Shown: positions 1 through 43,671 of the stretch, piece by piece
Layout: each line of letters begins with the position of its first letter
How positions within the stretch are numbered: the stretch's first letter is position 1
Origin: an uncultured Clostridia bacterium
GTDB taxonomy: Bacteria > Bacillota > Clostridia > Lachnospirales > Anaerotignaceae
DNA: 43,671 bases
Reading direction: 5' to 3'
Assembly: GCA_944381455.1 (NCBI GenBank)
Contig: CALWLF010000061.1
Span: 1 to 43,671, forward strand
Position numbers and translations under genes: made by a program
The notes under the pieces: generated by a model
What the model was told of the DNA's origin: nothing
Database searches by the model: none
Seen by the model: the letters and a program-made list of their open reading frames with translations, nothing else

Positions 1-164
1 CCACTTTGAACCATCCAGTAACCAGCTCTCACAGCCATATGCCAGATGCTGACAGACGTAAAATGGGCATCACTCCAGGTATGTTCCGTCTTTCCGTTGG
101 TATCGAAGATGCAGACGATCTGATCGCTGACTTCTATCAGGCTTTGGAAGTATACGCAAAATAA
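1..164 (+). CDS. Cys/Met metabolism PLP-dependent enzyme, C-terminal end
   Basis: Only the last 53 residues are in the window; the gene begins to the left of base 1. The visible tail includes the pattern HPVTSSHSHM, then a conserved GITPGMFRLSVGIED block and DLIADFYQAL. This is the C-terminal signature of the trans-sulfuration family (cystathionine gamma-synthase/lyase, methionine gamma-lyase, O-acetylhomoserine sulfhydrylase). These are cytosolic enzymes that make or break C-S bonds of Cys, Met and homocysteine. The tail alone cannot separate the subfamilies. A strong terminator follows 33 bases after the stop, so the gene ends its transcription unit. Confidence 0.85.
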   Translation, partial: TLNHPVTSSHSHMPDADRRKMGITPGMFRLSVGIEDADDLIADFYQALEVYAK

Positions 165-196
165 TTTGGTATCTTTCCAAAAACAAGATTCTTTTT

Positions 197-224
197 GGGC
201 TGACGCTTTGCGTCAGCCCTTTTT
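197..224 (+). terminator. Intrinsic terminator after the Cys/Met enzyme gene
   Basis: A perfect 9-bp stem, GGGCTGACG (197-205) with CGTCAGCCC (211-219), has a 5-base loop and is followed by TTTTT at 220-224. Confidence 0.93.
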
Positions 225-251
225 CTCCCTGTGCAAACACAGGGTTTTTAT

Positions 252-281
252 TTGCAAAAAAATAGCAAATTGTGATATAAT
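252..281 (+). promoter_or_regulatory. Sigma-A-type promoter for the B3/4-domain gene
   Basis: TTGCAA (252-257) and a perfect TATAAT (276-281) are 18 bases apart. TG at 273-274 makes an extended -10. The predicted transcript starts about 100 bases before the ATG at 390. Confidence 0.65.
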
Positions 282-389
282 AGTATCGAATTGTACCGCA
301 GGCATTAAAAGCAGTCAACAGAGGAACAGCATTGTTTCTTTTGCCTGCCGTGAAAATTCAAATCAAACATTCAGAAAGGCGGATGTACC

Positions 390-1055
390 ATGATTTCATT
401 ATCCATTGGTGCCGATATCAAAGCTGGTTGTCCTGCAATGCGCATCGGCTGCCTGCAATATCAGGTGAAAACGGAAAAAATCAACCCTGCTCTTTGGGAT
501 TTTATGCGGGAAAACACCTTTATCGCATTGCTAAAACAAATGGAAGAAACTCCTGTTACCCAGCTGCCCAATGTGGCCGAGGCCCGTACGGCTTATAAAG
601 CCTTTGGAAAAGATCCCGGCCGCTATCGTGTTTCTTCCGAAGCCTTATATCGCCGCATCAAACAAGGCAAAGGCCTCTATAAAGTCAATACTGTGGTGGA
701 TGTCAATAATTTAGTTTCTCTGGAAACCGGTTTTTCTGCTGGCTCTTATGACATCGCCCAGCTCCACGGTGCCGTTGAGTTTCGCATTGGAAAACCGGGG
801 GAAAGCTATCAGGGCATCGGAAAAGATACCATCAATATCGAAAGCCTGCCTGTGCTTTGTGATGAACAAGGCCCCTTTGGCAGCCCCACCAGCGACTCTG
901 TACGGGCCATGATCACCTTGGACACCACAGAGGTGGCAACACTGCTTTATGACTTCACCGGCACAGGAGATTTGGAAGCCATGTTGGCAAGAGCTGCGCA
1001 GCAATTTGCTTCTTTTGCCGGCGCAACAAACATCGAAACAAGCATCATCAAATGA
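390..1055 (+). CDS. B3/B4 tRNA-binding domain protein
   Basis: A 221-residue protein of the stand-alone B3/4 domain family, related to the editing domain of the phenylalanyl-tRNA synthetase beta chain. Supporting segments are the NVAEARTAYKAFGKDPGRYR block near residues 60-80, the SSEALYRRIKQGKGLY block, NTVVDVNNLVSLE near 100, and a late GSPTSDSVRAMIT segment; B3/4 proteins carry similar blocks. The family is thought to bind or edit tRNA or amino acids, but the role of free-standing members is not settled. The start has AGAAAGGCGG 7 bases ahead. A MerR regulator follows after 52 bases on the same strand, so the two are probably cotranscribed. Confidence 0.8.
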   Translation: MISLSIGADIKAGCPAMRIGCLQYQVKTEKINPALWDFMRENTFIALLKQMEETPVTQLPNVAEARTAYKAFGKDPGRYRVSSEALYRRIKQGKGLYKVNTVVDVNNLVSLETGFSAGSYDIAQLHGAVEFRIGKPGESYQGIGKDTINIESLPVLCDEQGPFGSPTSDSVRAMITLDTTEVATLLYDFTGTGDLEAMLARAAQQFASFAGATNIETSIIK

Positions 1056-1107
1056 TCAAAACGAAAAAACAGGAAACAAATCACTTTTAGAAAGGGGTGG
1101 TTTCACT

Positions 1108-1917
1108 GTGAAGGATTTATATTCCATTGGCGAAGTAGCAAAAATCATGGGGATTTCCATTCAAACTCTGCGCTATTATAGCAGCATTGATTTGCTGCAA
1201 CCTGCTTATATTAACCCTTCCACCGGGTATCGCTATTATTCTGTTGATCAGTTCCATTTCATTGACCGGATCAAATATTTGCAGAAGTTTGGACTTTCCT
1301 TAGAAGAAATCAGCAAAATCCTCGCTGCCAATAACATCCCTACATTGGTAAATTATTTGGATGAGCGGAAAAGACAATGTCTCCAAGAAATCAGTCAGCT
1401 CAATGACGTAGTGGATAGCATTGAATGGTATAAACAATATTTCACCTATGTAAATGGTGATCAAGACGTTTCCTCCAATGGCTACAGCCTCCATCTGGAA
1501 AAACGATATTTGGTGGCAGCCAAAGTCATTCCTGGAGAGCCAAAACAAGACTATCATGTACGCCTCAACCAAATCAAAAACAGCGAAGGACTAAAGGAAT
1601 TGCGCTATATGCGGCAGTTTTCCTTGATTTTGGACTATGACAGCCTGCTGGAAAACAAACTGAACCCCAGCTATCTGGGTATGTTCATCAAAGAAGCGCC
1701 TTCCTTCACTTCAGAACATATCATCGAAATCCCTGAGGGCGATTATTTTTGTTTCAAAGCACGGATTTTAAGCGAAGGCTGGAATCCATATTTTGCAAAA
1801 CTTTTCTTTGCCGATAAGCCAAAACCAACTTTGGTGCTGGCCAACGAATATGAAAACAGTCTTTATGAATATTCCCGCTGTGTATATGAAGTGCAGATTC
1901 TCATCCCAGAGGACTAA
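1108..1917 (+). CDS. MerR family transcriptional regulator
   Basis: A 269-residue regulator. Residues 1-70 form a MerR winged helix: YSIGEVAKIMGISIQTLRYYSSIDLLQPAYI, then TGYRYYS and the IDRIKYLQKFGLSLEEI recognition/dimer segment. A helical linker follows (near residues 75-115), and the C-terminal ~150 residues resemble a GyrI/BmrR-like effector domain, so it probably senses a small hydrophobic ligand (inferred). I use the GTG at 1108 because AAAGGGG lies 8-10 bases ahead; an open frame extends further upstream into the previous gene but has no such signal. It may control the operon with the B3/4 gene or an unlinked pump gene. A bidirectional terminator follows. Confidence 0.85.
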   Translation: MKDLYSIGEVAKIMGISIQTLRYYSSIDLLQPAYINPSTGYRYYSVDQFHFIDRIKYLQKFGLSLEEISKILAANNIPTLVNYLDERKRQCLQEISQLNDVVDSIEWYKQYFTYVNGDQDVSSNGYSLHLEKRYLVAAKVIPGEPKQDYHVRLNQIKNSEGLKELRYMRQFSLILDYDSLLENKLNPSYLGMFIKEAPSFTSEHIIEIPEGDYFCFKARILSEGWNPYFAKLFFADKPKPTLVLANEYENSLYEYSRCVYEVQILIPED

Positions 1918-1934
1918 TGTTTTTAACACGCAAA

Positions 1935-1978
1935 AAAAGACAGACGCGAAAGAATTTCTTCTTTCGCGTCTGTCTTTT
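1935..1978. terminator. Bidirectional terminator between convergent MerR and HAD genes
   Basis: A perfect 20-bp stem (1935-1954 with 1959-1978) and TTTC loop; core GACAGACGCGAAAGAA. A and T runs at the two ends let it serve both strands. It sits between the MerR stop at 1917 and the HAD stop at 2030. Confidence 0.92.
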
Positions 1979-2029
1979 GTGTATTGGTTTAGAAAAAAGG
2001 TTAAGTAAGGTAAAGATACAACAACGAAA

Positions 2030-2734
2030 TTATTTCGCTGCGTTTGCCTGATCATCCATGTACATACCTTTGATGATGTATACCAAAGTTTTCAGGTCGC
2101 CGCACATAATGTCTTCCTGATCGCGGAAAGGACGAACGATACCCTGACGGTTTACCCAGATGGTTTTGTAACCCATTCTGTTGCCAGGTACTACGTCATA
2201 TTTGAAGCCGAAACCTGCATGCATCCATTCTTCTACAGGGATGCCCAGTCTTTCCTGGCACAGTTTGAAACCATCGGTGTATGGTTTGTAGCAGCCAGCC
2301 ATTTCAGCGGTCACAACGTCGTCAGCTTCGATGCCGGTGTTTTTCATAACAGCTTCGATGATAGCGTTGTCGGTGTTGGTCAGATATACCACTTTGGTAT
2401 ATTTTCTCAATTCTTTCAAAGCTTCTACGGAGTCTGGGAATGCTTTCCAGTTAGCCATAGAATCAGCAAATTCCTGTGCATCTTCTTCGGTAAAATCGAA
2501 ACCGAATTCTCTACAAGTCATACCCATGGTGGTGAAGAGAACTTCTTTGTATGGGCGATATTTTTCCTGAATATATACGAACTGGATTTCTTCCCATCTC
2601 TGCTGAACTTCTTTTGGATCTACACCAACGATCCCTTTCTTGTCCATGAATCTTTTGAAGAAAGCCTGCACTTCGCCTTCCCAGTCGATAATGGTGCCAA
2701 ATACGTCAAACGAAATTGCCTTTGGTACTAACAT
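2030..2734 (-). CDS. HAD superfamily hydrolase, 2-haloacid dehalogenase-like (type II)
   Basis: A 234-residue cytosolic hydrolase. The nucleophile motif FDVFGTIIDW is at residues 9-18 (Asp10). Motif II is VVYLTNTD in mid-protein, the conserved Lys is in CYKPYTDGFK, and the last acidic motif is in GFGFKYDVVPGNRMGYKTIWVNR. This fits the type II haloacid dehalogenase group (L-2-haloacid dehalogenases and relatives). The family displaces halide from 2-haloacids through an aspartyl ester, but many members act on phosphate esters, so the substrate is open. The start is the ATG at 2734 because AAAGGATGG sits 5 bases ahead; an in-frame ATG at 2743 overlaps that site. Monocistronic. Confidence 0.85.
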   Translation of the reverse strand: MLVPKAISFDVFGTIIDWEGEVQAFFKRFMDKKGIVGVDPKEVQQRWEEIQFVYIQEKYRPYKEVLFTTMGMTCREFGFDFTEEDAQEFADSMANWKAFPDSVEALKELRKYTKVVYLTNTDNAIIEAVMKNTGIEADDVVTAEMAGCYKPYTDGFKLCQERLGIPVEEWMHAGFGFKYDVVPGNRMGYKTIWVNRQGIVRPFRDQEDIMCGDLKTLVYIIKGMYMDDQANAAK

Positions 2735-2801
2735 CGTAACCATCCTTTCCAAATCTCTTTTATAGTTTGCCTGAAGTGTTTTTCTCTTCTTTACAACACA
2801 C

Positions 2802-2832
2802 ATTCTAGTGTGTGTAGCTACAATAGAGTCAA
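2802..2832 (-). promoter_or_regulatory. Promoter with dyad for the HAD hydrolase gene
   Basis: On the minus strand TTGACT (2827-2832) and TAGAAT (2802-2807) are 19 bases apart, slightly long. A dyad with 7-base arms, ACACACA/TGTGTGT (2796-2802 and 2809-2815), overlaps the -10 and could be an operator. Confidence 0.5.
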
Positions 2833-2980
2833 CTGTTTTTCTACGATTTTTTTAGTTTTTGCATTTTGCCTAAAATGCCATCTCATTACTTGTATAAAAC
2901 GAACAAGGTCGTTTTCAAAAGAAATCTGTCATTTTCTACAAAGACATTCTGTCCTCCGTTTCCCTATTATTCCTCCTTGC

Positions 2981-3661
2981 CCCCTCATACAACTGCCCTC
3001 GTCCTTTTTGCTGGCCATGACCACGGCATTGCTGCCTGCCATCAGCCAGGCAGCGGCAAAAAGACAACAAGACAGACTGAAAAAAACCATTTCTCAAAGT
3101 CTGCTTTTTACTTGTGCCGCCTCCTATGGCGCCGCTGCTTTTTTTGTGCTCTATGCAGAAGAGATCTGCCTGCTCATTTACGGCGATGCCTCTTTGGGCG
3201 CCTTTTTACGCCCCTTGGGTTTTCTGGCGCCTTTGAGTTATCTGCATATTACCCTCAACGGCATCTGTAACGGCTTAAACCAGCAAAAATTTTCTTTTTG
3301 CGTCCACACCCTCTCTTCCCTATTGAGCATCGGCTGCATTTATTGGGGATTACCGCAAGTGGGGATCGCCGCCTGTTTTTTTGGCATGGCCGTCAGTCTG
3401 GTTTTTGGCTGTGGCTGCTTTTTGATACGGTTTTGGCGCAGCCATCTGCTGCAGTGTTCCTTCTTTTCTTTTTTTCTAGTGCCGTCTTTGGGGCTTTTGC
3501 TGGCCCACCTGGTGACACGGCTGCTGCCCTCCTTTTCTTTTTCTCAGGAAGTGCAAACTCTGTTTTGCGGCGGCATCTTTTTCCTGGTCTATGGCCTTTG
3601 CCTGCTGTTCAGCGGCATCTTGGACGAATGTCTGCCTCTTTTGCTTCGGCGGAAGAAATAA
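2981..3661 (+). pseudogene. 5'-truncated SpoVB/MviN-type flippase remnant
   Basis: The open frame from about 2981 to 3661 reads like the C-terminal half of a stage V sporulation protein B/polysaccharide transporter of the MOP superfamily. It opens with PLIQLPSSFLLAMTTALLP, the usual mid-protein segment, followed by an AISQAAAKRQQ region, several hydrophobic segments and GICNGLNQQKF. SpoVB proteins have about 500 residues and 12-14 membrane segments; here about 225 residues with 6-7 segments remain. The ~170 bases before it (2810-2980) are open in the same frame but resemble nothing, and I see no ribosome binding site. I read it as a relic with its first half deleted. SpoVB family members move lipid-linked precursors during spore cortex synthesis. 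Confidence 0.65.
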
Positions 3662-3663
3662 CA

Positions 3664-3703
3664 AAAACCTGCTTTCTTTCTCCCAGAGAAAAAAGCAGGT
3701 TTT
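3664..3703. terminator. Bidirectional terminator between the flippase remnant and galT
   Basis: A 12-bp stem, AAAACCTGCTTT (3664-3675) with AAAGCAGGTTTT (3692-3703). T-rich on both strands. It ends the minus-strand polA-to-galT operon. Confidence 0.85.
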
Positions 3704-3716
3704 CATCCAAACATTT

Positions 3717-4694
3717 TTATAGCTGCCGCAGCTGTTTTGCCGCTTCTTCCGGCAGCACATGGTTGATAAAGCTGTCGCTGCCAAATTCAAACCCCGCCAA
3801 AGAGCCCATGCGGGGAATAATTTCCATGTGCCAGTGAAATAACTGCCGCTGCTGCACTTTGGGGCTGTCCTCCAGGCATATGTTATAATTCAGCCCAGGC
3901 CGCAGGGCCATCACTTTTTTCAGCAATGTTTTTGTCAGCCTGGCCAAATCCAAAAGCTCTGCCTCCTCCAGCTGACCGATGGTCCACACATGACGGCGGG
4001 GAAGCACCCAAAGTTCATAAGCAAACCGGCTGGCATAGGGCACAAAGGAGACAAAATGCGCCGTTTCCTCCACCAGTCGCATCTTTGCTTCCTCCTCGTG
4101 GGCCAACATCTGGCAATAGGGGCAGGTCTTGCCAGCGGCCTGGGCCGCCAGCAAATATTCTTCCACTTTTCGCTGCCTTAATGGCACCATGGGGGTACCC
4201 AAAATCTGCCAATGAGAATGATACACCGAAGCGCCGGCCATGGGGCCGTTGTTTTTAAAGGCCTGGACATAGGCAATCTGCTCTTGCTGCCCCACCTGCA
4301 CCACTTGTTGTTGCAGCACAGAAAAAACCGTCTTCAGGTGATCGTCGGAAAACGCTTCCGGCGACTGGCCATGGACGGGTGTATCCACCACCACCCGGTG
4401 AATCCCAGTCCCATCCAGCGCCTCATAAAAATCGTCTGCCTGGGAACAGGCGCCGTTTTCTTCATCCAAAGCCGGGTATTTATTGGGAAAGACGCGAATT
4501 TCCCAGTTCGCCTCCTGGGGCAGCGCCGCCACTGCCAGCGGCGTTTCCTGCTCATGGCCGGGACAAAAGGGACAGCCCATGGCATTATTTTCTTGGAGCT
4601 GCTGGTTTCGCTTAAAATGATAGGGCTTATTGTGCCGGTTGGCAGCAAAAATCACCCATTCCCCTGTGATGCTGTTTTTTCTCACTTCTGACAT
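3717..4694 (-). CDS. galT: Galactose-1-phosphate uridylyltransferase-like protein
   Basis: A 325-residue HIT-superfamily nucleotidyltransferase. It begins MSEVRKNSITGEWVIFA, as GalT proteins do, has a CPFC zinc pair at residues 41-44, and carries the active-site triad H159-S-H161-W-Q163. In classical GalT this motif is HPHxQ, so Ser replaces Pro; His161 would be the uridylylated residue. A second CPYC pair lies in the C-terminal half. The Leloir enzyme exchanges UMP between UDP-glucose and galactose-1-phosphate. No galK or galE lies nearby, so a related reaction is possible. The start is set at 4694 by GGAAGAGG 5 bases ahead, rather than the longer frame from 4796, which would overlap the upstream gene. 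It is the last gene of the polA operon. Confidence 0.75.
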   Translation of the reverse strand: MSEVRKNSITGEWVIFAANRHNKPYHFKRNQQLQENNAMGCPFCPGHEQETPLAVAALPQEANWEIRVFPNKYPALDEENGACSQADDFYEALDGTGIHRVVVDTPVHGQSPEAFSDDHLKTVFSVLQQQVVQVGQQEQIAYVQAFKNNGPMAGASVYHSHWQILGTPMVPLRQRKVEEYLLAAQAAGKTCPYCQMLAHEEEAKMRLVEETAHFVSFVPYASRFAYELWVLPRRHVWTIGQLEEAELLDLARLTKTLLKKVMALRPGLNYNICLEDSPKVQQRQLFHWHMEIIPRMGSLAGFEFGSDSFINHVLPEEAAKQLRQL

Positions 4695-4710
4695 AACATA
4701 CCTCTTCCAT

Positions 4711-6315
4711 CTATTGTGTCGATTGGAAATACCATTGTTCCATCCCCCCATAGCAATGAAACTCCGTCGGTGTCGCTGTGCCGCCAATTTCATCACTTAA
4801 AAACAGGGCCGATTTCCGAAAGGCAATGCCCACATAGGGCAGCTCATTTAAAAACTCCTCTTGCAGGGCTGCCATGGCCTCTGTCATGGCTTTTTCGCCA
4901 ATGGCCACCCGGTAGGCAGCAACAAGGCTATCCATGGCGGCAGAGGAAAACCCGCCATAATTATGGCTGGCTCCCGTTTCAAACAAATAGCCAAAATCCG
5001 GCATGAAAGATAATTCCCAGCCGCCCAAAAACATCTGAAAATCGCCGGCTTCCAGCCGCTGTACATACGTTGCATAGTCCACCGCATCTACTGTAATGGA
5101 AAAGCCAATGCTGTTAAGGCTTTCGCCAATCCGCCGGGCTGCCTGCACCCGTTTCGTGTTTTCTTCGTTGACTAAAATGGAAAAAGCCAGTGTTTCTGTG
5201 CCATTTTCTCCAGCACGCTGCTGCACTGTCTGCCCTTCCACTGCCCCAAAGCCGGCTGCTGCCAGGTGCTCCCGTGCCGTTTTCAAATCATAGCCATACC
5301 GCTCTTCTTGGATGCTGTTTAGCCAACTGTCAGGGTTGACCGGCGTTTCGGCAGAAACGGCGTTGGACAGATATACCCCCTCTAGAATGCTTTCTCTGGG
5401 GATGGCATAGGCAATGGCCTTTCGCACATTTAAGTCGCTCAAAACGGGATTGGTAAATTGAAAGCCCAAAAAGTCAAAGTAATTGGCTGTAAAGCTAAAA
5501 CTGCGGCTGTTTTCTTCCAAATTGACACTGCCCAAAACAGTCTCATCTGCCAGCAGACAATCAATCATCCCCTGCTCAAAGGAAAACACATCGGTATCCT
5601 GGCTGGAGGTAATGCTGACCAAAACCGTCTGAATTTTGGGCGTTTCATGAAAACTGTTATTGGCGGCTGTCAGGCGCAGTTCCTTTGCCTGGGTATAGCT
5701 TTCAAAGGCATAGATGCTGTTACCCAGCGGGGCAAAATTTTTCTCGCTGGCAGTCACATCCTCTGTGCCATAATACCGTTGGCTGATCAGCGGAAAAGAG
5801 AGGGCATAGAGATTGTTGCTGTCCGGCGTAAAAAAGGTGATGGCCACCGTATCTTCCGCCGTTTTTTCTGCGCCAAAAATCCGCTGGGCACAAACGGCAT
5901 ACACGGCCGTATCCCGGCATTTTTTCAGGGTGTTGATGCTGAAAACCACATCGTCTGCCGTAATGGGCGAGCCATCGTGCCAGCTTAAACCCGATTTGAT
6001 TTTCACATGAAGCACCCGGCTTTCATCGGTATAATACCAGCTTTCGGCAATATTGGGCACCGGTTTTCCCGTCTCGTCGATGGCCACAAAGGGCTCATAG
6101 ACCAGCTTAAGCACCCGGTCCACCGTTTCTTCCTCATTTAAAAGCGGATTTAAAGTAGCGGCAGAACGCATACTGAGATTTAAGGATGTTTTCTCTTCCT
6201 GCTCCATGGCATTTCCTGCCCCCACCTGGCTGCCCACCAAAGTGGCAGTAGAAGAGGCAGAACAGCCGCAAAAAAGCAGCAGGAGCGAAAGCATCAGACA
6301 ACAAAACTGCTTCAT
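4711..6315 (-). CDS. ABC transporter substrate-binding lipoprotein, family 5 (peptide/nickel type)
   Basis: A 534-residue exported lipoprotein. The signal peptide ends in a lipobox LFCGC with Cys18. The mature part shows family 5 features: NLSMRSAATLNPLLNEEE, the signature WYYTDESRVLHVKIKSGLSWHDG near residues 90-110, DVVFSINTLK, and the late NVRKAIAYAIPRESI block. Such proteins capture oligopeptides, nickel or sugars outside the membrane for an ABC importer. No permease or ATPase genes are adjacent, so its partner must be elsewhere. The start has AAGGAG 5 bases ahead and overlaps the stop of the upstream lytic transglycosylase gene by 4 bases (ATGA), so translation is coupled. galT follows 16 bases later. 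Confidence 0.9.
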   Translation of the reverse strand: MKQFCCLMLSLLLLFCGCSASSTATLVGSQVGAGNAMEQEEKTSLNLSMRSAATLNPLLNEEETVDRVLKLVYEPFVAIDETGKPVPNIAESWYYTDESRVLHVKIKSGLSWHDGSPITADDVVFSINTLKKCRDTAVYAVCAQRIFGAEKTAEDTVAITFFTPDSNNLYALSFPLISQRYYGTEDVTASEKNFAPLGNSIYAFESYTQAKELRLTAANNSFHETPKIQTVLVSITSSQDTDVFSFEQGMIDCLLADETVLGSVNLEENSRSFSFTANYFDFLGFQFTNPVLSDLNVRKAIAYAIPRESILEGVYLSNAVSAETPVNPDSWLNSIQEERYGYDLKTAREHLAAAGFGAVEGQTVQQRAGENGTETLAFSILVNEENTKRVQAARRIGESLNSIGFSITVDAVDYATYVQRLEAGDFQMFLGGWELSFMPDFGYLFETGASHNYGGFSSAAMDSLVAAYRVAIGEKAMTEAMAALQEEFLNELPYVGIAFRKSALFLSDEIGGTATPTEFHCYGGMEQWYFQSTQ

Positions 6316-6905
6316 GACGACTCCTTTTCTGACTGTGATGAGGAGGGATAGATCAATCCATAAATTTTTTGCACCATCATCACTTTTTTTACATAGCGCT
6401 TCGTTTGACCAAAGGGAATTTCTGTCAGCGTAACTCCATCGGAGGAATAGGCCGGATTTTGCAGCCACTCTGACACATTGCCGCTGCCGGCATTATAAGC
6501 GGCCAGGGCCGTTTCCTCCGCCCCAAACTGATCCATAAGTTTGCGTAAGTACCAGCAGCCAATGCGGATATTGGTTTCCGGCTCAAATAAGTCCTCTGTT
6601 TCATATCCTTCCATTTCCAGCATCTCTGCTCCCCAGGCGCCTGTGCCGTCGGTAATCTGCATCAGGCCCATGGCATTTTTATGAGAAACGGCCTGTTCGT
6701 CAGAACGGCTTTCCGCAAAGATCACTGCATAGACCAGATGGGGATCCAACTGGTATTGAGCCGCATACTGGGTGACACATGCTTCATATTTTTTGGGGAA
6801 AATCCTTGGCAAAGCCACATAATAGATGGCCAATAGCACCAGTGCAACGGCCAAAACCCAGTTGCCCCAACGAAAAATTTTGTGTTTTGTTTTGGCTTGC
6901 TTCAT
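6312..6905 (-). CDS. Membrane-anchored lytic transglycosylase, Slt family
   Basis: A 197-residue protein with one N-terminal membrane segment (about residues 15-33) and a goose-type lysozyme/SLT domain outside. YQLDPHLVYAVIFAESRSD carries the catalytic Glu, followed by KNAMGLMQITDGTGAWGAEM and the ETNIRIGCWYLRKLMDQF and ALAAYNAGSGNVSEWL motifs typical of Slt70-like enzymes. It cleaves the MurNAc-GlcNAc bond of peptidoglycan to give 1,6-anhydro ends, in wall turnover. It lies 9 bases after coaE and overlaps the binding-protein gene by 4 bases; polA-coaE-slt is a recurring order in Clostridia. Confidence 0.92.
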   Translation of the reverse strand: MKQAKTKHKIFRWGNWVLAVALVLLAIYYVALPRIFPKKYEACVTQYAAQYQLDPHLVYAVIFAESRSDEQAVSHKNAMGLMQITDGTGAWGAEMLEMEGYETEDLFEPETNIRIGCWYLRKLMDQFGAEETALAAYNAGSGNVSEWLQNPAYSSDGVTLTEIPFGQTKRYVKKVMMVQKIYGLIYPSSSQSEKESS

Positions 6906-6914
6906 GGCTACTCC

Positions 6915-7508
6915 TTATTTCTTTTGGGCAAGCAGCTGCATCACTTGCCGTTTCACTTCTTCTACTGTGGTGCTGTTATCAATGACCACCGGCGCCGTCT
7001 TGCAATAGCTTTCCCAGTCCCGCTGGGCACGCATCCGTCCCAGCGCGTGGTCCTGGTCAATGCCGTCCCGCTCCATAATCCGTTTGAGCCGCACTTCTTT
7101 TGTGGCGGAAACCACCCAGATTTCGTCGCACAAATCACAAAACGGCGCTTCCAGCAGCAGCGGCGCATCAATGACGGCCAGAGGGTATCCTTCCTCTCTG
7201 GCCTGGGCCAGAGCCTGTTCCATCCGCTCATAAATGACTGGATGGGTGCAGGCGTTTAAAGTTTGGACCAGTTCTTCCCCGCCTTGAAACACTTTCGCAC
7301 CCAGTTTTTTGCGGGCAATTTCTCCGTTTTCGTCTAAAATTTCCACGCCAAAGGCTTCCACCAGGCGCCGGTAGGCTTCTTCGCCCTTTTCAATCACCTG
7401 ATGGCTGATGGCATCGGCATCCACCACAAAGGCGCCCTGTTCGGCCAACAAAGCCGTCACCACGCTTTTGCCGCTGCCGGTGCCGCCTGTAATTCCAATC
7501 ATCCGCAT
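6915..7508 (-). CDS. coaE: Dephospho-CoA kinase
   Basis: A 197-residue cytosolic kinase that phosphorylates the 3'-hydroxyl of dephospho-CoA, the last step of CoA synthesis. The Walker A loop GITGGTGSGKS is at residues 5-15. DADAISHQV near 30-40, the IDAPLLLEAPFCDLCDEIW block near 112-130, and RIMERDGIDQDHALGRM match CoaE. Length is normal for the family (about 200). The ATG at 7508 has GAAGGA 7 bases ahead; a second ATG two codons on is less well placed. It follows polA after 15 bases. Confidence 0.96.
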   Translation of the reverse strand: MRMIGITGGTGSGKSVVTALLAEQGAFVVDADAISHQVIEKGEEAYRRLVEAFGVEILDENGEIARKKLGAKVFQGGEELVQTLNACTHPVIYERMEQALAQAREEGYPLAVIDAPLLLEAPFCDLCDEIWVVSATKEVRLKRIMERDGIDQDHALGRMRAQRDWESYCKTAPVVIDNSTTVEEVKRQVMQLLAQKK

Positions 7509-7523
7509 GGGTTTTCCTTCTTT

Positions 7524-10184
7524 CTATTTTGTTTCATACCAGGTGCGCCCCATCTTCACCTCGGCCACCATGGGCACCGATAAGGATACGGCCTGTTCCA
7601 TGTCCTCTTTCAAAAGAGCCGAAACGGCTTCGATTTCCTCCACATGGGCTTCGATGAGCAATTCGTCGTGCACCTGCAAAATCAGCCGGGAACGGAATCC
7701 CCCTTCTGTCAAATGGCGGTGGACTTTCACCATGGCAATTTTGATGATGTCGGCGGCACTGCCCTGGATGGGCATATTCATGGCCACCCGCTCCCCAAAG
7801 GAGCGCTGCACAAAGTTGGATGCAGCCAGTTCCGGCATGGGCCGGCGGCGGCCAAAGAGGGTGGAGACATAGCCATTTTTCCGCCCGTCTTCGATGGCCC
7901 GGTCCAGATACCCTTTGATGTTTGGATATTGTTTGAAATAGCTTTCGATATAATGCTCTGCTTCTTTTCTTGGGATATCCAAGTCCTGGCTTAAGCTAAA
8001 GGCCCCAATGCCATAAACAATGCCGAAGTTGACCGCCTTGGCATTGCTTCTTTGCCGGTCGGTCACTTCGTCAAAGGGCACATGGAACACTTGAGAAGCC
8101 GTCAGACGGTGGATATCCTGCCCCTCCCGAAATGCGCGAATCAGCGTCTCATCCTGGGCCATGTGGGCCAAAAGCCGCAGCTCGATTTGAGAATAGTCGG
8201 CATCCAAGAACACATAGTTTTCGTCCGTTGGAATAAACACCTTGCGTAACTGCCGCCCCAGTTCCAGACGGATGGGGATATTCTGCAAGTTGGGCTCAGT
8301 GCTGGAGATACGGCCGGTGGCCGTCACGGTTTGATGGAAGGTGGAATAGATTTTTTCCGTCTTTTCATCCATCACATGTAACAGGCCGTCGGCATAGGTG
8401 CTTTTCAGTTTGCTTAACTGGCGGTAAAGCAGAATTTGTTCCACCAAGGGACTGTCGTTTTTCAGTTTTTCCAGCACATCGGCTGCCGTGGAGTAGCCGG
8501 TCTTTGTCTTTTTGCCGCCGGGCAACTGCAATTTTTCAAATAAAATCACACCCAGCTGTTTGGGCGAATTGATGTTAAATTCTTCTCCCGCCAGGCGGTA
8601 AATTTCTTCTGTCAATGTGTTTAAAGCGCTTTCCAACTCTTTGCCATAGGCAATGAGTCCCGCTTTATCCACCTTCATGCCCCATTTTTCCATATCCGAA
8701 AGCACCCAAAGCAGCGGCATTTCCACCTCGGTAAAGAGCTTTGTCTGCCCGTTTTCTTCCAATTTTTGCGCCATCACTTCCTTGCCGCGCCAAAGCACCT
8801 GGGCCTGGGGCAGGGCAAATTGCTCCCATTCTTTTTTGGAAAGAGAAAGCAGTGCTTTGCGGCTTTTACCTTTGCCCTGAACCTCTTCTTCGGAAGGGAA
8901 GCTTTCTTTGAGCCATTCTGCGGCAATATCGTCATAGGCATAGGTATCCCGCAGCGGATTTAACAAATAGGCAGCAATGGCCGTATCAAAGTAGGCCCCG
9001 CCCAGCTGGATGCCTAAGGGGCGCAGCGCCGCCTGGTCGGCTTTGATGCCATGGCCGATTTTTTGGATGCTTTCCTCTTCCAAAAACGGCCGCAAGGTCC
9101 CTTCCAGTGCCGCAAAAGAGGTTTCTCCCTCCAAAGGCAAAAAGGCGCTGCCGCTTTTTGGTCCGTAGAGAGAAAGCCCAACCAGACTGCCTGCTTCTTG
9201 AAACAGCGCATAGGCACAAGTCTTTTCTGCCATTAAATCTTTGATAAACGCCTCTGCCTCTCCTTTTTCCGTCAAAATCCGGCCTTCTGGGGCCTGGTCT
9301 GCCTTTCCTTCTTCTGCCGAAAACCGGCTTAATAACGCCTTTAACTCCAGGCTTTTCATCAATTCATAGGCTTCTTTGGACACTTGAGCAGGCAAAGAAG
9401 GCATGTCCTCCGGCACAAAAGTGATGGGCATATCCCGGACGATGGTGGCCAGATATTTGCTGAGCCTTGCCTGTTCGGCAAACTCCTGTAAGTTTTTGGA
9501 CGCTTTGGCCGGTTTCACCTCGGCGGCATGGGCAATGGCCTCTTCCACGCTGTGATAGGTCTGGATGATTTTTGCCGCCGTCTTTTCCCCAATGCCGGGC
9601 ACACCGGGAATGTTATCGGAAGCATCTCCCATGAGGGCCTTCATGTCAATAAATTCTGTGGGCGTTACGCCATAGGCTGCCTCCACGTCAGAAGCATAAT
9701 AGTCCTCCACTTCTGTCTTGCCGCCCTTTGTTTTTGGAATCCGCACCTTTAAGGTGTCGCTGGCCAGCTGCAATAAATCCCGGTCGCCGGAAACCACCAC
9801 CACATCATACCCGGCTTCTTCTGCCTGTTTGGAAAGGGTGCCTAAAATGTCGTCGGCTTCATAGCCGTCCATGGCAAACTGCTTGACGCCCATGGCCGTC
9901 AGCAGTTCCTTTAACAGCGGCATCTGGCTGGCCAATTCTTCCGGCATTCCCTTTCTCGTTCCCTTATAGCCTTCAAAGGTTTGATGGCGAAAGGTGGGCG
10001 CTTTGCGGTCAAAAGCCACTGCCAGATGGTCCGGCTTGTCCTCTTCCAGCAGCTTCAGCACAATATGAAAAAATCCGTGGATGGCGTTGGTATACTGGCC
10101 TTTGCCGTTACTTAACAGCGGCACGCCGTAATAAGCCCGGTTTACCAGGCTGTTGCCATCAATCAGCATCACTTTCTGTTTCAT
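7524..10184 (-). CDS. polA: DNA polymerase I
   Basis: An 886-residue family A polymerase for Okazaki-fragment processing and repair. The N-terminal 5'-3' exonuclease domain (about 1-290) has LIDGNSLVNRAYYG, AFDRKAPTFRH, YEADDILGT and VVSGDRDLLQL. The middle domain (about 310-490) has the 3'-5' exonuclease fold but lacks the proofreading DxE: the first motif reads CAYALFQEAG, so no proofreading is expected, as in Bacillus-type enzymes. The polymerase domain carries motif A DADYSQIELR (near 665), motif B RSNAKAVNFGIVYG and motif C QVHDE (near 837). The start is the ATG at 10184 with GGAGG 5 bases ahead, not the ATG four codons upstream. First gene of the operon reaching galT. Confidence 0.97.
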   Translation of the reverse strand: MKQKVMLIDGNSLVNRAYYGVPLLSNGKGQYTNAIHGFFHIVLKLLEEDKPDHLAVAFDRKAPTFRHQTFEGYKGTRKGMPEELASQMPLLKELLTAMGVKQFAMDGYEADDILGTLSKQAEEAGYDVVVVSGDRDLLQLASDTLKVRIPKTKGGKTEVEDYYASDVEAAYGVTPTEFIDMKALMGDASDNIPGVPGIGEKTAAKIIQTYHSVEEAIAHAAEVKPAKASKNLQEFAEQARLSKYLATIVRDMPITFVPEDMPSLPAQVSKEAYELMKSLELKALLSRFSAEEGKADQAPEGRILTEKGEAEAFIKDLMAEKTCAYALFQEAGSLVGLSLYGPKSGSAFLPLEGETSFAALEGTLRPFLEEESIQKIGHGIKADQAALRPLGIQLGGAYFDTAIAAYLLNPLRDTYAYDDIAAEWLKESFPSEEEVQGKGKSRKALLSLSKKEWEQFALPQAQVLWRGKEVMAQKLEENGQTKLFTEVEMPLLWVLSDMEKWGMKVDKAGLIAYGKELESALNTLTEEIYRLAGEEFNINSPKQLGVILFEKLQLPGGKKTKTGYSTAADVLEKLKNDSPLVEQILLYRQLSKLKSTYADGLLHVMDEKTEKIYSTFHQTVTATGRISSTEPNLQNIPIRLELGRQLRKVFIPTDENYVFLDADYSQIELRLLAHMAQDETLIRAFREGQDIHRLTASQVFHVPFDEVTDRQRSNAKAVNFGIVYGIGAFSLSQDLDIPRKEAEHYIESYFKQYPNIKGYLDRAIEDGRKNGYVSTLFGRRRPMPELAASNFVQRSFGERVAMNMPIQGSAADIIKIAMVKVHRHLTEGGFRSRLILQVHDELLIEAHVEEIEAVSALLKEDMEQAVSLSVPMVAEVKMGRTWYETK

Positions 10185-10222
10185 AATCTCCTCCATCGGT
10201 ATCCATACACATACTTCTTTTT

Positions 10223-10228
10223 ATTATA
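10223..10228 (-). promoter_or_regulatory. Likely -10 element of the polA operon
   Basis: A perfect TATAAT on the minus strand, 39 bases before the polA start. The bases 17-18 upstream (TATCGT) are a poor -35, so the call rests on the -10 and its position. Confidence 0.45.
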
Positions 10229-10365
10229 CACCTTTTTCTACAAAAACGATAGCCATAAATTTCCCGTTTCCGATGCCGAAACAAGCCATTTTTTTCCAAG
10301 GCCAAGCACAAAGCGCCCAGATCAGGCATACAGTGAAAAGAAAATGGAGCAAAGGAAGTATGAGA

Positions 10366-11373
10366 ATGAAAAAAGCTTGGATTTCTGTTTTGCTGGCAGC
10401 GGCCATGGGCCTTGGCTTTGCCGGCTGTGCCAAAGAGGAGACGGCGCTGACGCCGGTGCGGCTTAACGAAGTGGTGCACTCTATCTTCTATGCGCCCCAG
10501 TATGTGGCCATGGAGCTGGGCTATTTTGAGGAGGAAGGGCTGGACATTACGCTGGATGTGGGGCAGGGCGCCGATAAAAGCATGACAGCCCTCCTTTCGG
10601 GCAGCGCCGATATTGCCCTGTTGGGGATGGAAGCCGGCATCTATGTCCACCAGGAAGGAAAGGAAAACGGCGCCGTCCCCTTCGCCCAGCTGACTCAGCG
10701 GGCCGGTAACTTCCTCTTGGCCAGAGAAGAAGATCCCGATTTTCAATGGAGCGACTTAAAAGGCCATTCCATCATCGGCGGTCGCAGCGGCGGCATGCCC
10801 CAAATGATTTTGGAATATATCCTCAAGGAAAACGGCCTGGATCCAGAAACAGATGTGGATTTGATTACCAATCTTTCTTTCACCTCCACCGCCAGCGCCT
10901 TTGCCGCTGGAGAAGGCGATTATACGGTGGAATTTGAGCCGGTGGCCACCACCTTGGAAGAACAGGGCGCAGGCCATATTGTGGCTTCTTTGGGCGAGGG
11001 CAGCGGCTATGTGCCCTATACCGTCTATATGACCACCCCCCAATACTTGGCAGAGCATCCCGATGTGGTGCAGGGCTTTACCAACGCCATCTACCGGGCC
11101 CAGCTTTATATGAAAACCCACAGCGCAGCAGAGATTGCTGCCCTCTGCCAGCCCTACTTTGAAGAAAATTCCCTGGAAACATTAACCACCATCATCGACC
11201 GCTATCAATCCCAGGACACCTGGACCAAAACACCTGCTTTCAGCGAGGATGCCTTTGACAATATCCAAACCATCATGGCCGAAAGCGGCGAGCTGGCCGC
11301 CCCCTTGGATTTTGATACGTTCATTGATCAAAGCTTCGCCCTCACTGCCGTGGAAACCATCCCTGAGGAATAA
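10366..11373 (+). CDS. NitT/TauT-type ABC transporter substrate-binding lipoprotein
   Basis: A 335-residue lipoprotein with a signal peptide ending FAGC (Cys21). The mature part follows the SsuA/ThiY/NMT1 pattern: VVHSIFYAPQYVAMELGYFEEEGLD, then a GADKSMTALLSGSADIALLG region (near 60-80), SDLKGHSIIGGRSGGMPQ, and FEPVATTLEEQGAGH. Relatives bind nitrate, sulfonates, taurine or thiamine precursors; the ligand is unknown here. The ATG at 10366 is 9 bases after AAAGGA; the ATG at 10360 is only 3 bases after it and would add two residues. The gene is alone: no permease or ATPase follows, and a terminator stands directly after the stop. Confidence 0.88.
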   Translation: MKKAWISVLLAAAMGLGFAGCAKEETALTPVRLNEVVHSIFYAPQYVAMELGYFEEEGLDITLDVGQGADKSMTALLSGSADIALLGMEAGIYVHQEGKENGAVPFAQLTQRAGNFLLAREEDPDFQWSDLKGHSIIGGRSGGMPQMILEYILKENGLDPETDVDLITNLSFTSTASAFAAGEGDYTVEFEPVATTLEEQGAGHIVASLGEGSGYVPYTVYMTTPQYLAEHPDVVQGFTNAIYRAQLYMKTHSAAEIAALCQPYFEENSLETLTTIIDRYQSQDTWTKTPAFSEDAFDNIQTIMAESGELAAPLDFDTFIDQSFALTAVETIPEE

Positions 11374-11376
11374 CAA

Positions 11377-11417
11377 AAAAAGCCTTTGCAGCCATCAAGC
11401 ACCTGCAAAGGCTTTTT
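11377..11417. terminator. Bidirectional terminator between the binding-protein gene and kamA-like gene
   Basis: AAAAAGCCTTTGCAG (11377-11391) pairs with CTGCAAAGGCTTTT (11403-11417) around an 11-base loop. It serves both convergent genes. Confidence 0.92.
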
Positions 11418-11432
11418 CTATGGATCCTTTTG

Positions 11433-12560
11433 TTATAGGCCAAACCGGCTTGCCGCATCCTGCGGCAGCTCATCCAGCCAACATTGGTCTTCTTTTAGTG
11501 GCAGAACAAAGGTCTTGCCATAATTTTGTGGATATTTGGCCTCCTGATACCGAAACAGCATCTGGTTTTCGTTCATGATACCGAGAAATTCCATCTTTCC
11601 CGTTTCGTGGCTCATGACAAAGTTGAAGCTTTTTGCCAAGCCGTTGAGCTTGCTTTTGGCTTCTTCCACCACCCGGTAGCCCGTTAAAATGGGCACCTGG
11701 AATTGGTTTTTCACGCCTGTGACAGGGCGGCACTGGAAAATATAATAAGGATCGACGCCAATGGAGGTAAGGCGCCGCATCAAGGTGGCCATGGTGTCTG
11801 GGTTGTCGTTGACGCCTTTTAAGAGCACCGCCTGGTTTTTCACTGTGATGCCCACTTTTTCCAGCGCTTCCACCGCCTTGGTGGCCTGGGGTGTGATTTC
11901 CTTGGGATGATTAAACTGGGTGATGACATAGATGGTTTTTTTATGGTTATACCGTTCTAAAATATCCAATAGCTCCGGATCTTCCGTAATCCGCTGGGGC
12001 AGCACCACAGGAATGCGGGTGCCAAAACGGATAAAATCCAAATGGTCAATTTGTGTAAAAGCCTCCAAATATTTCATAATGACATAATTGCTGTTTAAAA
12101 AAGCATCGCCGCCGGAAACAAGGATATTGCTGATTTCTGTATGCTCTGTCACATAATCCACCATTTCTTGAAAATGAGTCAGCACTTCCTTATCTGTCGC
12201 CCCCACCATCCGTTTGCGAAAACAATGGCGGCAATACATGGCACATCGGCTGGTGGATAAAATCAAAGCCGTCTGGCTATACTTGTGCTGCAATCCTGTA
12301 ATGACGGTGTTGGTGCCTTCGCCGCTGGTGTCTTCTGCACCGCCCGGCATCTGCTCAATCACCGAAGGAACACACATTTTCCGCACTGGATCGGCAGGAT
12401 CGGCAGGATCAATCAAGGATAAATAGTATTCTGGTACGGACATAGGATAGTCTTTCACAATCCCGTCTATTCTGCGCACTTCTTCTTCTGAAAGTGAAAG
12501 ATAGGGCTGTAACTGGGTACCGGTTGTTTTATTACGTTTCAATGCTTCCATCCAGGGCAT
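11433..12560 (-). CDS. KamA-family radical SAM protein (lysine 2,3-aminomutase-like)
   Basis: A 375-residue radical SAM protein. The cluster motif is Cys106, Cys110 and Cys113 (CAMYCRHC), followed by FRKRMVG and the NILVSGGDAFL strand, as in lysine 2,3-aminomutases. Two aminomutase features are missing. The substrate-binding Asp (YIYQCD in the clostridial enzyme) is Arg277 (YIFQCRP), and the Gly-rich loop with the PLP-binding Lys is absent: the segment after residue 305 is short (AKSFNFVMSHETGKMEFLG). It is therefore probably not a lysine 2,3-aminomutase; its reaction is unknown. The ATG at 12560 follows AAAGGAGG by 7 bases. Monocistronic. Confidence 0.8.
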   Translation of the reverse strand: MPWMEALKRNKTTGTQLQPYLSLSEEEVRRIDGIVKDYPMSVPEYYLSLIDPADPADPVRKMCVPSVIEQMPGGAEDTSGEGTNTVITGLQHKYSQTALILSTSRCAMYCRHCFRKRMVGATDKEVLTHFQEMVDYVTEHTEISNILVSGGDAFLNSNYVIMKYLEAFTQIDHLDFIRFGTRIPVVLPQRITEDPELLDILERYNHKKTIYVITQFNHPKEITPQATKAVEALEKVGITVKNQAVLLKGVNDNPDTMATLMRRLTSIGVDPYYIFQCRPVTGVKNQFQVPILTGYRVVEEAKSKLNGLAKSFNFVMSHETGKMEFLGIMNENQMLFRYQEAKYPQNYGKTFVLPLKEDQCWLDELPQDAASRFGL

Positions 12561-13045
12561 AAAAACGCCTCCTTTCCTCTGCCTGGACCAAAGTCCAAGC
12601 ACACTGGCAGCCGGCACATATCCCCCTATGCCTTGGCTGCTTTTGCTATACCATCATCCATCCAAATCCTCTCCTTCTGCGGCAACTTCCATTGCCTTTC
12701 AAAACCCCCATCCATAGCCTCTTTTTCACGCCATTTCCTATCTAACCATCATTTCTTCGTGAATCAGCTATCTATAATTATTATACCTGATTTTTCCCTG
12801 CCGTCCTATGAAATTTTATACCAAAAATACATTTTGTGCGTTTTCCGAAAAAAGGAACAATAAAATCAGGTTTTTTTTCATTGATTTGTTTTAGGAAAAA
12901 AATAGAAAATTTGAAAAAAATCAGGCCCTTTGAACAAAAAATATGTTCGTTTTTTTCCTTTTTATCTATTTCCTTTTATAATCTATATTGAATACTTCTA
13001 ATTTTCCCCGTCAAAATTGCTCATTATTTCGTATTGATTGCATCA

Positions 13046-13059
13046 TTGACTTATGTCAA
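13046..13059. promoter_or_regulatory. Crp/Fnr-family operator-like palindrome
   Basis: TTGAC-TTAT-GTCAA is a perfect 5-base inverted repeat with a 4-base spacer, the geometry of Fnr-type sites (TTGAT-N4-ATCAA). Its centre is about 95 bases before the predicted start of the ferredoxin transcript. A redox- or nitrosative-stress regulator such as an HcpR-like protein is plausible but not shown. Confidence 0.5.
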
Positions 13060-13132
13060 AAAAAATTTTTCTGAAAAAAGAAGACCAATCCATCAGTATG
13101 TTGTTTTTCCAACAGACCACTCCAGCCATCTT

Positions 13133-13141
13133 TGTTATACT
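13133..13141 (+). promoter_or_regulatory. Extended -10 promoter of the ferredoxin gene
   Basis: TG at 13133-13134 followed by TATACT (13136-13141) is an extended -10. There is no good -35, which fits activation from the upstream palindrome. Confidence 0.5.
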
Positions 13142-13174
13142 GTAACCACATCAACCACAAAAGGAGGAATCCAC

Positions 13175-13855
13175 TTGTTACGAACCATCATTCGCATTGA
13201 TGAAGATAGATGTAATGGTTGCGGTCTTTGCGCTGCCGCCTGCCACGAAGGCGCCATTGCCATGGTAAATGGCAAAGCAAAACTGATCCGGGATGACTAT
13301 TGTGACGGCCTTGGCAACTGCCTGCCCGTCTGTCCCACCGGCGCCATTTCCTTTGAAGAACGGGAAGCCCTTCCCTATGACGAAGCGGCCGTCAAAGCCA
13401 GACAAGCGGCCGCTTGTCCCGGAAGCCAAAGCAAATCCTTCTCCCCTGCCCCGGCGGCTTCTTTGGAAGGGGAACTGCCTTCCCAGCTTGCCCAGTGGCC
13501 GGTGCAAATCCGCCTGGCTCCTCTCCAGGCCCCCTATTTTCAAGGTGCCCATTTGCTGATTGCCTCCGACTGCTCTGCCTTTGCCCATGGCGATTTCCAC
13601 CGCCGCTTTATGCAAGGCAAAGTCACCCTCATCGGCTGCCCTAAGCTGGATCCAGTGGACTATCGGGAAAAGCTGACGGCTATTTTTGACCAAAACGACA
13701 TCCAATCCCTCACCGTCACCCGGATGGAAGTGCCTTGCTGCGGCGGACTGAGCGCCGCTGTGCTGGATGCCGTATCCCAAAGCAAAAAGCAAATCCCCGT
13801 CACCATCGTCACCCTCTCCATCAAAGGAGAAGTTTTAAAAGAAGAAACGTTTTAA
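13175..13855 (+). CDS. 4Fe-4S ferredoxin with C-terminal Cys-containing domain
   Basis: A 226-residue iron-sulfur protein. Cluster 1 is canonical, CxxCxxCxxxC at Cys13, 16, 19 and 23. Cluster 2 reads CDGLGNCLPVCP (Cys43, 49, 53) with Leu46 in place of the second Cys, so it has only three ligands in the usual positions. The C-terminal half has LIASDCSAFAHGDFH, LIGCPKLDP and VPCCGG, more possible metal-binding Cys. I start at TTG 13175 because AAGGAGG lies 7 bases ahead; no ATG fits. Ferredoxins of this build are reported near hybrid-cluster protein genes under HcpR-type regulators, which agrees with the upstream site, but no hcp gene is in the window. Confidence 0.85.
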   Translation: MLRTIIRIDEDRCNGCGLCAAACHEGAIAMVNGKAKLIRDDYCDGLGNCLPVCPTGAISFEEREALPYDEAAVKARQAAACPGSQSKSFSPAPAASLEGELPSQLAQWPVQIRLAPLQAPYFQGAHLLIASDCSAFAHGDFHRRFMQGKVTLIGCPKLDPVDYREKLTAIFDQNDIQSLTVTRMEVPCCGGLSAAVLDAVSQSKKQIPVTIVTLSIKGEVLKEETF

Positions 13856-13897
13856 ACTCCCCTGCTGGATAGATTCATCCAAGCCATCCCTCCCATC

Positions 13898-13941
13898 AAA
13901 AAAGCCCAAACCAAGGCGCTCCCCCTGGTTTGGGCTTTTTT
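13898..13941. terminator. Bidirectional terminator between ferredoxin gene and aspS
   Basis: A perfect 16-bp stem (13898-13913 with 13926-13941), core GCCCAAACCA, flanked by A and T runs. Confidence 0.93.
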
Positions 13942-13971
13942 CTTATTCTTTCTTTTCTTGAATGAAAAATC

Positions 13972-15765
13972 TTACTCTGCCGTTTCTTCAGTTTCTTGAG
14001 CCACCACAGCAATGCCCAGTTCATCCAGCTGTTTTTGTTCCACCGTTCCTGGTGCTTCTGTCATTGGGCAGCTGGCGTCTTTTACTTTCGGGAATGCAAT
14101 GACATCGCGGATGCTGGATGCACCTGTCATCAGCATCACCATGCGGTCAAAGCCGAAGGCCAACCCGCCATGAGGCGGCACGCCATACTGGAAGGCATCC
14201 AGCAGGAAACGGAACTGTTCATAAGCCTGTTCCGGCGTAAAGCCCAGCAATTCGAACATTTTGTTTTGAATATCGCTGCGATGGATACGGATGGAGCCGC
14301 CGCCCAGTTCCACGCCGTTTAACACCATGTCGTAGGCCTTGGCCCGTACTTTGCCCGGGTCGGTGTCCAGCAGAGGGATGTCTTCTTCCATGGGCATGGT
14401 AAATGGATGGTGTACGGCCACAAACCGGTTTTCTTCTTCGTCCCATTCCAGCATTGGAAATTCCGTAATCCACAAGAAGCGATACTCGTCTGGCTTGGTC
14501 AGTTCCAGCTTTCTTGCCAATTCGCAACGCAGTGCGCCCAAGGCATCAAAGACCACTTTATCCTTATCGGCACAGATCAGAATCAAGTCGCCAGGTTTGG
14601 CGCCCATGGCCGATACAATTTCTGCCATTTTTTCTTCGGTGAAGAATTTGGCAATTTGGCTTTTGATGGAGCCGTCGTCGTTGACCACAATCCACGCCAA
14701 GCCTTTGGCCTGATAGGTTTTGACAAATTCCACCAAAGCGTCAATCTGTTTTCTTGGGAAATGGCCGCATCCTTCGGCGTTGATGGCCCGTACCGAGCCC
14801 CCGTTTTCCAATGCGTTTTTAAACACCACAAAGTCCGTGCCCCGTACCACATCGGAAATGTTTTTCAGTTCCATGCCAAAACGCAAGTCCGGCTTGTCAG
14901 AACCAAAGCGCTCCATGCCTTCGGCATAGGTCATCCGCTCAAAAGGCACCTGGACATCCACGTTCAGCACTTCTTTGAACACTTTTTGGATCAACCGTTC
15001 GTTCAAATCCAAAATGTCTTCCTGGTCCACAAAGGAAAGCTCCATGTCGATCTGGGTAAACTCCGGCTGACGGTCGGCCCGCAAGTCTTCGTCACGGAAA
15101 CATTTGGCCAACTGATAATACCGGTCCATGCCGCTGACCATCAAAAGCTGTTTAAAGAGCTGTGGGCTTTGGGGCAGGGCATAGAAGCTGCCTGGATGCA
15201 CCCGGCTTGGCACCAAATAGTCTCTGGCCCCTTCCGGTGTGCTTTTGCCAAGCATCGGTGTTTCAATTTCCAAAAAGCCTTCTTCATTTAAGAATTGGCG
15301 CACCACCTGAGCCACCTGATGGCGCAGGTACAAGTTGCGGAACATATCGGGACGGCGCAGGTCCACATAACGATATTTCAGGCGGATATCGTCTTTGGTC
15401 TGGATGTTTTCTTCCACAGGAAACGGCGGCGTTTCCGATTCGGAAAAAATCCGCACTTCTTCAGCCAAAATTTCCACCTTGCCGGTTTTCATGGCCGGGT
15501 TGATGTTGGCTTCTTCTCTGGCGGCCACTGTACCGGTGATGGCCACCACATATTCGCTGCGGATGCGTTCTGCCTTTTCAAAGACTTCTGCTGCTGTGTT
15601 TTGGTCTGCCACGGCCTGCACAATGCCGCTGCGGTCTCTTAATGCAATAAAAATCAGCTGGCCCAAGTCCCGGCGGCGCTGCACCCAGCCCATCACCGTC
15701 ACCTTCTGGCCAATGAGCGTTTCATCCACCATGCCGCACAGATGGCTTCTTTTTAAACCCTTCAT
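13972..15765 (-). CDS. aspS: Aspartyl-tRNA synthetase
   Basis: A 597-residue class IIb synthetase that charges tRNA-Asp. The N-terminal OB-fold anticodon domain has VTVMGWVQRRRDLGQLIF. Motif 2 is FRDEDLRADRQPEFTQIDMELSFV (near residue 210-235). The bacterial GAD insertion follows (about 280-410), and motif 3 is GLAFGFDRMVMLM near the C-terminus. Length matches bacterial AspRS (about 590). I prefer the ATG at 15765, with GGGAG 5 bases ahead; the ATG four codons earlier (15777) follows AGGAG by 11 bases and is possible. It stands alone, with no T-box in front. A TATAAT at 15824-15829 on the minus strand is a likely -10. Confidence 0.97.
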   Translation of the reverse strand: MKGLKRSHLCGMVDETLIGQKVTVMGWVQRRRDLGQLIFIALRDRSGIVQAVADQNTAAEVFEKAERIRSEYVVAITGTVAAREEANINPAMKTGKVEILAEEVRIFSESETPPFPVEENIQTKDDIRLKYRYVDLRRPDMFRNLYLRHQVAQVVRQFLNEEGFLEIETPMLGKSTPEGARDYLVPSRVHPGSFYALPQSPQLFKQLLMVSGMDRYYQLAKCFRDEDLRADRQPEFTQIDMELSFVDQEDILDLNERLIQKVFKEVLNVDVQVPFERMTYAEGMERFGSDKPDLRFGMELKNISDVVRGTDFVVFKNALENGGSVRAINAEGCGHFPRKQIDALVEFVKTYQAKGLAWIVVNDDGSIKSQIAKFFTEEKMAEIVSAMGAKPGDLILICADKDKVVFDALGALRCELARKLELTKPDEYRFLWITEFPMLEWDEEENRFVAVHHPFTMPMEEDIPLLDTDPGKVRAKAYDMVLNGVELGGGSIRIHRSDIQNKMFELLGFTPEQAYEQFRFLLDAFQYGVPPHGGLAFGFDRMVMLMTGASSIRDVIAFPKVKDASCPMTEAPGTVEQKQLDELGIAVVAQETEETAE

Positions 15766-15920
15766 CGATTCTCCCATACTGCTTCGATCTCCTTATCTGG
15801 TGTAGTCCTAAATTTTCACTTTTATTATACTATCAGAAACGGGCCGAAACTGCAATCCTTTCCGGAAAAAATGGCGCTTTCTCTGCCACAAAAATTCTCC
15901 TGCTTGCCACAAAAAAGAGC

Positions 15921-15949
15921 TGGACGATGTCCCTATCTTCTTTTATACT
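15921..15949 (+). promoter_or_regulatory. Promoter of the XRE regulator at 15975
   Basis: TGGACG (15921-15926) and TATACT (15944-15949) are 17 bases apart; the transcript would start about 20 bases before the ATG. Confidence 0.5.
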
Positions 15950-15974
15950 AAAAGAAGAAAAGGAGGGATCCATC

Positions 15975-16430
15975 ATGCATCTTGGCAGCCGTCTCGTCAC
16001 AGCCAGAAAACGAACTGGCCTTTCACAAGAACAAGCAGCCGCTCATCTTGGCGTCAGCCGTCAAACCGTCTCCAAATGGGAACAGGAAGCATCCATCCCC
16101 AATTTGCTGGAAGCCCAGCAGCTTTCCCTGCTTTACGGCGTCACTCTGGAAGAATTATTGGAACAGCCTTCCCCTCAACAGCAAGCAGAAGCAGCCATCG
16201 CATCCATTGACGACAAAACGCAGCAGGAAGTGGACTGGAGCAAAGCCTGGGCAACCAAATATCCCATCTTGTCCACTTATCAACAACAAGTGGATTTGCC
16301 CACCTATGCTGTCCCTTTAAAAAAGCTGCTTTCCCGTCTGAGAGTCAACTATCACTATACCGATGAAGAGGCTTTGCTGGTGCTCAAAGACATTTTGGCC
16401 ACCGTCTGGCAGCATCCGGAACAATTTTAA
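15975..16430 (+). CDS. XRE-family transcriptional regulator with C-terminal extension
   Basis: A 151-residue protein. Residues 1-60 form an XRE/Cro helix-turn-helix: LGSRLVTARKRTGLSQEQAAAHLGVSRQTVSKWEQEASIP, then LLYGVTLEELLEQ. The second half (about 75-151) matches no domain I recognise; it is rich in Trp, Tyr and Leu (VDWSKAWATKYPILSTYQQ; LKKLLSRLRVNYHYTDEEALL) and may bind a ligand or dimerise. The ATG at 15975 is 8 bases after AGGAGG. Monocistronic, with its own promoter and terminator; target unknown. Confidence 0.85.
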   Translation: MHLGSRLVTARKRTGLSQEQAAAHLGVSRQTVSKWEQEASIPNLLEAQQLSLLYGVTLEELLEQPSPQQQAEAAIASIDDKTQQEVDWSKAWATKYPILSTYQQQVDLPTYAVPLKKLLSRLRVNYHYTDEEALLVLKDILATVWQHPEQF

Positions 16431-16477
16431 AAAAACGCTTTTTGTCTATTCCACAAGAAAGACAAAAAGCGTTTTTT
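16430..16477. terminator. Bidirectional terminator between XRE and YibE/F genes
   Basis: AAAAACGCTTTTTGTCT (16430-16446) pairs with AGACAAAAAGCGTTTTT (from 16460) around a 13-base loop. It overlaps the end of the YibE/F gene. Confidence 0.9.
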
Positions 16478-17610
16478 TAATCGTGATTGGTCAACAAAAC
16501 ACCGGCAAACAATGCCGTTAACGGCGCCACGCTCACCAGGCCAAAACTGCCCACCACCGTGTCAAGCAATTCTGCCGCCACATATTTATAATTCAAAATG
16601 TTGTCAATGGGCGTACCTTGGGCCATAAACACCATCAGGCTTGCCACATACCCGCCGGAATAGGCCAACAGCAGCGTCGTCGTCATGGTGCCCATGGCGG
16701 CCCGGCCCACGTTAAGCCCGCTTTTGACTGCCTCCCAGGCGCCAATATCCGGTTTCTTTTGCACCACTTCCCAAACGGCCGACGTGATGTCCACCGAAAG
16801 ATCCATCACGGCCCCGGAAGCACCAATGAAAATGGAGGCCATGAAAATCTGGGTTAAGTTCAAGTCTTGATAGCCGCTATAGAGCAGGCTTTCGGCATAG
16901 GGCATCACAGCTCCATGAATTTTGAATAAATCGGTGAAAACCACCCCGATCACAGCCGTCACCACCAGCCCGGCCACCGATCCGCCCACGGCGCTGGCCG
17001 TCCGGCGGTCAAAGCCAAAGACCAAAGAAATAATCAAAATGGTCAATGCCGTCGTCAGCAATAGCCCCAAAAACACCGGCTGATAGCCATTTAAAAGCCC
17101 AGGCACCAAAATCTTCCAAATGGCCAAAATGGTCACCACAAAGCTTAAAATGGCCCGGATGCCCGTCTTTCCGGCCACCACCACCAAAAAGACCGCAAAC
17201 AACAGCCCCAGCAGCAGTTCCTTATCCATCCGGTAATGGCCAATCATGTTCACCGAAAGCACCTCATCACCTTGGTAACTAATGACCACCAGCGCCGTAT
17301 CCCCCACCTGAAACACTTTGTCGCTTTCCAAAGAGCCGTTTAAGATGTTGTATCCTTCCACCGTCTGCCCTTCAAATTTGCCGTTTAACAGTTCCAGTGT
17401 GCAAGTCTGTTCTCCGCTGCGCACCAAACCGGTGTCGATGATGTGGCTGTCGTTGGTTGCAAGCACTTCGGCCCGGGCCCGGTCGGTGCCTTGATAGATG
17501 ACAGCATCTTCAAACCCCGTCGGTAACAACAACAGCACCACCAGCACCAAAGCGCTCACCACCACCGGCGCCCATTCCTGCCAAAGTTGTCTTTTCTTTT
17601 CCTGATCCAT
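16477..17610 (-). CDS. YibE/F family membrane protein
   Basis: A 377-residue integral membrane protein. One N-terminal membrane segment (about 15-31) is followed by an extracytoplasmic region of about 100 residues (ARAEVLATNDSHI, TLELLNGKFEGQ) and then seven or so hydrophobic segments from residue 130 to the end. FIGASGAVMDLSVDITSA and GRAAMGTMTTTLLLAYSGGY are hallmarks of the YibE/YibF family. The function is not established; transport has been suggested. The ATG at 17610 has AAAGGAG 10 bases ahead. It is downstream of the alkaline phosphatase gene but separated from it by a terminator. Confidence 0.88.
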   Translation of the reverse strand: MDQEKKRQLWQEWAPVVVSALVLVVLLLLPTGFEDAVIYQGTDRARAEVLATNDSHIIDTGLVRSGEQTCTLELLNGKFEGQTVEGYNILNGSLESDKVFQVGDTALVVISYQGDEVLSVNMIGHYRMDKELLLGLLFAVFLVVVAGKTGIRAILSFVVTILAIWKILVPGLLNGYQPVFLGLLLTTALTILIISLVFGFDRRTASAVGGSVAGLVVTAVIGVVFTDLFKIHGAVMPYAESLLYSGYQDLNLTQIFMASIFIGASGAVMDLSVDITSAVWEVVQKKPDIGAWEAVKSGLNVGRAAMGTMTTTLLLAYSGGYVASLMVFMAQGTPIDNILNYKYVAAELLDTVVGSFGLVSVAPLTALFAGVLLTNHD

Positions 17611-17634
17611 GCAGCTGACACTCCTTTTTCCAGA

Positions 17635-17675
17635 AAAAAGAAGATGCCCGCCCCAAGGGAGTCAGGCGGGCATCT
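17635..17675 (-). terminator. Terminator of the alkaline phosphatase gene
   Basis: An 11-bp GC-rich stem, AGATGCCCGCC (17642-17652) with GGCGGGCATCT (17665-17675). On the minus strand it is followed by a T-rich run (17635-17641). Confidence 0.85.
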
Positions 17676-17696
17676 CCTTTGTTTCGTCCAGATTGC

Positions 17697-19235
17697 TTAT
17701 TTCACTTGAAGCAGCTGGGCCATGTAGTTATAAATATCGGTGTTGTCATAAAAACCATCAAATTTTTCTGCACCAACGCCTTTGGCAAACACGGCTACTG
17801 GCAAGCCGGTGTGAGCATAGGAGGAGAAGTTGATGCCGCTTTTATTATTGAGGAGATGGGTGATGGTGACAGAGAGTGGTTCATAGGAGCCATAGAGCAC
17901 ATATTCTTCCTGGTTGGCTTCATCCACCGCCTGGCCGGACATGGTTTTGTCGTAGGCTGCTTTCAGTTTTTCCACTTCATAGTCAGTCAAAACAAGTTTG
18001 CTTTCTTCGGCGGCGTCGGCATCGGTTGGCAGCATCAGGCCAAACAGTTCTTTGACGTCTTTCATCACGTCTTCAAAGGAAGTATTGTTCGCTTTATACT
18101 GGCTTACATAGTCACTGTCAAATTTTGCATAGGAGATTTTCTGGTTTTGCAGGTTTTGCAGATAGGTGTCATAGTCGGTGCCGGCATAGCCGATGGTCAA
18201 CCCGCCTGTTTCATGGTCGCCGGTGACAAGGATCAAGGTTTCCTCTGGATGTTCGTTATAAAATTCGATGGCTTCTTTGACAGCTTCGTTCAAGGCCAAG
18301 GTATCGTTTACGGTGCTGCCGGCGTCGTTGGCATGGCAGGCCCAGTCAATTTTGCCGCCTTCCACCATCATGAAAAAGCCGGTTTCGTTATCCAGCATTT
18401 CGATGCCTTTGTCCACATAATCGGCCAAAGACCATTCGTTTTCGGCCCGGTCATTTTCATAAGAAAGAGAGTCACTGTCGGCCAAGGTTTCACCGATGAC
18501 AATGGCTTTGCCGTCAGCTGGGGTAAGGGCTTCGGCTTCGGCCTGGGTGTCCACCACTTTGTAGCCGGCTTCTTTAGCCAAGGTATAAACGCTCTTATCC
18601 TTGCCTTCTTCCCCTTCTGGATCCAGCAGGGCGCCACCTGCAAAATAATCAAAGCCGCTTTCCACCATTTCTTTGCCAATTTCATAATATTCGTTTCTGC
18701 TGGCCTGGTGTGCATAGAAAGCTGCTGGGGTGGCATGGTTTAAGTTGACGGAAGTGATGACGCCGATTTTGAAGTCTTTTTGGCCTTTCAGTTTTTCAGA
18801 GATGGCTTCATAGGCAATGGTTTTTGTTTCGTCCATGTTGATCACAGAGCTATAGGTTTTATGTCCGGTGGAAATGGATGTGGCCGTAGAAGCAGAGTCC
18901 GGGCAGAAAGAAGTAGAGTCAAAGGTGGTTGCACTGCCGGCCACAGGAAATTCCATGAAATCCAAAGCGTCGCCGCCGGTCAAAATGTCGCTGCCAGGAC
19001 GCTGGCTGATGGCGCCCAGATAATCGCTGGCTGCCTGGAATTGGGGATAGCTCATGCCGTCACCAATGAACAAAAATACATATTTTGGTGTTTTTGTTTC
19101 GGCTGCGGCAGCTGCCGTTACAGTTCCTTCTGCCGCATCGGTGATTTTCGTTTTGGCTGATACCATGACGGAAGAAAACGCCATCACGCCAATGAGCGCG
19201 GCAACAATGACCCGTTCCATCCATTTTCTTTTCAT
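17697..19235 (-). CDS. Secreted alkaline phosphatase
   Basis: A 512-residue exported phosphomonoesterase of the PhoA superfamily. Residues 1-27 form a signal peptide (positively charged start, hydrophobic core, VSA). The first metal Asp is in FLFIGDGMS (Asp59), and the nucleophile region is PDSASTATSISTG with Ser114 after Asp113. Further metal ligands are in VEGGKIDWACHANDAG, the LVTGDHETGG motif and HTGLPV. It releases phosphate from organic esters outside the membrane. The ATG at 19235 follows AGGAGG by 9 bases; the in-frame ATG three codons earlier overlaps that site. It has its own promoter and terminator; no clear Pho box was recognised. Confidence 0.93.
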   Translation of the reverse strand: MKRKWMERVIVAALIGVMAFSSVMVSAKTKITDAAEGTVTAAAAAETKTPKYVFLFIGDGMSYPQFQAASDYLGAISQRPGSDILTGGDALDFMEFPVAGSATTFDSTSFCPDSASTATSISTGHKTYSSVINMDETKTIAYEAISEKLKGQKDFKIGVITSVNLNHATPAAFYAHQASRNEYYEIGKEMVESGFDYFAGGALLDPEGEEGKDKSVYTLAKEAGYKVVDTQAEAEALTPADGKAIVIGETLADSDSLSYENDRAENEWSLADYVDKGIEMLDNETGFFMMVEGGKIDWACHANDAGSTVNDTLALNEAVKEAIEFYNEHPEETLILVTGDHETGGLTIGYAGTDYDTYLQNLQNQKISYAKFDSDYVSQYKANNTSFEDVMKDVKELFGLMLPTDADAAEESKLVLTDYEVEKLKAAYDKTMSGQAVDEANQEEYVLYGSYEPLSVTITHLLNNKSGINFSSYAHTGLPVAVFAKGVGAEKFDGFYDNTDIYNYMAQLLQVK

Positions 19236-19280
19236 AAAAAACATCCTCCTTATCCTTTGCTTTTGATTGTTTGCGCCCTT

Positions 19281-19309
19281 ATCTTAACACCGGAATCTTC
19301 GCCGCTCAA
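19281..19309 (-). promoter_or_regulatory. Promoter of the alkaline phosphatase gene
   Basis: On the minus strand TTGAGC (19304-19309) and TAAGAT (19281-19286) are 17 bases apart, with a TGT extended -10. The leader is about 40 bases. Confidence 0.6.
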
Positions 19310-19543
19310 TCAAGGCAACGTAAAAGTTTTTGGGCGCTTCCAAGGGAAATGGCTCTGTTTTGTAAAAAAAGAAAAAAGTAAGTAAAATGCATTTCCTTTT
19401 CAGCCCTTTGTTTTCACACCCACATTTGCTACAACTGTTTTGTCAAAAAGATGGTGGGCTTGCGCTAAAATTCTTTCCAAACTTGTTAGAAACTGCTTTT
19501 TTCCAGAAACCTTTCCAAAAAAACGGCTGCCAAAAAAACGAAA
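19310..19543. other. Gene-free stretch between alkaline phosphatase promoter and ilvE terminator
   Basis: With the flanking signals this makes a 408-base gap between genes. A plus-strand open frame crosses it but continues as the antisense of ilvE, has no ribosome binding site, and is rejected. GGAAATG and CATTTCC near 19344-19397 form a weak, widely spaced dyad. Nothing else is seen. Confidence 0.5.
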
Positions 19544-19579
19544 ACAGCCGGCATCCTCTGTTTCAAGGATGCCGGCTGT
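19544..19579 (-). terminator. Terminator of the hisS-ilvE operon
   Basis: A perfect 13-bp stem, ACAGCCGGCATCC (19544-19556) with GGATGCCGGCTGT (19567-19579). The minus strand continues with a T-rich run. Confidence 0.9.
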
Positions 19580-19643
19580 CTTTTTCTTCTTTCAATCTTT
19601 GCCAAAGTGGAACTGGCATGCGTTCTGTTGTTCTGCAGGCTGC

Positions 19644-20708
19644 TTATTCCACCACAGTAACCCAGCCATATTCATCTTCCAGTTTCCCGCTTTGGATCCC
19701 GGTGATGGTGTCATATACCAAATGGGAAATTGGTCCAATTTCACCATTATTGATGATCACCGTTTCCCCTTCCCACATCAATTCGCCTACAGGGGAAATA
19801 ACGGCTGCCGTACCGGTGCCAAATACTTCGTTCAGATGTCCGCTCTTTGCAGCGCGGAATACTTCATTGATGGAAATTTTCCGTTCTGTAACTTTATACC
19901 CTTTGGCTTTCAGCAGTTCCAAAGCGCTTCTTCTGGTGATGCCAGGCAGGATGCTGCCGTTTAATTCTGGTGTAATCACTTCGCCGTCGATGACAAACAT
20001 GATGTTCATGGTGCCCACTTCTTCAATAAATTCTTTGTGAACGCCATCCAGCCACAGCACCTGGGTATAGCCGCGTTTTTCTGCCGTTTCCTGAGCAATC
20101 AAGCTTGCTGCATAGTTGCCGGCCGTTTTGGTAAAGCCCATGCCGCCACGAACGGCACGGCAATACTGGTCTTCCACATAAATGCGGACAGGGTTGATGC
20201 CTTCTTTGTAGTAAGAACCTACTGGGCAGAGAATCACCATAAATTTATAGGTTTTGGATGGATGCACGCCAACATGTACGTCCGTTGCAATGACGAAAGG
20301 ACGGATGTAGAGGCTGGTGCCTTCGCCTGTGGGGATCCAGTCTTTTTCCACTTCCACTAAGGTTTTGATGGCTTTTACGCCAAAGTCCACATCGATGTGA
20401 GGGATTACCAGACGGTCATTGGATGTGTTCAGCCGTTCCATGTTCTTTTCTGGACGGAACAGACGAATGGTGCCATCCTGGCCGCGATAGGCTTTCAATC
20501 CTTCAAAGGTGGTCTGGCCATAGTGCAGCACCATGCTGGCCGGATCCATAATCAAAGAATGATAAGGCACAATGCGGGCATCATGCCAGCCAATGCCTTC
20601 GGTATAGTCCATTTCAAACATATGATCGGTGTAATAGTTGCCGAAGCCTAGGTTATTCATATCTGGTTTTTCTTTTGGTGTTTTGGTTAATTCAATTTTG
20701 ATATCCAT
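19644..20708 (-). CDS. ilvE: Branched-chain amino acid aminotransferase
   Basis: A 354-residue fold-type IV PLP aminotransferase that interconverts Val, Leu and Ile with their 2-oxo acids. Markers are HYGQTTFEGLKAYRG (near 65-80), YIRPFVIATD, the PLP Lys in GGMGFTKTAGNYAAS (near 205), the WLDG..KEFIEEVGTMNIMF block, and GILPGITR-like SILPGITRRSALEL. The ATG at 20708 follows GGAGG by 8 bases; the frame could extend five codons to a TTG that overlaps that site. It starts 32 bases after the hisS stop with no terminator between, so it should share the T-box-controlled transcript. Confidence 0.95.
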   Translation of the reverse strand: MDIKIELTKTPKEKPDMNNLGFGNYYTDHMFEMDYTEGIGWHDARIVPYHSLIMDPASMVLHYGQTTFEGLKAYRGQDGTIRLFRPEKNMERLNTSNDRLVIPHIDVDFGVKAIKTLVEVEKDWIPTGEGTSLYIRPFVIATDVHVGVHPSKTYKFMVILCPVGSYYKEGINPVRIYVEDQYCRAVRGGMGFTKTAGNYAASLIAQETAEKRGYTQVLWLDGVHKEFIEEVGTMNIMFVIDGEVITPELNGSILPGITRRSALELLKAKGYKVTERKISINEVFRAAKSGHLNEVFGTGTAAVISPVGELMWEGETVIINNGEIGPISHLVYDTITGIQSGKLEDEYGWVTVVE

Positions 20709-20740
20709 CCTACATTCCTCCAATTTTTCTATCCTTCATG

Positions 20741-22003
20741 TTATGATTGTGTATGAGTAAAGAGCGCTGTAAGCTGCTCGAAAGAAACGTGTGTGACGGT
20801 GCCGTCTTCCATGTTTTTTACATCGGCAGCAGCTTCTGCCACTTCCGTATCGCCTAAAATCATAGAATAGCGGGCGCCAATTTTATTGGCATATTTCATC
20901 TGTGCCTTCACGCTGCGCCCCACGGTATCGCACTCGGCAACAATGCCTTGCCGCCGCAGCTGATAAGTCAGGGCCATGGCCTTGCGCAGCCCATCTTGGC
21001 CGATGGAGCCGATATAAATCTGCCGCGTGGGCGCATAAGCCGCTTTGCCGTTTTGTGCCTCCAGCGTCAGCATCAGCCGTTCCATGCCCAATCCAAATCC
21101 AACGGCGCCGGTGGCCGGGCCGCCGCATTCTTCCATCAGTTTGTCATACCGGCCGCCGCCGCAGACGGTGCCCTGGGCGCCAATGGTGTCGGTGACAAAT
21201 TCAAAGACTGTCCTGGTGTAATAATCTAAGCCGCGGACAATTTTGGGATCAATTTCAAAGGGAATGCCCATTTCTGTCAATAACTGCTGCAGCGTTTCAA
21301 AATGGCCGCGGCATTCTTCATCCAGGCAGTCCAGCACCAGCGGCGCATTTTGCAGCACCCTCTGGCATTTTTCTTCTTTGCAGTCCAGCACCCGCAGCGG
21401 ATTTTTTTCAAACCGGGCGCGACATTCGGGGCAAAGCTCCTGCAAGTGATCGCCAATGAAGCTGCGCAGCGTCTGGTTATATTTGGCCCGGCACTGGGGG
21501 CCGCCCAGGCTGTTCAGTTTCAGCGTAATGTTTTTGAGTCCAAAGGAGCGGATCAGTTCATAAGCCACCGAAATGGCTTCCGCATCCAGCGCCGGTGCAT
21601 AGGAGCCAAACAGCTCCACCCCAAACTGGTGAAACTGCCGCTGCCGCCCTGCCTGGGTATTTTCATAGCGGAACGTGGGGGCAATATAAAACAGTTTGGT
21701 GGGCTGGGCATTGTTGTGCATCCCGTGCTCGATATAGGCCCGGGCTACACCAGCCGTGCTTTCCGGCCGCAGGGTAATGCTGCGGTTGCCTTTGTCTTCA
21801 AAGGTATACATTTCCTTTTGGACAATGTCTGTCGTATCGCCTACACTGCGCAAAAACAGCTCCGTATGTTCAAAAATAGGGGTGCGGATTTCTTCAATGC
21901 CAAAATTTTTACATAAACGGCGCATCGTCGCTTCCATCTGCTGCCAAAGCTGCATCTCTGCGCCATAAATATCTTTTGTTCCTTTTGGTGCCTGTGTCAA
22001 CAT
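20741..22003 (-). CDS. hisS: Histidyl-tRNA synthetase
   Basis: A 420-residue class II synthetase that charges tRNA-His. It opens with LTQAPKGTKDIYG, has motif 2 in FYIAPTFRYENTQAGRQRQFHQFG (near 105-125), the histidine-specific RGLDYYTRTVFEF motif (near 255), and motif 3 as GAVGFGLGMERLML. The C-terminal anticodon domain (from about 325) has IYIGSIG and the CDTVGRSVKAQMKYANKIGA block. The ATG at 22003 lies 7 bases after GGAGG, just past the T-box terminator. The frame open upstream to 22039 runs into the terminator and is not used. ilvE follows. Confidence 0.97.
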   Translation of the reverse strand: MLTQAPKGTKDIYGAEMQLWQQMEATMRRLCKNFGIEEIRTPIFEHTELFLRSVGDTTDIVQKEMYTFEDKGNRSITLRPESTAGVARAYIEHGMHNNAQPTKLFYIAPTFRYENTQAGRQRQFHQFGVELFGSYAPALDAEAISVAYELIRSFGLKNITLKLNSLGGPQCRAKYNQTLRSFIGDHLQELCPECRARFEKNPLRVLDCKEEKCQRVLQNAPLVLDCLDEECRGHFETLQQLLTEMGIPFEIDPKIVRGLDYYTRTVFEFVTDTIGAQGTVCGGGRYDKLMEECGGPATGAVGFGLGMERLMLTLEAQNGKAAYAPTRQIYIGSIGQDGLRKAMALTYQLRRQGIVAECDTVGRSVKAQMKYANKIGARYSMILGDTEVAEAAADVKNMEDGTVTHVSFEQLTALFTHTQS

Positions 22004-22009
22004 ACAAAA

Positions 22010-22287
22010 ACCTCCAAGAATAAAAAAAAGAGCTCCCATCGCAAAGGACGAGAGCTCGTGGTACCACCTTCATTCCGGCCAAACAAACCAGGCCGGCACT
22101 CAATCGGCCGTTAACGGAGCCACCCGTCTACACTTACACAACCGCACAAGCGGCCTTCATCGTAAAAGCTCCCAAGCGACCTTCCCGCCCCGCATCTCCC
22201 AAAATGCCTTTCAGCCTATGGACATTTTTCTCTTTTGGCTGCCAAGGGGTACTCCTCTTGTTCATCGCTTTTATCATATTGATTTAT
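22010..22287 (-). ncRNA. T-box leader upstream of hisS-ilvE
   Basis: On the minus strand the T-box sequence AATGAAGGTGGTACCACG (about 22057-22074) matches the consensus. Stem I spans 22273 to 22163, closed by TAAAAGC/GCTTTTA, with a GATGA/GGA kink-turn, an AGTA strand (22250-22253), an AG-bulge region and a distal loop with AGGCTGAA. The base after TGG is T (22063), which would pair with A73. The 3' strand of the specifier loop reads GAAGGTCG (22177-22184), so the specifier may be GGT or GTC; no His codon is in place. Bacterial tRNA-His has C73, tRNA-Val A73. Uncharged cognate tRNA would block the terminator. Confidence 0.93.
22022..22057 (-). terminator. T-box terminator hairpin
   Basis: GAGCTC arms (22052-22057 and 22030-22035) with an inner partial stem, followed on the minus strand by eight T (22029 down to 22022). 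It is mutually exclusive with the T-box antiterminator, which uses part of the same 5' arm. Confidence 0.9.
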
Positions 22288-22293
22288 TTAGAA

Positions 22294-22322
22294 ATTCTAA
22301 CCAATAAAAGTGCATTTGTCAA
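22294..22322 (-). promoter_or_regulatory. Sigma-A promoter of the T-box/hisS-ilvE transcript
   Basis: A perfect TTGACA (22317-22322) and TAGAAT (22294-22299) with 17 bases between, on the minus strand; start near 22287. Confidence 0.85.
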
Positions 22323-22379
22323 GAGTTAATTGCACTTTTTTTGTATTTTTTTAATAAATTTCTGTTCTGTGGTCTGACC

Positions 22380-23867
22380 TTACCGCCATTTCTCCCCGAT
22401 CATCGGCAGGGAAAGGCCTTTCCATCCCGCTTCTTTGCGGCAGAGCATTTCTGCAAAACGCTGGTGATATTCTTCGATGCCTTTGACGTTAAAGACGCGG
22501 CTGACTCTGTTTTTATCGGCTTCATACAGCTTCGTGGTGGTGCCGGCGCCCACAGCAAAAATGGTCTGCCGCTCTTCCATGATTTCCACGTTATAGACGC
22601 TTTCTTTTCCCGGACGGCAATAGCCCACATTTTCAAAATTGCCCACCATATTTTTTTGCCGGTACATATAATACGGCGCCATGCCCAAGCGCTTGGCCGT
22701 CCGGCTGCTTTCTTCCAGCATTTCCTCCATCACAGAAACGCTGGTTAAGTCATACTGGTCAAACTGTTCTTTGAGACGGCTGGCCCGTTTTACCGCCAAG
22801 GTATGGATGGTTAAGCTATCGGGGGCAAGGGATTCCACCTCTTGCAGCGTATGGCAGACATCTGCCACCGTTTCTTGGGGCAATCCCAAAATCAAGTCCA
22901 TGTTAATGTTGGTAAAACCCGCCTCCCTGGCCAGGGCAAACACCTCTTTCACTTGGGAAACCTGGTGGCTTCTGCCGATGAGGGCAAGGGTTTTTTCGTT
23001 CATGGTCTGGGGATTGATGGAAATGCGGTCCACGCCGTTTTCCTTCATCACCTGCAATTTTTCTTTGGTGATGGTATCGGGCCGGCCGGCTTCCACTGTA
23101 AATTCCAGGGCCTCTTGCAGGTCAAAATAACGGTGAACGGCTTGCAGCAGCCGTTCCAACTGTCTTTCGTTCAAGGACGTTGGCGTACCGCCGCCCACAT
23201 AAACGGTCATGGATTTTTGATGCACCAAACGGGCAGACAAAAACGCCAGCTCCTCTTCCAGATGGTCCAAATACCCATCCACCCACTTGGCATAACGGTT
23301 CAGCGGATAGCTGGTAAAGGAGCAATAAAGACAGCGGGTAGGGCAAAAGGGAATCCCGATGTAAAGGCTGTAATCCTCCGGCCGGCTTTTGGCCAAAATG
23401 GCCCGCTCTGCCTGGGCCACCTCCATGGTCAGCGCCGTTTTTTGCGGCGAAACACCATATTCCTGCTGCAAAAAAGCCGCAATCTCCTCTGGCAATTTGC
23501 CTTCATCCAGCCATTCGTTGACCATTTTGGTGGGACGGATGCCGGTGATGATGCCCCAAAGAGGGACATACCCCGTTTGATGCTGAAAACAGCAAGAAAG
23601 GGCAGCTTTCACTGCCCGTTTTTGCTCCCGCAGCGAAGGCGGCACCTCCAAAAAGGCACAGGTGCCTTCTTGCACCAGCGTCCCGTCCACAAAAAGCCGT
23701 CCTTCGGCCCCCGTTTCTGTCAGCCGGCTTTCCACCGTGATGCCTTCTTGCCGCACTTCCTCTGTCTGGTAATAATGCTCGTTGGGATAATATACCTGGG
23801 TGATGGTCTGCACTTCATTGGCCAATCCATGGCCCATCAATCGATAATACACCATCGATGCACTCAT
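22380..23867 (-). CDS. hemZ: Coproporphyrinogen III oxidase-like radical SAM protein, HemZ type
   Basis: A 495-residue radical SAM protein of the HemN/HemW/HemZ group. A HemZ-type N-terminal region of about 160 residues precedes the SAM domain. The cluster motif is in YIGIPFCPTRCLYCSFTSYP (near 168-187), then TVYVGGGTPTSL, a VDRISINPQTMN motif and INMDLILGLPQE. Relatives oxidise coproporphyrinogen without oxygen or carry heme; which applies is unclear, and no other heme genes are in the window. The start overlaps the previous stop by 4 bases (ATGA), so it is probably translated by coupling; an ATG at 23855 is an alternative. Last gene of the rel operon. Confidence 0.85.
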   Translation of the reverse strand: MSASMVYYRLMGHGLANEVQTITQVYYPNEHYYQTEEVRQEGITVESRLTETGAEGRLFVDGTLVQEGTCAFLEVPPSLREQKRAVKAALSCCFQHQTGYVPLWGIITGIRPTKMVNEWLDEGKLPEEIAAFLQQEYGVSPQKTALTMEVAQAERAILAKSRPEDYSLYIGIPFCPTRCLYCSFTSYPLNRYAKWVDGYLDHLEEELAFLSARLVHQKSMTVYVGGGTPTSLNERQLERLLQAVHRYFDLQEALEFTVEAGRPDTITKEKLQVMKENGVDRISINPQTMNEKTLALIGRSHQVSQVKEVFALAREAGFTNINMDLILGLPQETVADVCHTLQEVESLAPDSLTIHTLAVKRASRLKEQFDQYDLTSVSVMEEMLEESSRTAKRLGMAPYYMYRQKNMVGNFENVGYCRPGKESVYNVEIMEERQTIFAVGAGTTTKLYEADKNRVSRVFNVKGIEEYHQRFAEMLCRKEAGWKGLSLPMIGEKWR

Positions 23868-24526
23868 CCTTTCACAAAAGGATTAAACTTCTTTTCAAAC
23901 CCAATCCGTGTTTCGCCGCCATGGCCTGGATACACCAGCGTATCGTCAGGCAGGGTATACAGTTTTTCTTTGATGGAAGCAATCAGCCGAGGGAAGTTTT
24001 CTTCCATGGGGAAGCCAATGCCGTCTTTGACCGGCGGATTGGGAAAATCGGTGCGGCCGATGGATGCATAAAACAGCGTATCGCCGGAAAAGAGGATGCC
24101 GCTTGTTTCACAATAAAAGCACACGCCGCCAATGGTGTGTCCCGGCGTATGGATCACACGGATACGCTCCTTGCCCACGGCAAGCACTTGGTTATCTTCT
24201 AACAAAATGTCTGGCGTAAATTCCGTTTTGCCGAAAATGGAGCCGGATAAGTTGGCCTGCTCATCTTCCAGCACGCCCACTTCCCACCGGTGCGCCGCCA
24301 CCGGATAGCCTTTGGCTTCTTTCAGCGCTTCCACGGCGCCAATATGGTCCCCATGGCCGTGGGTTAACAAAATACATTGCACATCGATGTTGTTTTCTTC
24401 CACAATGTCCAAAATCCGTCTTGCGTCGCTGCCGGGATCAATGATCACGCCTTCTTTTGTATCCTGATCAAACAAAATATACACATTTTGATCCATGGCG
24501 CGCACCACGTGTTGTAAAATTCTCAT
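23864..24526 (-). CDS. MBL-fold metallo-hydrolase (glyoxalase II-like)
   Basis: A 220-residue metallo-beta-lactamase-fold hydrolase. The metal motif is THGHGDHIGAVE (HxHxDH near 56-61), then further ligands in VIHTPGHTIGG, FSGDTLF with the bridging Asp, and a final VYPGHGGET. The compact form, without a long C-terminal domain, is common in Clostridia and often labelled hydroxyacylglutathione hydrolase, although glutathione may be absent. The true substrate is unknown; a thioester is a fair guess. AGGAG lies 12 bases before the ATG, a long spacing. It lies between dtd (22 bases upstream) and hemZ (4-base overlap). Confidence 0.88.
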   Translation of the reverse strand: MRILQHVVRAMDQNVYILFDQDTKEGVIIDPGSDARRILDIVEENNIDVQCILLTHGHGDHIGAVEALKEAKGYPVAAHRWEVGVLEDEQANLSGSIFGKTEFTPDILLEDNQVLAVGKERIRVIHTPGHTIGGVCFYCETSGILFSGDTLFYASIGRTDFPNPPVKDGIGFPMEENFPRLIASIKEKLYTLPDDTLVYPGHGGETRIGFEKKFNPFVKG

Positions 24527-24548
24527 CTTGTTTTTGCGCTCCTCTCTT

Positions 24549-24998
24549 TTAAAACAGTCGCTCGCTATCCAATAACAGTGTCACCGGGCCGTCGTTAACC
24601 AGTTCCACCTGCATATGGGCTTGGAAAATGCCGCTTTGCACCACAACGCCAGTTTCCTCTGCCTGATGGACCATCTGCTGAAACATCCCCCTTGCCACAT
24701 CCGGCGCAGCCCCTGTGGAATAGCCCGGCCGGCGCCCCTTTCTGGCATCGCCATAGAGGGTGAAGTTTGGCACCAGCAGCAGCTGGCCGCCCACGTCTTG
24801 AAGCGATAGGTTCATCTTGCCTTCTGCATCTTCAAAAATCCGCAGATGGATAATTTTATCCAGCATATAGTCCATGGTTTTTTCATCGTCTGTGGGCAAA
24901 AACCCAACCAAAGCCACAATGCCTTCCCCGATGGCGCCAACCACCTGGCCTTCCACCGTCACAGAAGCCCTGGCACAGCGCTGTAACACTGCTCGCAT
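24549..24998 (-). CDS. dtd: D-aminoacyl-tRNA deacylase
   Basis: A 149-residue enzyme that removes D-amino acids (and Gly from mischarged tRNA-Ala) from tRNA. It begins MRAVLQRCARASVTVEG and has the KGRRPGYSTGAAP segment and the cross-subunit NDGPVT motif near 135-140 with its Gly-Pro. The usual SQxxL motif reads PNFTL (77-81), so both first residues differ from the common form. Length is standard. It follows rel after 22 bases; rel-dtd-MBL is a well-known Firmicutes cluster. Confidence 0.94.
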   Translation of the reverse strand: MRAVLQRCARASVTVEGQVVGAIGEGIVALVGFLPTDDEKTMDYMLDKIIHLRIFEDAEGKMNLSLQDVGGQLLLVPNFTLYGDARKGRRPGYSTGAAPDVARGMFQQMVHQAEETGVVVQSGIFQAHMQVELVNDGPVTLLLDSERLF

Positions 24999-25020
24999 CT
25001 TCCTTCGACTCCTTTTTTTC

Positions 25021-27252
25021 TTAACCAGTTACCCGTTCAATTTCATCCACGCCTTTGACATTGTGGAATTTATTATATAATACATCCAGCTGGTCTTTGC
25101 CATTGACCTGCACCACCACATTGAAAACGGCAGTACCATCTTTGAGGCTGCGGCCGTTGAAACTTTTTACCAGCATATTTTCTTCGGAAAGCACCCGGGA
25201 AATATCCATAATCAGGCCGTTTCTGTCGCTGCAAGTCAGCCGCAATTCGGCCATGAAAGCAACATTGGCGTTTTGTTCCACCGCCGTATCCCATTCGGCC
25301 TCAATGAGGCGGTGACGCTCCAGCTCATCCAGATGGATGATATTGGTGCAATCGGTGCGGTGGATGGATACGCCGCGGCCGCGGGTGACAAACCCGATGA
25401 TTTCATCGCCCGGCACCGGATTACAGCAATGGGAAAAACGCACGTTGACATCTCCCACGCCTTTGACAATAACACCGGAGCCTTTTTTATGCTTGCGCAC
25501 TTCTTTTTTGGCCGCTTCTTCTTCCATCTTTTTGATGAGATCTTCTGCCGTTTCGGTCTTTTTCGTCTCTTTGCGCATTTCTTCAATGAGACGGTTTACC
25601 ACCTGGCCTTCCTTTACACCGCCGTAGCCAACACCGGAGCAGAGGGCATCCCAGGTTTTATAGGCAAAACGGCGGCAGACCACTTCCACCCATTCGGGTT
25701 TGAGCAAATCGCTTAAGACATAGCCTTTTTTCTTCGCATCTGTCATCAGCAGATCCTTGCCTTTGATGATATTTTCCTCTTTAAATTCCTTTTTAAACCA
25801 TTGGTTGATTTTTGTTCTGGCCTGGGAGCTTTTGACAATGGTCAGCCACCCGTGGCTTGGTCCTTTGGAATTGTTGGAGGTGATGATTTCAACCCGGTCG
25901 CCGTTTTTGATTTGATAGTCGATATTGACAATTTTGCCGTTGACTCTGGCTCCCACCATTTTGTTGCCGACGGCAGAGTGGATCATATAGGCAAAGTCGA
26001 TGGGTGTTGCTCCTTTGGGCAGGCTGATGACATCGCCCTGAGGTGTAAAAGCATAAACTTGTTCATCATAAATATTCAAGTCCGACTTAATGGTGTCCAT
26101 GAACTCTTTGTTATCGCTCATGTCCTGCTGCCATTCCAAAATCTGGCGCAGCCATGCCAGCTTTTCTTCCGACTGGTCCCGGCTGCCATCTGTTTTGCCC
26201 TCCTTATATTTCCAGTGGGCCGCAATACCATATTCATTGGTGCGGTGCATTTCTTCGGTGCGGATTTGCACTTCAAAAGGCTCGCCGGTGGGGCCGATGA
26301 GGGTATTGTGCAGCGACTGGTACATATTGGCCTTTGGCATGGCAATATAGTCTTTAAACCGGCCGGGCATCGGCTTATACATATCGTGGACAATGCCCAG
26401 CACCGCATAGCAGTCCCGGACGGTTTTTACAATGGCCCGCACGGCAAATAAGTCATAAATCTGGTCAAAAGTCTTATTTTGGTTGACCATCTTTTTATAG
26501 ATGCTAAACAGATGCTTGTTGCGGCCATAGACATGGCCTTCAATGCCCATTTCTTCCATCTTTGCCGAAAGATCATGGACAATGGTATCCACATAAGAAG
26601 TCATTTCTTCTTTTTTATGCGCAATTTTTTTCGATAAATCTTCATAAGCCTCGGGATAAAGATAGCGGAAACACAAATCCTCCAGCTCCACCTTGATTTT
26701 CGAAATACCAAGGCGGTTGGCCAAAGGGGCATAAATATCCAGCGTTTCCTGGGCTTTTTCATGCTGTTTTGCCGCCGTCATATAATTGAGGGTGCGCATA
26801 TTATGCAGCCGGTCGGCCAGTTTAATCAAAATCACACGGATGTCTTTGGCCATGGCCATAAACATTTTTCGATAGTTTTCTGCCTGAACTTCTTCTTTTG
26901 TAGCTGAAACAGAATAGTTCAGCCGGCCCAGCTTGGTTACCCCATCCACCAATATAGCCACTTCTTCGCCAAACAACCGTTCAATGTCGAAATAAGTATA
27001 CGGCGTATCTTCAATGGTGTCATGCAAAATGCCGGCCACAATACTTTCCATGTCCAGTTCCAGCTCAGCCAGAATATAGGCCACATGCAGCGGATGGATG
27101 ATATAAGGCTCACCGCTTTTTCGTTTTTGGTTTTGGTGTGCGCTGACCGCCAAGCGATAGGCATTTTCCAGCATAGAAAAATCCCTGGTGGGGTGATACA
27201 GCTGGATGCGGTTTTTCAGCTTCCGATACAGGTCTTCCTCCATAAACATCAT
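25021..27252 (-). CDS. rel: Bifunctional (p)ppGpp synthetase/hydrolase, RelA/SpoT (Rel)
   Basis: A 743-residue long RSH protein, the stringent-response enzyme. The HD hydrolase domain has HDTIEDT (His77, Asp78, Glu81, Asp82) and LIKLADRLHNMRTL, so hydrolysis is expected. The synthetase domain (about 220-350) has the MYQSLHNTLIGP and VQIRTEEMHRTNEYGIAAHW motifs. A TGS domain (about 385-445, VYAFTPQGDVISLPKGATPIDFAY), a Cys motif FSHCCNPVPGDEIIGF and an ACT domain at the end follow. I take the ATG at 27252, with AAGGA 5 bases ahead, over the TTG at 27273. First gene of the rel-dtd-MBL-hemZ operon. Confidence 0.97.
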   Translation of the reverse strand: MMFMEEDLYRKLKNRIQLYHPTRDFSMLENAYRLAVSAHQNQKRKSGEPYIIHPLHVAYILAELELDMESIVAGILHDTIEDTPYTYFDIERLFGEEVAILVDGVTKLGRLNYSVSATKEEVQAENYRKMFMAMAKDIRVILIKLADRLHNMRTLNYMTAAKQHEKAQETLDIYAPLANRLGISKIKVELEDLCFRYLYPEAYEDLSKKIAHKKEEMTSYVDTIVHDLSAKMEEMGIEGHVYGRNKHLFSIYKKMVNQNKTFDQIYDLFAVRAIVKTVRDCYAVLGIVHDMYKPMPGRFKDYIAMPKANMYQSLHNTLIGPTGEPFEVQIRTEEMHRTNEYGIAAHWKYKEGKTDGSRDQSEEKLAWLRQILEWQQDMSDNKEFMDTIKSDLNIYDEQVYAFTPQGDVISLPKGATPIDFAYMIHSAVGNKMVGARVNGKIVNIDYQIKNGDRVEIITSNNSKGPSHGWLTIVKSSQARTKINQWFKKEFKEENIIKGKDLLMTDAKKKGYVLSDLLKPEWVEVVCRRFAYKTWDALCSGVGYGGVKEGQVVNRLIEEMRKETKKTETAEDLIKKMEEEAAKKEVRKHKKGSGVIVKGVGDVNVRFSHCCNPVPGDEIIGFVTRGRGVSIHRTDCTNIIHLDELERHRLIEAEWDTAVEQNANVAFMAELRLTCSDRNGLIMDISRVLSEENMLVKSFNGRSLKDGTAVFNVVVQVNGKDQLDVLYNKFHNVKGVDEIERVTG

Positions 27253-27308
27253 ACCAATCCTTCTCCCATACAATCAGACTTTTTTCTTCTTTTTTCAATA
27301 TAAAATAC

Positions 27309-27337
27309 ATTATAAGTAGAAACGGCTGCTTTTGCAA
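27309..27337 (-). promoter_or_regulatory. Sigma-A promoter of the rel operon
   Basis: On the minus strand TTGCAA (27332-27337), 17 bases, TATAAT (27309-27314). The leader is about 50 bases. Confidence 0.8.
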
Positions 27338-27390
27338 TAAAACTTTTTATTTTTTTCTCCATATCTCTTTCCCAGTTGCCGAAATTTCGC

Positions 27391-27396
27391 TATAAT
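27391..27396 (+). promoter_or_regulatory. -10 element of the ttcA-like gene
   Basis: A perfect TATAAT 30 bases before the ATG. The -35 region is poor (TTTCCC 17 bases upstream). Confidence 0.5.
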
Positions 27397-27426
27397 GAAA
27401 AAAGAGAACATGAGAGGAGCAACTGC

Positions 27427-28143
27427 ATGAAACATCAAAAACTACTCAGCTATGTACGCCGTGCCGTGGAAGATTATCAGATGATTGCCCCTGGGGACCG
27501 GATTGCCATCGGCGTCTCCGGCGGAAAAGACAGTCTTTGCACGCTGCTGGCCCTGGCAGATTTGCGCCGGTTTTACCCAAATCCTTTTGAAATTGAGGCC
27601 ATCACCGTTTCCTTGGGCTTTCCAAGCGGCGACTATTCTCCGGTGGCAGCCCTTTGTGAAAAAATCAATGTTCCCTTTACCTTGGTGGAAACGGACATTG
27701 GCCAAATCATCTTTGAAGAACGCAAGGAGAAAAACCCCTGTTCTTTGTGTGCCAAAATGCGCAAAGGCGCACTCAACGATGCAGCGGAAAAACTTGGCTG
27801 CAACAAAGTGGCCCTGGGACACAACAAAGACGATATTATCGAAACCTTTTTCCTGTCTCTTTTTTATGAGGGACGCATCAATACCTTTGCCCCTGTCAGC
27901 TTTCTGGACCGAAAACAAATTTATTCCATCCGGCCGCTGATGTATGTGCCGGAATACGAAGCCAGAAGCTATGTAAAAAAATATGAGATTCCCGTCGTCA
28001 AAAGCCCCTGCCCCGTCGATGGCGAAACCAAGCGGCAGGAGATTAAAGAGCTGATTGCCTCTCTTTCCAAACAGTATGACAACCTGGAAGGAAAAGTATT
28101 CAGCGCCATCCGCCGCTCCGCCATCAAAGGCTGGAACGACTGA
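27427..28143 (+). CDS. TtcA-family tRNA thiolation protein (PP-loop ATPase)
   Basis: A 238-residue adenylating enzyme of the TtcA group. The PP-loop SGGKDS is at residues 31-36. Cys105 and Cys108 (NPCSLCAKMRKG) and a later Cys in KSPCPVDGETKR are the three positions that hold the [4Fe-4S] cluster in TtcA. GHNKDDIIETFFLSLFYEG is the conserved follow-up motif. TtcA makes 2-thiocytidine 32 in tRNA; clostridial relatives may serve other thiolations. The ATG at 27427 follows AGGAG by 7 bases. An xerS-like gene begins 32 bases after the stop, so the two are probably cotranscribed with the Nudix gene. Confidence 0.85.
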   Translation: MKHQKLLSYVRRAVEDYQMIAPGDRIAIGVSGGKDSLCTLLALADLRRFYPNPFEIEAITVSLGFPSGDYSPVAALCEKINVPFTLVETDIGQIIFEERKEKNPCSLCAKMRKGALNDAAEKLGCNKVALGHNKDDIIETFFLSLFYEGRINTFAPVSFLDRKQIYSIRPLMYVPEYEARSYVKKYEIPVVKSPCPVDGETKRQEIKELIASLSKQYDNLEGKVFSAIRRSAIKGWND

Positions 28144-28175
28144 GCTTGTTTCTTTGTTGGAAAGGAGCCTTTTCC

Positions 28176-29273
28176 ATGGCAGAACGAACCTATCAGCAAG
28201 AAGTCAAAGAGGCCGCCATCCATCGTCTGCGGGCCATGCAGAAGGAACTGCCGCCTTTTTTAGACGACTTTTTTGTCTATTGCTTAAACATCTACTCCCC
28301 CCGGACGCCGCTGGCCTATAGTTATGACTTGAAATTGTTTTTTACTTATCTGCTGGAAAACCATCCGGCTTTTCAGGAAAAAACCATGCAGACCATCGAA
28401 GCCTGCGACCTGGACCAGGTGGAAGCGGAGGATATCGACCGGTTTGTGGCTTGGCTTTCCCTCTACACCCGTCCCGATGAGAAAAACCCGGACAAACAGA
28501 TCACTTATACCAATAACAATAACGGCAAGCTGCGCAAGCTTTCCTCTGTGCGCAGTCTCTACAAATATTTATACAAACGAAAAAAAGTGAAGGCCAACCC
28601 AGCAGCCATCGCCGATGCGCCTAAGATTCACGATAAACCGGTGGTGCGCATGGAAGTCAACGAAATGTGCGACTTTTTAGACGCCGTAGAAACGGGCGCC
28701 CAATTAACCAAACAGCAAAAGGCATTTCATGAAAAAACAAAGCTGCGGGACCTGGCCATCACCACACTGCTGCTGGGCACCGGGATGCGTGTGTCCGAAT
28801 GCGTGGGCATCAACATCAAGGATTTGGACTTTACTCAAAACGCCGTCCGCGTCACCCGAAAAGGCGGCGACGAATCCATGATTTACTTTGGCCAAGAGGT
28901 GGCCAGTGCTTTGCAAAATTACCTGGCAGAGCGGAAAAAACATCCCGACGATACAGAACCGGCCCTCTTTTTATCTTTGCAGGGAAAACGGATTGGAGTA
29001 CGTTCCGTACAGCTTTTGGTCAAAAAATATGCGCAGACTTCTGTAAAACTGAAAAAAATCACGCCCCATAAACTGCGCAGCACCTTTGGCACCAATTTAT
29101 ATCAAGACACCGGCGACATTTATCTGGTGGCCGCTTCGTTGGGCCACGAAGATGTCAACACCACCACCAAACACTACGCAGCCATTGAAGAGTATCAAAA
29201 ACAAAAAGCCGCACAAAACGTCCATTTGCGGCAGCAGGAGGCAGAACATGAATCAGTTAAAACAAGCATTTGA
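28176..29273 (+). CDS. xerS: Tyrosine recombinase, XerS-like
   Basis: A 365-residue site-specific recombinase. The N-terminal core-binding domain (about 20-160) has NIYSPRTPLAYSYDLKLFF. The catalytic domain has the first Arg in GTGMRVSECVGINIKDL, a VTRKGG strand, the TPHKLRSTFGTNLY box (His-x-x-Arg), SLGHEDVNTTTKHY with the second His and the Tyr nucleophile. Length and the HKLR box resemble single-protein XerS of streptococci (about 356 residues), which resolves chromosome dimers at difSL; XerC/XerD are usually near 300. That role is inferred. The ATG at 28176 lies 8 bases after AAAGGAG. The Nudix gene overlaps its end by 26 bases. Confidence 0.85.
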   Translation: MAERTYQQEVKEAAIHRLRAMQKELPPFLDDFFVYCLNIYSPRTPLAYSYDLKLFFTYLLENHPAFQEKTMQTIEACDLDQVEAEDIDRFVAWLSLYTRPDEKNPDKQITYTNNNNGKLRKLSSVRSLYKYLYKRKKVKANPAAIADAPKIHDKPVVRMEVNEMCDFLDAVETGAQLTKQQKAFHEKTKLRDLAITTLLLGTGMRVSECVGINIKDLDFTQNAVRVTRKGGDESMIYFGQEVASALQNYLAERKKHPDDTEPALFLSLQGKRIGVRSVQLLVKKYAQTSVKLKKITPHKLRSTFGTNLYQDTGDIYLVAASLGHEDVNTTTKHYAAIEEYQKQKAAQNVHLRQQEAEHESVKTSI

Positions 29274-29952
29274 CCGCACAGCCCAGCTGGAAGGCTATGG
29301 CGCGCCATCGGCGGTGCTGGTTCCTTTGATGGAAGTCAACGGCCAGCTTTGCCTGCTTTTTACCCAGCGGGCGTTACATATGAAACATCAGCCGGGAGAT
29401 TTTTGTTTTCCCGGCGGCCATCACGAGGCAGATGAAACACCGCAGGAAACGGCTTTAAGAGAAGTTTGGGAAGAGATTGGCGTTCCGGCCAAACACATTG
29501 AGCTGCTGGGGCCTTGCGACATTGTATTATCTTCTTTTGGAGCCTATATTACGCCTTTTGCGGCAATGATCCATGATTTTTCTCTGGAGGAGATGGTGCT
29601 CAATAAAGACGAAGTGGAACAGGTGCTGCCGGTGCCGTTGCAGTTCTTTTTTGAAACGGAGCCAAGGCTCCACATTGTGCCGCTGAAACCGGAATTTCCG
29701 CCGGATTTTCCCTTTCATTTGATTGTGGGCGGAAAGAATTATCGTTGGGGCAAAGCCACCATGAAAGACTGGTTTTATCTGTATCATGATCATGTAATCT
29801 GGGGCTTAACGGCCCGGATTGTCAATAATGTGAAAGCCATTTTATCGGCGGCAGGCTATGCCCCTGCCAGCTCAAAAGAGCAGCAGATGATGACAGAGGT
29901 GAAGCCGGCAAAACCGGCCGTTGTGGCAGAAACAGACAAAGAGAAGCGGTAA
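29248..29952 (+). CDS. Nudix hydrolase, CoA pyrophosphatase-like
   Basis: A 234-residue Nudix enzyme. The Nudix box GGHHEADETPQETALREVWEEIGV (near 50-73) fits GX5EX7REUXEEXGU. Directly before it, LLFTQRALHMKHQPGDFCFPGG resembles the NuCoA signature of CoA pyrophosphatases, which cut CoA to 4'-phosphopantetheine and 3',5'-ADP. The C-terminal tail of about 30 residues is Lys/Ala-rich and looks disordered. The ATG at 29248 has AGGAGG 6 bases ahead and lies inside the xerS gene. Confidence 0.87.
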   Translation: MNQLKQAFDRTAQLEGYGAPSAVLVPLMEVNGQLCLLFTQRALHMKHQPGDFCFPGGHHEADETPQETALREVWEEIGVPAKHIELLGPCDIVLSSFGAYITPFAAMIHDFSLEEMVLNKDEVEQVLPVPLQFFFETEPRLHIVPLKPEFPPDFPFHLIVGGKNYRWGKATMKDWFYLYHDHVIWGLTARIVNNVKAILSAAGYAPASSKEQQMMTEVKPAKPAVVAETDKEKR

Positions 29953-29970
29953 AAAGCCGCTTCTTTTTTT
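29943..29970 (+). terminator. Terminator of the ttcA-xerS-Nudix operon
   Basis: GAAGCGG (29943-29949) pairs with CCGCTTC (29957-29963), followed by seven T. The Nudix stop codon lies in the loop. Confidence 0.88.
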
Positions 29971-30048
29971 ATGGGAAAAAGGAGTACAAAAAAGTTTTTA
30001 TTCATTTTCAGTAAAGAAAGCAAAACCATAGGGGAAGTACATTTGGAC

Positions 30049-30083
30049 AAAGGGAAAAACAAAAGGATATGTTTTTCCCTTTC
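30049..30083. repeat. Hairpin at the left edge of the repeat island
   Basis: AAAGGGAAAAAC (30049-30060) pairs perfectly with GTTTTTCCCTTT (30071-30082) around a 10-base loop, with a T-rich run after it. Confidence 0.75.
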
Positions 30084-30302
30084 TTTTTCTCTTGCGGCAA
30101 GCGGCCGCTGGTCCTCCGGCCAACCTAGCTTGGCCTCCGGCCCCAAATTTGCAAGTGCAACGGACTCTGCCGCCGGAGACACCTTCCATGCTCCACCGCA
30201 GCAACGGCCGCTTGTTGCGCAGCAACATTGTGGCCGTGGATTTTCGCCATCCTCTGCTCATTTGGTGCCACTGCACAAAGGCGTGCCCTAAAAAAAGGGG
30301 GT

Positions 30303-30351
30303 GTGGGGGAGGAACTGCGGGCCTCGCAGCTCTGAGCATTTCCTCCCCCAC
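30303..30351 (+). repeat. Large compound hairpin, copy A
   Basis: GTGGGGGAGGAA (30303-30314) pairs perfectly with TTCCTCCCCCAC (30340-30351). Inside, CTGCG-GGCCT-CGCAG (30315-30329) forms a second stem-loop, followed by CTCTGAGCA. The same architecture appears inverted in copy B. Confidence 0.8.
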
Positions 30352-30434
30352 GGTCTCCCTGCCCTGCCGAGGGGCGAAAACCAAAAGAGAAGCACCTCCT
30401 TTTCTTTCTCTCCTTACGGCTAGGCATGGAAACC

Positions 30435-30486
30435 GCAAGGGGGAGCATGGCTCAGTGTTGCGAAGGCCCGCAACGCTCCCCCTTGC
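30435..30486 (-). repeat. Large compound hairpin, copy B (inverted relative to A)
   Basis: GCAAGGGGGAGC (30435-30446) pairs perfectly with GCTCCCCCTTGC (30475-30486). On the minus strand the inner part reads GTTGCG-GGCCTT-CGCAAC followed by ACTGAGCCAT, matching the core of copy A with changes on both sides of the stems that keep pairing. Confidence 0.8.
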
Positions 30487-30670
30487 ATCCCCCTCCCTTC
30501 GGGCACGCTTTTGCGCCGCTGCGCCCAAAGAATTTCCCTCGGCTATCTGCCGCAGCCACTTTGCCGCCTTGTGGCAAGCGGCCGCTGGAGGCACCTTCAC
30601 AGCTCCGCCATCCCCCACAACAGCCGCAGCCGCCCGGCCAAAGGACATCAAATCATAATTGTTTTCCTTT

Positions 30671-30700
30671 TTGCAACATTTCATGTCACAAAAATAATAT
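30671..30700 (+). promoter_or_regulatory. Possible promoter of the small XRE gene
   Basis: TTGCAA (30671-30676) and TAATAT (30695-30700) are 18 bases apart. Confidence 0.4.
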
Positions 30701-30763
30701 ATCAAGTTGTCGATTTTTTTCCAAAAATTTCATACGCTATTAAAGACGGGGAGGCAAATACGT

Positions 30764-30982
30764 ATGGAATCAGCTCATTATCAGGAATATAAAAAACTTG
30801 GGCTTAAAATTGCTTATTATCGAAAATCTTGTGGTTTATCCCAGCTACAGCTGGCAGAAAAAATTAACATCAGCCGCACACATATGTCACGAATTGAAAA
30901 TAACGATAGTTCTGTTTCTCTCGATGTGATTTTTCGTATTGCAAAAGCCCTGGATATTCCTGTTTCACGATTATTTGAATAA
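30764..30982 (+). CDS. Small XRE-family DNA-binding protein
   Basis: A 72-residue protein that is almost entirely an XRE/Cro helix-turn-helix: KLGLKIAYYRKSCGLSQLQLAEKINISRTHMSRIEN, then LDVIFRIAKALDIPVSRLFE. The ATG at 30764 is 9 bases after GGGGAGG; the longer frame from 30707 lacks such a site. It is AT-richer than the island before it. A second XRE domain is encoded 2 bases after its stop in another frame. Target unknown. Confidence 0.85.
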   Translation: MESAHYQEYKKLGLKIAYYRKSCGLSQLQLAEKINISRTHMSRIENNDSSVSLDVIFRIAKALDIPVSRLFE

Positions 30983-30983
30983 A

Positions 30984-31322
30984 TTGCAGCCATCTACAAC
31001 CCTCTTCCCTCTCCGCCTTCGCTTGCTTCGCCTGCGCCATGGCGTTTTCCAAAAAGAACTGGCCTTACAGCTCCACTATGGCCCTTCGGCCATCTCCAAC
31101 TACGAAAGCGGCCGCACCGAGCCGTCTCTTTCTGTTCTAGTGACGCTGGCTGATTTTTTCCAGGTCTCCACCGACCACTTGCTGGGCCATGACATCCCCC
31201 TGCCTTCTCTCTGTTCCGGCGACGATTTTTCCCGTCTTTGCCGCTTCCTTTCTTCCTGCTCTGACGAAGAAAGAGAAGTTCTTCTTCGTCTTTGCGCGCT
31301 GCTGCAACAAAAAAAACCATAA
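30984..31322 (+). CDS. Second XRE-family protein, start unclear (possibly decayed)
   Basis: Residues about 8-68 of this 112-residue frame form a full XRE domain: FPLRLRLLRLRHGVFQKELALQLHYGPSAISNYESGRTEPS, then LADFFQVSTDHLLG. The C-terminal part, FSRLCRFLSSCSDEEREVLLRLCALL, is typical of clostridial XRE repressors. No ATG or GTG and no ribosome binding site precede the domain. The only candidate is TTG at 30984, which overlaps nothing and could be read by coupling to the previous stop at 30982. Alternatively the real start was lost. Its GC content is higher than that of the first XRE gene, so the pair is not a simple duplication. Confidence 0.6.
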   Translation: MQPSTTLFPLRLRLLRLRHGVFQKELALQLHYGPSAISNYESGRTEPSLSVLVTLADFFQVSTDHLLGHDIPLPSLCSGDDFSRLCRFLSSCSDEEREVLLRLCALLQQKKP

Positions 31323-31351
31323 AAGCCCTTGGTCCCATCCCAAGGGCTTTT
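31321..31351. terminator. Bidirectional terminator between XRE and LysR genes
   Basis: AAAAGCCCTTGG (31321-31332) pairs with CCAAGGGCTTTT (31340-31351). Confidence 0.9.
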
Positions 31352-31357
31352 CTTTTA

Positions 31358-32248
31358 TCACAGGCTCTGCCCGGCTTCTTGTTCTTTGATATGCTCCTTC
31401 ATAAAATGCAAAAACATCTGACTTGTAGGCGAAAGCTTCCTCTTTTGCTTTTTTATTACACCAATGGTACGGCAAATGGGCGGTTCCAGCGGAATATGCG
31501 CCAAATGACGCCGGCCAGCCAACACAGCCAGCTGAGGCAAAATGGCTATCCCCATGCCATTTTCCACCATGGACAAAATGCTGTTATCATCGCAGAGACG
31601 ATAACGAATATCCAAAGAAATATCCTGTTGTTCCAACAAATTCAAAAAATCCCGGTCATCGCCTTCATCCATCACCACAAACACCTCTCCTTTCAGCTGC
31701 TGTGGCGCAATGGTTTTTTCCTTTTCCAAACGATGCCCCGGCGGCAGCACCACATAAAGCGGATCTTCAAACAACGCCTGGCAATGGTATTTTTTCACTC
31801 CGTCAATGTTGGTAATGCCAAAATCCACCACATCTCGCTCCACCCACTGTTCGATTTCTCGATAATACCCCTGATGCAGTTCGAAAACCACATGAGGATA
31901 GCTTTTTTGAAACGCCTTTAAAATATGAGGCAGCAGCGAACCGGAAAACGTGGCAAAGGTTGCCATGCGGACAATTCCTGCCTGCATCCCCTTCAGCTCC
32001 AGCGCTTTTTCTTTCAGCAGCTGTTCATCTTGCACCAATTTGCGAATCAGAGGCAGCAGCTGCTCCCCTTCATAAGTCAGCTGCAAACTGCGTCTAGACC
32101 GCACAAACAGCGTCGTCTCCAGCTCCTTTTCCAAGGAGGATATCATCTGGCTAACGGCCGACTGCGTATAATTCAGCTCCTCCGCTGCAACGGTGAAGCT
32201 GCCACATTCTAAAATTTTTAAAAATGCATCATATTTATTCAATTTCAT
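31358..32248 (-). CDS. LysR-family transcriptional regulator
   Basis: A 296-residue LysR regulator. The N-terminal winged helix (1-60) reads KYDAFLKILECGSFTVAAEELNYTQSAVSQMISSLEKELETTLF. The C-terminal ~200 residues form the periplasmic-binding-like effector domain (GIVRMATFATFSGSLLPHILKAFQKSYP; GMGIAILPQLAVLAG). The ATG at 32248 is used: AAAGG lies 5 bases ahead, although a longer AAGGAGG almost touches the codon; the GTG at 32266 is an alternative. It is transcribed away from the alanine racemase gene across 150 bases, so it may regulate that gene and itself. Effector unknown. Confidence 0.92.
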   Translation of the reverse strand: MKLNKYDAFLKILECGSFTVAAEELNYTQSAVSQMISSLEKELETTLFVRSRRSLQLTYEGEQLLPLIRKLVQDEQLLKEKALELKGMQAGIVRMATFATFSGSLLPHILKAFQKSYPHVVFELHQGYYREIEQWVERDVVDFGITNIDGVKKYHCQALFEDPLYVVLPPGHRLEKEKTIAPQQLKGEVFVVMDEGDDRDFLNLLEQQDISLDIRYRLCDDNSILSMVENGMGIAILPQLAVLAGRRHLAHIPLEPPICRTIGVIKKQKRKLSPTSQMFLHFMKEHIKEQEAGQSL

Positions 32249-32282
32249 CTCCTCCTTTGTCCCCACTTCATTTATTCTATGC

Positions 32283-32295
32283 TATTTGCCAAATA
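32283..32295. promoter_or_regulatory. Possible LysR operator between the LysR and alr genes
   Basis: TATTTG-C-CAAATA is a perfect 13-base dyad with a T-N11-A frame, typical of LysR boxes, 35 bases before the LysR start codon. A second inverted pair (AGTAAAA near 32297, TTTTACT near 32339) lies between it and the alr promoter. Confidence 0.4.
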
Positions 32296-32339
32296 AAGTA
32301 AAATAAAATTTTTTCATTTCCACCATGATTTCTATTTGT

Positions 32340-32368
32340 TTTACTTTTCCTTCCCTTTCCTATATACT
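32340..32368 (+). promoter_or_regulatory. Promoter of the alanine racemase gene
   Basis: TTTACT (32340-32345), 17 bases, TATACT (32363-32368); leader about 25 bases. Confidence 0.6.
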
Positions 32369-32398
32369 AATCTTACAAAAATACAAGGAGGAACTGCC

Positions 32399-33526
32399 AT
32401 GGAATACGAAAAGAACCGCACCTATTTGGAAGTAAATTTATCTACCCTGCAAGAAAACTATCGCCAAATCCGCCACCTGCTCTCTCCCCACACCGATTTG
32501 ATGGCAGTGGTCAAAGCCGATGCCTATGGCCTGGGCGCCGTTGCCGTTACCAAAGCCCTCCTTGCCTGTGGATGCAATCAGTTTGCCACAGCCACATTGG
32601 AAGAAGCCATGGAGCTGCGCGATGCCGGCGTCACATCTCCCCTTTTTGTGCTGGGACCAGTGTATGAGTTCCAGGTGCCTTTGGCCGTCAAACACAACAT
32701 CATGCTTTCGGTCAGTTCCCTGGCCATGGCCAAAGCCTATCAGAAAGCGGCCAGCGCTGTTTCCCAGCCCCTTTTGGTGCAGATTGCTGCCGATGTGGGC
32801 ATGAGCCGCTTTGGGCTGCCTTTGGAAACGGCCATGGCACAGTCGGTGGAAGAAGCCTGCCAAATTTTTTCTCTTCCCAATGTACAAGTGCGCGGTCTTT
32901 ACACCCATATGACCGTCATGTCCCATCCCACAGAACGGGAATTTGACCTCCATCAGCTGCATTTATTTGAAACATTCACCCAAGACGTTTATGCACGCGG
33001 CATGTTTGCGCCGCGCCACTGTGCCTGCAGCGGCATGACGCTGCTTTATCCCCAATCTCATTTTGACCTGGTGCGCATCAGCGCGCTGCTCTTTGGCGTG
33101 CAGGATCCCCTGTATCAATCTATCCAAACCCAAGAAGTAGCCTCTTTGCGCAGCCGTATTGTATTTCTCAAAGACGTTCCCCGCGGCGCCACCGTCGGTT
33201 ATGGACCTCATGTGACTCGCCGCGCCACGCGCCTGGCCGTGATCCCAGCAGGGTTTGGCGACGGCCTGCACCGCCGGCTATCCCATCAGGCCCCTGTGCT
33301 TCTTCATGGAAAACGCACTAAAATTTTTGGCAAGCTCTGCATGGATTTTTCTATGATTGATGTCACCGATATTCCTGAGGCATCTGTTGGCGATACTGTC
33401 ACATTGTTTGGAAAAGACGGCGATGCGCAGATCTCCATCTTTGAATACGCTGCCTTGTACGACGGCACGGCTTGTGAAGTCATTACTTCTTTGGGCAAAC
33501 GCATCAACCGAATTTATTTTCCATAA
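32399..33526 (+). CDS. alr: Alanine racemase
   Basis: A 375-residue PLP enzyme that makes D-alanine for peptidoglycan. The PLP Lys is Lys39 in AVVKADAYGLGA. The TIM barrel includes VQIAADVGMSRFGL and LYTHMTVMSHPTER. The C-terminal beta domain supplies the second catalytic Tyr in TVGYG and continues IPAGFGDGLHRRLS, where most relatives have GYADG. FGKLCMDFSMIDVT is the usual late motif (most have CMDxxMID). The ATG at 32399 follows AAGGAGG by 7 bases. Monocistronic with its own promoter and terminator, divergent from a LysR gene. Confidence 0.95.
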   Translation: MEYEKNRTYLEVNLSTLQENYRQIRHLLSPHTDLMAVVKADAYGLGAVAVTKALLACGCNQFATATLEEAMELRDAGVTSPLFVLGPVYEFQVPLAVKHNIMLSVSSLAMAKAYQKAASAVSQPLLVQIAADVGMSRFGLPLETAMAQSVEEACQIFSLPNVQVRGLYTHMTVMSHPTEREFDLHQLHLFETFTQDVYARGMFAPRHCACSGMTLLYPQSHFDLVRISALLFGVQDPLYQSIQTQEVASLRSRIVFLKDVPRGATVGYGPHVTRRATRLAVIPAGFGDGLHRRLSHQAPVLLHGKRTKIFGKLCMDFSMIDVTDIPEASVGDTVTLFGKDGDAQISIFEYAALYDGTACEVITSLGKRINRIYFP

Positions 33527-33540
33527 CTTATTTTACCAAA

Positions 33541-33574
33541 AAACCGTCTGTGCCGAAACACAGACGGTTTTTTT
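33541..33574. terminator. Bidirectional terminator between alr and AraC genes
   Basis: AAACCGTCTGTG (33541-33552) pairs perfectly with CACAGACGGTTT (33559-33570), then T run; A run on the other side. Confidence 0.93.
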
Positions 33575-34424
33575 AATTAAAATTTTTTCGATAATGATGG
33601 GGCAGCTGACCAACACAAGAGAAAAAGGCCGCAGAAAATTTGCCGAAATTTTCATACCCAACCTCCTGCGCCACAGCTGAAATGGGCAAATCCGTTGTCT
33701 CCAGCAGCCGTTTTGCCTCTTCCATCCGCCATGCTCTGCGATACACATACATCGTCTGCCCATACATCTGGCGAAAACAATTTTTTAAAGTCGATAATCC
33801 AATGCCATAAGACTCCGCCAAAGGCTCCAACAATTTTTCTTCTGCCACATCTTTGCGCAAAGCTTTCGCCACATTCCAGGTGCGCTGCACCGTATCCAGC
33901 GAAAAACAAGGCGGTTGTTCACTGCTGACTTTACTCTTTTCCAACATGGATAACAACGCCAGCATTTCCAATTTATGCTGCGCCAGCTTTTTTTCGGCCA
34001 AGAAAAGCCCCTGCATCATCTGTATGGCAGCCTGTTCCAGCTCCAGCAAGCAGGAGTTGTCTTGAAAAAACAGCGCCGGCGTTTCCAGCTCCATGGCCAA
34101 AGACGTTTTTAAAAAAGCTTTGAACCTCCCCCAGTCCATCACGATGTCAAATCCTCTGGTCCATTCCTGCGGAAAACATACCAGCTCTTTGTCCTCTTGA
34201 TACACAATGGCCATCTGCCCTGGATGAAGAAACAAAAATCGTCCATTTTTCCTCCGGCAAGAGACCGTTCCTTCATAACAAAAACGCAACACAAAACCTT
34301 CCATCGTTTGGCGTTCCAGCCAAGTCCGCTTGCTGTGCCAAAAGGTCAGCGTCAAACCGGGAAAAAGCATTTCCCTCTGTACCAATTTTTGCTCCGTCTG
34401 TGCTGTTTTGGGTTTGAAAAGCAT
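33573..34424 (-). CDS. AraC-family transcriptional regulator
   Basis: A 283-residue regulator. The C-terminal ~85 residues hold the two helix-turn-helix motifs of AraC/XylS: LLEPLAESYGIGLSTLKNCFRQMYGQTMYVYRRAWRMEEAKRLLE and then LPISAVAQEVGYENFGKFSAAFFSCVGQLPHHYR. The N-terminal ~160 residues include FLFLHPGQMAIVYQ and look like a cupin-like sensor. The build resembles PchR-type regulators. Effector and targets are unknown. The ATG at 34424 has GGGGGG 6 bases ahead. Confidence 0.9.
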   Translation of the reverse strand: MLFKPKTAQTEQKLVQREMLFPGLTLTFWHSKRTWLERQTMEGFVLRFCYEGTVSCRRKNGRFLFLHPGQMAIVYQEDKELVCFPQEWTRGFDIVMDWGRFKAFLKTSLAMELETPALFFQDNSCLLELEQAAIQMMQGLFLAEKKLAQHKLEMLALLSMLEKSKVSSEQPPCFSLDTVQRTWNVAKALRKDVAEEKLLEPLAESYGIGLSTLKNCFRQMYGQTMYVYRRAWRMEEAKRLLETTDLPISAVAQEVGYENFGKFSAAFFSCVGQLPHHYRKNFN

Positions 34425-34463
34425 TGAAATCCCCCCATTTGTTAGCTCTACCTAACCAATAAA

Positions 34464-34510
34464 ATTATACAGCTATTTAAGGGAAACTGCAACCTTTTTT
34501 GCAAAAAAGG
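34464..34510 (-). promoter_or_regulatory. AraC gene promoter with adjacent perfect palindrome
   Basis: On the minus strand TTGCAG (34487-34492), 17 bases, TATAAT (34464-34469). Directly upstream of the -35 lies CCTTTTTTGCAAAAAAGG (34493-34510), a perfect 18-base palindrome that could bind a dimeric regulator. Confidence 0.65.
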
Positions 34511-34624
34511 AATGGGTTTTTTTGATTCTTTTTTTTGTCTTGATTTTTGCTCCAAAAAGTCTGAAACCCTGGTCTTTTCTGTTGTTTCGTTTTTCCAACC
34601 CAAACTAGTTTTGCCCATAGATCA

Positions 34625-34657
34625 AAAAAAATGCCGGCAAAAGCCGGCATATTTTTT
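34625..34657. terminator. Terminator downstream of the secreted-protein gene
   Basis: ATGCCGGC (34631-34638) pairs with GCCGGCAT (34643-34650) around AAAA, with A and T runs outside. It lies 147 bases after the minus-strand stop at 34797. Confidence 0.8.
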
Positions 34658-34796
34658 ACACTCGGTCCAAACCGAATGATTTTGGTTCCTTTTTTGCTTG
34701 GGGGTTCAAAAAAGGTTAGGAAGGATGGTATTTATGAATGTTGGGGTTTTTCTTGCTTGCAGATTCATCATAACGAAATTCTATGTCCTTCCTATG

Positions 34797-35354
34797 TCAA
34801 AATTGTAACATTTCTTTGAACATATTTTTTTCATCCATGTCTGCCCCATGGTCTTTGGGCGCCTTCTCCTTCTCTTGCGGGGCCAGCCATACGGCTTTTT
34901 TCCCAGCATTTGCAGCAGGAGAAGCCATAACCACTTTCCCTGCTTCATCCAGCTGAACCAATAACACCATGCCGGCAGTCAGATCCATCTGCTGCATCTG
35001 CTGCCATTTTTCTTCCATGACAAACGTAATGACTTCGCCGCTGCTTTCAAATGAAACGGCAGGTTCTGGACTTTTTTCCTCTTCTCCATCTTCCTGCTGC
35101 TCTGTCCCTTCTCCCAGATACCATGGCAAATTTTGCATCTGCTCCACCGATGCGTCCTCCAATAAAACAAGGCTGCCAATCTCTCCTGTTACCACGTCAC
35201 CATCCACTGCCGTCACTTGTACAAACAGCTGGCTCTCTTCTTTCACCTCCAGAGTATACCTTGTTGTATCTTCTGCCGCCAACACACTTGCTGCCGCAGC
35301 AGCCAAAACGATCGTGCAGGCAAAAGCAACTGTGATGTACTTCTTTTGATCCAA
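34797..35354 (-). CDS. Secreted protein of unknown function
   Basis: A 185-residue exported protein that I do not recognise. A signal peptide covers about residues 1-27 (KKY, then a hydrophobic Ala-rich stretch ending VLAAE). The mature part has a beta-rich segment (YTLEVKEESQLFVQVTAVDG; VVTGEIGSLVLLEDA), an acidic linker (QQEDGEEEKSPEP near 86-100), a second beta-rich part, and a charged, Lys-rich tail. The start is TTG at 35354, with AGGAG 7 bases ahead; no ATG is available. The acidic middle suggests a disordered or ion-binding linker. Monocistronic. Confidence 0.7.
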   Translation of the reverse strand: MDQKKYITVAFACTIVLAAAAASVLAAEDTTRYTLEVKEESQLFVQVTAVDGDVVTGEIGSLVLLEDASVEQMQNLPWYLGEGTEQQEDGEEEKSPEPAVSFESSGEVITFVMEEKWQQMQQMDLTAGMVLLVQLDEAGKVVMASPAANAGKKAVWLAPQEKEKAPKDHGADMDEKNMFKEMLQF

Positions 35355-35458
35355 ATCGCCGCTCCTTTCTGTCCATATTTGGTTCTTCTTCGAACCATTT
35401 TTATCCTATCTGATCTGTGTGAAAAAAAGGTGACGATCAAAGGAAGGTTAGCTGAACC

Positions 35459-36136
35459 TTAGTCTGCTGCGCCATACCAGCTGGAAACCACCTCTGCCGG
35501 CAGAGGAAAAGCCTTGGCCCCTTCGGCCACATATCCCAAAATCGGAAGCCCCGTCAATGTTTCCATCATCCGGCAATTATCTTCTTCCATCCTGCCGCCA
35601 TGGTAGCGGTTGATGAGAATCCCTCGAAGAGAAATTCCGTTGGCGGCTGCATACTGGGCTGTCAGCACCACCTGATTGATGGAGCCCAAGGCAGCGGTGG
35701 AAACGAGGAGCACCGGCAGGCGCAGCGCCTGGATGACGTCCAAAAGCATCAGCTGTCGGTTCGGTTCATAAACCAATGGGCAGATCATGCCGCCGCTTCC
35801 TTCCACCGTCACCAGTTCCATCTGCCGGCACAGCCCGGCAAAGGCCGATTGTATCACCGAAAGATGGGCATAGCCGCCTTCCAGCCGGGCAGCCAAGTGG
35901 GGCGAAACTGGTGTCTGATACGAATAGGATACCATGCTTTCTGTCTCTTGTTTCGTGCCGGAAACGGCCTTCACCCACCCGGCGTCGCTTTCAGAAAGGG
36001 ATGCTGCGCCAGACTGGGCTGCTTTATAATAGCCTGCCTGATACCCTGCCTCAACCAGACATTTGACTAGCAACGCCGACACATAGGTTTTTCCTACATC
36101 TGTCCCTGTGCCAAGGATAAATAATCCCTTTGCCAT
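35459..36136 (-). CDS. bioD: Dethiobiotin synthetase
   Basis: A 225-residue ATP-dependent carboxylase that closes the ureido ring of dethiobiotin. The P-loop is in GTGTDVGKTYVSALL (near 9-23), and YYKAAQSGA is the substrate Lys segment. TVEGSGGMICPL is the Glu-Gly motif after the usual VEGAGG. The start follows GGAGG by 7 bases. It begins 2 bases after the bioB stop and is the last gene of bioYBD. The genes for making pimeloyl precursors, KAPA and DAPA are not in the window. Confidence 0.95.
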   Translation of the reverse strand: MAKGLFILGTGTDVGKTYVSALLVKCLVEAGYQAGYYKAAQSGAASLSESDAGWVKAVSGTKQETESMVSYSYQTPVSPHLAARLEGGYAHLSVIQSAFAGLCRQMELVTVEGSGGMICPLVYEPNRQLMLLDVIQALRLPVLLVSTAALGSINQVVLTAQYAAANGISLRGILINRYHGGRMEEDNCRMMETLTGLPILGYVAEGAKAFPLPAEVVSSWYGAAD

Positions 36137-36138
36137 TG

Positions 36139-37098
36139 TTATCCCTCCACTTGAAAGCCCAATCGCTTCACCATCGCCCGGTCACTTTCCACGGTGGCAC
36201 CGGCCGTTGTCAATAAGTCGCCGGTGATGACGGCGTTGGCGCCACCCAAAAAGCACCGTTCTCCCTGCCGCGGCAGTTGTCCCCGCCCCCCTGCCAGACG
36301 CAAAGAGGCATCGGGCAGCAAAAACCGGTAAAGGGCCACAATCCGTTCCATTTCTTCCGGTGCTAAGGGCTGATGATGGGCATAAGGCGTATGGGCAATG
36401 GGCGAGAGGAGGTTTAGCGGCACATGCTTGATGTGCAGTGCACGCAGCGTCAGCGCTAAGTCGATTCGGTCTTCCATCGTTTCTCCCATGCCAAAGAGGC
36501 CGCCGCTGCAAACAGACAGCCCCACCCGCTGCGCTGCCTGAATGGTGGCTATTTTTTCCTCATAGGTGTGGGTGGTACAGACAGAGGGAAAGAAGCGGCG
36601 GCTGGTTTCCAAGTTATTATGAATCCGGCTGACGCCGGCTGCCTTCAGCTGCCGCAACTGCCTTTCATTCAGCAGCCCGCAAGAAAGGCAGACCGAAAGC
36701 CGGCTTTGGGCACAAATGCTTGCTGCCACACGGCAAAGCATGCTTGTCTCCTCTGCATCAATGGTGCGCCCCGATGTGACAATGGCATATCGCCCCACGC
36801 CGCGGACCGCCATGTCCAAAGCACGCTGCACCATGGTTTCTTCCGGCAAAAGACCATAGATTTCCACTTGTGTAGGATAATGAGCCGACTGGGCGCAAAA
36901 TTTACAGTCTTCCGAGCAGCGGCCGCTTTTTCCATTTAAAATGGCGCAAAAATCAAATCCGTTGCCCGCCTGTGCCTTGCGAATCTCCTGAGCAGCCTCC
37001 TGCAGTTTTTCCAAAGGCGCTTGGGCCAAATTCATCGCTTCTTGTTTGGAAATTTCTTTGCCTTGCAGCACCTGTTCCTTCGCTTCTTCCACCGTCAT
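36139..37098 (-). CDS. bioB: Biotin synthase
   Basis: A 319-residue radical SAM enzyme that inserts sulfur into dethiobiotin. The SAM cluster motif is Cys61, Cys65 and Cys68 (CSEDCKFCAQS). YAIVTSGRTI, VCLSCGLL, RIHNNLETSRRFFP and the final VITGDLLTTAGA block are typical of BioB and include the second-cluster ligands. I use the ATG at 37098, 8 bases after GGAGG and overlapping the bioY stop by 4 bases (ATGA); the open frame extending to 37245 is antisense-like and lies inside bioY. Confidence 0.96.
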   Translation of the reverse strand: MTVEEAKEQVLQGKEISKQEAMNLAQAPLEKLQEAAQEIRKAQAGNGFDFCAILNGKSGRCSEDCKFCAQSAHYPTQVEIYGLLPEETMVQRALDMAVRGVGRYAIVTSGRTIDAEETSMLCRVAASICAQSRLSVCLSCGLLNERQLRQLKAAGVSRIHNNLETSRRFFPSVCTTHTYEEKIATIQAAQRVGLSVCSGGLFGMGETMEDRIDLALTLRALHIKHVPLNLLSPIAHTPYAHHQPLAPEEMERIVALYRFLLPDASLRLAGGRGQLPRQGERCFLGGANAVITGDLLTTAGATVESDRAMVKRLGFQVEG

Positions 37099-37691
37099 GC
37101 CTGTTCCCTCCCCCAAAGGCCATACCTTTTGATTTGTTCCATCACCAAAACGGCTAACATGCTTAGCACCACATCTCCCGGTAAATCCAATGGGAAACAG
37201 GCTGCCAGCAGCACCCAAAGCGGCGTAGGCGTGGCCAGATACCACCGCAAAATGGCATACTTATAGAAAATACCCACGCCGTAAGTCACCACCAGTGCGC
37301 CAAAAGACGCCAAAATGGCGCCTTTTCTTCCGCCAGCCACCTGGGTGTTGATCCACCCGGCCACATAAGCCGCACCGAGAAAGCCCAATAAATAACCAAA
37401 GCTTGGGCGCAATACATAGCTGAGTCCGCCGCCGCCAGCAAACACCGGCACCCCAAAAAGCCCCAGCAGCACATAGCCGCCCACTGCCAAAGCGCCCTTC
37501 TTTGCCCCTAAATACAAACCAGAGAGCAATACGAAAAAGAATTGCAGCGTAAAATAATCCAGATAGGGAATCGGAATTTGAATACGCGCGCCAACGGCAA
37601 TCAGCGCCAGAAATAGAGCGCATTGTGTCAAATCCCTTGCTGTCCAGACAGATTTCTGTCTTTTCTGTTTGATGTTCTGTTTTTCTGCCAT
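37095..37691 (-). CDS. bioY: Biotin ECF transporter S component, BioY
   Basis: A 198-residue membrane protein with about six hydrophobic segments. It has the BioY signatures ARIQIPIPYLDYFTLQFFFVLL, LGAKKGALAVGGYVLLGLFGVPVFAGGGG, PSFGYLLGF and a late FPLDLPGDVV. It binds biotin and needs an EcfA/EcfT energising module; ecfA1A2T is encoded at the right end of this window. The ATG at 37691 follows AAAGGAGG by 6 bases; the long upstream frame runs through the operator and is rejected. First gene of bioYBD. Confidence 0.95.
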   Translation of the reverse strand: MAEKQNIKQKRQKSVWTARDLTQCALFLALIAVGARIQIPIPYLDYFTLQFFFVLLSGLYLGAKKGALAVGGYVLLGLFGVPVFAGGGGLSYVLRPSFGYLLGFLGAAYVAGWINTQVAGGRKGAILASFGALVVTYGVGIFYKYAILRWYLATPTPLWVLLAACFPLDLPGDVVLSMLAVLVMEQIKRYGLWGREQA

Positions 37692-37729
37692 GAATATCCT
37701 CCTTTTCTGTATTACCTTACCTTGTTTTT

Positions 37730-37773
37730 TTCTTATTGTCAACATTTTTTTAGTTTTTAGTTGACAATAAGAA
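37730..37773. promoter_or_regulatory. BirA-type biotin operator with bioY promoter
   Basis: TTCTTATTGTCAAC (37730-37743) and GTTGACAATAAGAA (37760-37773) are perfect 14-base inverted repeats, 16 bases apart, the geometry of BirA operators. On the minus strand TTGACA within the left arm can be a -35, with TAAGGT 17 bases on, so a bound repressor would cover the promoter. Confidence 0.85.
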
Positions 37774-37782
37774 GAAAAATAT

Positions 37783-37811
37783 CCCGAAGACCATACGGTC
37801 TTCGGGGTTTT
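37783..37811 (-). terminator. Terminator between the DpnI cassette and bioYBD
   Basis: CCCGAAGACC (37783-37792) pairs with GGTCTTCGGG (37797-37806) around ATAC, with T-rich sequence on both sides. It would end transcripts from the dpnI side. Confidence 0.85.
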
Positions 37812-37873
37812 CTCTATCCCATGAAAATAGGTCTCTTTCCGTTTCGTTCCGGAAAACAAAAAAATGGGCCTGC

Positions 37874-38077
37874 TTATTTATGAAAGACAAACAAATATTC
37901 ATGGGCGATCAACAAAAAATGATATTTGACACTGTTCGTTTTCCAATAACCTGTAGCTTTACAGTTATGCTGTTCTTGGACTTCTTTCAAAAAAATCAAA
38001 CGACGAGGACCGCTATCTTTCCATTGACCAACACCATCATTCCTCTCACTAGACTCAAAAACTAATTGAAATAACAA
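37874..38077 (-). pseudogene. Possible DNA methyltransferase C-terminal fragment behind dpnD
   Basis: A 67-codon frame from a TTG. The tail SGPRRLIFLKEVQEQHNCKA, TGYWKTNSVKYHFLL and HEYLFVF resembles the end of some adenine-specific DNA methyltransferases (HEYLFVFxK), from memory only. It lies in the same frame as dpnD, straight after its TAG, with AGGAG 12 bases before the TTG. No catalytic motifs (DPPY, FxGxG) are present, so it cannot be an active enzyme. It could be a methylase relic, a separate small protein, or a longer dpnD cut by a stop codon. Confidence 0.45.
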
Positions 38078-38092
38078 ATGGACTGATTTCTC

Positions 38093-38302
38093 CTAAAATC
38101 GATACCATCCTGTCGCTTGCATCTTTGGCTTTACAACTGCCATTTGCCTCAACTGTACTTCTCCTGGCGAAAGGACAAGTCCTCCTTTTTCATACTGCTC
38201 TTTTGCAATTTTCATGGCATCTTCTGCACAATCAGCTGTGATTTCAAATTCTTGAACCACTAATTCTTCCATTGCAATGATAAATTTATCTGTTTTTTTC
38301 AT
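38093..38302 (-). CDS. dpnD: DpnD/PcfM-like protein
   Basis: A 69-residue cytosolic protein. Its core, FIIAMEELVVQEFEITADCAEDAMKIAKEQYEKGGLVL, matches the pattern of the DpnD/PcfM family: a beta strand ending in a Glu-rich start, then an Ala-rich helix (EDAMKIAKEQYEKG). DpnD accompanies the DpnI endonuclease gene in Streptococcus pneumoniae; its function is unknown. The ATG is preceded by AAAGGA and lies 12 bases after the dpnI stop, so the two form an operon. Confidence 0.75.
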   Translation of the reverse strand: MKKTDKFIIAMEELVVQEFEITADCAEDAMKIAKEQYEKGGLVLSPGEVQLRQMAVVKPKMQATGWYRF

Positions 38303-38314
38303 TCTGTTGATCCT

Positions 38315-39085
38315 TTACCATATTTTTTTATAGTTTCCATTTCCTAAAAATGCAATATATCCCCTATCTCTCAGCAGCTGAAGCTGCTGCCTGATTTTTG
38401 GTCTTATATTATGATTCTCCGGGTGTTTTCGCTGCAATTCATGTTCAAAAAAATACAGATCTTTCAACGAAAAATCAGTGGAATGAAGTTGATTGATACA
38501 ATTCAAAACATCCATGATCCATCCACGATGAGAAACGTCTTTCACTTCAAGTTTACTGCTTGCATTGACTTTTTGTATGACCGTTTTGATATCGGCTATT
38601 TTACCATCCGCGATAATGGAGATTCTTCCCTGTTCTGGGACTTTTTCTATGACAATATTGCACCCAACCCAGCCTGCACGACGAGCCGTTTGTGCCAAAG
38701 GCTTTCTCTTTTCAATCATGTCAGGCACAAAAAAGTGCTTGGGAATCAGTATCAAGTTTTGCACGATTCCCTCTGTCTTTGAATAACTCAGAAAGAAAAA
38801 GTCGGGATTTTGATTTCCTGTAATTCTCTTTATCATTGTTTCGTACGCACCATCGGTGATTTTATTGCCTAAAGCCCCATTCTTGCTTTTTAATTCGTAC
38901 TGTTGATTGCAATGGGGACAGAAAAAGTCTGCTACAGGACGATTATTTTCAAATTGATTGATATGTATATTTCCACAATGAGGACAATACATATTTTCTT
39001 TCACCCAGCGCTCCGTTACGATGCGTGCAATCTGTGAATTGGAATGATAGCTCCCAATGTTGTTTCCATCCAAATGCAACTTCAT
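38315..39085 (-). CDS. dpnI: DpnI-like type IIM restriction endonuclease
   Basis: A 256-residue endonuclease very like pneumococcal DpnI in order and length. An N-terminal CPHC...CPHC zinc site (Cys34, 37, 56, 59) surrounds ENNRPVADF, and the PD-(D/E)xK residues Asp53, Glu64 and Lys66 are in place (VADF... YELKSKNG). IKRITGNQNPDFFFLSYSKTEG, QTARRAGWVGCNI and GRISIIADGKI follow. The C-terminal ~70 residues form the winged helix that also reads methylated DNA (HNIRPKIRQQLQLLRDRGYI). DpnI cuts Gm6ATC only when methylated, so no partner methylase is needed. The ATG at 39085 has GGGAG 9 bases ahead. AT-rich against its neighbours, suggesting transfer. Confidence 0.92.
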   Translation of the reverse strand: MKLHLDGNNIGSYHSNSQIARIVTERWVKENMYCPHCGNIHINQFENNRPVADFFCPHCNQQYELKSKNGALGNKITDGAYETMIKRITGNQNPDFFFLSYSKTEGIVQNLILIPKHFFVPDMIEKRKPLAQTARRAGWVGCNIVIEKVPEQGRISIIADGKIADIKTVIQKVNASSKLEVKDVSHRGWIMDVLNCINQLHSTDFSLKDLYFFEHELQRKHPENHNIRPKIRQQLQLLRDRGYIAFLGNGNYKKIW

Positions 39086-39098
39086 CAATACAAGCTCC

Positions 39099-39185
39099 CT
39101 AAAAATCTAAATTGTTGAAAACAGTTTTTCTCTTTTTTGATCCATCCGGCCAATCAGTTCCAAAATCAGCTCTTTCTTTCATCAT
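39099..39185 (-). CDS. Possible 28-residue leader ORF before dpnI
   Basis: A short frame with AAAGGA 9 bases before its ATG. The peptide, MMKERADFGTDWPDGSKKRK and a short tail, ends 13 bases before the dpnI start. The frame is also the end of a longer open frame reaching 39392 that crosses a terminator. Weak evidence: it may be a real small peptide, a leftover, or chance. Confidence 0.25.
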   Translation of the reverse strand: MMKERADFGTDWPDGSKKRKTVFNNLDF

Positions 39186-39245
39186 AAAGCAGATTCCTTT
39201 GCATACCGTAAGCGTTAGCCTTCTTTGGCATCGCACCAAGAAAGG

Positions 39246-39293
39246 GTGCAAAAAAGCAGGAGATACGCTCCTTTTGGAACGATCTCCTGCTTT
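39246..39293 (-). terminator. Terminator of the truA-rplM-rpsI operon
   Basis: AAAGCAGGAGAT (39253-39264) pairs with ATCTCCTGCTTT (39282-39293); on the minus strand it ends in a run of T and is 150 bases after the rpsI stop. Confidence 0.88.
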
Positions 39294-39442
39294 ACCAGGC
39301 TTTTGTTTTCGCTTGCGATTCTTGTTCCTTGCCTGCTCCTCACAAAAGGAAACAGAACATTTTTGAGGAACGCTCCGGGCTCCAAAAACCATCCCATTTT
39401 CTGCAAAACAGCGTCCAAAGACGTACTGAGAAGCAGTGGAAA

Positions 39443-39835
39443 TTATCTCTTGGAGAACTGAGGTGCACGACGAGCTGCTTTCAAGCCGTATTTCTTTCTT
39501 TCTTTCATTCTTGGGTCACGGGTCAGGTAACCTGCTTTTTTCAGCACTGGTCTGTAATCAGCATCTGCTTCCAGCAATGCTCTTGCAATGCCGTGACGGA
39601 TTGCGCCAGCCTGGCCGGTGAAGCCGCCGCCTTTTACATTTACCAATACGTCGAATTTTGCACCAGTTTCGGTGGCATCCAAAGGCTGACGAACGATCAG
39701 CTTCAAGGTTTCCAGACCGAAATATTCATCGATGCTTTTTTTGTTGATGGTGATGGTGCCATTACCTGGTACCAAATATACTCTGGCTACAGAAGATTTT
39801 CTTCTGCCGGTGCCGTAATATCTTGCTACTGCCAT
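39443..39835 (-). CDS. rpsI: 30S ribosomal protein S9
   Basis: A 130-residue S9 protein. It begins [21 protein letters not shown] and ends in the basic tail [25 protein letters not shown] that reaches the decoding site. [20 protein letters not shown] is the central signature. GGAGG lies 7 bases before the ATG at 39835; the frame extends to 39859 without need. It follows rplM after 24 bases. Confidence 0.98.
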
Positions 39836-39859
39836 TTTGCTTCCTCCTTCCAAATCCAA

Positions 39860-40297
39860 TTACGCATTGATTTCCAAAACTTCCGGTTTCTGTGCTGCAT
39901 GTTTGTGGTCAGGGCCAGCATACACGTGAAGTTTTTTGATCATGTTTCTACCCAGTGCGTTTTTCGGAAGCATACCTTTTACGGCATGGAAAATCACTTC
40001 TTCAGGTTTGGTTTCCATCATTCTTCTGAGGGTGGTCTGTTTCAAGCCGCCCACATAGCCGGTGTGATGGGTATACAGTTTCTGATCCATTTTTTTGCCG
40101 GTAACAGCAATTTTGTCAGCGTTTACAACGATTACATAATCCCCAGTGTCTACGAAAGAAGTGTAGATGGGTTTGTTTTTCCCTCTCAAAACCTTTGCAA
40201 CTTCAGATGCAAGACGGCCCAGGGTTTTGCCTTCGGCGTCTACAACATACCATTTTCTTTCAACATCAGCAGCTTTCGCTATGTATGTTGTTCTCAT
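39860..40297 (-). CDS. rplM: 50S ribosomal protein L13
   Basis: A 145-residue L13 protein. It has [26 protein letters not shown] near residues 14-40, [27 protein letters not shown] and [19 protein letters not shown]. The ATG at 40297 has AGGAGG 10 bases ahead; the extra codons upstream to 40411 belong to the leader. First gene behind the operon's own strong promoter. Confidence 0.98.
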
Positions 40298-40391
40298 AAA
40301 CGTAATACCTCCTTGAAAAATCCAACTGTCCTCTTTTTTTCTGCTCCGCCGGATGTTGTGGGGACATCCCTTGTCACAAAAAAAAAGAAAA

Positions 40392-40440
40392 CTCACTTTA
40401 TCTAGTTTCAAAACTCGGGGCTAACGAGTTTATTAAGTGG
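40392..40440 (-). ncRNA. Candidate L13 (rplM) leader hairpin
   Basis: At the very start of the predicted transcript, CACTT/AAGTG encloses AAACTCG (40411-40417) and CGAGTTT (40425-40431). Position fits the autoregulatory L13 leader known in Firmicutes; the match to that family is not checked. Confidence 0.4.
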
Positions 40441-40455
40441 CATTCGAACAGAATA

Positions 40456-40484
40456 ATTATAATACAATCATCCGTGTGTGTCAA
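40456..40484 (-). promoter_or_regulatory. Consensus sigma-A promoter of rplM-rpsI
   Basis: On the minus strand a perfect TTGACA (40479-40484), 17 bases, perfect TATAAT (40456-40461). It lets the ribosomal genes be read apart from ecf-truA. Confidence 0.92.
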
Positions 40485-40494
40485 CCACAATTTC

Positions 40495-41244
40495 CTATTT
40501 TTCATACTGAATTTTCACCAGTGTCAGCCCGTTGGGCCCGGCCGTTTTTCCAGCTTTGGTGCGGTCTCGGCTTTCCAAAATGGTTTTCAGCTGTTCTTTG
40601 GAAATTTTGCCTTCTCCCACCATCATCAAGGTGCCTGCAATGATGCGCACCATGTTATACAAAAATCCGTTGCCTTTGACGCGGATGACAATAAAGTCGC
40701 CTTCTTTTTTCACCTCTATGGAATAAATGGTGCGCACGGTAGTCTTGGCCGTGCTTCCGGTGGCACAAAAGGCTTTGAAGTCATGCTCGCCCACCAGCAC
40801 CTGGGCCGCCTCATCCATGGCTAGGATATCCAGTTGATTGTGATTAAATTCAGAAATTTTTCGACAAATGGGGTTGCGATAGGGCCCATTATAAATTTTA
40901 TACTCATACATTTTCCACACGCAGTCATACCGTGGGTGAAAGGACTCCTCCACATCCACCGCATCCATCACCGAAATATCTTCCGGCAGGAAGGAATGGA
41001 GGGCCAGCGGCAGCTTTTCGGTAGGCACTGTGGTATTGACACGAAAAACAACCCGCTGCCCTAGGGCATGGACGCCCCGGTCGGTGCGGCTGGCGGCCAA
41101 AAGAGAAATGGGCTGTTTGAAAAACTGCTCCATTCCCTTCACCAGCGCCTCTTCCACCGTGGGCTGGTCGGCCTTGCGCTGTCCCTGCCAGCCAAAATAG
41201 TCGCTGCCATCGTAGGCAATCGTCAATAAAATTCTTTTTTCCAT
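40495..41244 (-). CDS. truA: tRNA pseudouridine(38-40) synthase
   Basis: A 249-residue TruA. The N-terminus, ILLTIAYDGSDYFGWQGQ, is typical, the catalytic Asp is in AASRTDRGVHALGQ (near 51-64), and NGFLYNMVRIIAGTLMMVG is the late signature. It isomerises uridines 38-40 in the anticodon arm. GGAGG lies 4 bases before the ATG. It starts 12 bases after ecfT and sits in the conserved ecf-truA-rplM-rpsI order. Confidence 0.97.
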   Translation of the reverse strand: MEKRILLTIAYDGSDYFGWQGQRKADQPTVEEALVKGMEQFFKQPISLLAASRTDRGVHALGQRVVFRVNTTVPTEKLPLALHSFLPEDISVMDAVDVEESFHPRYDCVWKMYEYKIYNGPYRNPICRKISEFNHNQLDILAMDEAAQVLVGEHDFKAFCATGSTAKTTVRTIYSIEVKKEGDFIVIRVKGNGFLYNMVRIIAGTLMMVGEGKISKEQLKTILESRDRTKAGKTAGPNGLTLVKIQYEK

Positions 41245-41256
41245 CGTTCCTCCGCC

Positions 41257-42060
41257 TTACAACCATATGCTCAACACTGCTTCTGCCAGCAAAAAAACAA
41301 CACAAAGGGCCGTTGCCCCATAGTCCGCAGTGCCAAAGGCCATCTGATTCATCTTGGTGCGGTGTGCGCCGCCGCGATAGCATCTGGCCTCCATGGCCGT
41401 GGCCAGTTCCTCTGCCCGGCGAAAAGCCGAGATAAATAACGGCACCAAAATAGGCACCAGCGCCTTGGCCCGCTGCATCAAATTGCCCGTTTCAAAATCG
41501 GCGCCTCTGGCCTGCTGCGCCTTCATGATCTTGTCTGTTTCATCCAAAAGCGTTGGAATAAAACGCAGGGCAATGGTCATCATCATGGCAATTTCATGAT
41601 AAGGCACCCCGATTTTTCCAAAGGGCTTGAGCAAATATTCAATGCCGTCGGTCAGCTGGATGGGCGTTGTGGTGAGGGTTAATAGCGATGAGGCAATGAT
41701 GAGCATCATCAGGCGCAAAATAATCATCCCTGCCATGGAAAGGCCGCCGGTGGTAATCAAATACCAGTCCCGCCCCCATAGCGGCACACCCGTTTTATTG
41801 GTGAACACGTTGATGATGCCTGTCAGCACAATAATCAAAAAAATGCTCTGGATGCCCCGCAGCATAAACCGCAGCGGCACCTTGCTGCTCACCACCACCG
41901 CCGCCAAAGCCACAATGGCCAGCCCATAGGCAGCCACCGAGCCAATGCAAAACAGTGTGATAATATAAATCATCACAGCAACCACCTTCAGCCTGGCATC
42001 CAGCCGGTGGATGAGGGAGTTTGCTGCATAATATTGTCCAATGGTAATATCCCGAATCAT
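41257..42060 (-). CDS. ecfT: ECF transporter transmembrane component EcfT
   Basis: A 267-residue membrane protein with about five or six hydrophobic segments. The two Ala-Arg-Gly-type coupling motifs are QQARGADF and EARCYRGG in the cytosolic loops that bind the ATPases. It joins EcfA1/EcfA2 to vitamin-binding S components, such as BioY here. The ATG at 42060 overlaps the ecfA2 stop by 4 bases (ATGA). Confidence 0.95.
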   Translation of the reverse strand: MIRDITIGQYYAANSLIHRLDARLKVVAVMIYIITLFCIGSVAAYGLAIVALAAVVVSSKVPLRFMLRGIQSIFLIIVLTGIINVFTNKTGVPLWGRDWYLITTGGLSMAGMIILRLMMLIIASSLLTLTTTPIQLTDGIEYLLKPFGKIGVPYHEIAMMMTIALRFIPTLLDETDKIMKAQQARGADFETGNLMQRAKALVPILVPLFISAFRRAEELATAMEARCYRGGAHRTKMNQMAFGTADYGATALCVVFLLAEAVLSIWL

Positions 42061-42914
42061 GGTTTCGTCCCCTGTAAACAATCAGAAATCGCTTTTGCCG
42101 CTTCTTCAATGGTATAAAGGTCTTTTGGTATGGAAAAGCCCTTTTGCCGCAGCCCCTCCAAAATATAGCTCACCTGGGGGGCCGCCAGGCCAATTTGTTC
42201 CAATTCTTTGGCATGGGAAAACACCTCTTTTGGTGTGCCAGAAAAGGCCACTTTCCCCTGGTGCATCACAAAAATCCGGTCGGCCAGCCTTGCCACATCT
42301 TCCATGCTGTGGCTGACCAGCACCACCAAAAGCCCAAGGCGCCGGTGCATTTCTTGCACGGCGTCTAAGATTTCGTCCCTGCCCTTGGGATCCAGTCCTG
42401 CCGTCGGCTCATCCAGCACCAGCACCTCCGGCTGCATGGCCAAAATCCCTGCAATGGCCACCCGCCGTTTTTGTCCGCCGCTTAGCTCAAAGGGCGATTT
42501 TTCATAGGTCTCTTCGCCCATGCCAACCACTTCCAGCGCCTCTCTCACCCGCCGGTCAATTTCTTCCAGCGAAAGGCCCAAATTGGTTGGCCCATAGGCC
42601 ACATCCTTATACACCGTCATTTCAAACAGCTGATGCTCTGGGTATTGAAACACCAGCCCCACCCGCTGCCGGATTTCCTTCAGCCTCTTTTTATCTTGGT
42701 GAATGTTTTCGCCGTTTAGTAAAATTTCGCCGCTGGTGGGTTTTAAGAGGGCGTTCAAATGCTGAATGAGAGTGCTTTTGCCGCTTCCGGTATGGCCGAT
42801 GAGGCCAATGAACTCCCCATCTCGAAACTCCATGGACACATCGTCCAGCGCCGTTTTTGCCATAGCCGTGCCAGGATTATAAATATGGGTTACATGGTTG
42901 ATTGTAATTGACAT
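42057..42914 (-). CDS. ecfA2: ECF transporter ATPase EcfA2
   Basis: A 285-residue ABC ATPase. Walker [10 protein letters not shown] (near 40-48), Q-loop [10 protein letters not shown], signature LSGGQKRR, Walker [14 protein letters not shown] and switch SHSMED are all intact. It follows ecfA1, whose end it overlaps by 25 bases, and precedes ecfT. The HTYNP-like start with [11 protein letters not shown] is typical of EcfA2. Confidence 0.95.
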
Positions 42915-43671
42915 AAGGCACCTACCATTTCTTCCGTCGTCAAAATGTCCTTCGGTACAGCAAAGCCCATCTGCCGCAGCCGGTACGCCAGCTCCGTGGC
43001 CTGGGGCACATCCAGCCCAAAACTTTTCACTTGTTCCACCTGGGAAAACACCTCTCTGGGCGTGCCTTCCATGGCCACTTTTCCATCGTCAATGATAACC
43101 ATCCAGTCGGCGTCCACCGTTTCTTCCATGTAGTGGGTGATCAGCACAATGGTGATGCCCTTTTCTTTGTTGAGGCGGTGGATGGTTTCGATGACGTCCT
43201 TGCGCCCCATGGGATCCAGCATGGCCGTGGGCTCATCCAGCACAATGCACTCCGGCTCCATGGCCAGCACCCCGGCAATGGCAATGCGCTGCTTTTGTCC
43301 GCCGCTTAATTTCGATGGCGTATCATGCCGAAAGGCCGTCATGCCCACCGTTTCCAAAGCCCGGTCCACCCTTTGGCGGATTTCCTCCGGCCTAATGCCC
43401 AAATTTTCCGGTCCAAAGGCCACATCTTCTTCAACCACCGTAGCCACAATCTGGTTATCGGGATTTTGAAATACCATCCCGGCTTTTTGCCGGATTTCCC
43501 ACAGCAGTTCATCGTCTGCCGTATCCATGCCGTCCACCCAAAGGACGCCTTTGGTCGGCTTGATGAGGGCATTGATTTCCTTGGCAAAAGTGGATTTGCC
43601 AGAACCATTATGCCCCAGCACTGCCACAAAGGCGCCTTTGGGGATGGTCAGTGTCACATCATCCAGCGCCA
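42890..43671 (-). CDS. ecfA1: ECF transporter ATPase EcfA1, N-terminus cut by window edge
   Basis: About 259 residues are visible; the first ~20 lie beyond base 43671. The visible part starts [14 protein letters not shown]. Walker A is GHNGSGKST, the Q-loop is [10 protein letters not shown], the signature is LSGGQKQR, Walker B is [12 protein letters not shown] and the switch His is in THYMEE. The Walker B tail and Q-loop differ from those of EcfA2, as expected for the A1/A2 pair. An in-frame GTG at 43657 is internal and not the start. Confidence 0.95.

Follow-up and report, generated by a model that had tools for sequence, protein, structure and literature searches.

T-box leaders are switches in which an uncharged tRNA bridges a specifier codon and a bulge in the leader RNA, giving read-through, and their specifiers are used for gene annotation on the assumption that specifier and downstream gene agree in amino acid. 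The window analyzed here, a 43,671-nucleotide contig (CALWLF010000061.1) of an uncultured Clostridia bacterium, carries such a leader in front of hisS, the gene for histidyl-tRNA synthetase (HisRS). A sequence-only reading of this DNA had suggested that the leader may sense valine and control the second gene, ilvE, with hisS as a passenger. We asked which tRNA the leader would read and which of the two genes it would serve.

A T-box leader and a predicted hisS-ilvE transcription unit

The features of the locus are as follows.

22294 to 22322, minus strand: promoter (-35 TTGACA, 17-nt spacer, -10 TAGAAT; 11 of 12 consensus positions)
22041 to 22274, minus strand: T-box leader RNA with stems I to III and antiterminator (Rfam RF00230, 112.5 bits, full length)
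22178 to 22180, minus strand: specifier codon GUC (Val), from the covariance model alignment
22063 to 22066, minus strand: T-box bulge UGGU, which pairs with A73, from the sequence
22022 to 22057, minus strand: intrinsic terminator, an 11-bp stem followed by 8 T, which competes with the antiterminator
20741 to 22003, minus strand: hisS, histidyl-tRNA synthetase (TIGR00442, 507 bits; ATG at 22003 behind GGAGG)
19644 to 20708, minus strand: ilvE, branched-chain aminotransferase (PRK13357 model, 491 bits; TIGR01123, 405 bits)
19541 to 19582, minus strand: intrinsic terminator closing the hisS-ilvE unit (18-bp stem and T tract)

The leader matches RF00230 over model positions 1 to 219 (all 219 positions) with a score well above the gathering score of 93 (E = 3e-24), and it is the sole Rfam match above gathering score within the window. 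It contains the competing antiterminator and terminator and a UGGN bulge; from its sequence it is a canonical T-box of a well-known kind, in agreement with the earlier description of a textbook T-box before hisS-ilvE. A near-consensus promoter precedes it, and hisS follows. From the T tract of its terminator to the hisS start the distance is only about 20 nt, and we found no promoter in this interval. The gap between hisS and ilvE is 32 nt (ATG of ilvE at 20708), and no terminator was found in it, as the sequence-only reading had stated. Because there is one recognized promoter and a terminator follows only after ilvE, hisS and ilvE are predicted to be a single transcription unit; inclusion of further genes in the operon was ruled out by the strong terminator 3' of ilvE. 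The product of ilvE carries out the last step of valine synthesis. This gene is the only ilvE-like match at E < 1e-60 in the genome, and ilvC and ilvD are both present. Between hemZ and the leader, the promoter is overlapped by an inverted repeat at 22290-22340 (AAAAGTGCA ... TGCACTTTT), which could be a weak hemZ terminator.

Specifier codon and discriminator match

The specifier strand reads GAA (22184-22182), G, GUC (22180-22178), G, and C. The covariance model places GUC, a Val and not a His codon, in its specifier columns, and the "+0" frame of TBDB, which lies 2 to 4 nt away from the bulge's 3' end (PMC7778990), picks the same triplet. UGG is followed by T, at 22063, which makes the T-box bulge UGGU. 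We identified the tRNAs of the genome with ARAGORN and read their discriminator bases by the acceptor stem; tRNA-Val (anticodons UAC and CAC) has A73, tRNA-His has C73, and tRNA-Gly has U73. The UGGU bulge is complementary to the A73 discriminator of tRNA-Val. The sequence-only reading had held that the base after TGG pairs with A73 whereas tRNA-His has C73, and that valine satisfies both recognition elements, and both points were borne out in this genome. TBDB disregards the discriminator for His T-boxes, as C73 can be paired; UGGU alone is thus insufficient to exclude His, and it is the missing His codon that excludes it. As had been claimed for the window leader, neither CAC nor CAU occurs in any frame of the specifier loop, and the same is true of 11 orthologous leaders, so a His reading was rejected. 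By specifier and discriminator together, the T-box is predicted to be specific for tRNA-Val.

The other T-boxes of the genome, which has 14, served as a control. We named the genes behind them from translations; some specifiers were read by eye where the model alignment was loose, and the serC T-box was unreadable. The valS leader of the same genome has GUA with UGGU. Elsewhere we read CUC for leuS and leuA, UUC for pheS, UGG for trpB, GCU for alaS, UAC for tyrS, and ACC for thrS, as well as GGC with UGGA for the glycyl-tRNA synthetase and UGC with UGGA for cysE-cysS. Most of these T-boxes match their genes, which validates our method of reading specifiers. Among the T-boxes of this genome, as judged from these readings, the hisS-ilvE leader stands out as clearly not matching its first gene.

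Related leaders and their linkage to ilvE

The leader is present in 12 species (the window's own, G002, G005, G006, G013, G014, G016, G020, G026, G028, G034, and the named contig L070), which are related, such that the counts given here are not independent events. The specifier encodes Val in 12/12, with GUA in 10 and GUC in 2 (the window's own and G002); GUC is restricted to the window's genus, and sister genera have GUA. The bulge is UGGU in every one of the 12, so that the G after UGG for which the sequence-only reading suggested looking in relatives does not occur; the G005 leader, matched by cmscan, reads UGGUAUC where UGGNACC is expected. All 12 have a TTGACA-17-TARAAT promoter, and compensatory changes occur among them in the stem of the terminator. 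The base before the specifier varies among G, T, and A. The nearest relative (G001) lies outside this comparison, since its assembly contains neither hisS nor ilvE.

In all 12 leader species, ilvE lies directly 3' of hisS. Where family members have no ilvE behind hisS, hemZ and hisS abut, and none of those checked has a T-box before hisS. Five relatives (G007, G010, G017, G023, and G031) have hisS-ilvE without a T-box, indicating that control of ilvE is not universal; cmscan found no T-box further upstream of hisS-ilvE in contigs L052, L054, L055, and L057. In a HisRS tree, the 12 species with the T-box fall together in one group, with G007 as the sole addition. Neither ilvC nor ilvD was detected in G007 (L052), an assembly that is only 84% complete, and it is possible that the switch was lost there along with the pathway. 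The likely order of events, to judge from this distribution, is that hisS-ilvE came first, followed by gain of the T-box and possibly its loss in G007.

Comparison with other T-boxes and origin of the leader

Two known kinds of leader resemble this one. T-boxes before hisS-aspS in Bacillales and Clostridia are treated in the literature as one switch for two synthetases and have been suggested to sense both tRNA-His and tRNA-Asp (PMC4342826). In the more distant Clostridia that we used as an outgroup, hisS T-boxes preceded hisS-aspS in 15/15 cases checked (aspS being recognized from its translation). Their specifiers are mostly GACAC, GACAU, or AACAC, in which an Asp or Asn codon (GAC/AAC) overlaps a His codon (CAC/CAU), and their bulges are mostly UGGC. 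Two of these leaders (L078 and L089) have AACAC, Asn overlapping His, in place of GACAC. Like the window leader, they head an operon of two genes in which hisS comes first and the specifier fits the second; however, they offer GAC or AAC together with CAC or CAU, mostly with UGGC, whereas the hisS-ilvE leader has no His codon, has UGGU, and is followed by ilvE as the second gene. The valS T-box leaders share with the window leader a Val specifier, UGGU, and the overall anatomy, and are its nearest relatives in a T-box tree. They differ in preceding valS and in having GUA, whereas the window leader precedes hisS-ilvE and has, in the window's genus, GUC.

In the T-box tree, which included 65 T-boxes, a branch with support of 88/91 set the leaders of hisS-ilvE and valS apart from those of hisS-aspS, and FastTree nested the hisS-ilvE leaders among those of valS. 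One common origin for all hisS-ilvE leaders was not rejected (p = 0.30). The grouping with valS indicates that the family's valS T-box was probably copied to a site before a pre-existing hisS-ilvE; we infer the direction of copying. Trees built from short T-box sequences are poor (PMC2494555), and we therefore take copying from valS to be likely rather than proven.

Another genus of the same family (g3; genomes G018 and G029) has a free-standing ilvE with its own GUA/UGGU T-box (L262:2657-2910 and L267:2661-2913); ilvC was not seen in either genome. This leader resembles that of the window in its Val specifier (GUA in g3), its UGGU bulge, and its predicted control of ilvE. It differs in that no hisS is present and in that it groups with leuS and leuA T-boxes, as FastTree placed it. 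Joining the g3 ilvE leaders with the hisS-ilvE leaders in a shared clade was rejected (p = 0.02); the Val T-box on ilvE in g3 was thus probably a second, independent recruitment.

A proposed valine switch for ilvE

The reading that we favor, and consider very probable from these sequence comparisons, is that a valine T-box was recruited for ilvE and controls the hisS-ilvE unit, with the essential hisS as a passenger. When valine is short, the anticodon of uncharged tRNA-Val would pair with GUC or GUA in stem I and the ACCA end of the same tRNA with UGGU; the antiterminator would thereby be stabilized and hisS-ilvE transcribed. When tRNA-Val is charged, the terminator would form. We infer both that the leader binds tRNA-Val and antiterminates and that ilvE is the selected target, for the selective reason given here, with hisS carried along as the first gene. 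With ilvC and ilvD present and a single ilvE-like match at E < 1e-60 in the genome, valine sensing fits ilvE. A point against this reading is that placing an essential synthetase under the wrong tRNA seems costly. This is essentially what the sequence-only reading proposed, and its proposal gains support from the linkage to ilvE, the synonymous specifier changes (GUA/GUC), the grouping with valS leaders, and the Val T-box on the lone ilvE of a sister genus. The switch type itself is known; what sets this case apart is that a valine switch precedes an operon whose first gene is hisS. In the part of the literature that we covered, no Val T-box before hisS-ilvE was described.

Other explanations of the leader were weighed against this one. 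The T-box could be weakened or nonfunctional in the window's genus, where GUC lacks a Watson-Crick partner among the tRNA-Val species detected. Only UAC and CAC anticodons were found for tRNA-Val in this genus (the window's own assembly and that of G001, each ~98% complete), with which the third specifier position would not be Watson-Crick paired to GUC; Rfam, ARAGORN, and a pattern search with UAC and CAC as positive controls found no tRNA-Val(GAC) in either, and the same pattern does recover it in G022 and G024. The GUA specifier of relatives, retained in the genome's own valS leader, pairs with UAC, whereas GUC in the window leader has no detected GAC partner in assemblies that are incomplete. 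Against loss of function, UGGU, the promoter, the terminator, and the other elements are intact in both GUC species (the window's own and G002), and GUC is frequent (53 of 237 Val codons in the window's genes), so tRNA-Val(UAC) must decode it unless the GAC gene is unassembled. The tRNAs for Asn and Ile were likewise not found in this assembly, which is therefore incomplete for tRNAs. Either U34 of tRNA-Val(UAC) reads GUC, as would be needed in translation, or a GAC gene is unassembled, and we regard a weakened switch as doubtful.

We also consider it unlikely that the leader descends from a clostridial hisS-aspS (Asp/His) T-box in which GAC drifted to GUC, which would make valine a recent or degenerate accident. 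Such leaders are common in Clostridia, the change takes one substitution, and a tree constrained to join hisS-ilvE with hisS-aspS leaders was 38 log units worse yet not rejected (p-AU = 0.099). However, the GUA of 10/12 leaders needs two changes from GAC, with GUC in one genus only; UGGU is universal in hisS-ilvE leaders, as opposed to mostly UGGC before hisS-aspS; the best tree joins the leader to valS T-boxes; and in early family members hemZ and hisS abut with no T-box between them. Deliberate regulation of HisRS by a noncognate tRNA, with valine supply as a real signal for hisS, seems very unlikely. Transcription of the essential hisS always has to run through the Val-sensing terminator, with no promoter in between, and the arrangement is kept across several genera. 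The association is nonetheless accounted for by ilvE alone, since the T-box is missing wherever ilvE is missing and an ilvE that stands by itself in another genus carries a Val T-box. There is, moreover, no known need that links HisRS to valine, and we found no evidence of a gain for hisS from valine control. A passenger hisS is the simplest reading. Finally, the sequence-only reading had offered GGT (Gly) beside GTC (Val) as the specifier. The covariance model upheld GTC; GGU does sit one base earlier in the window sequence, but in four relatives its first base is replaced by T or A, and tRNA-Gly, with U73, would need UGGA, the bulge found in the genome's own glycyl T-box. The Gly reading has practically no chance of being right and was rejected.

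Implications for T-box annotation

The usual annotation rule points to His at this locus, whereas the likely target of a valine switch recruited for ilvE is the second gene. The locus also lets one trace how a T-box was probably carried, as a copy of the valS leader, to a new operon; with the ilvE leader of g3, it makes two recruitments of Val T-boxes to ilvE, apparently independent, within a single family. It would leave an essential synthetase under noncognate tRNA control, an arrangement that is directly testable. TBDB weighs agreement with the ontology of the downstream gene when it chooses a specifier frame (PMC7778990).

In the same genome, a T-box at L012:1501-1712 precedes a TRAP-type transporter. 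Its specifier is UUC (Phe) or UCC (Ser), and its UGGU bulge favors Phe. From its sequence, this T-box may be a clue to the substrate of the transporter.
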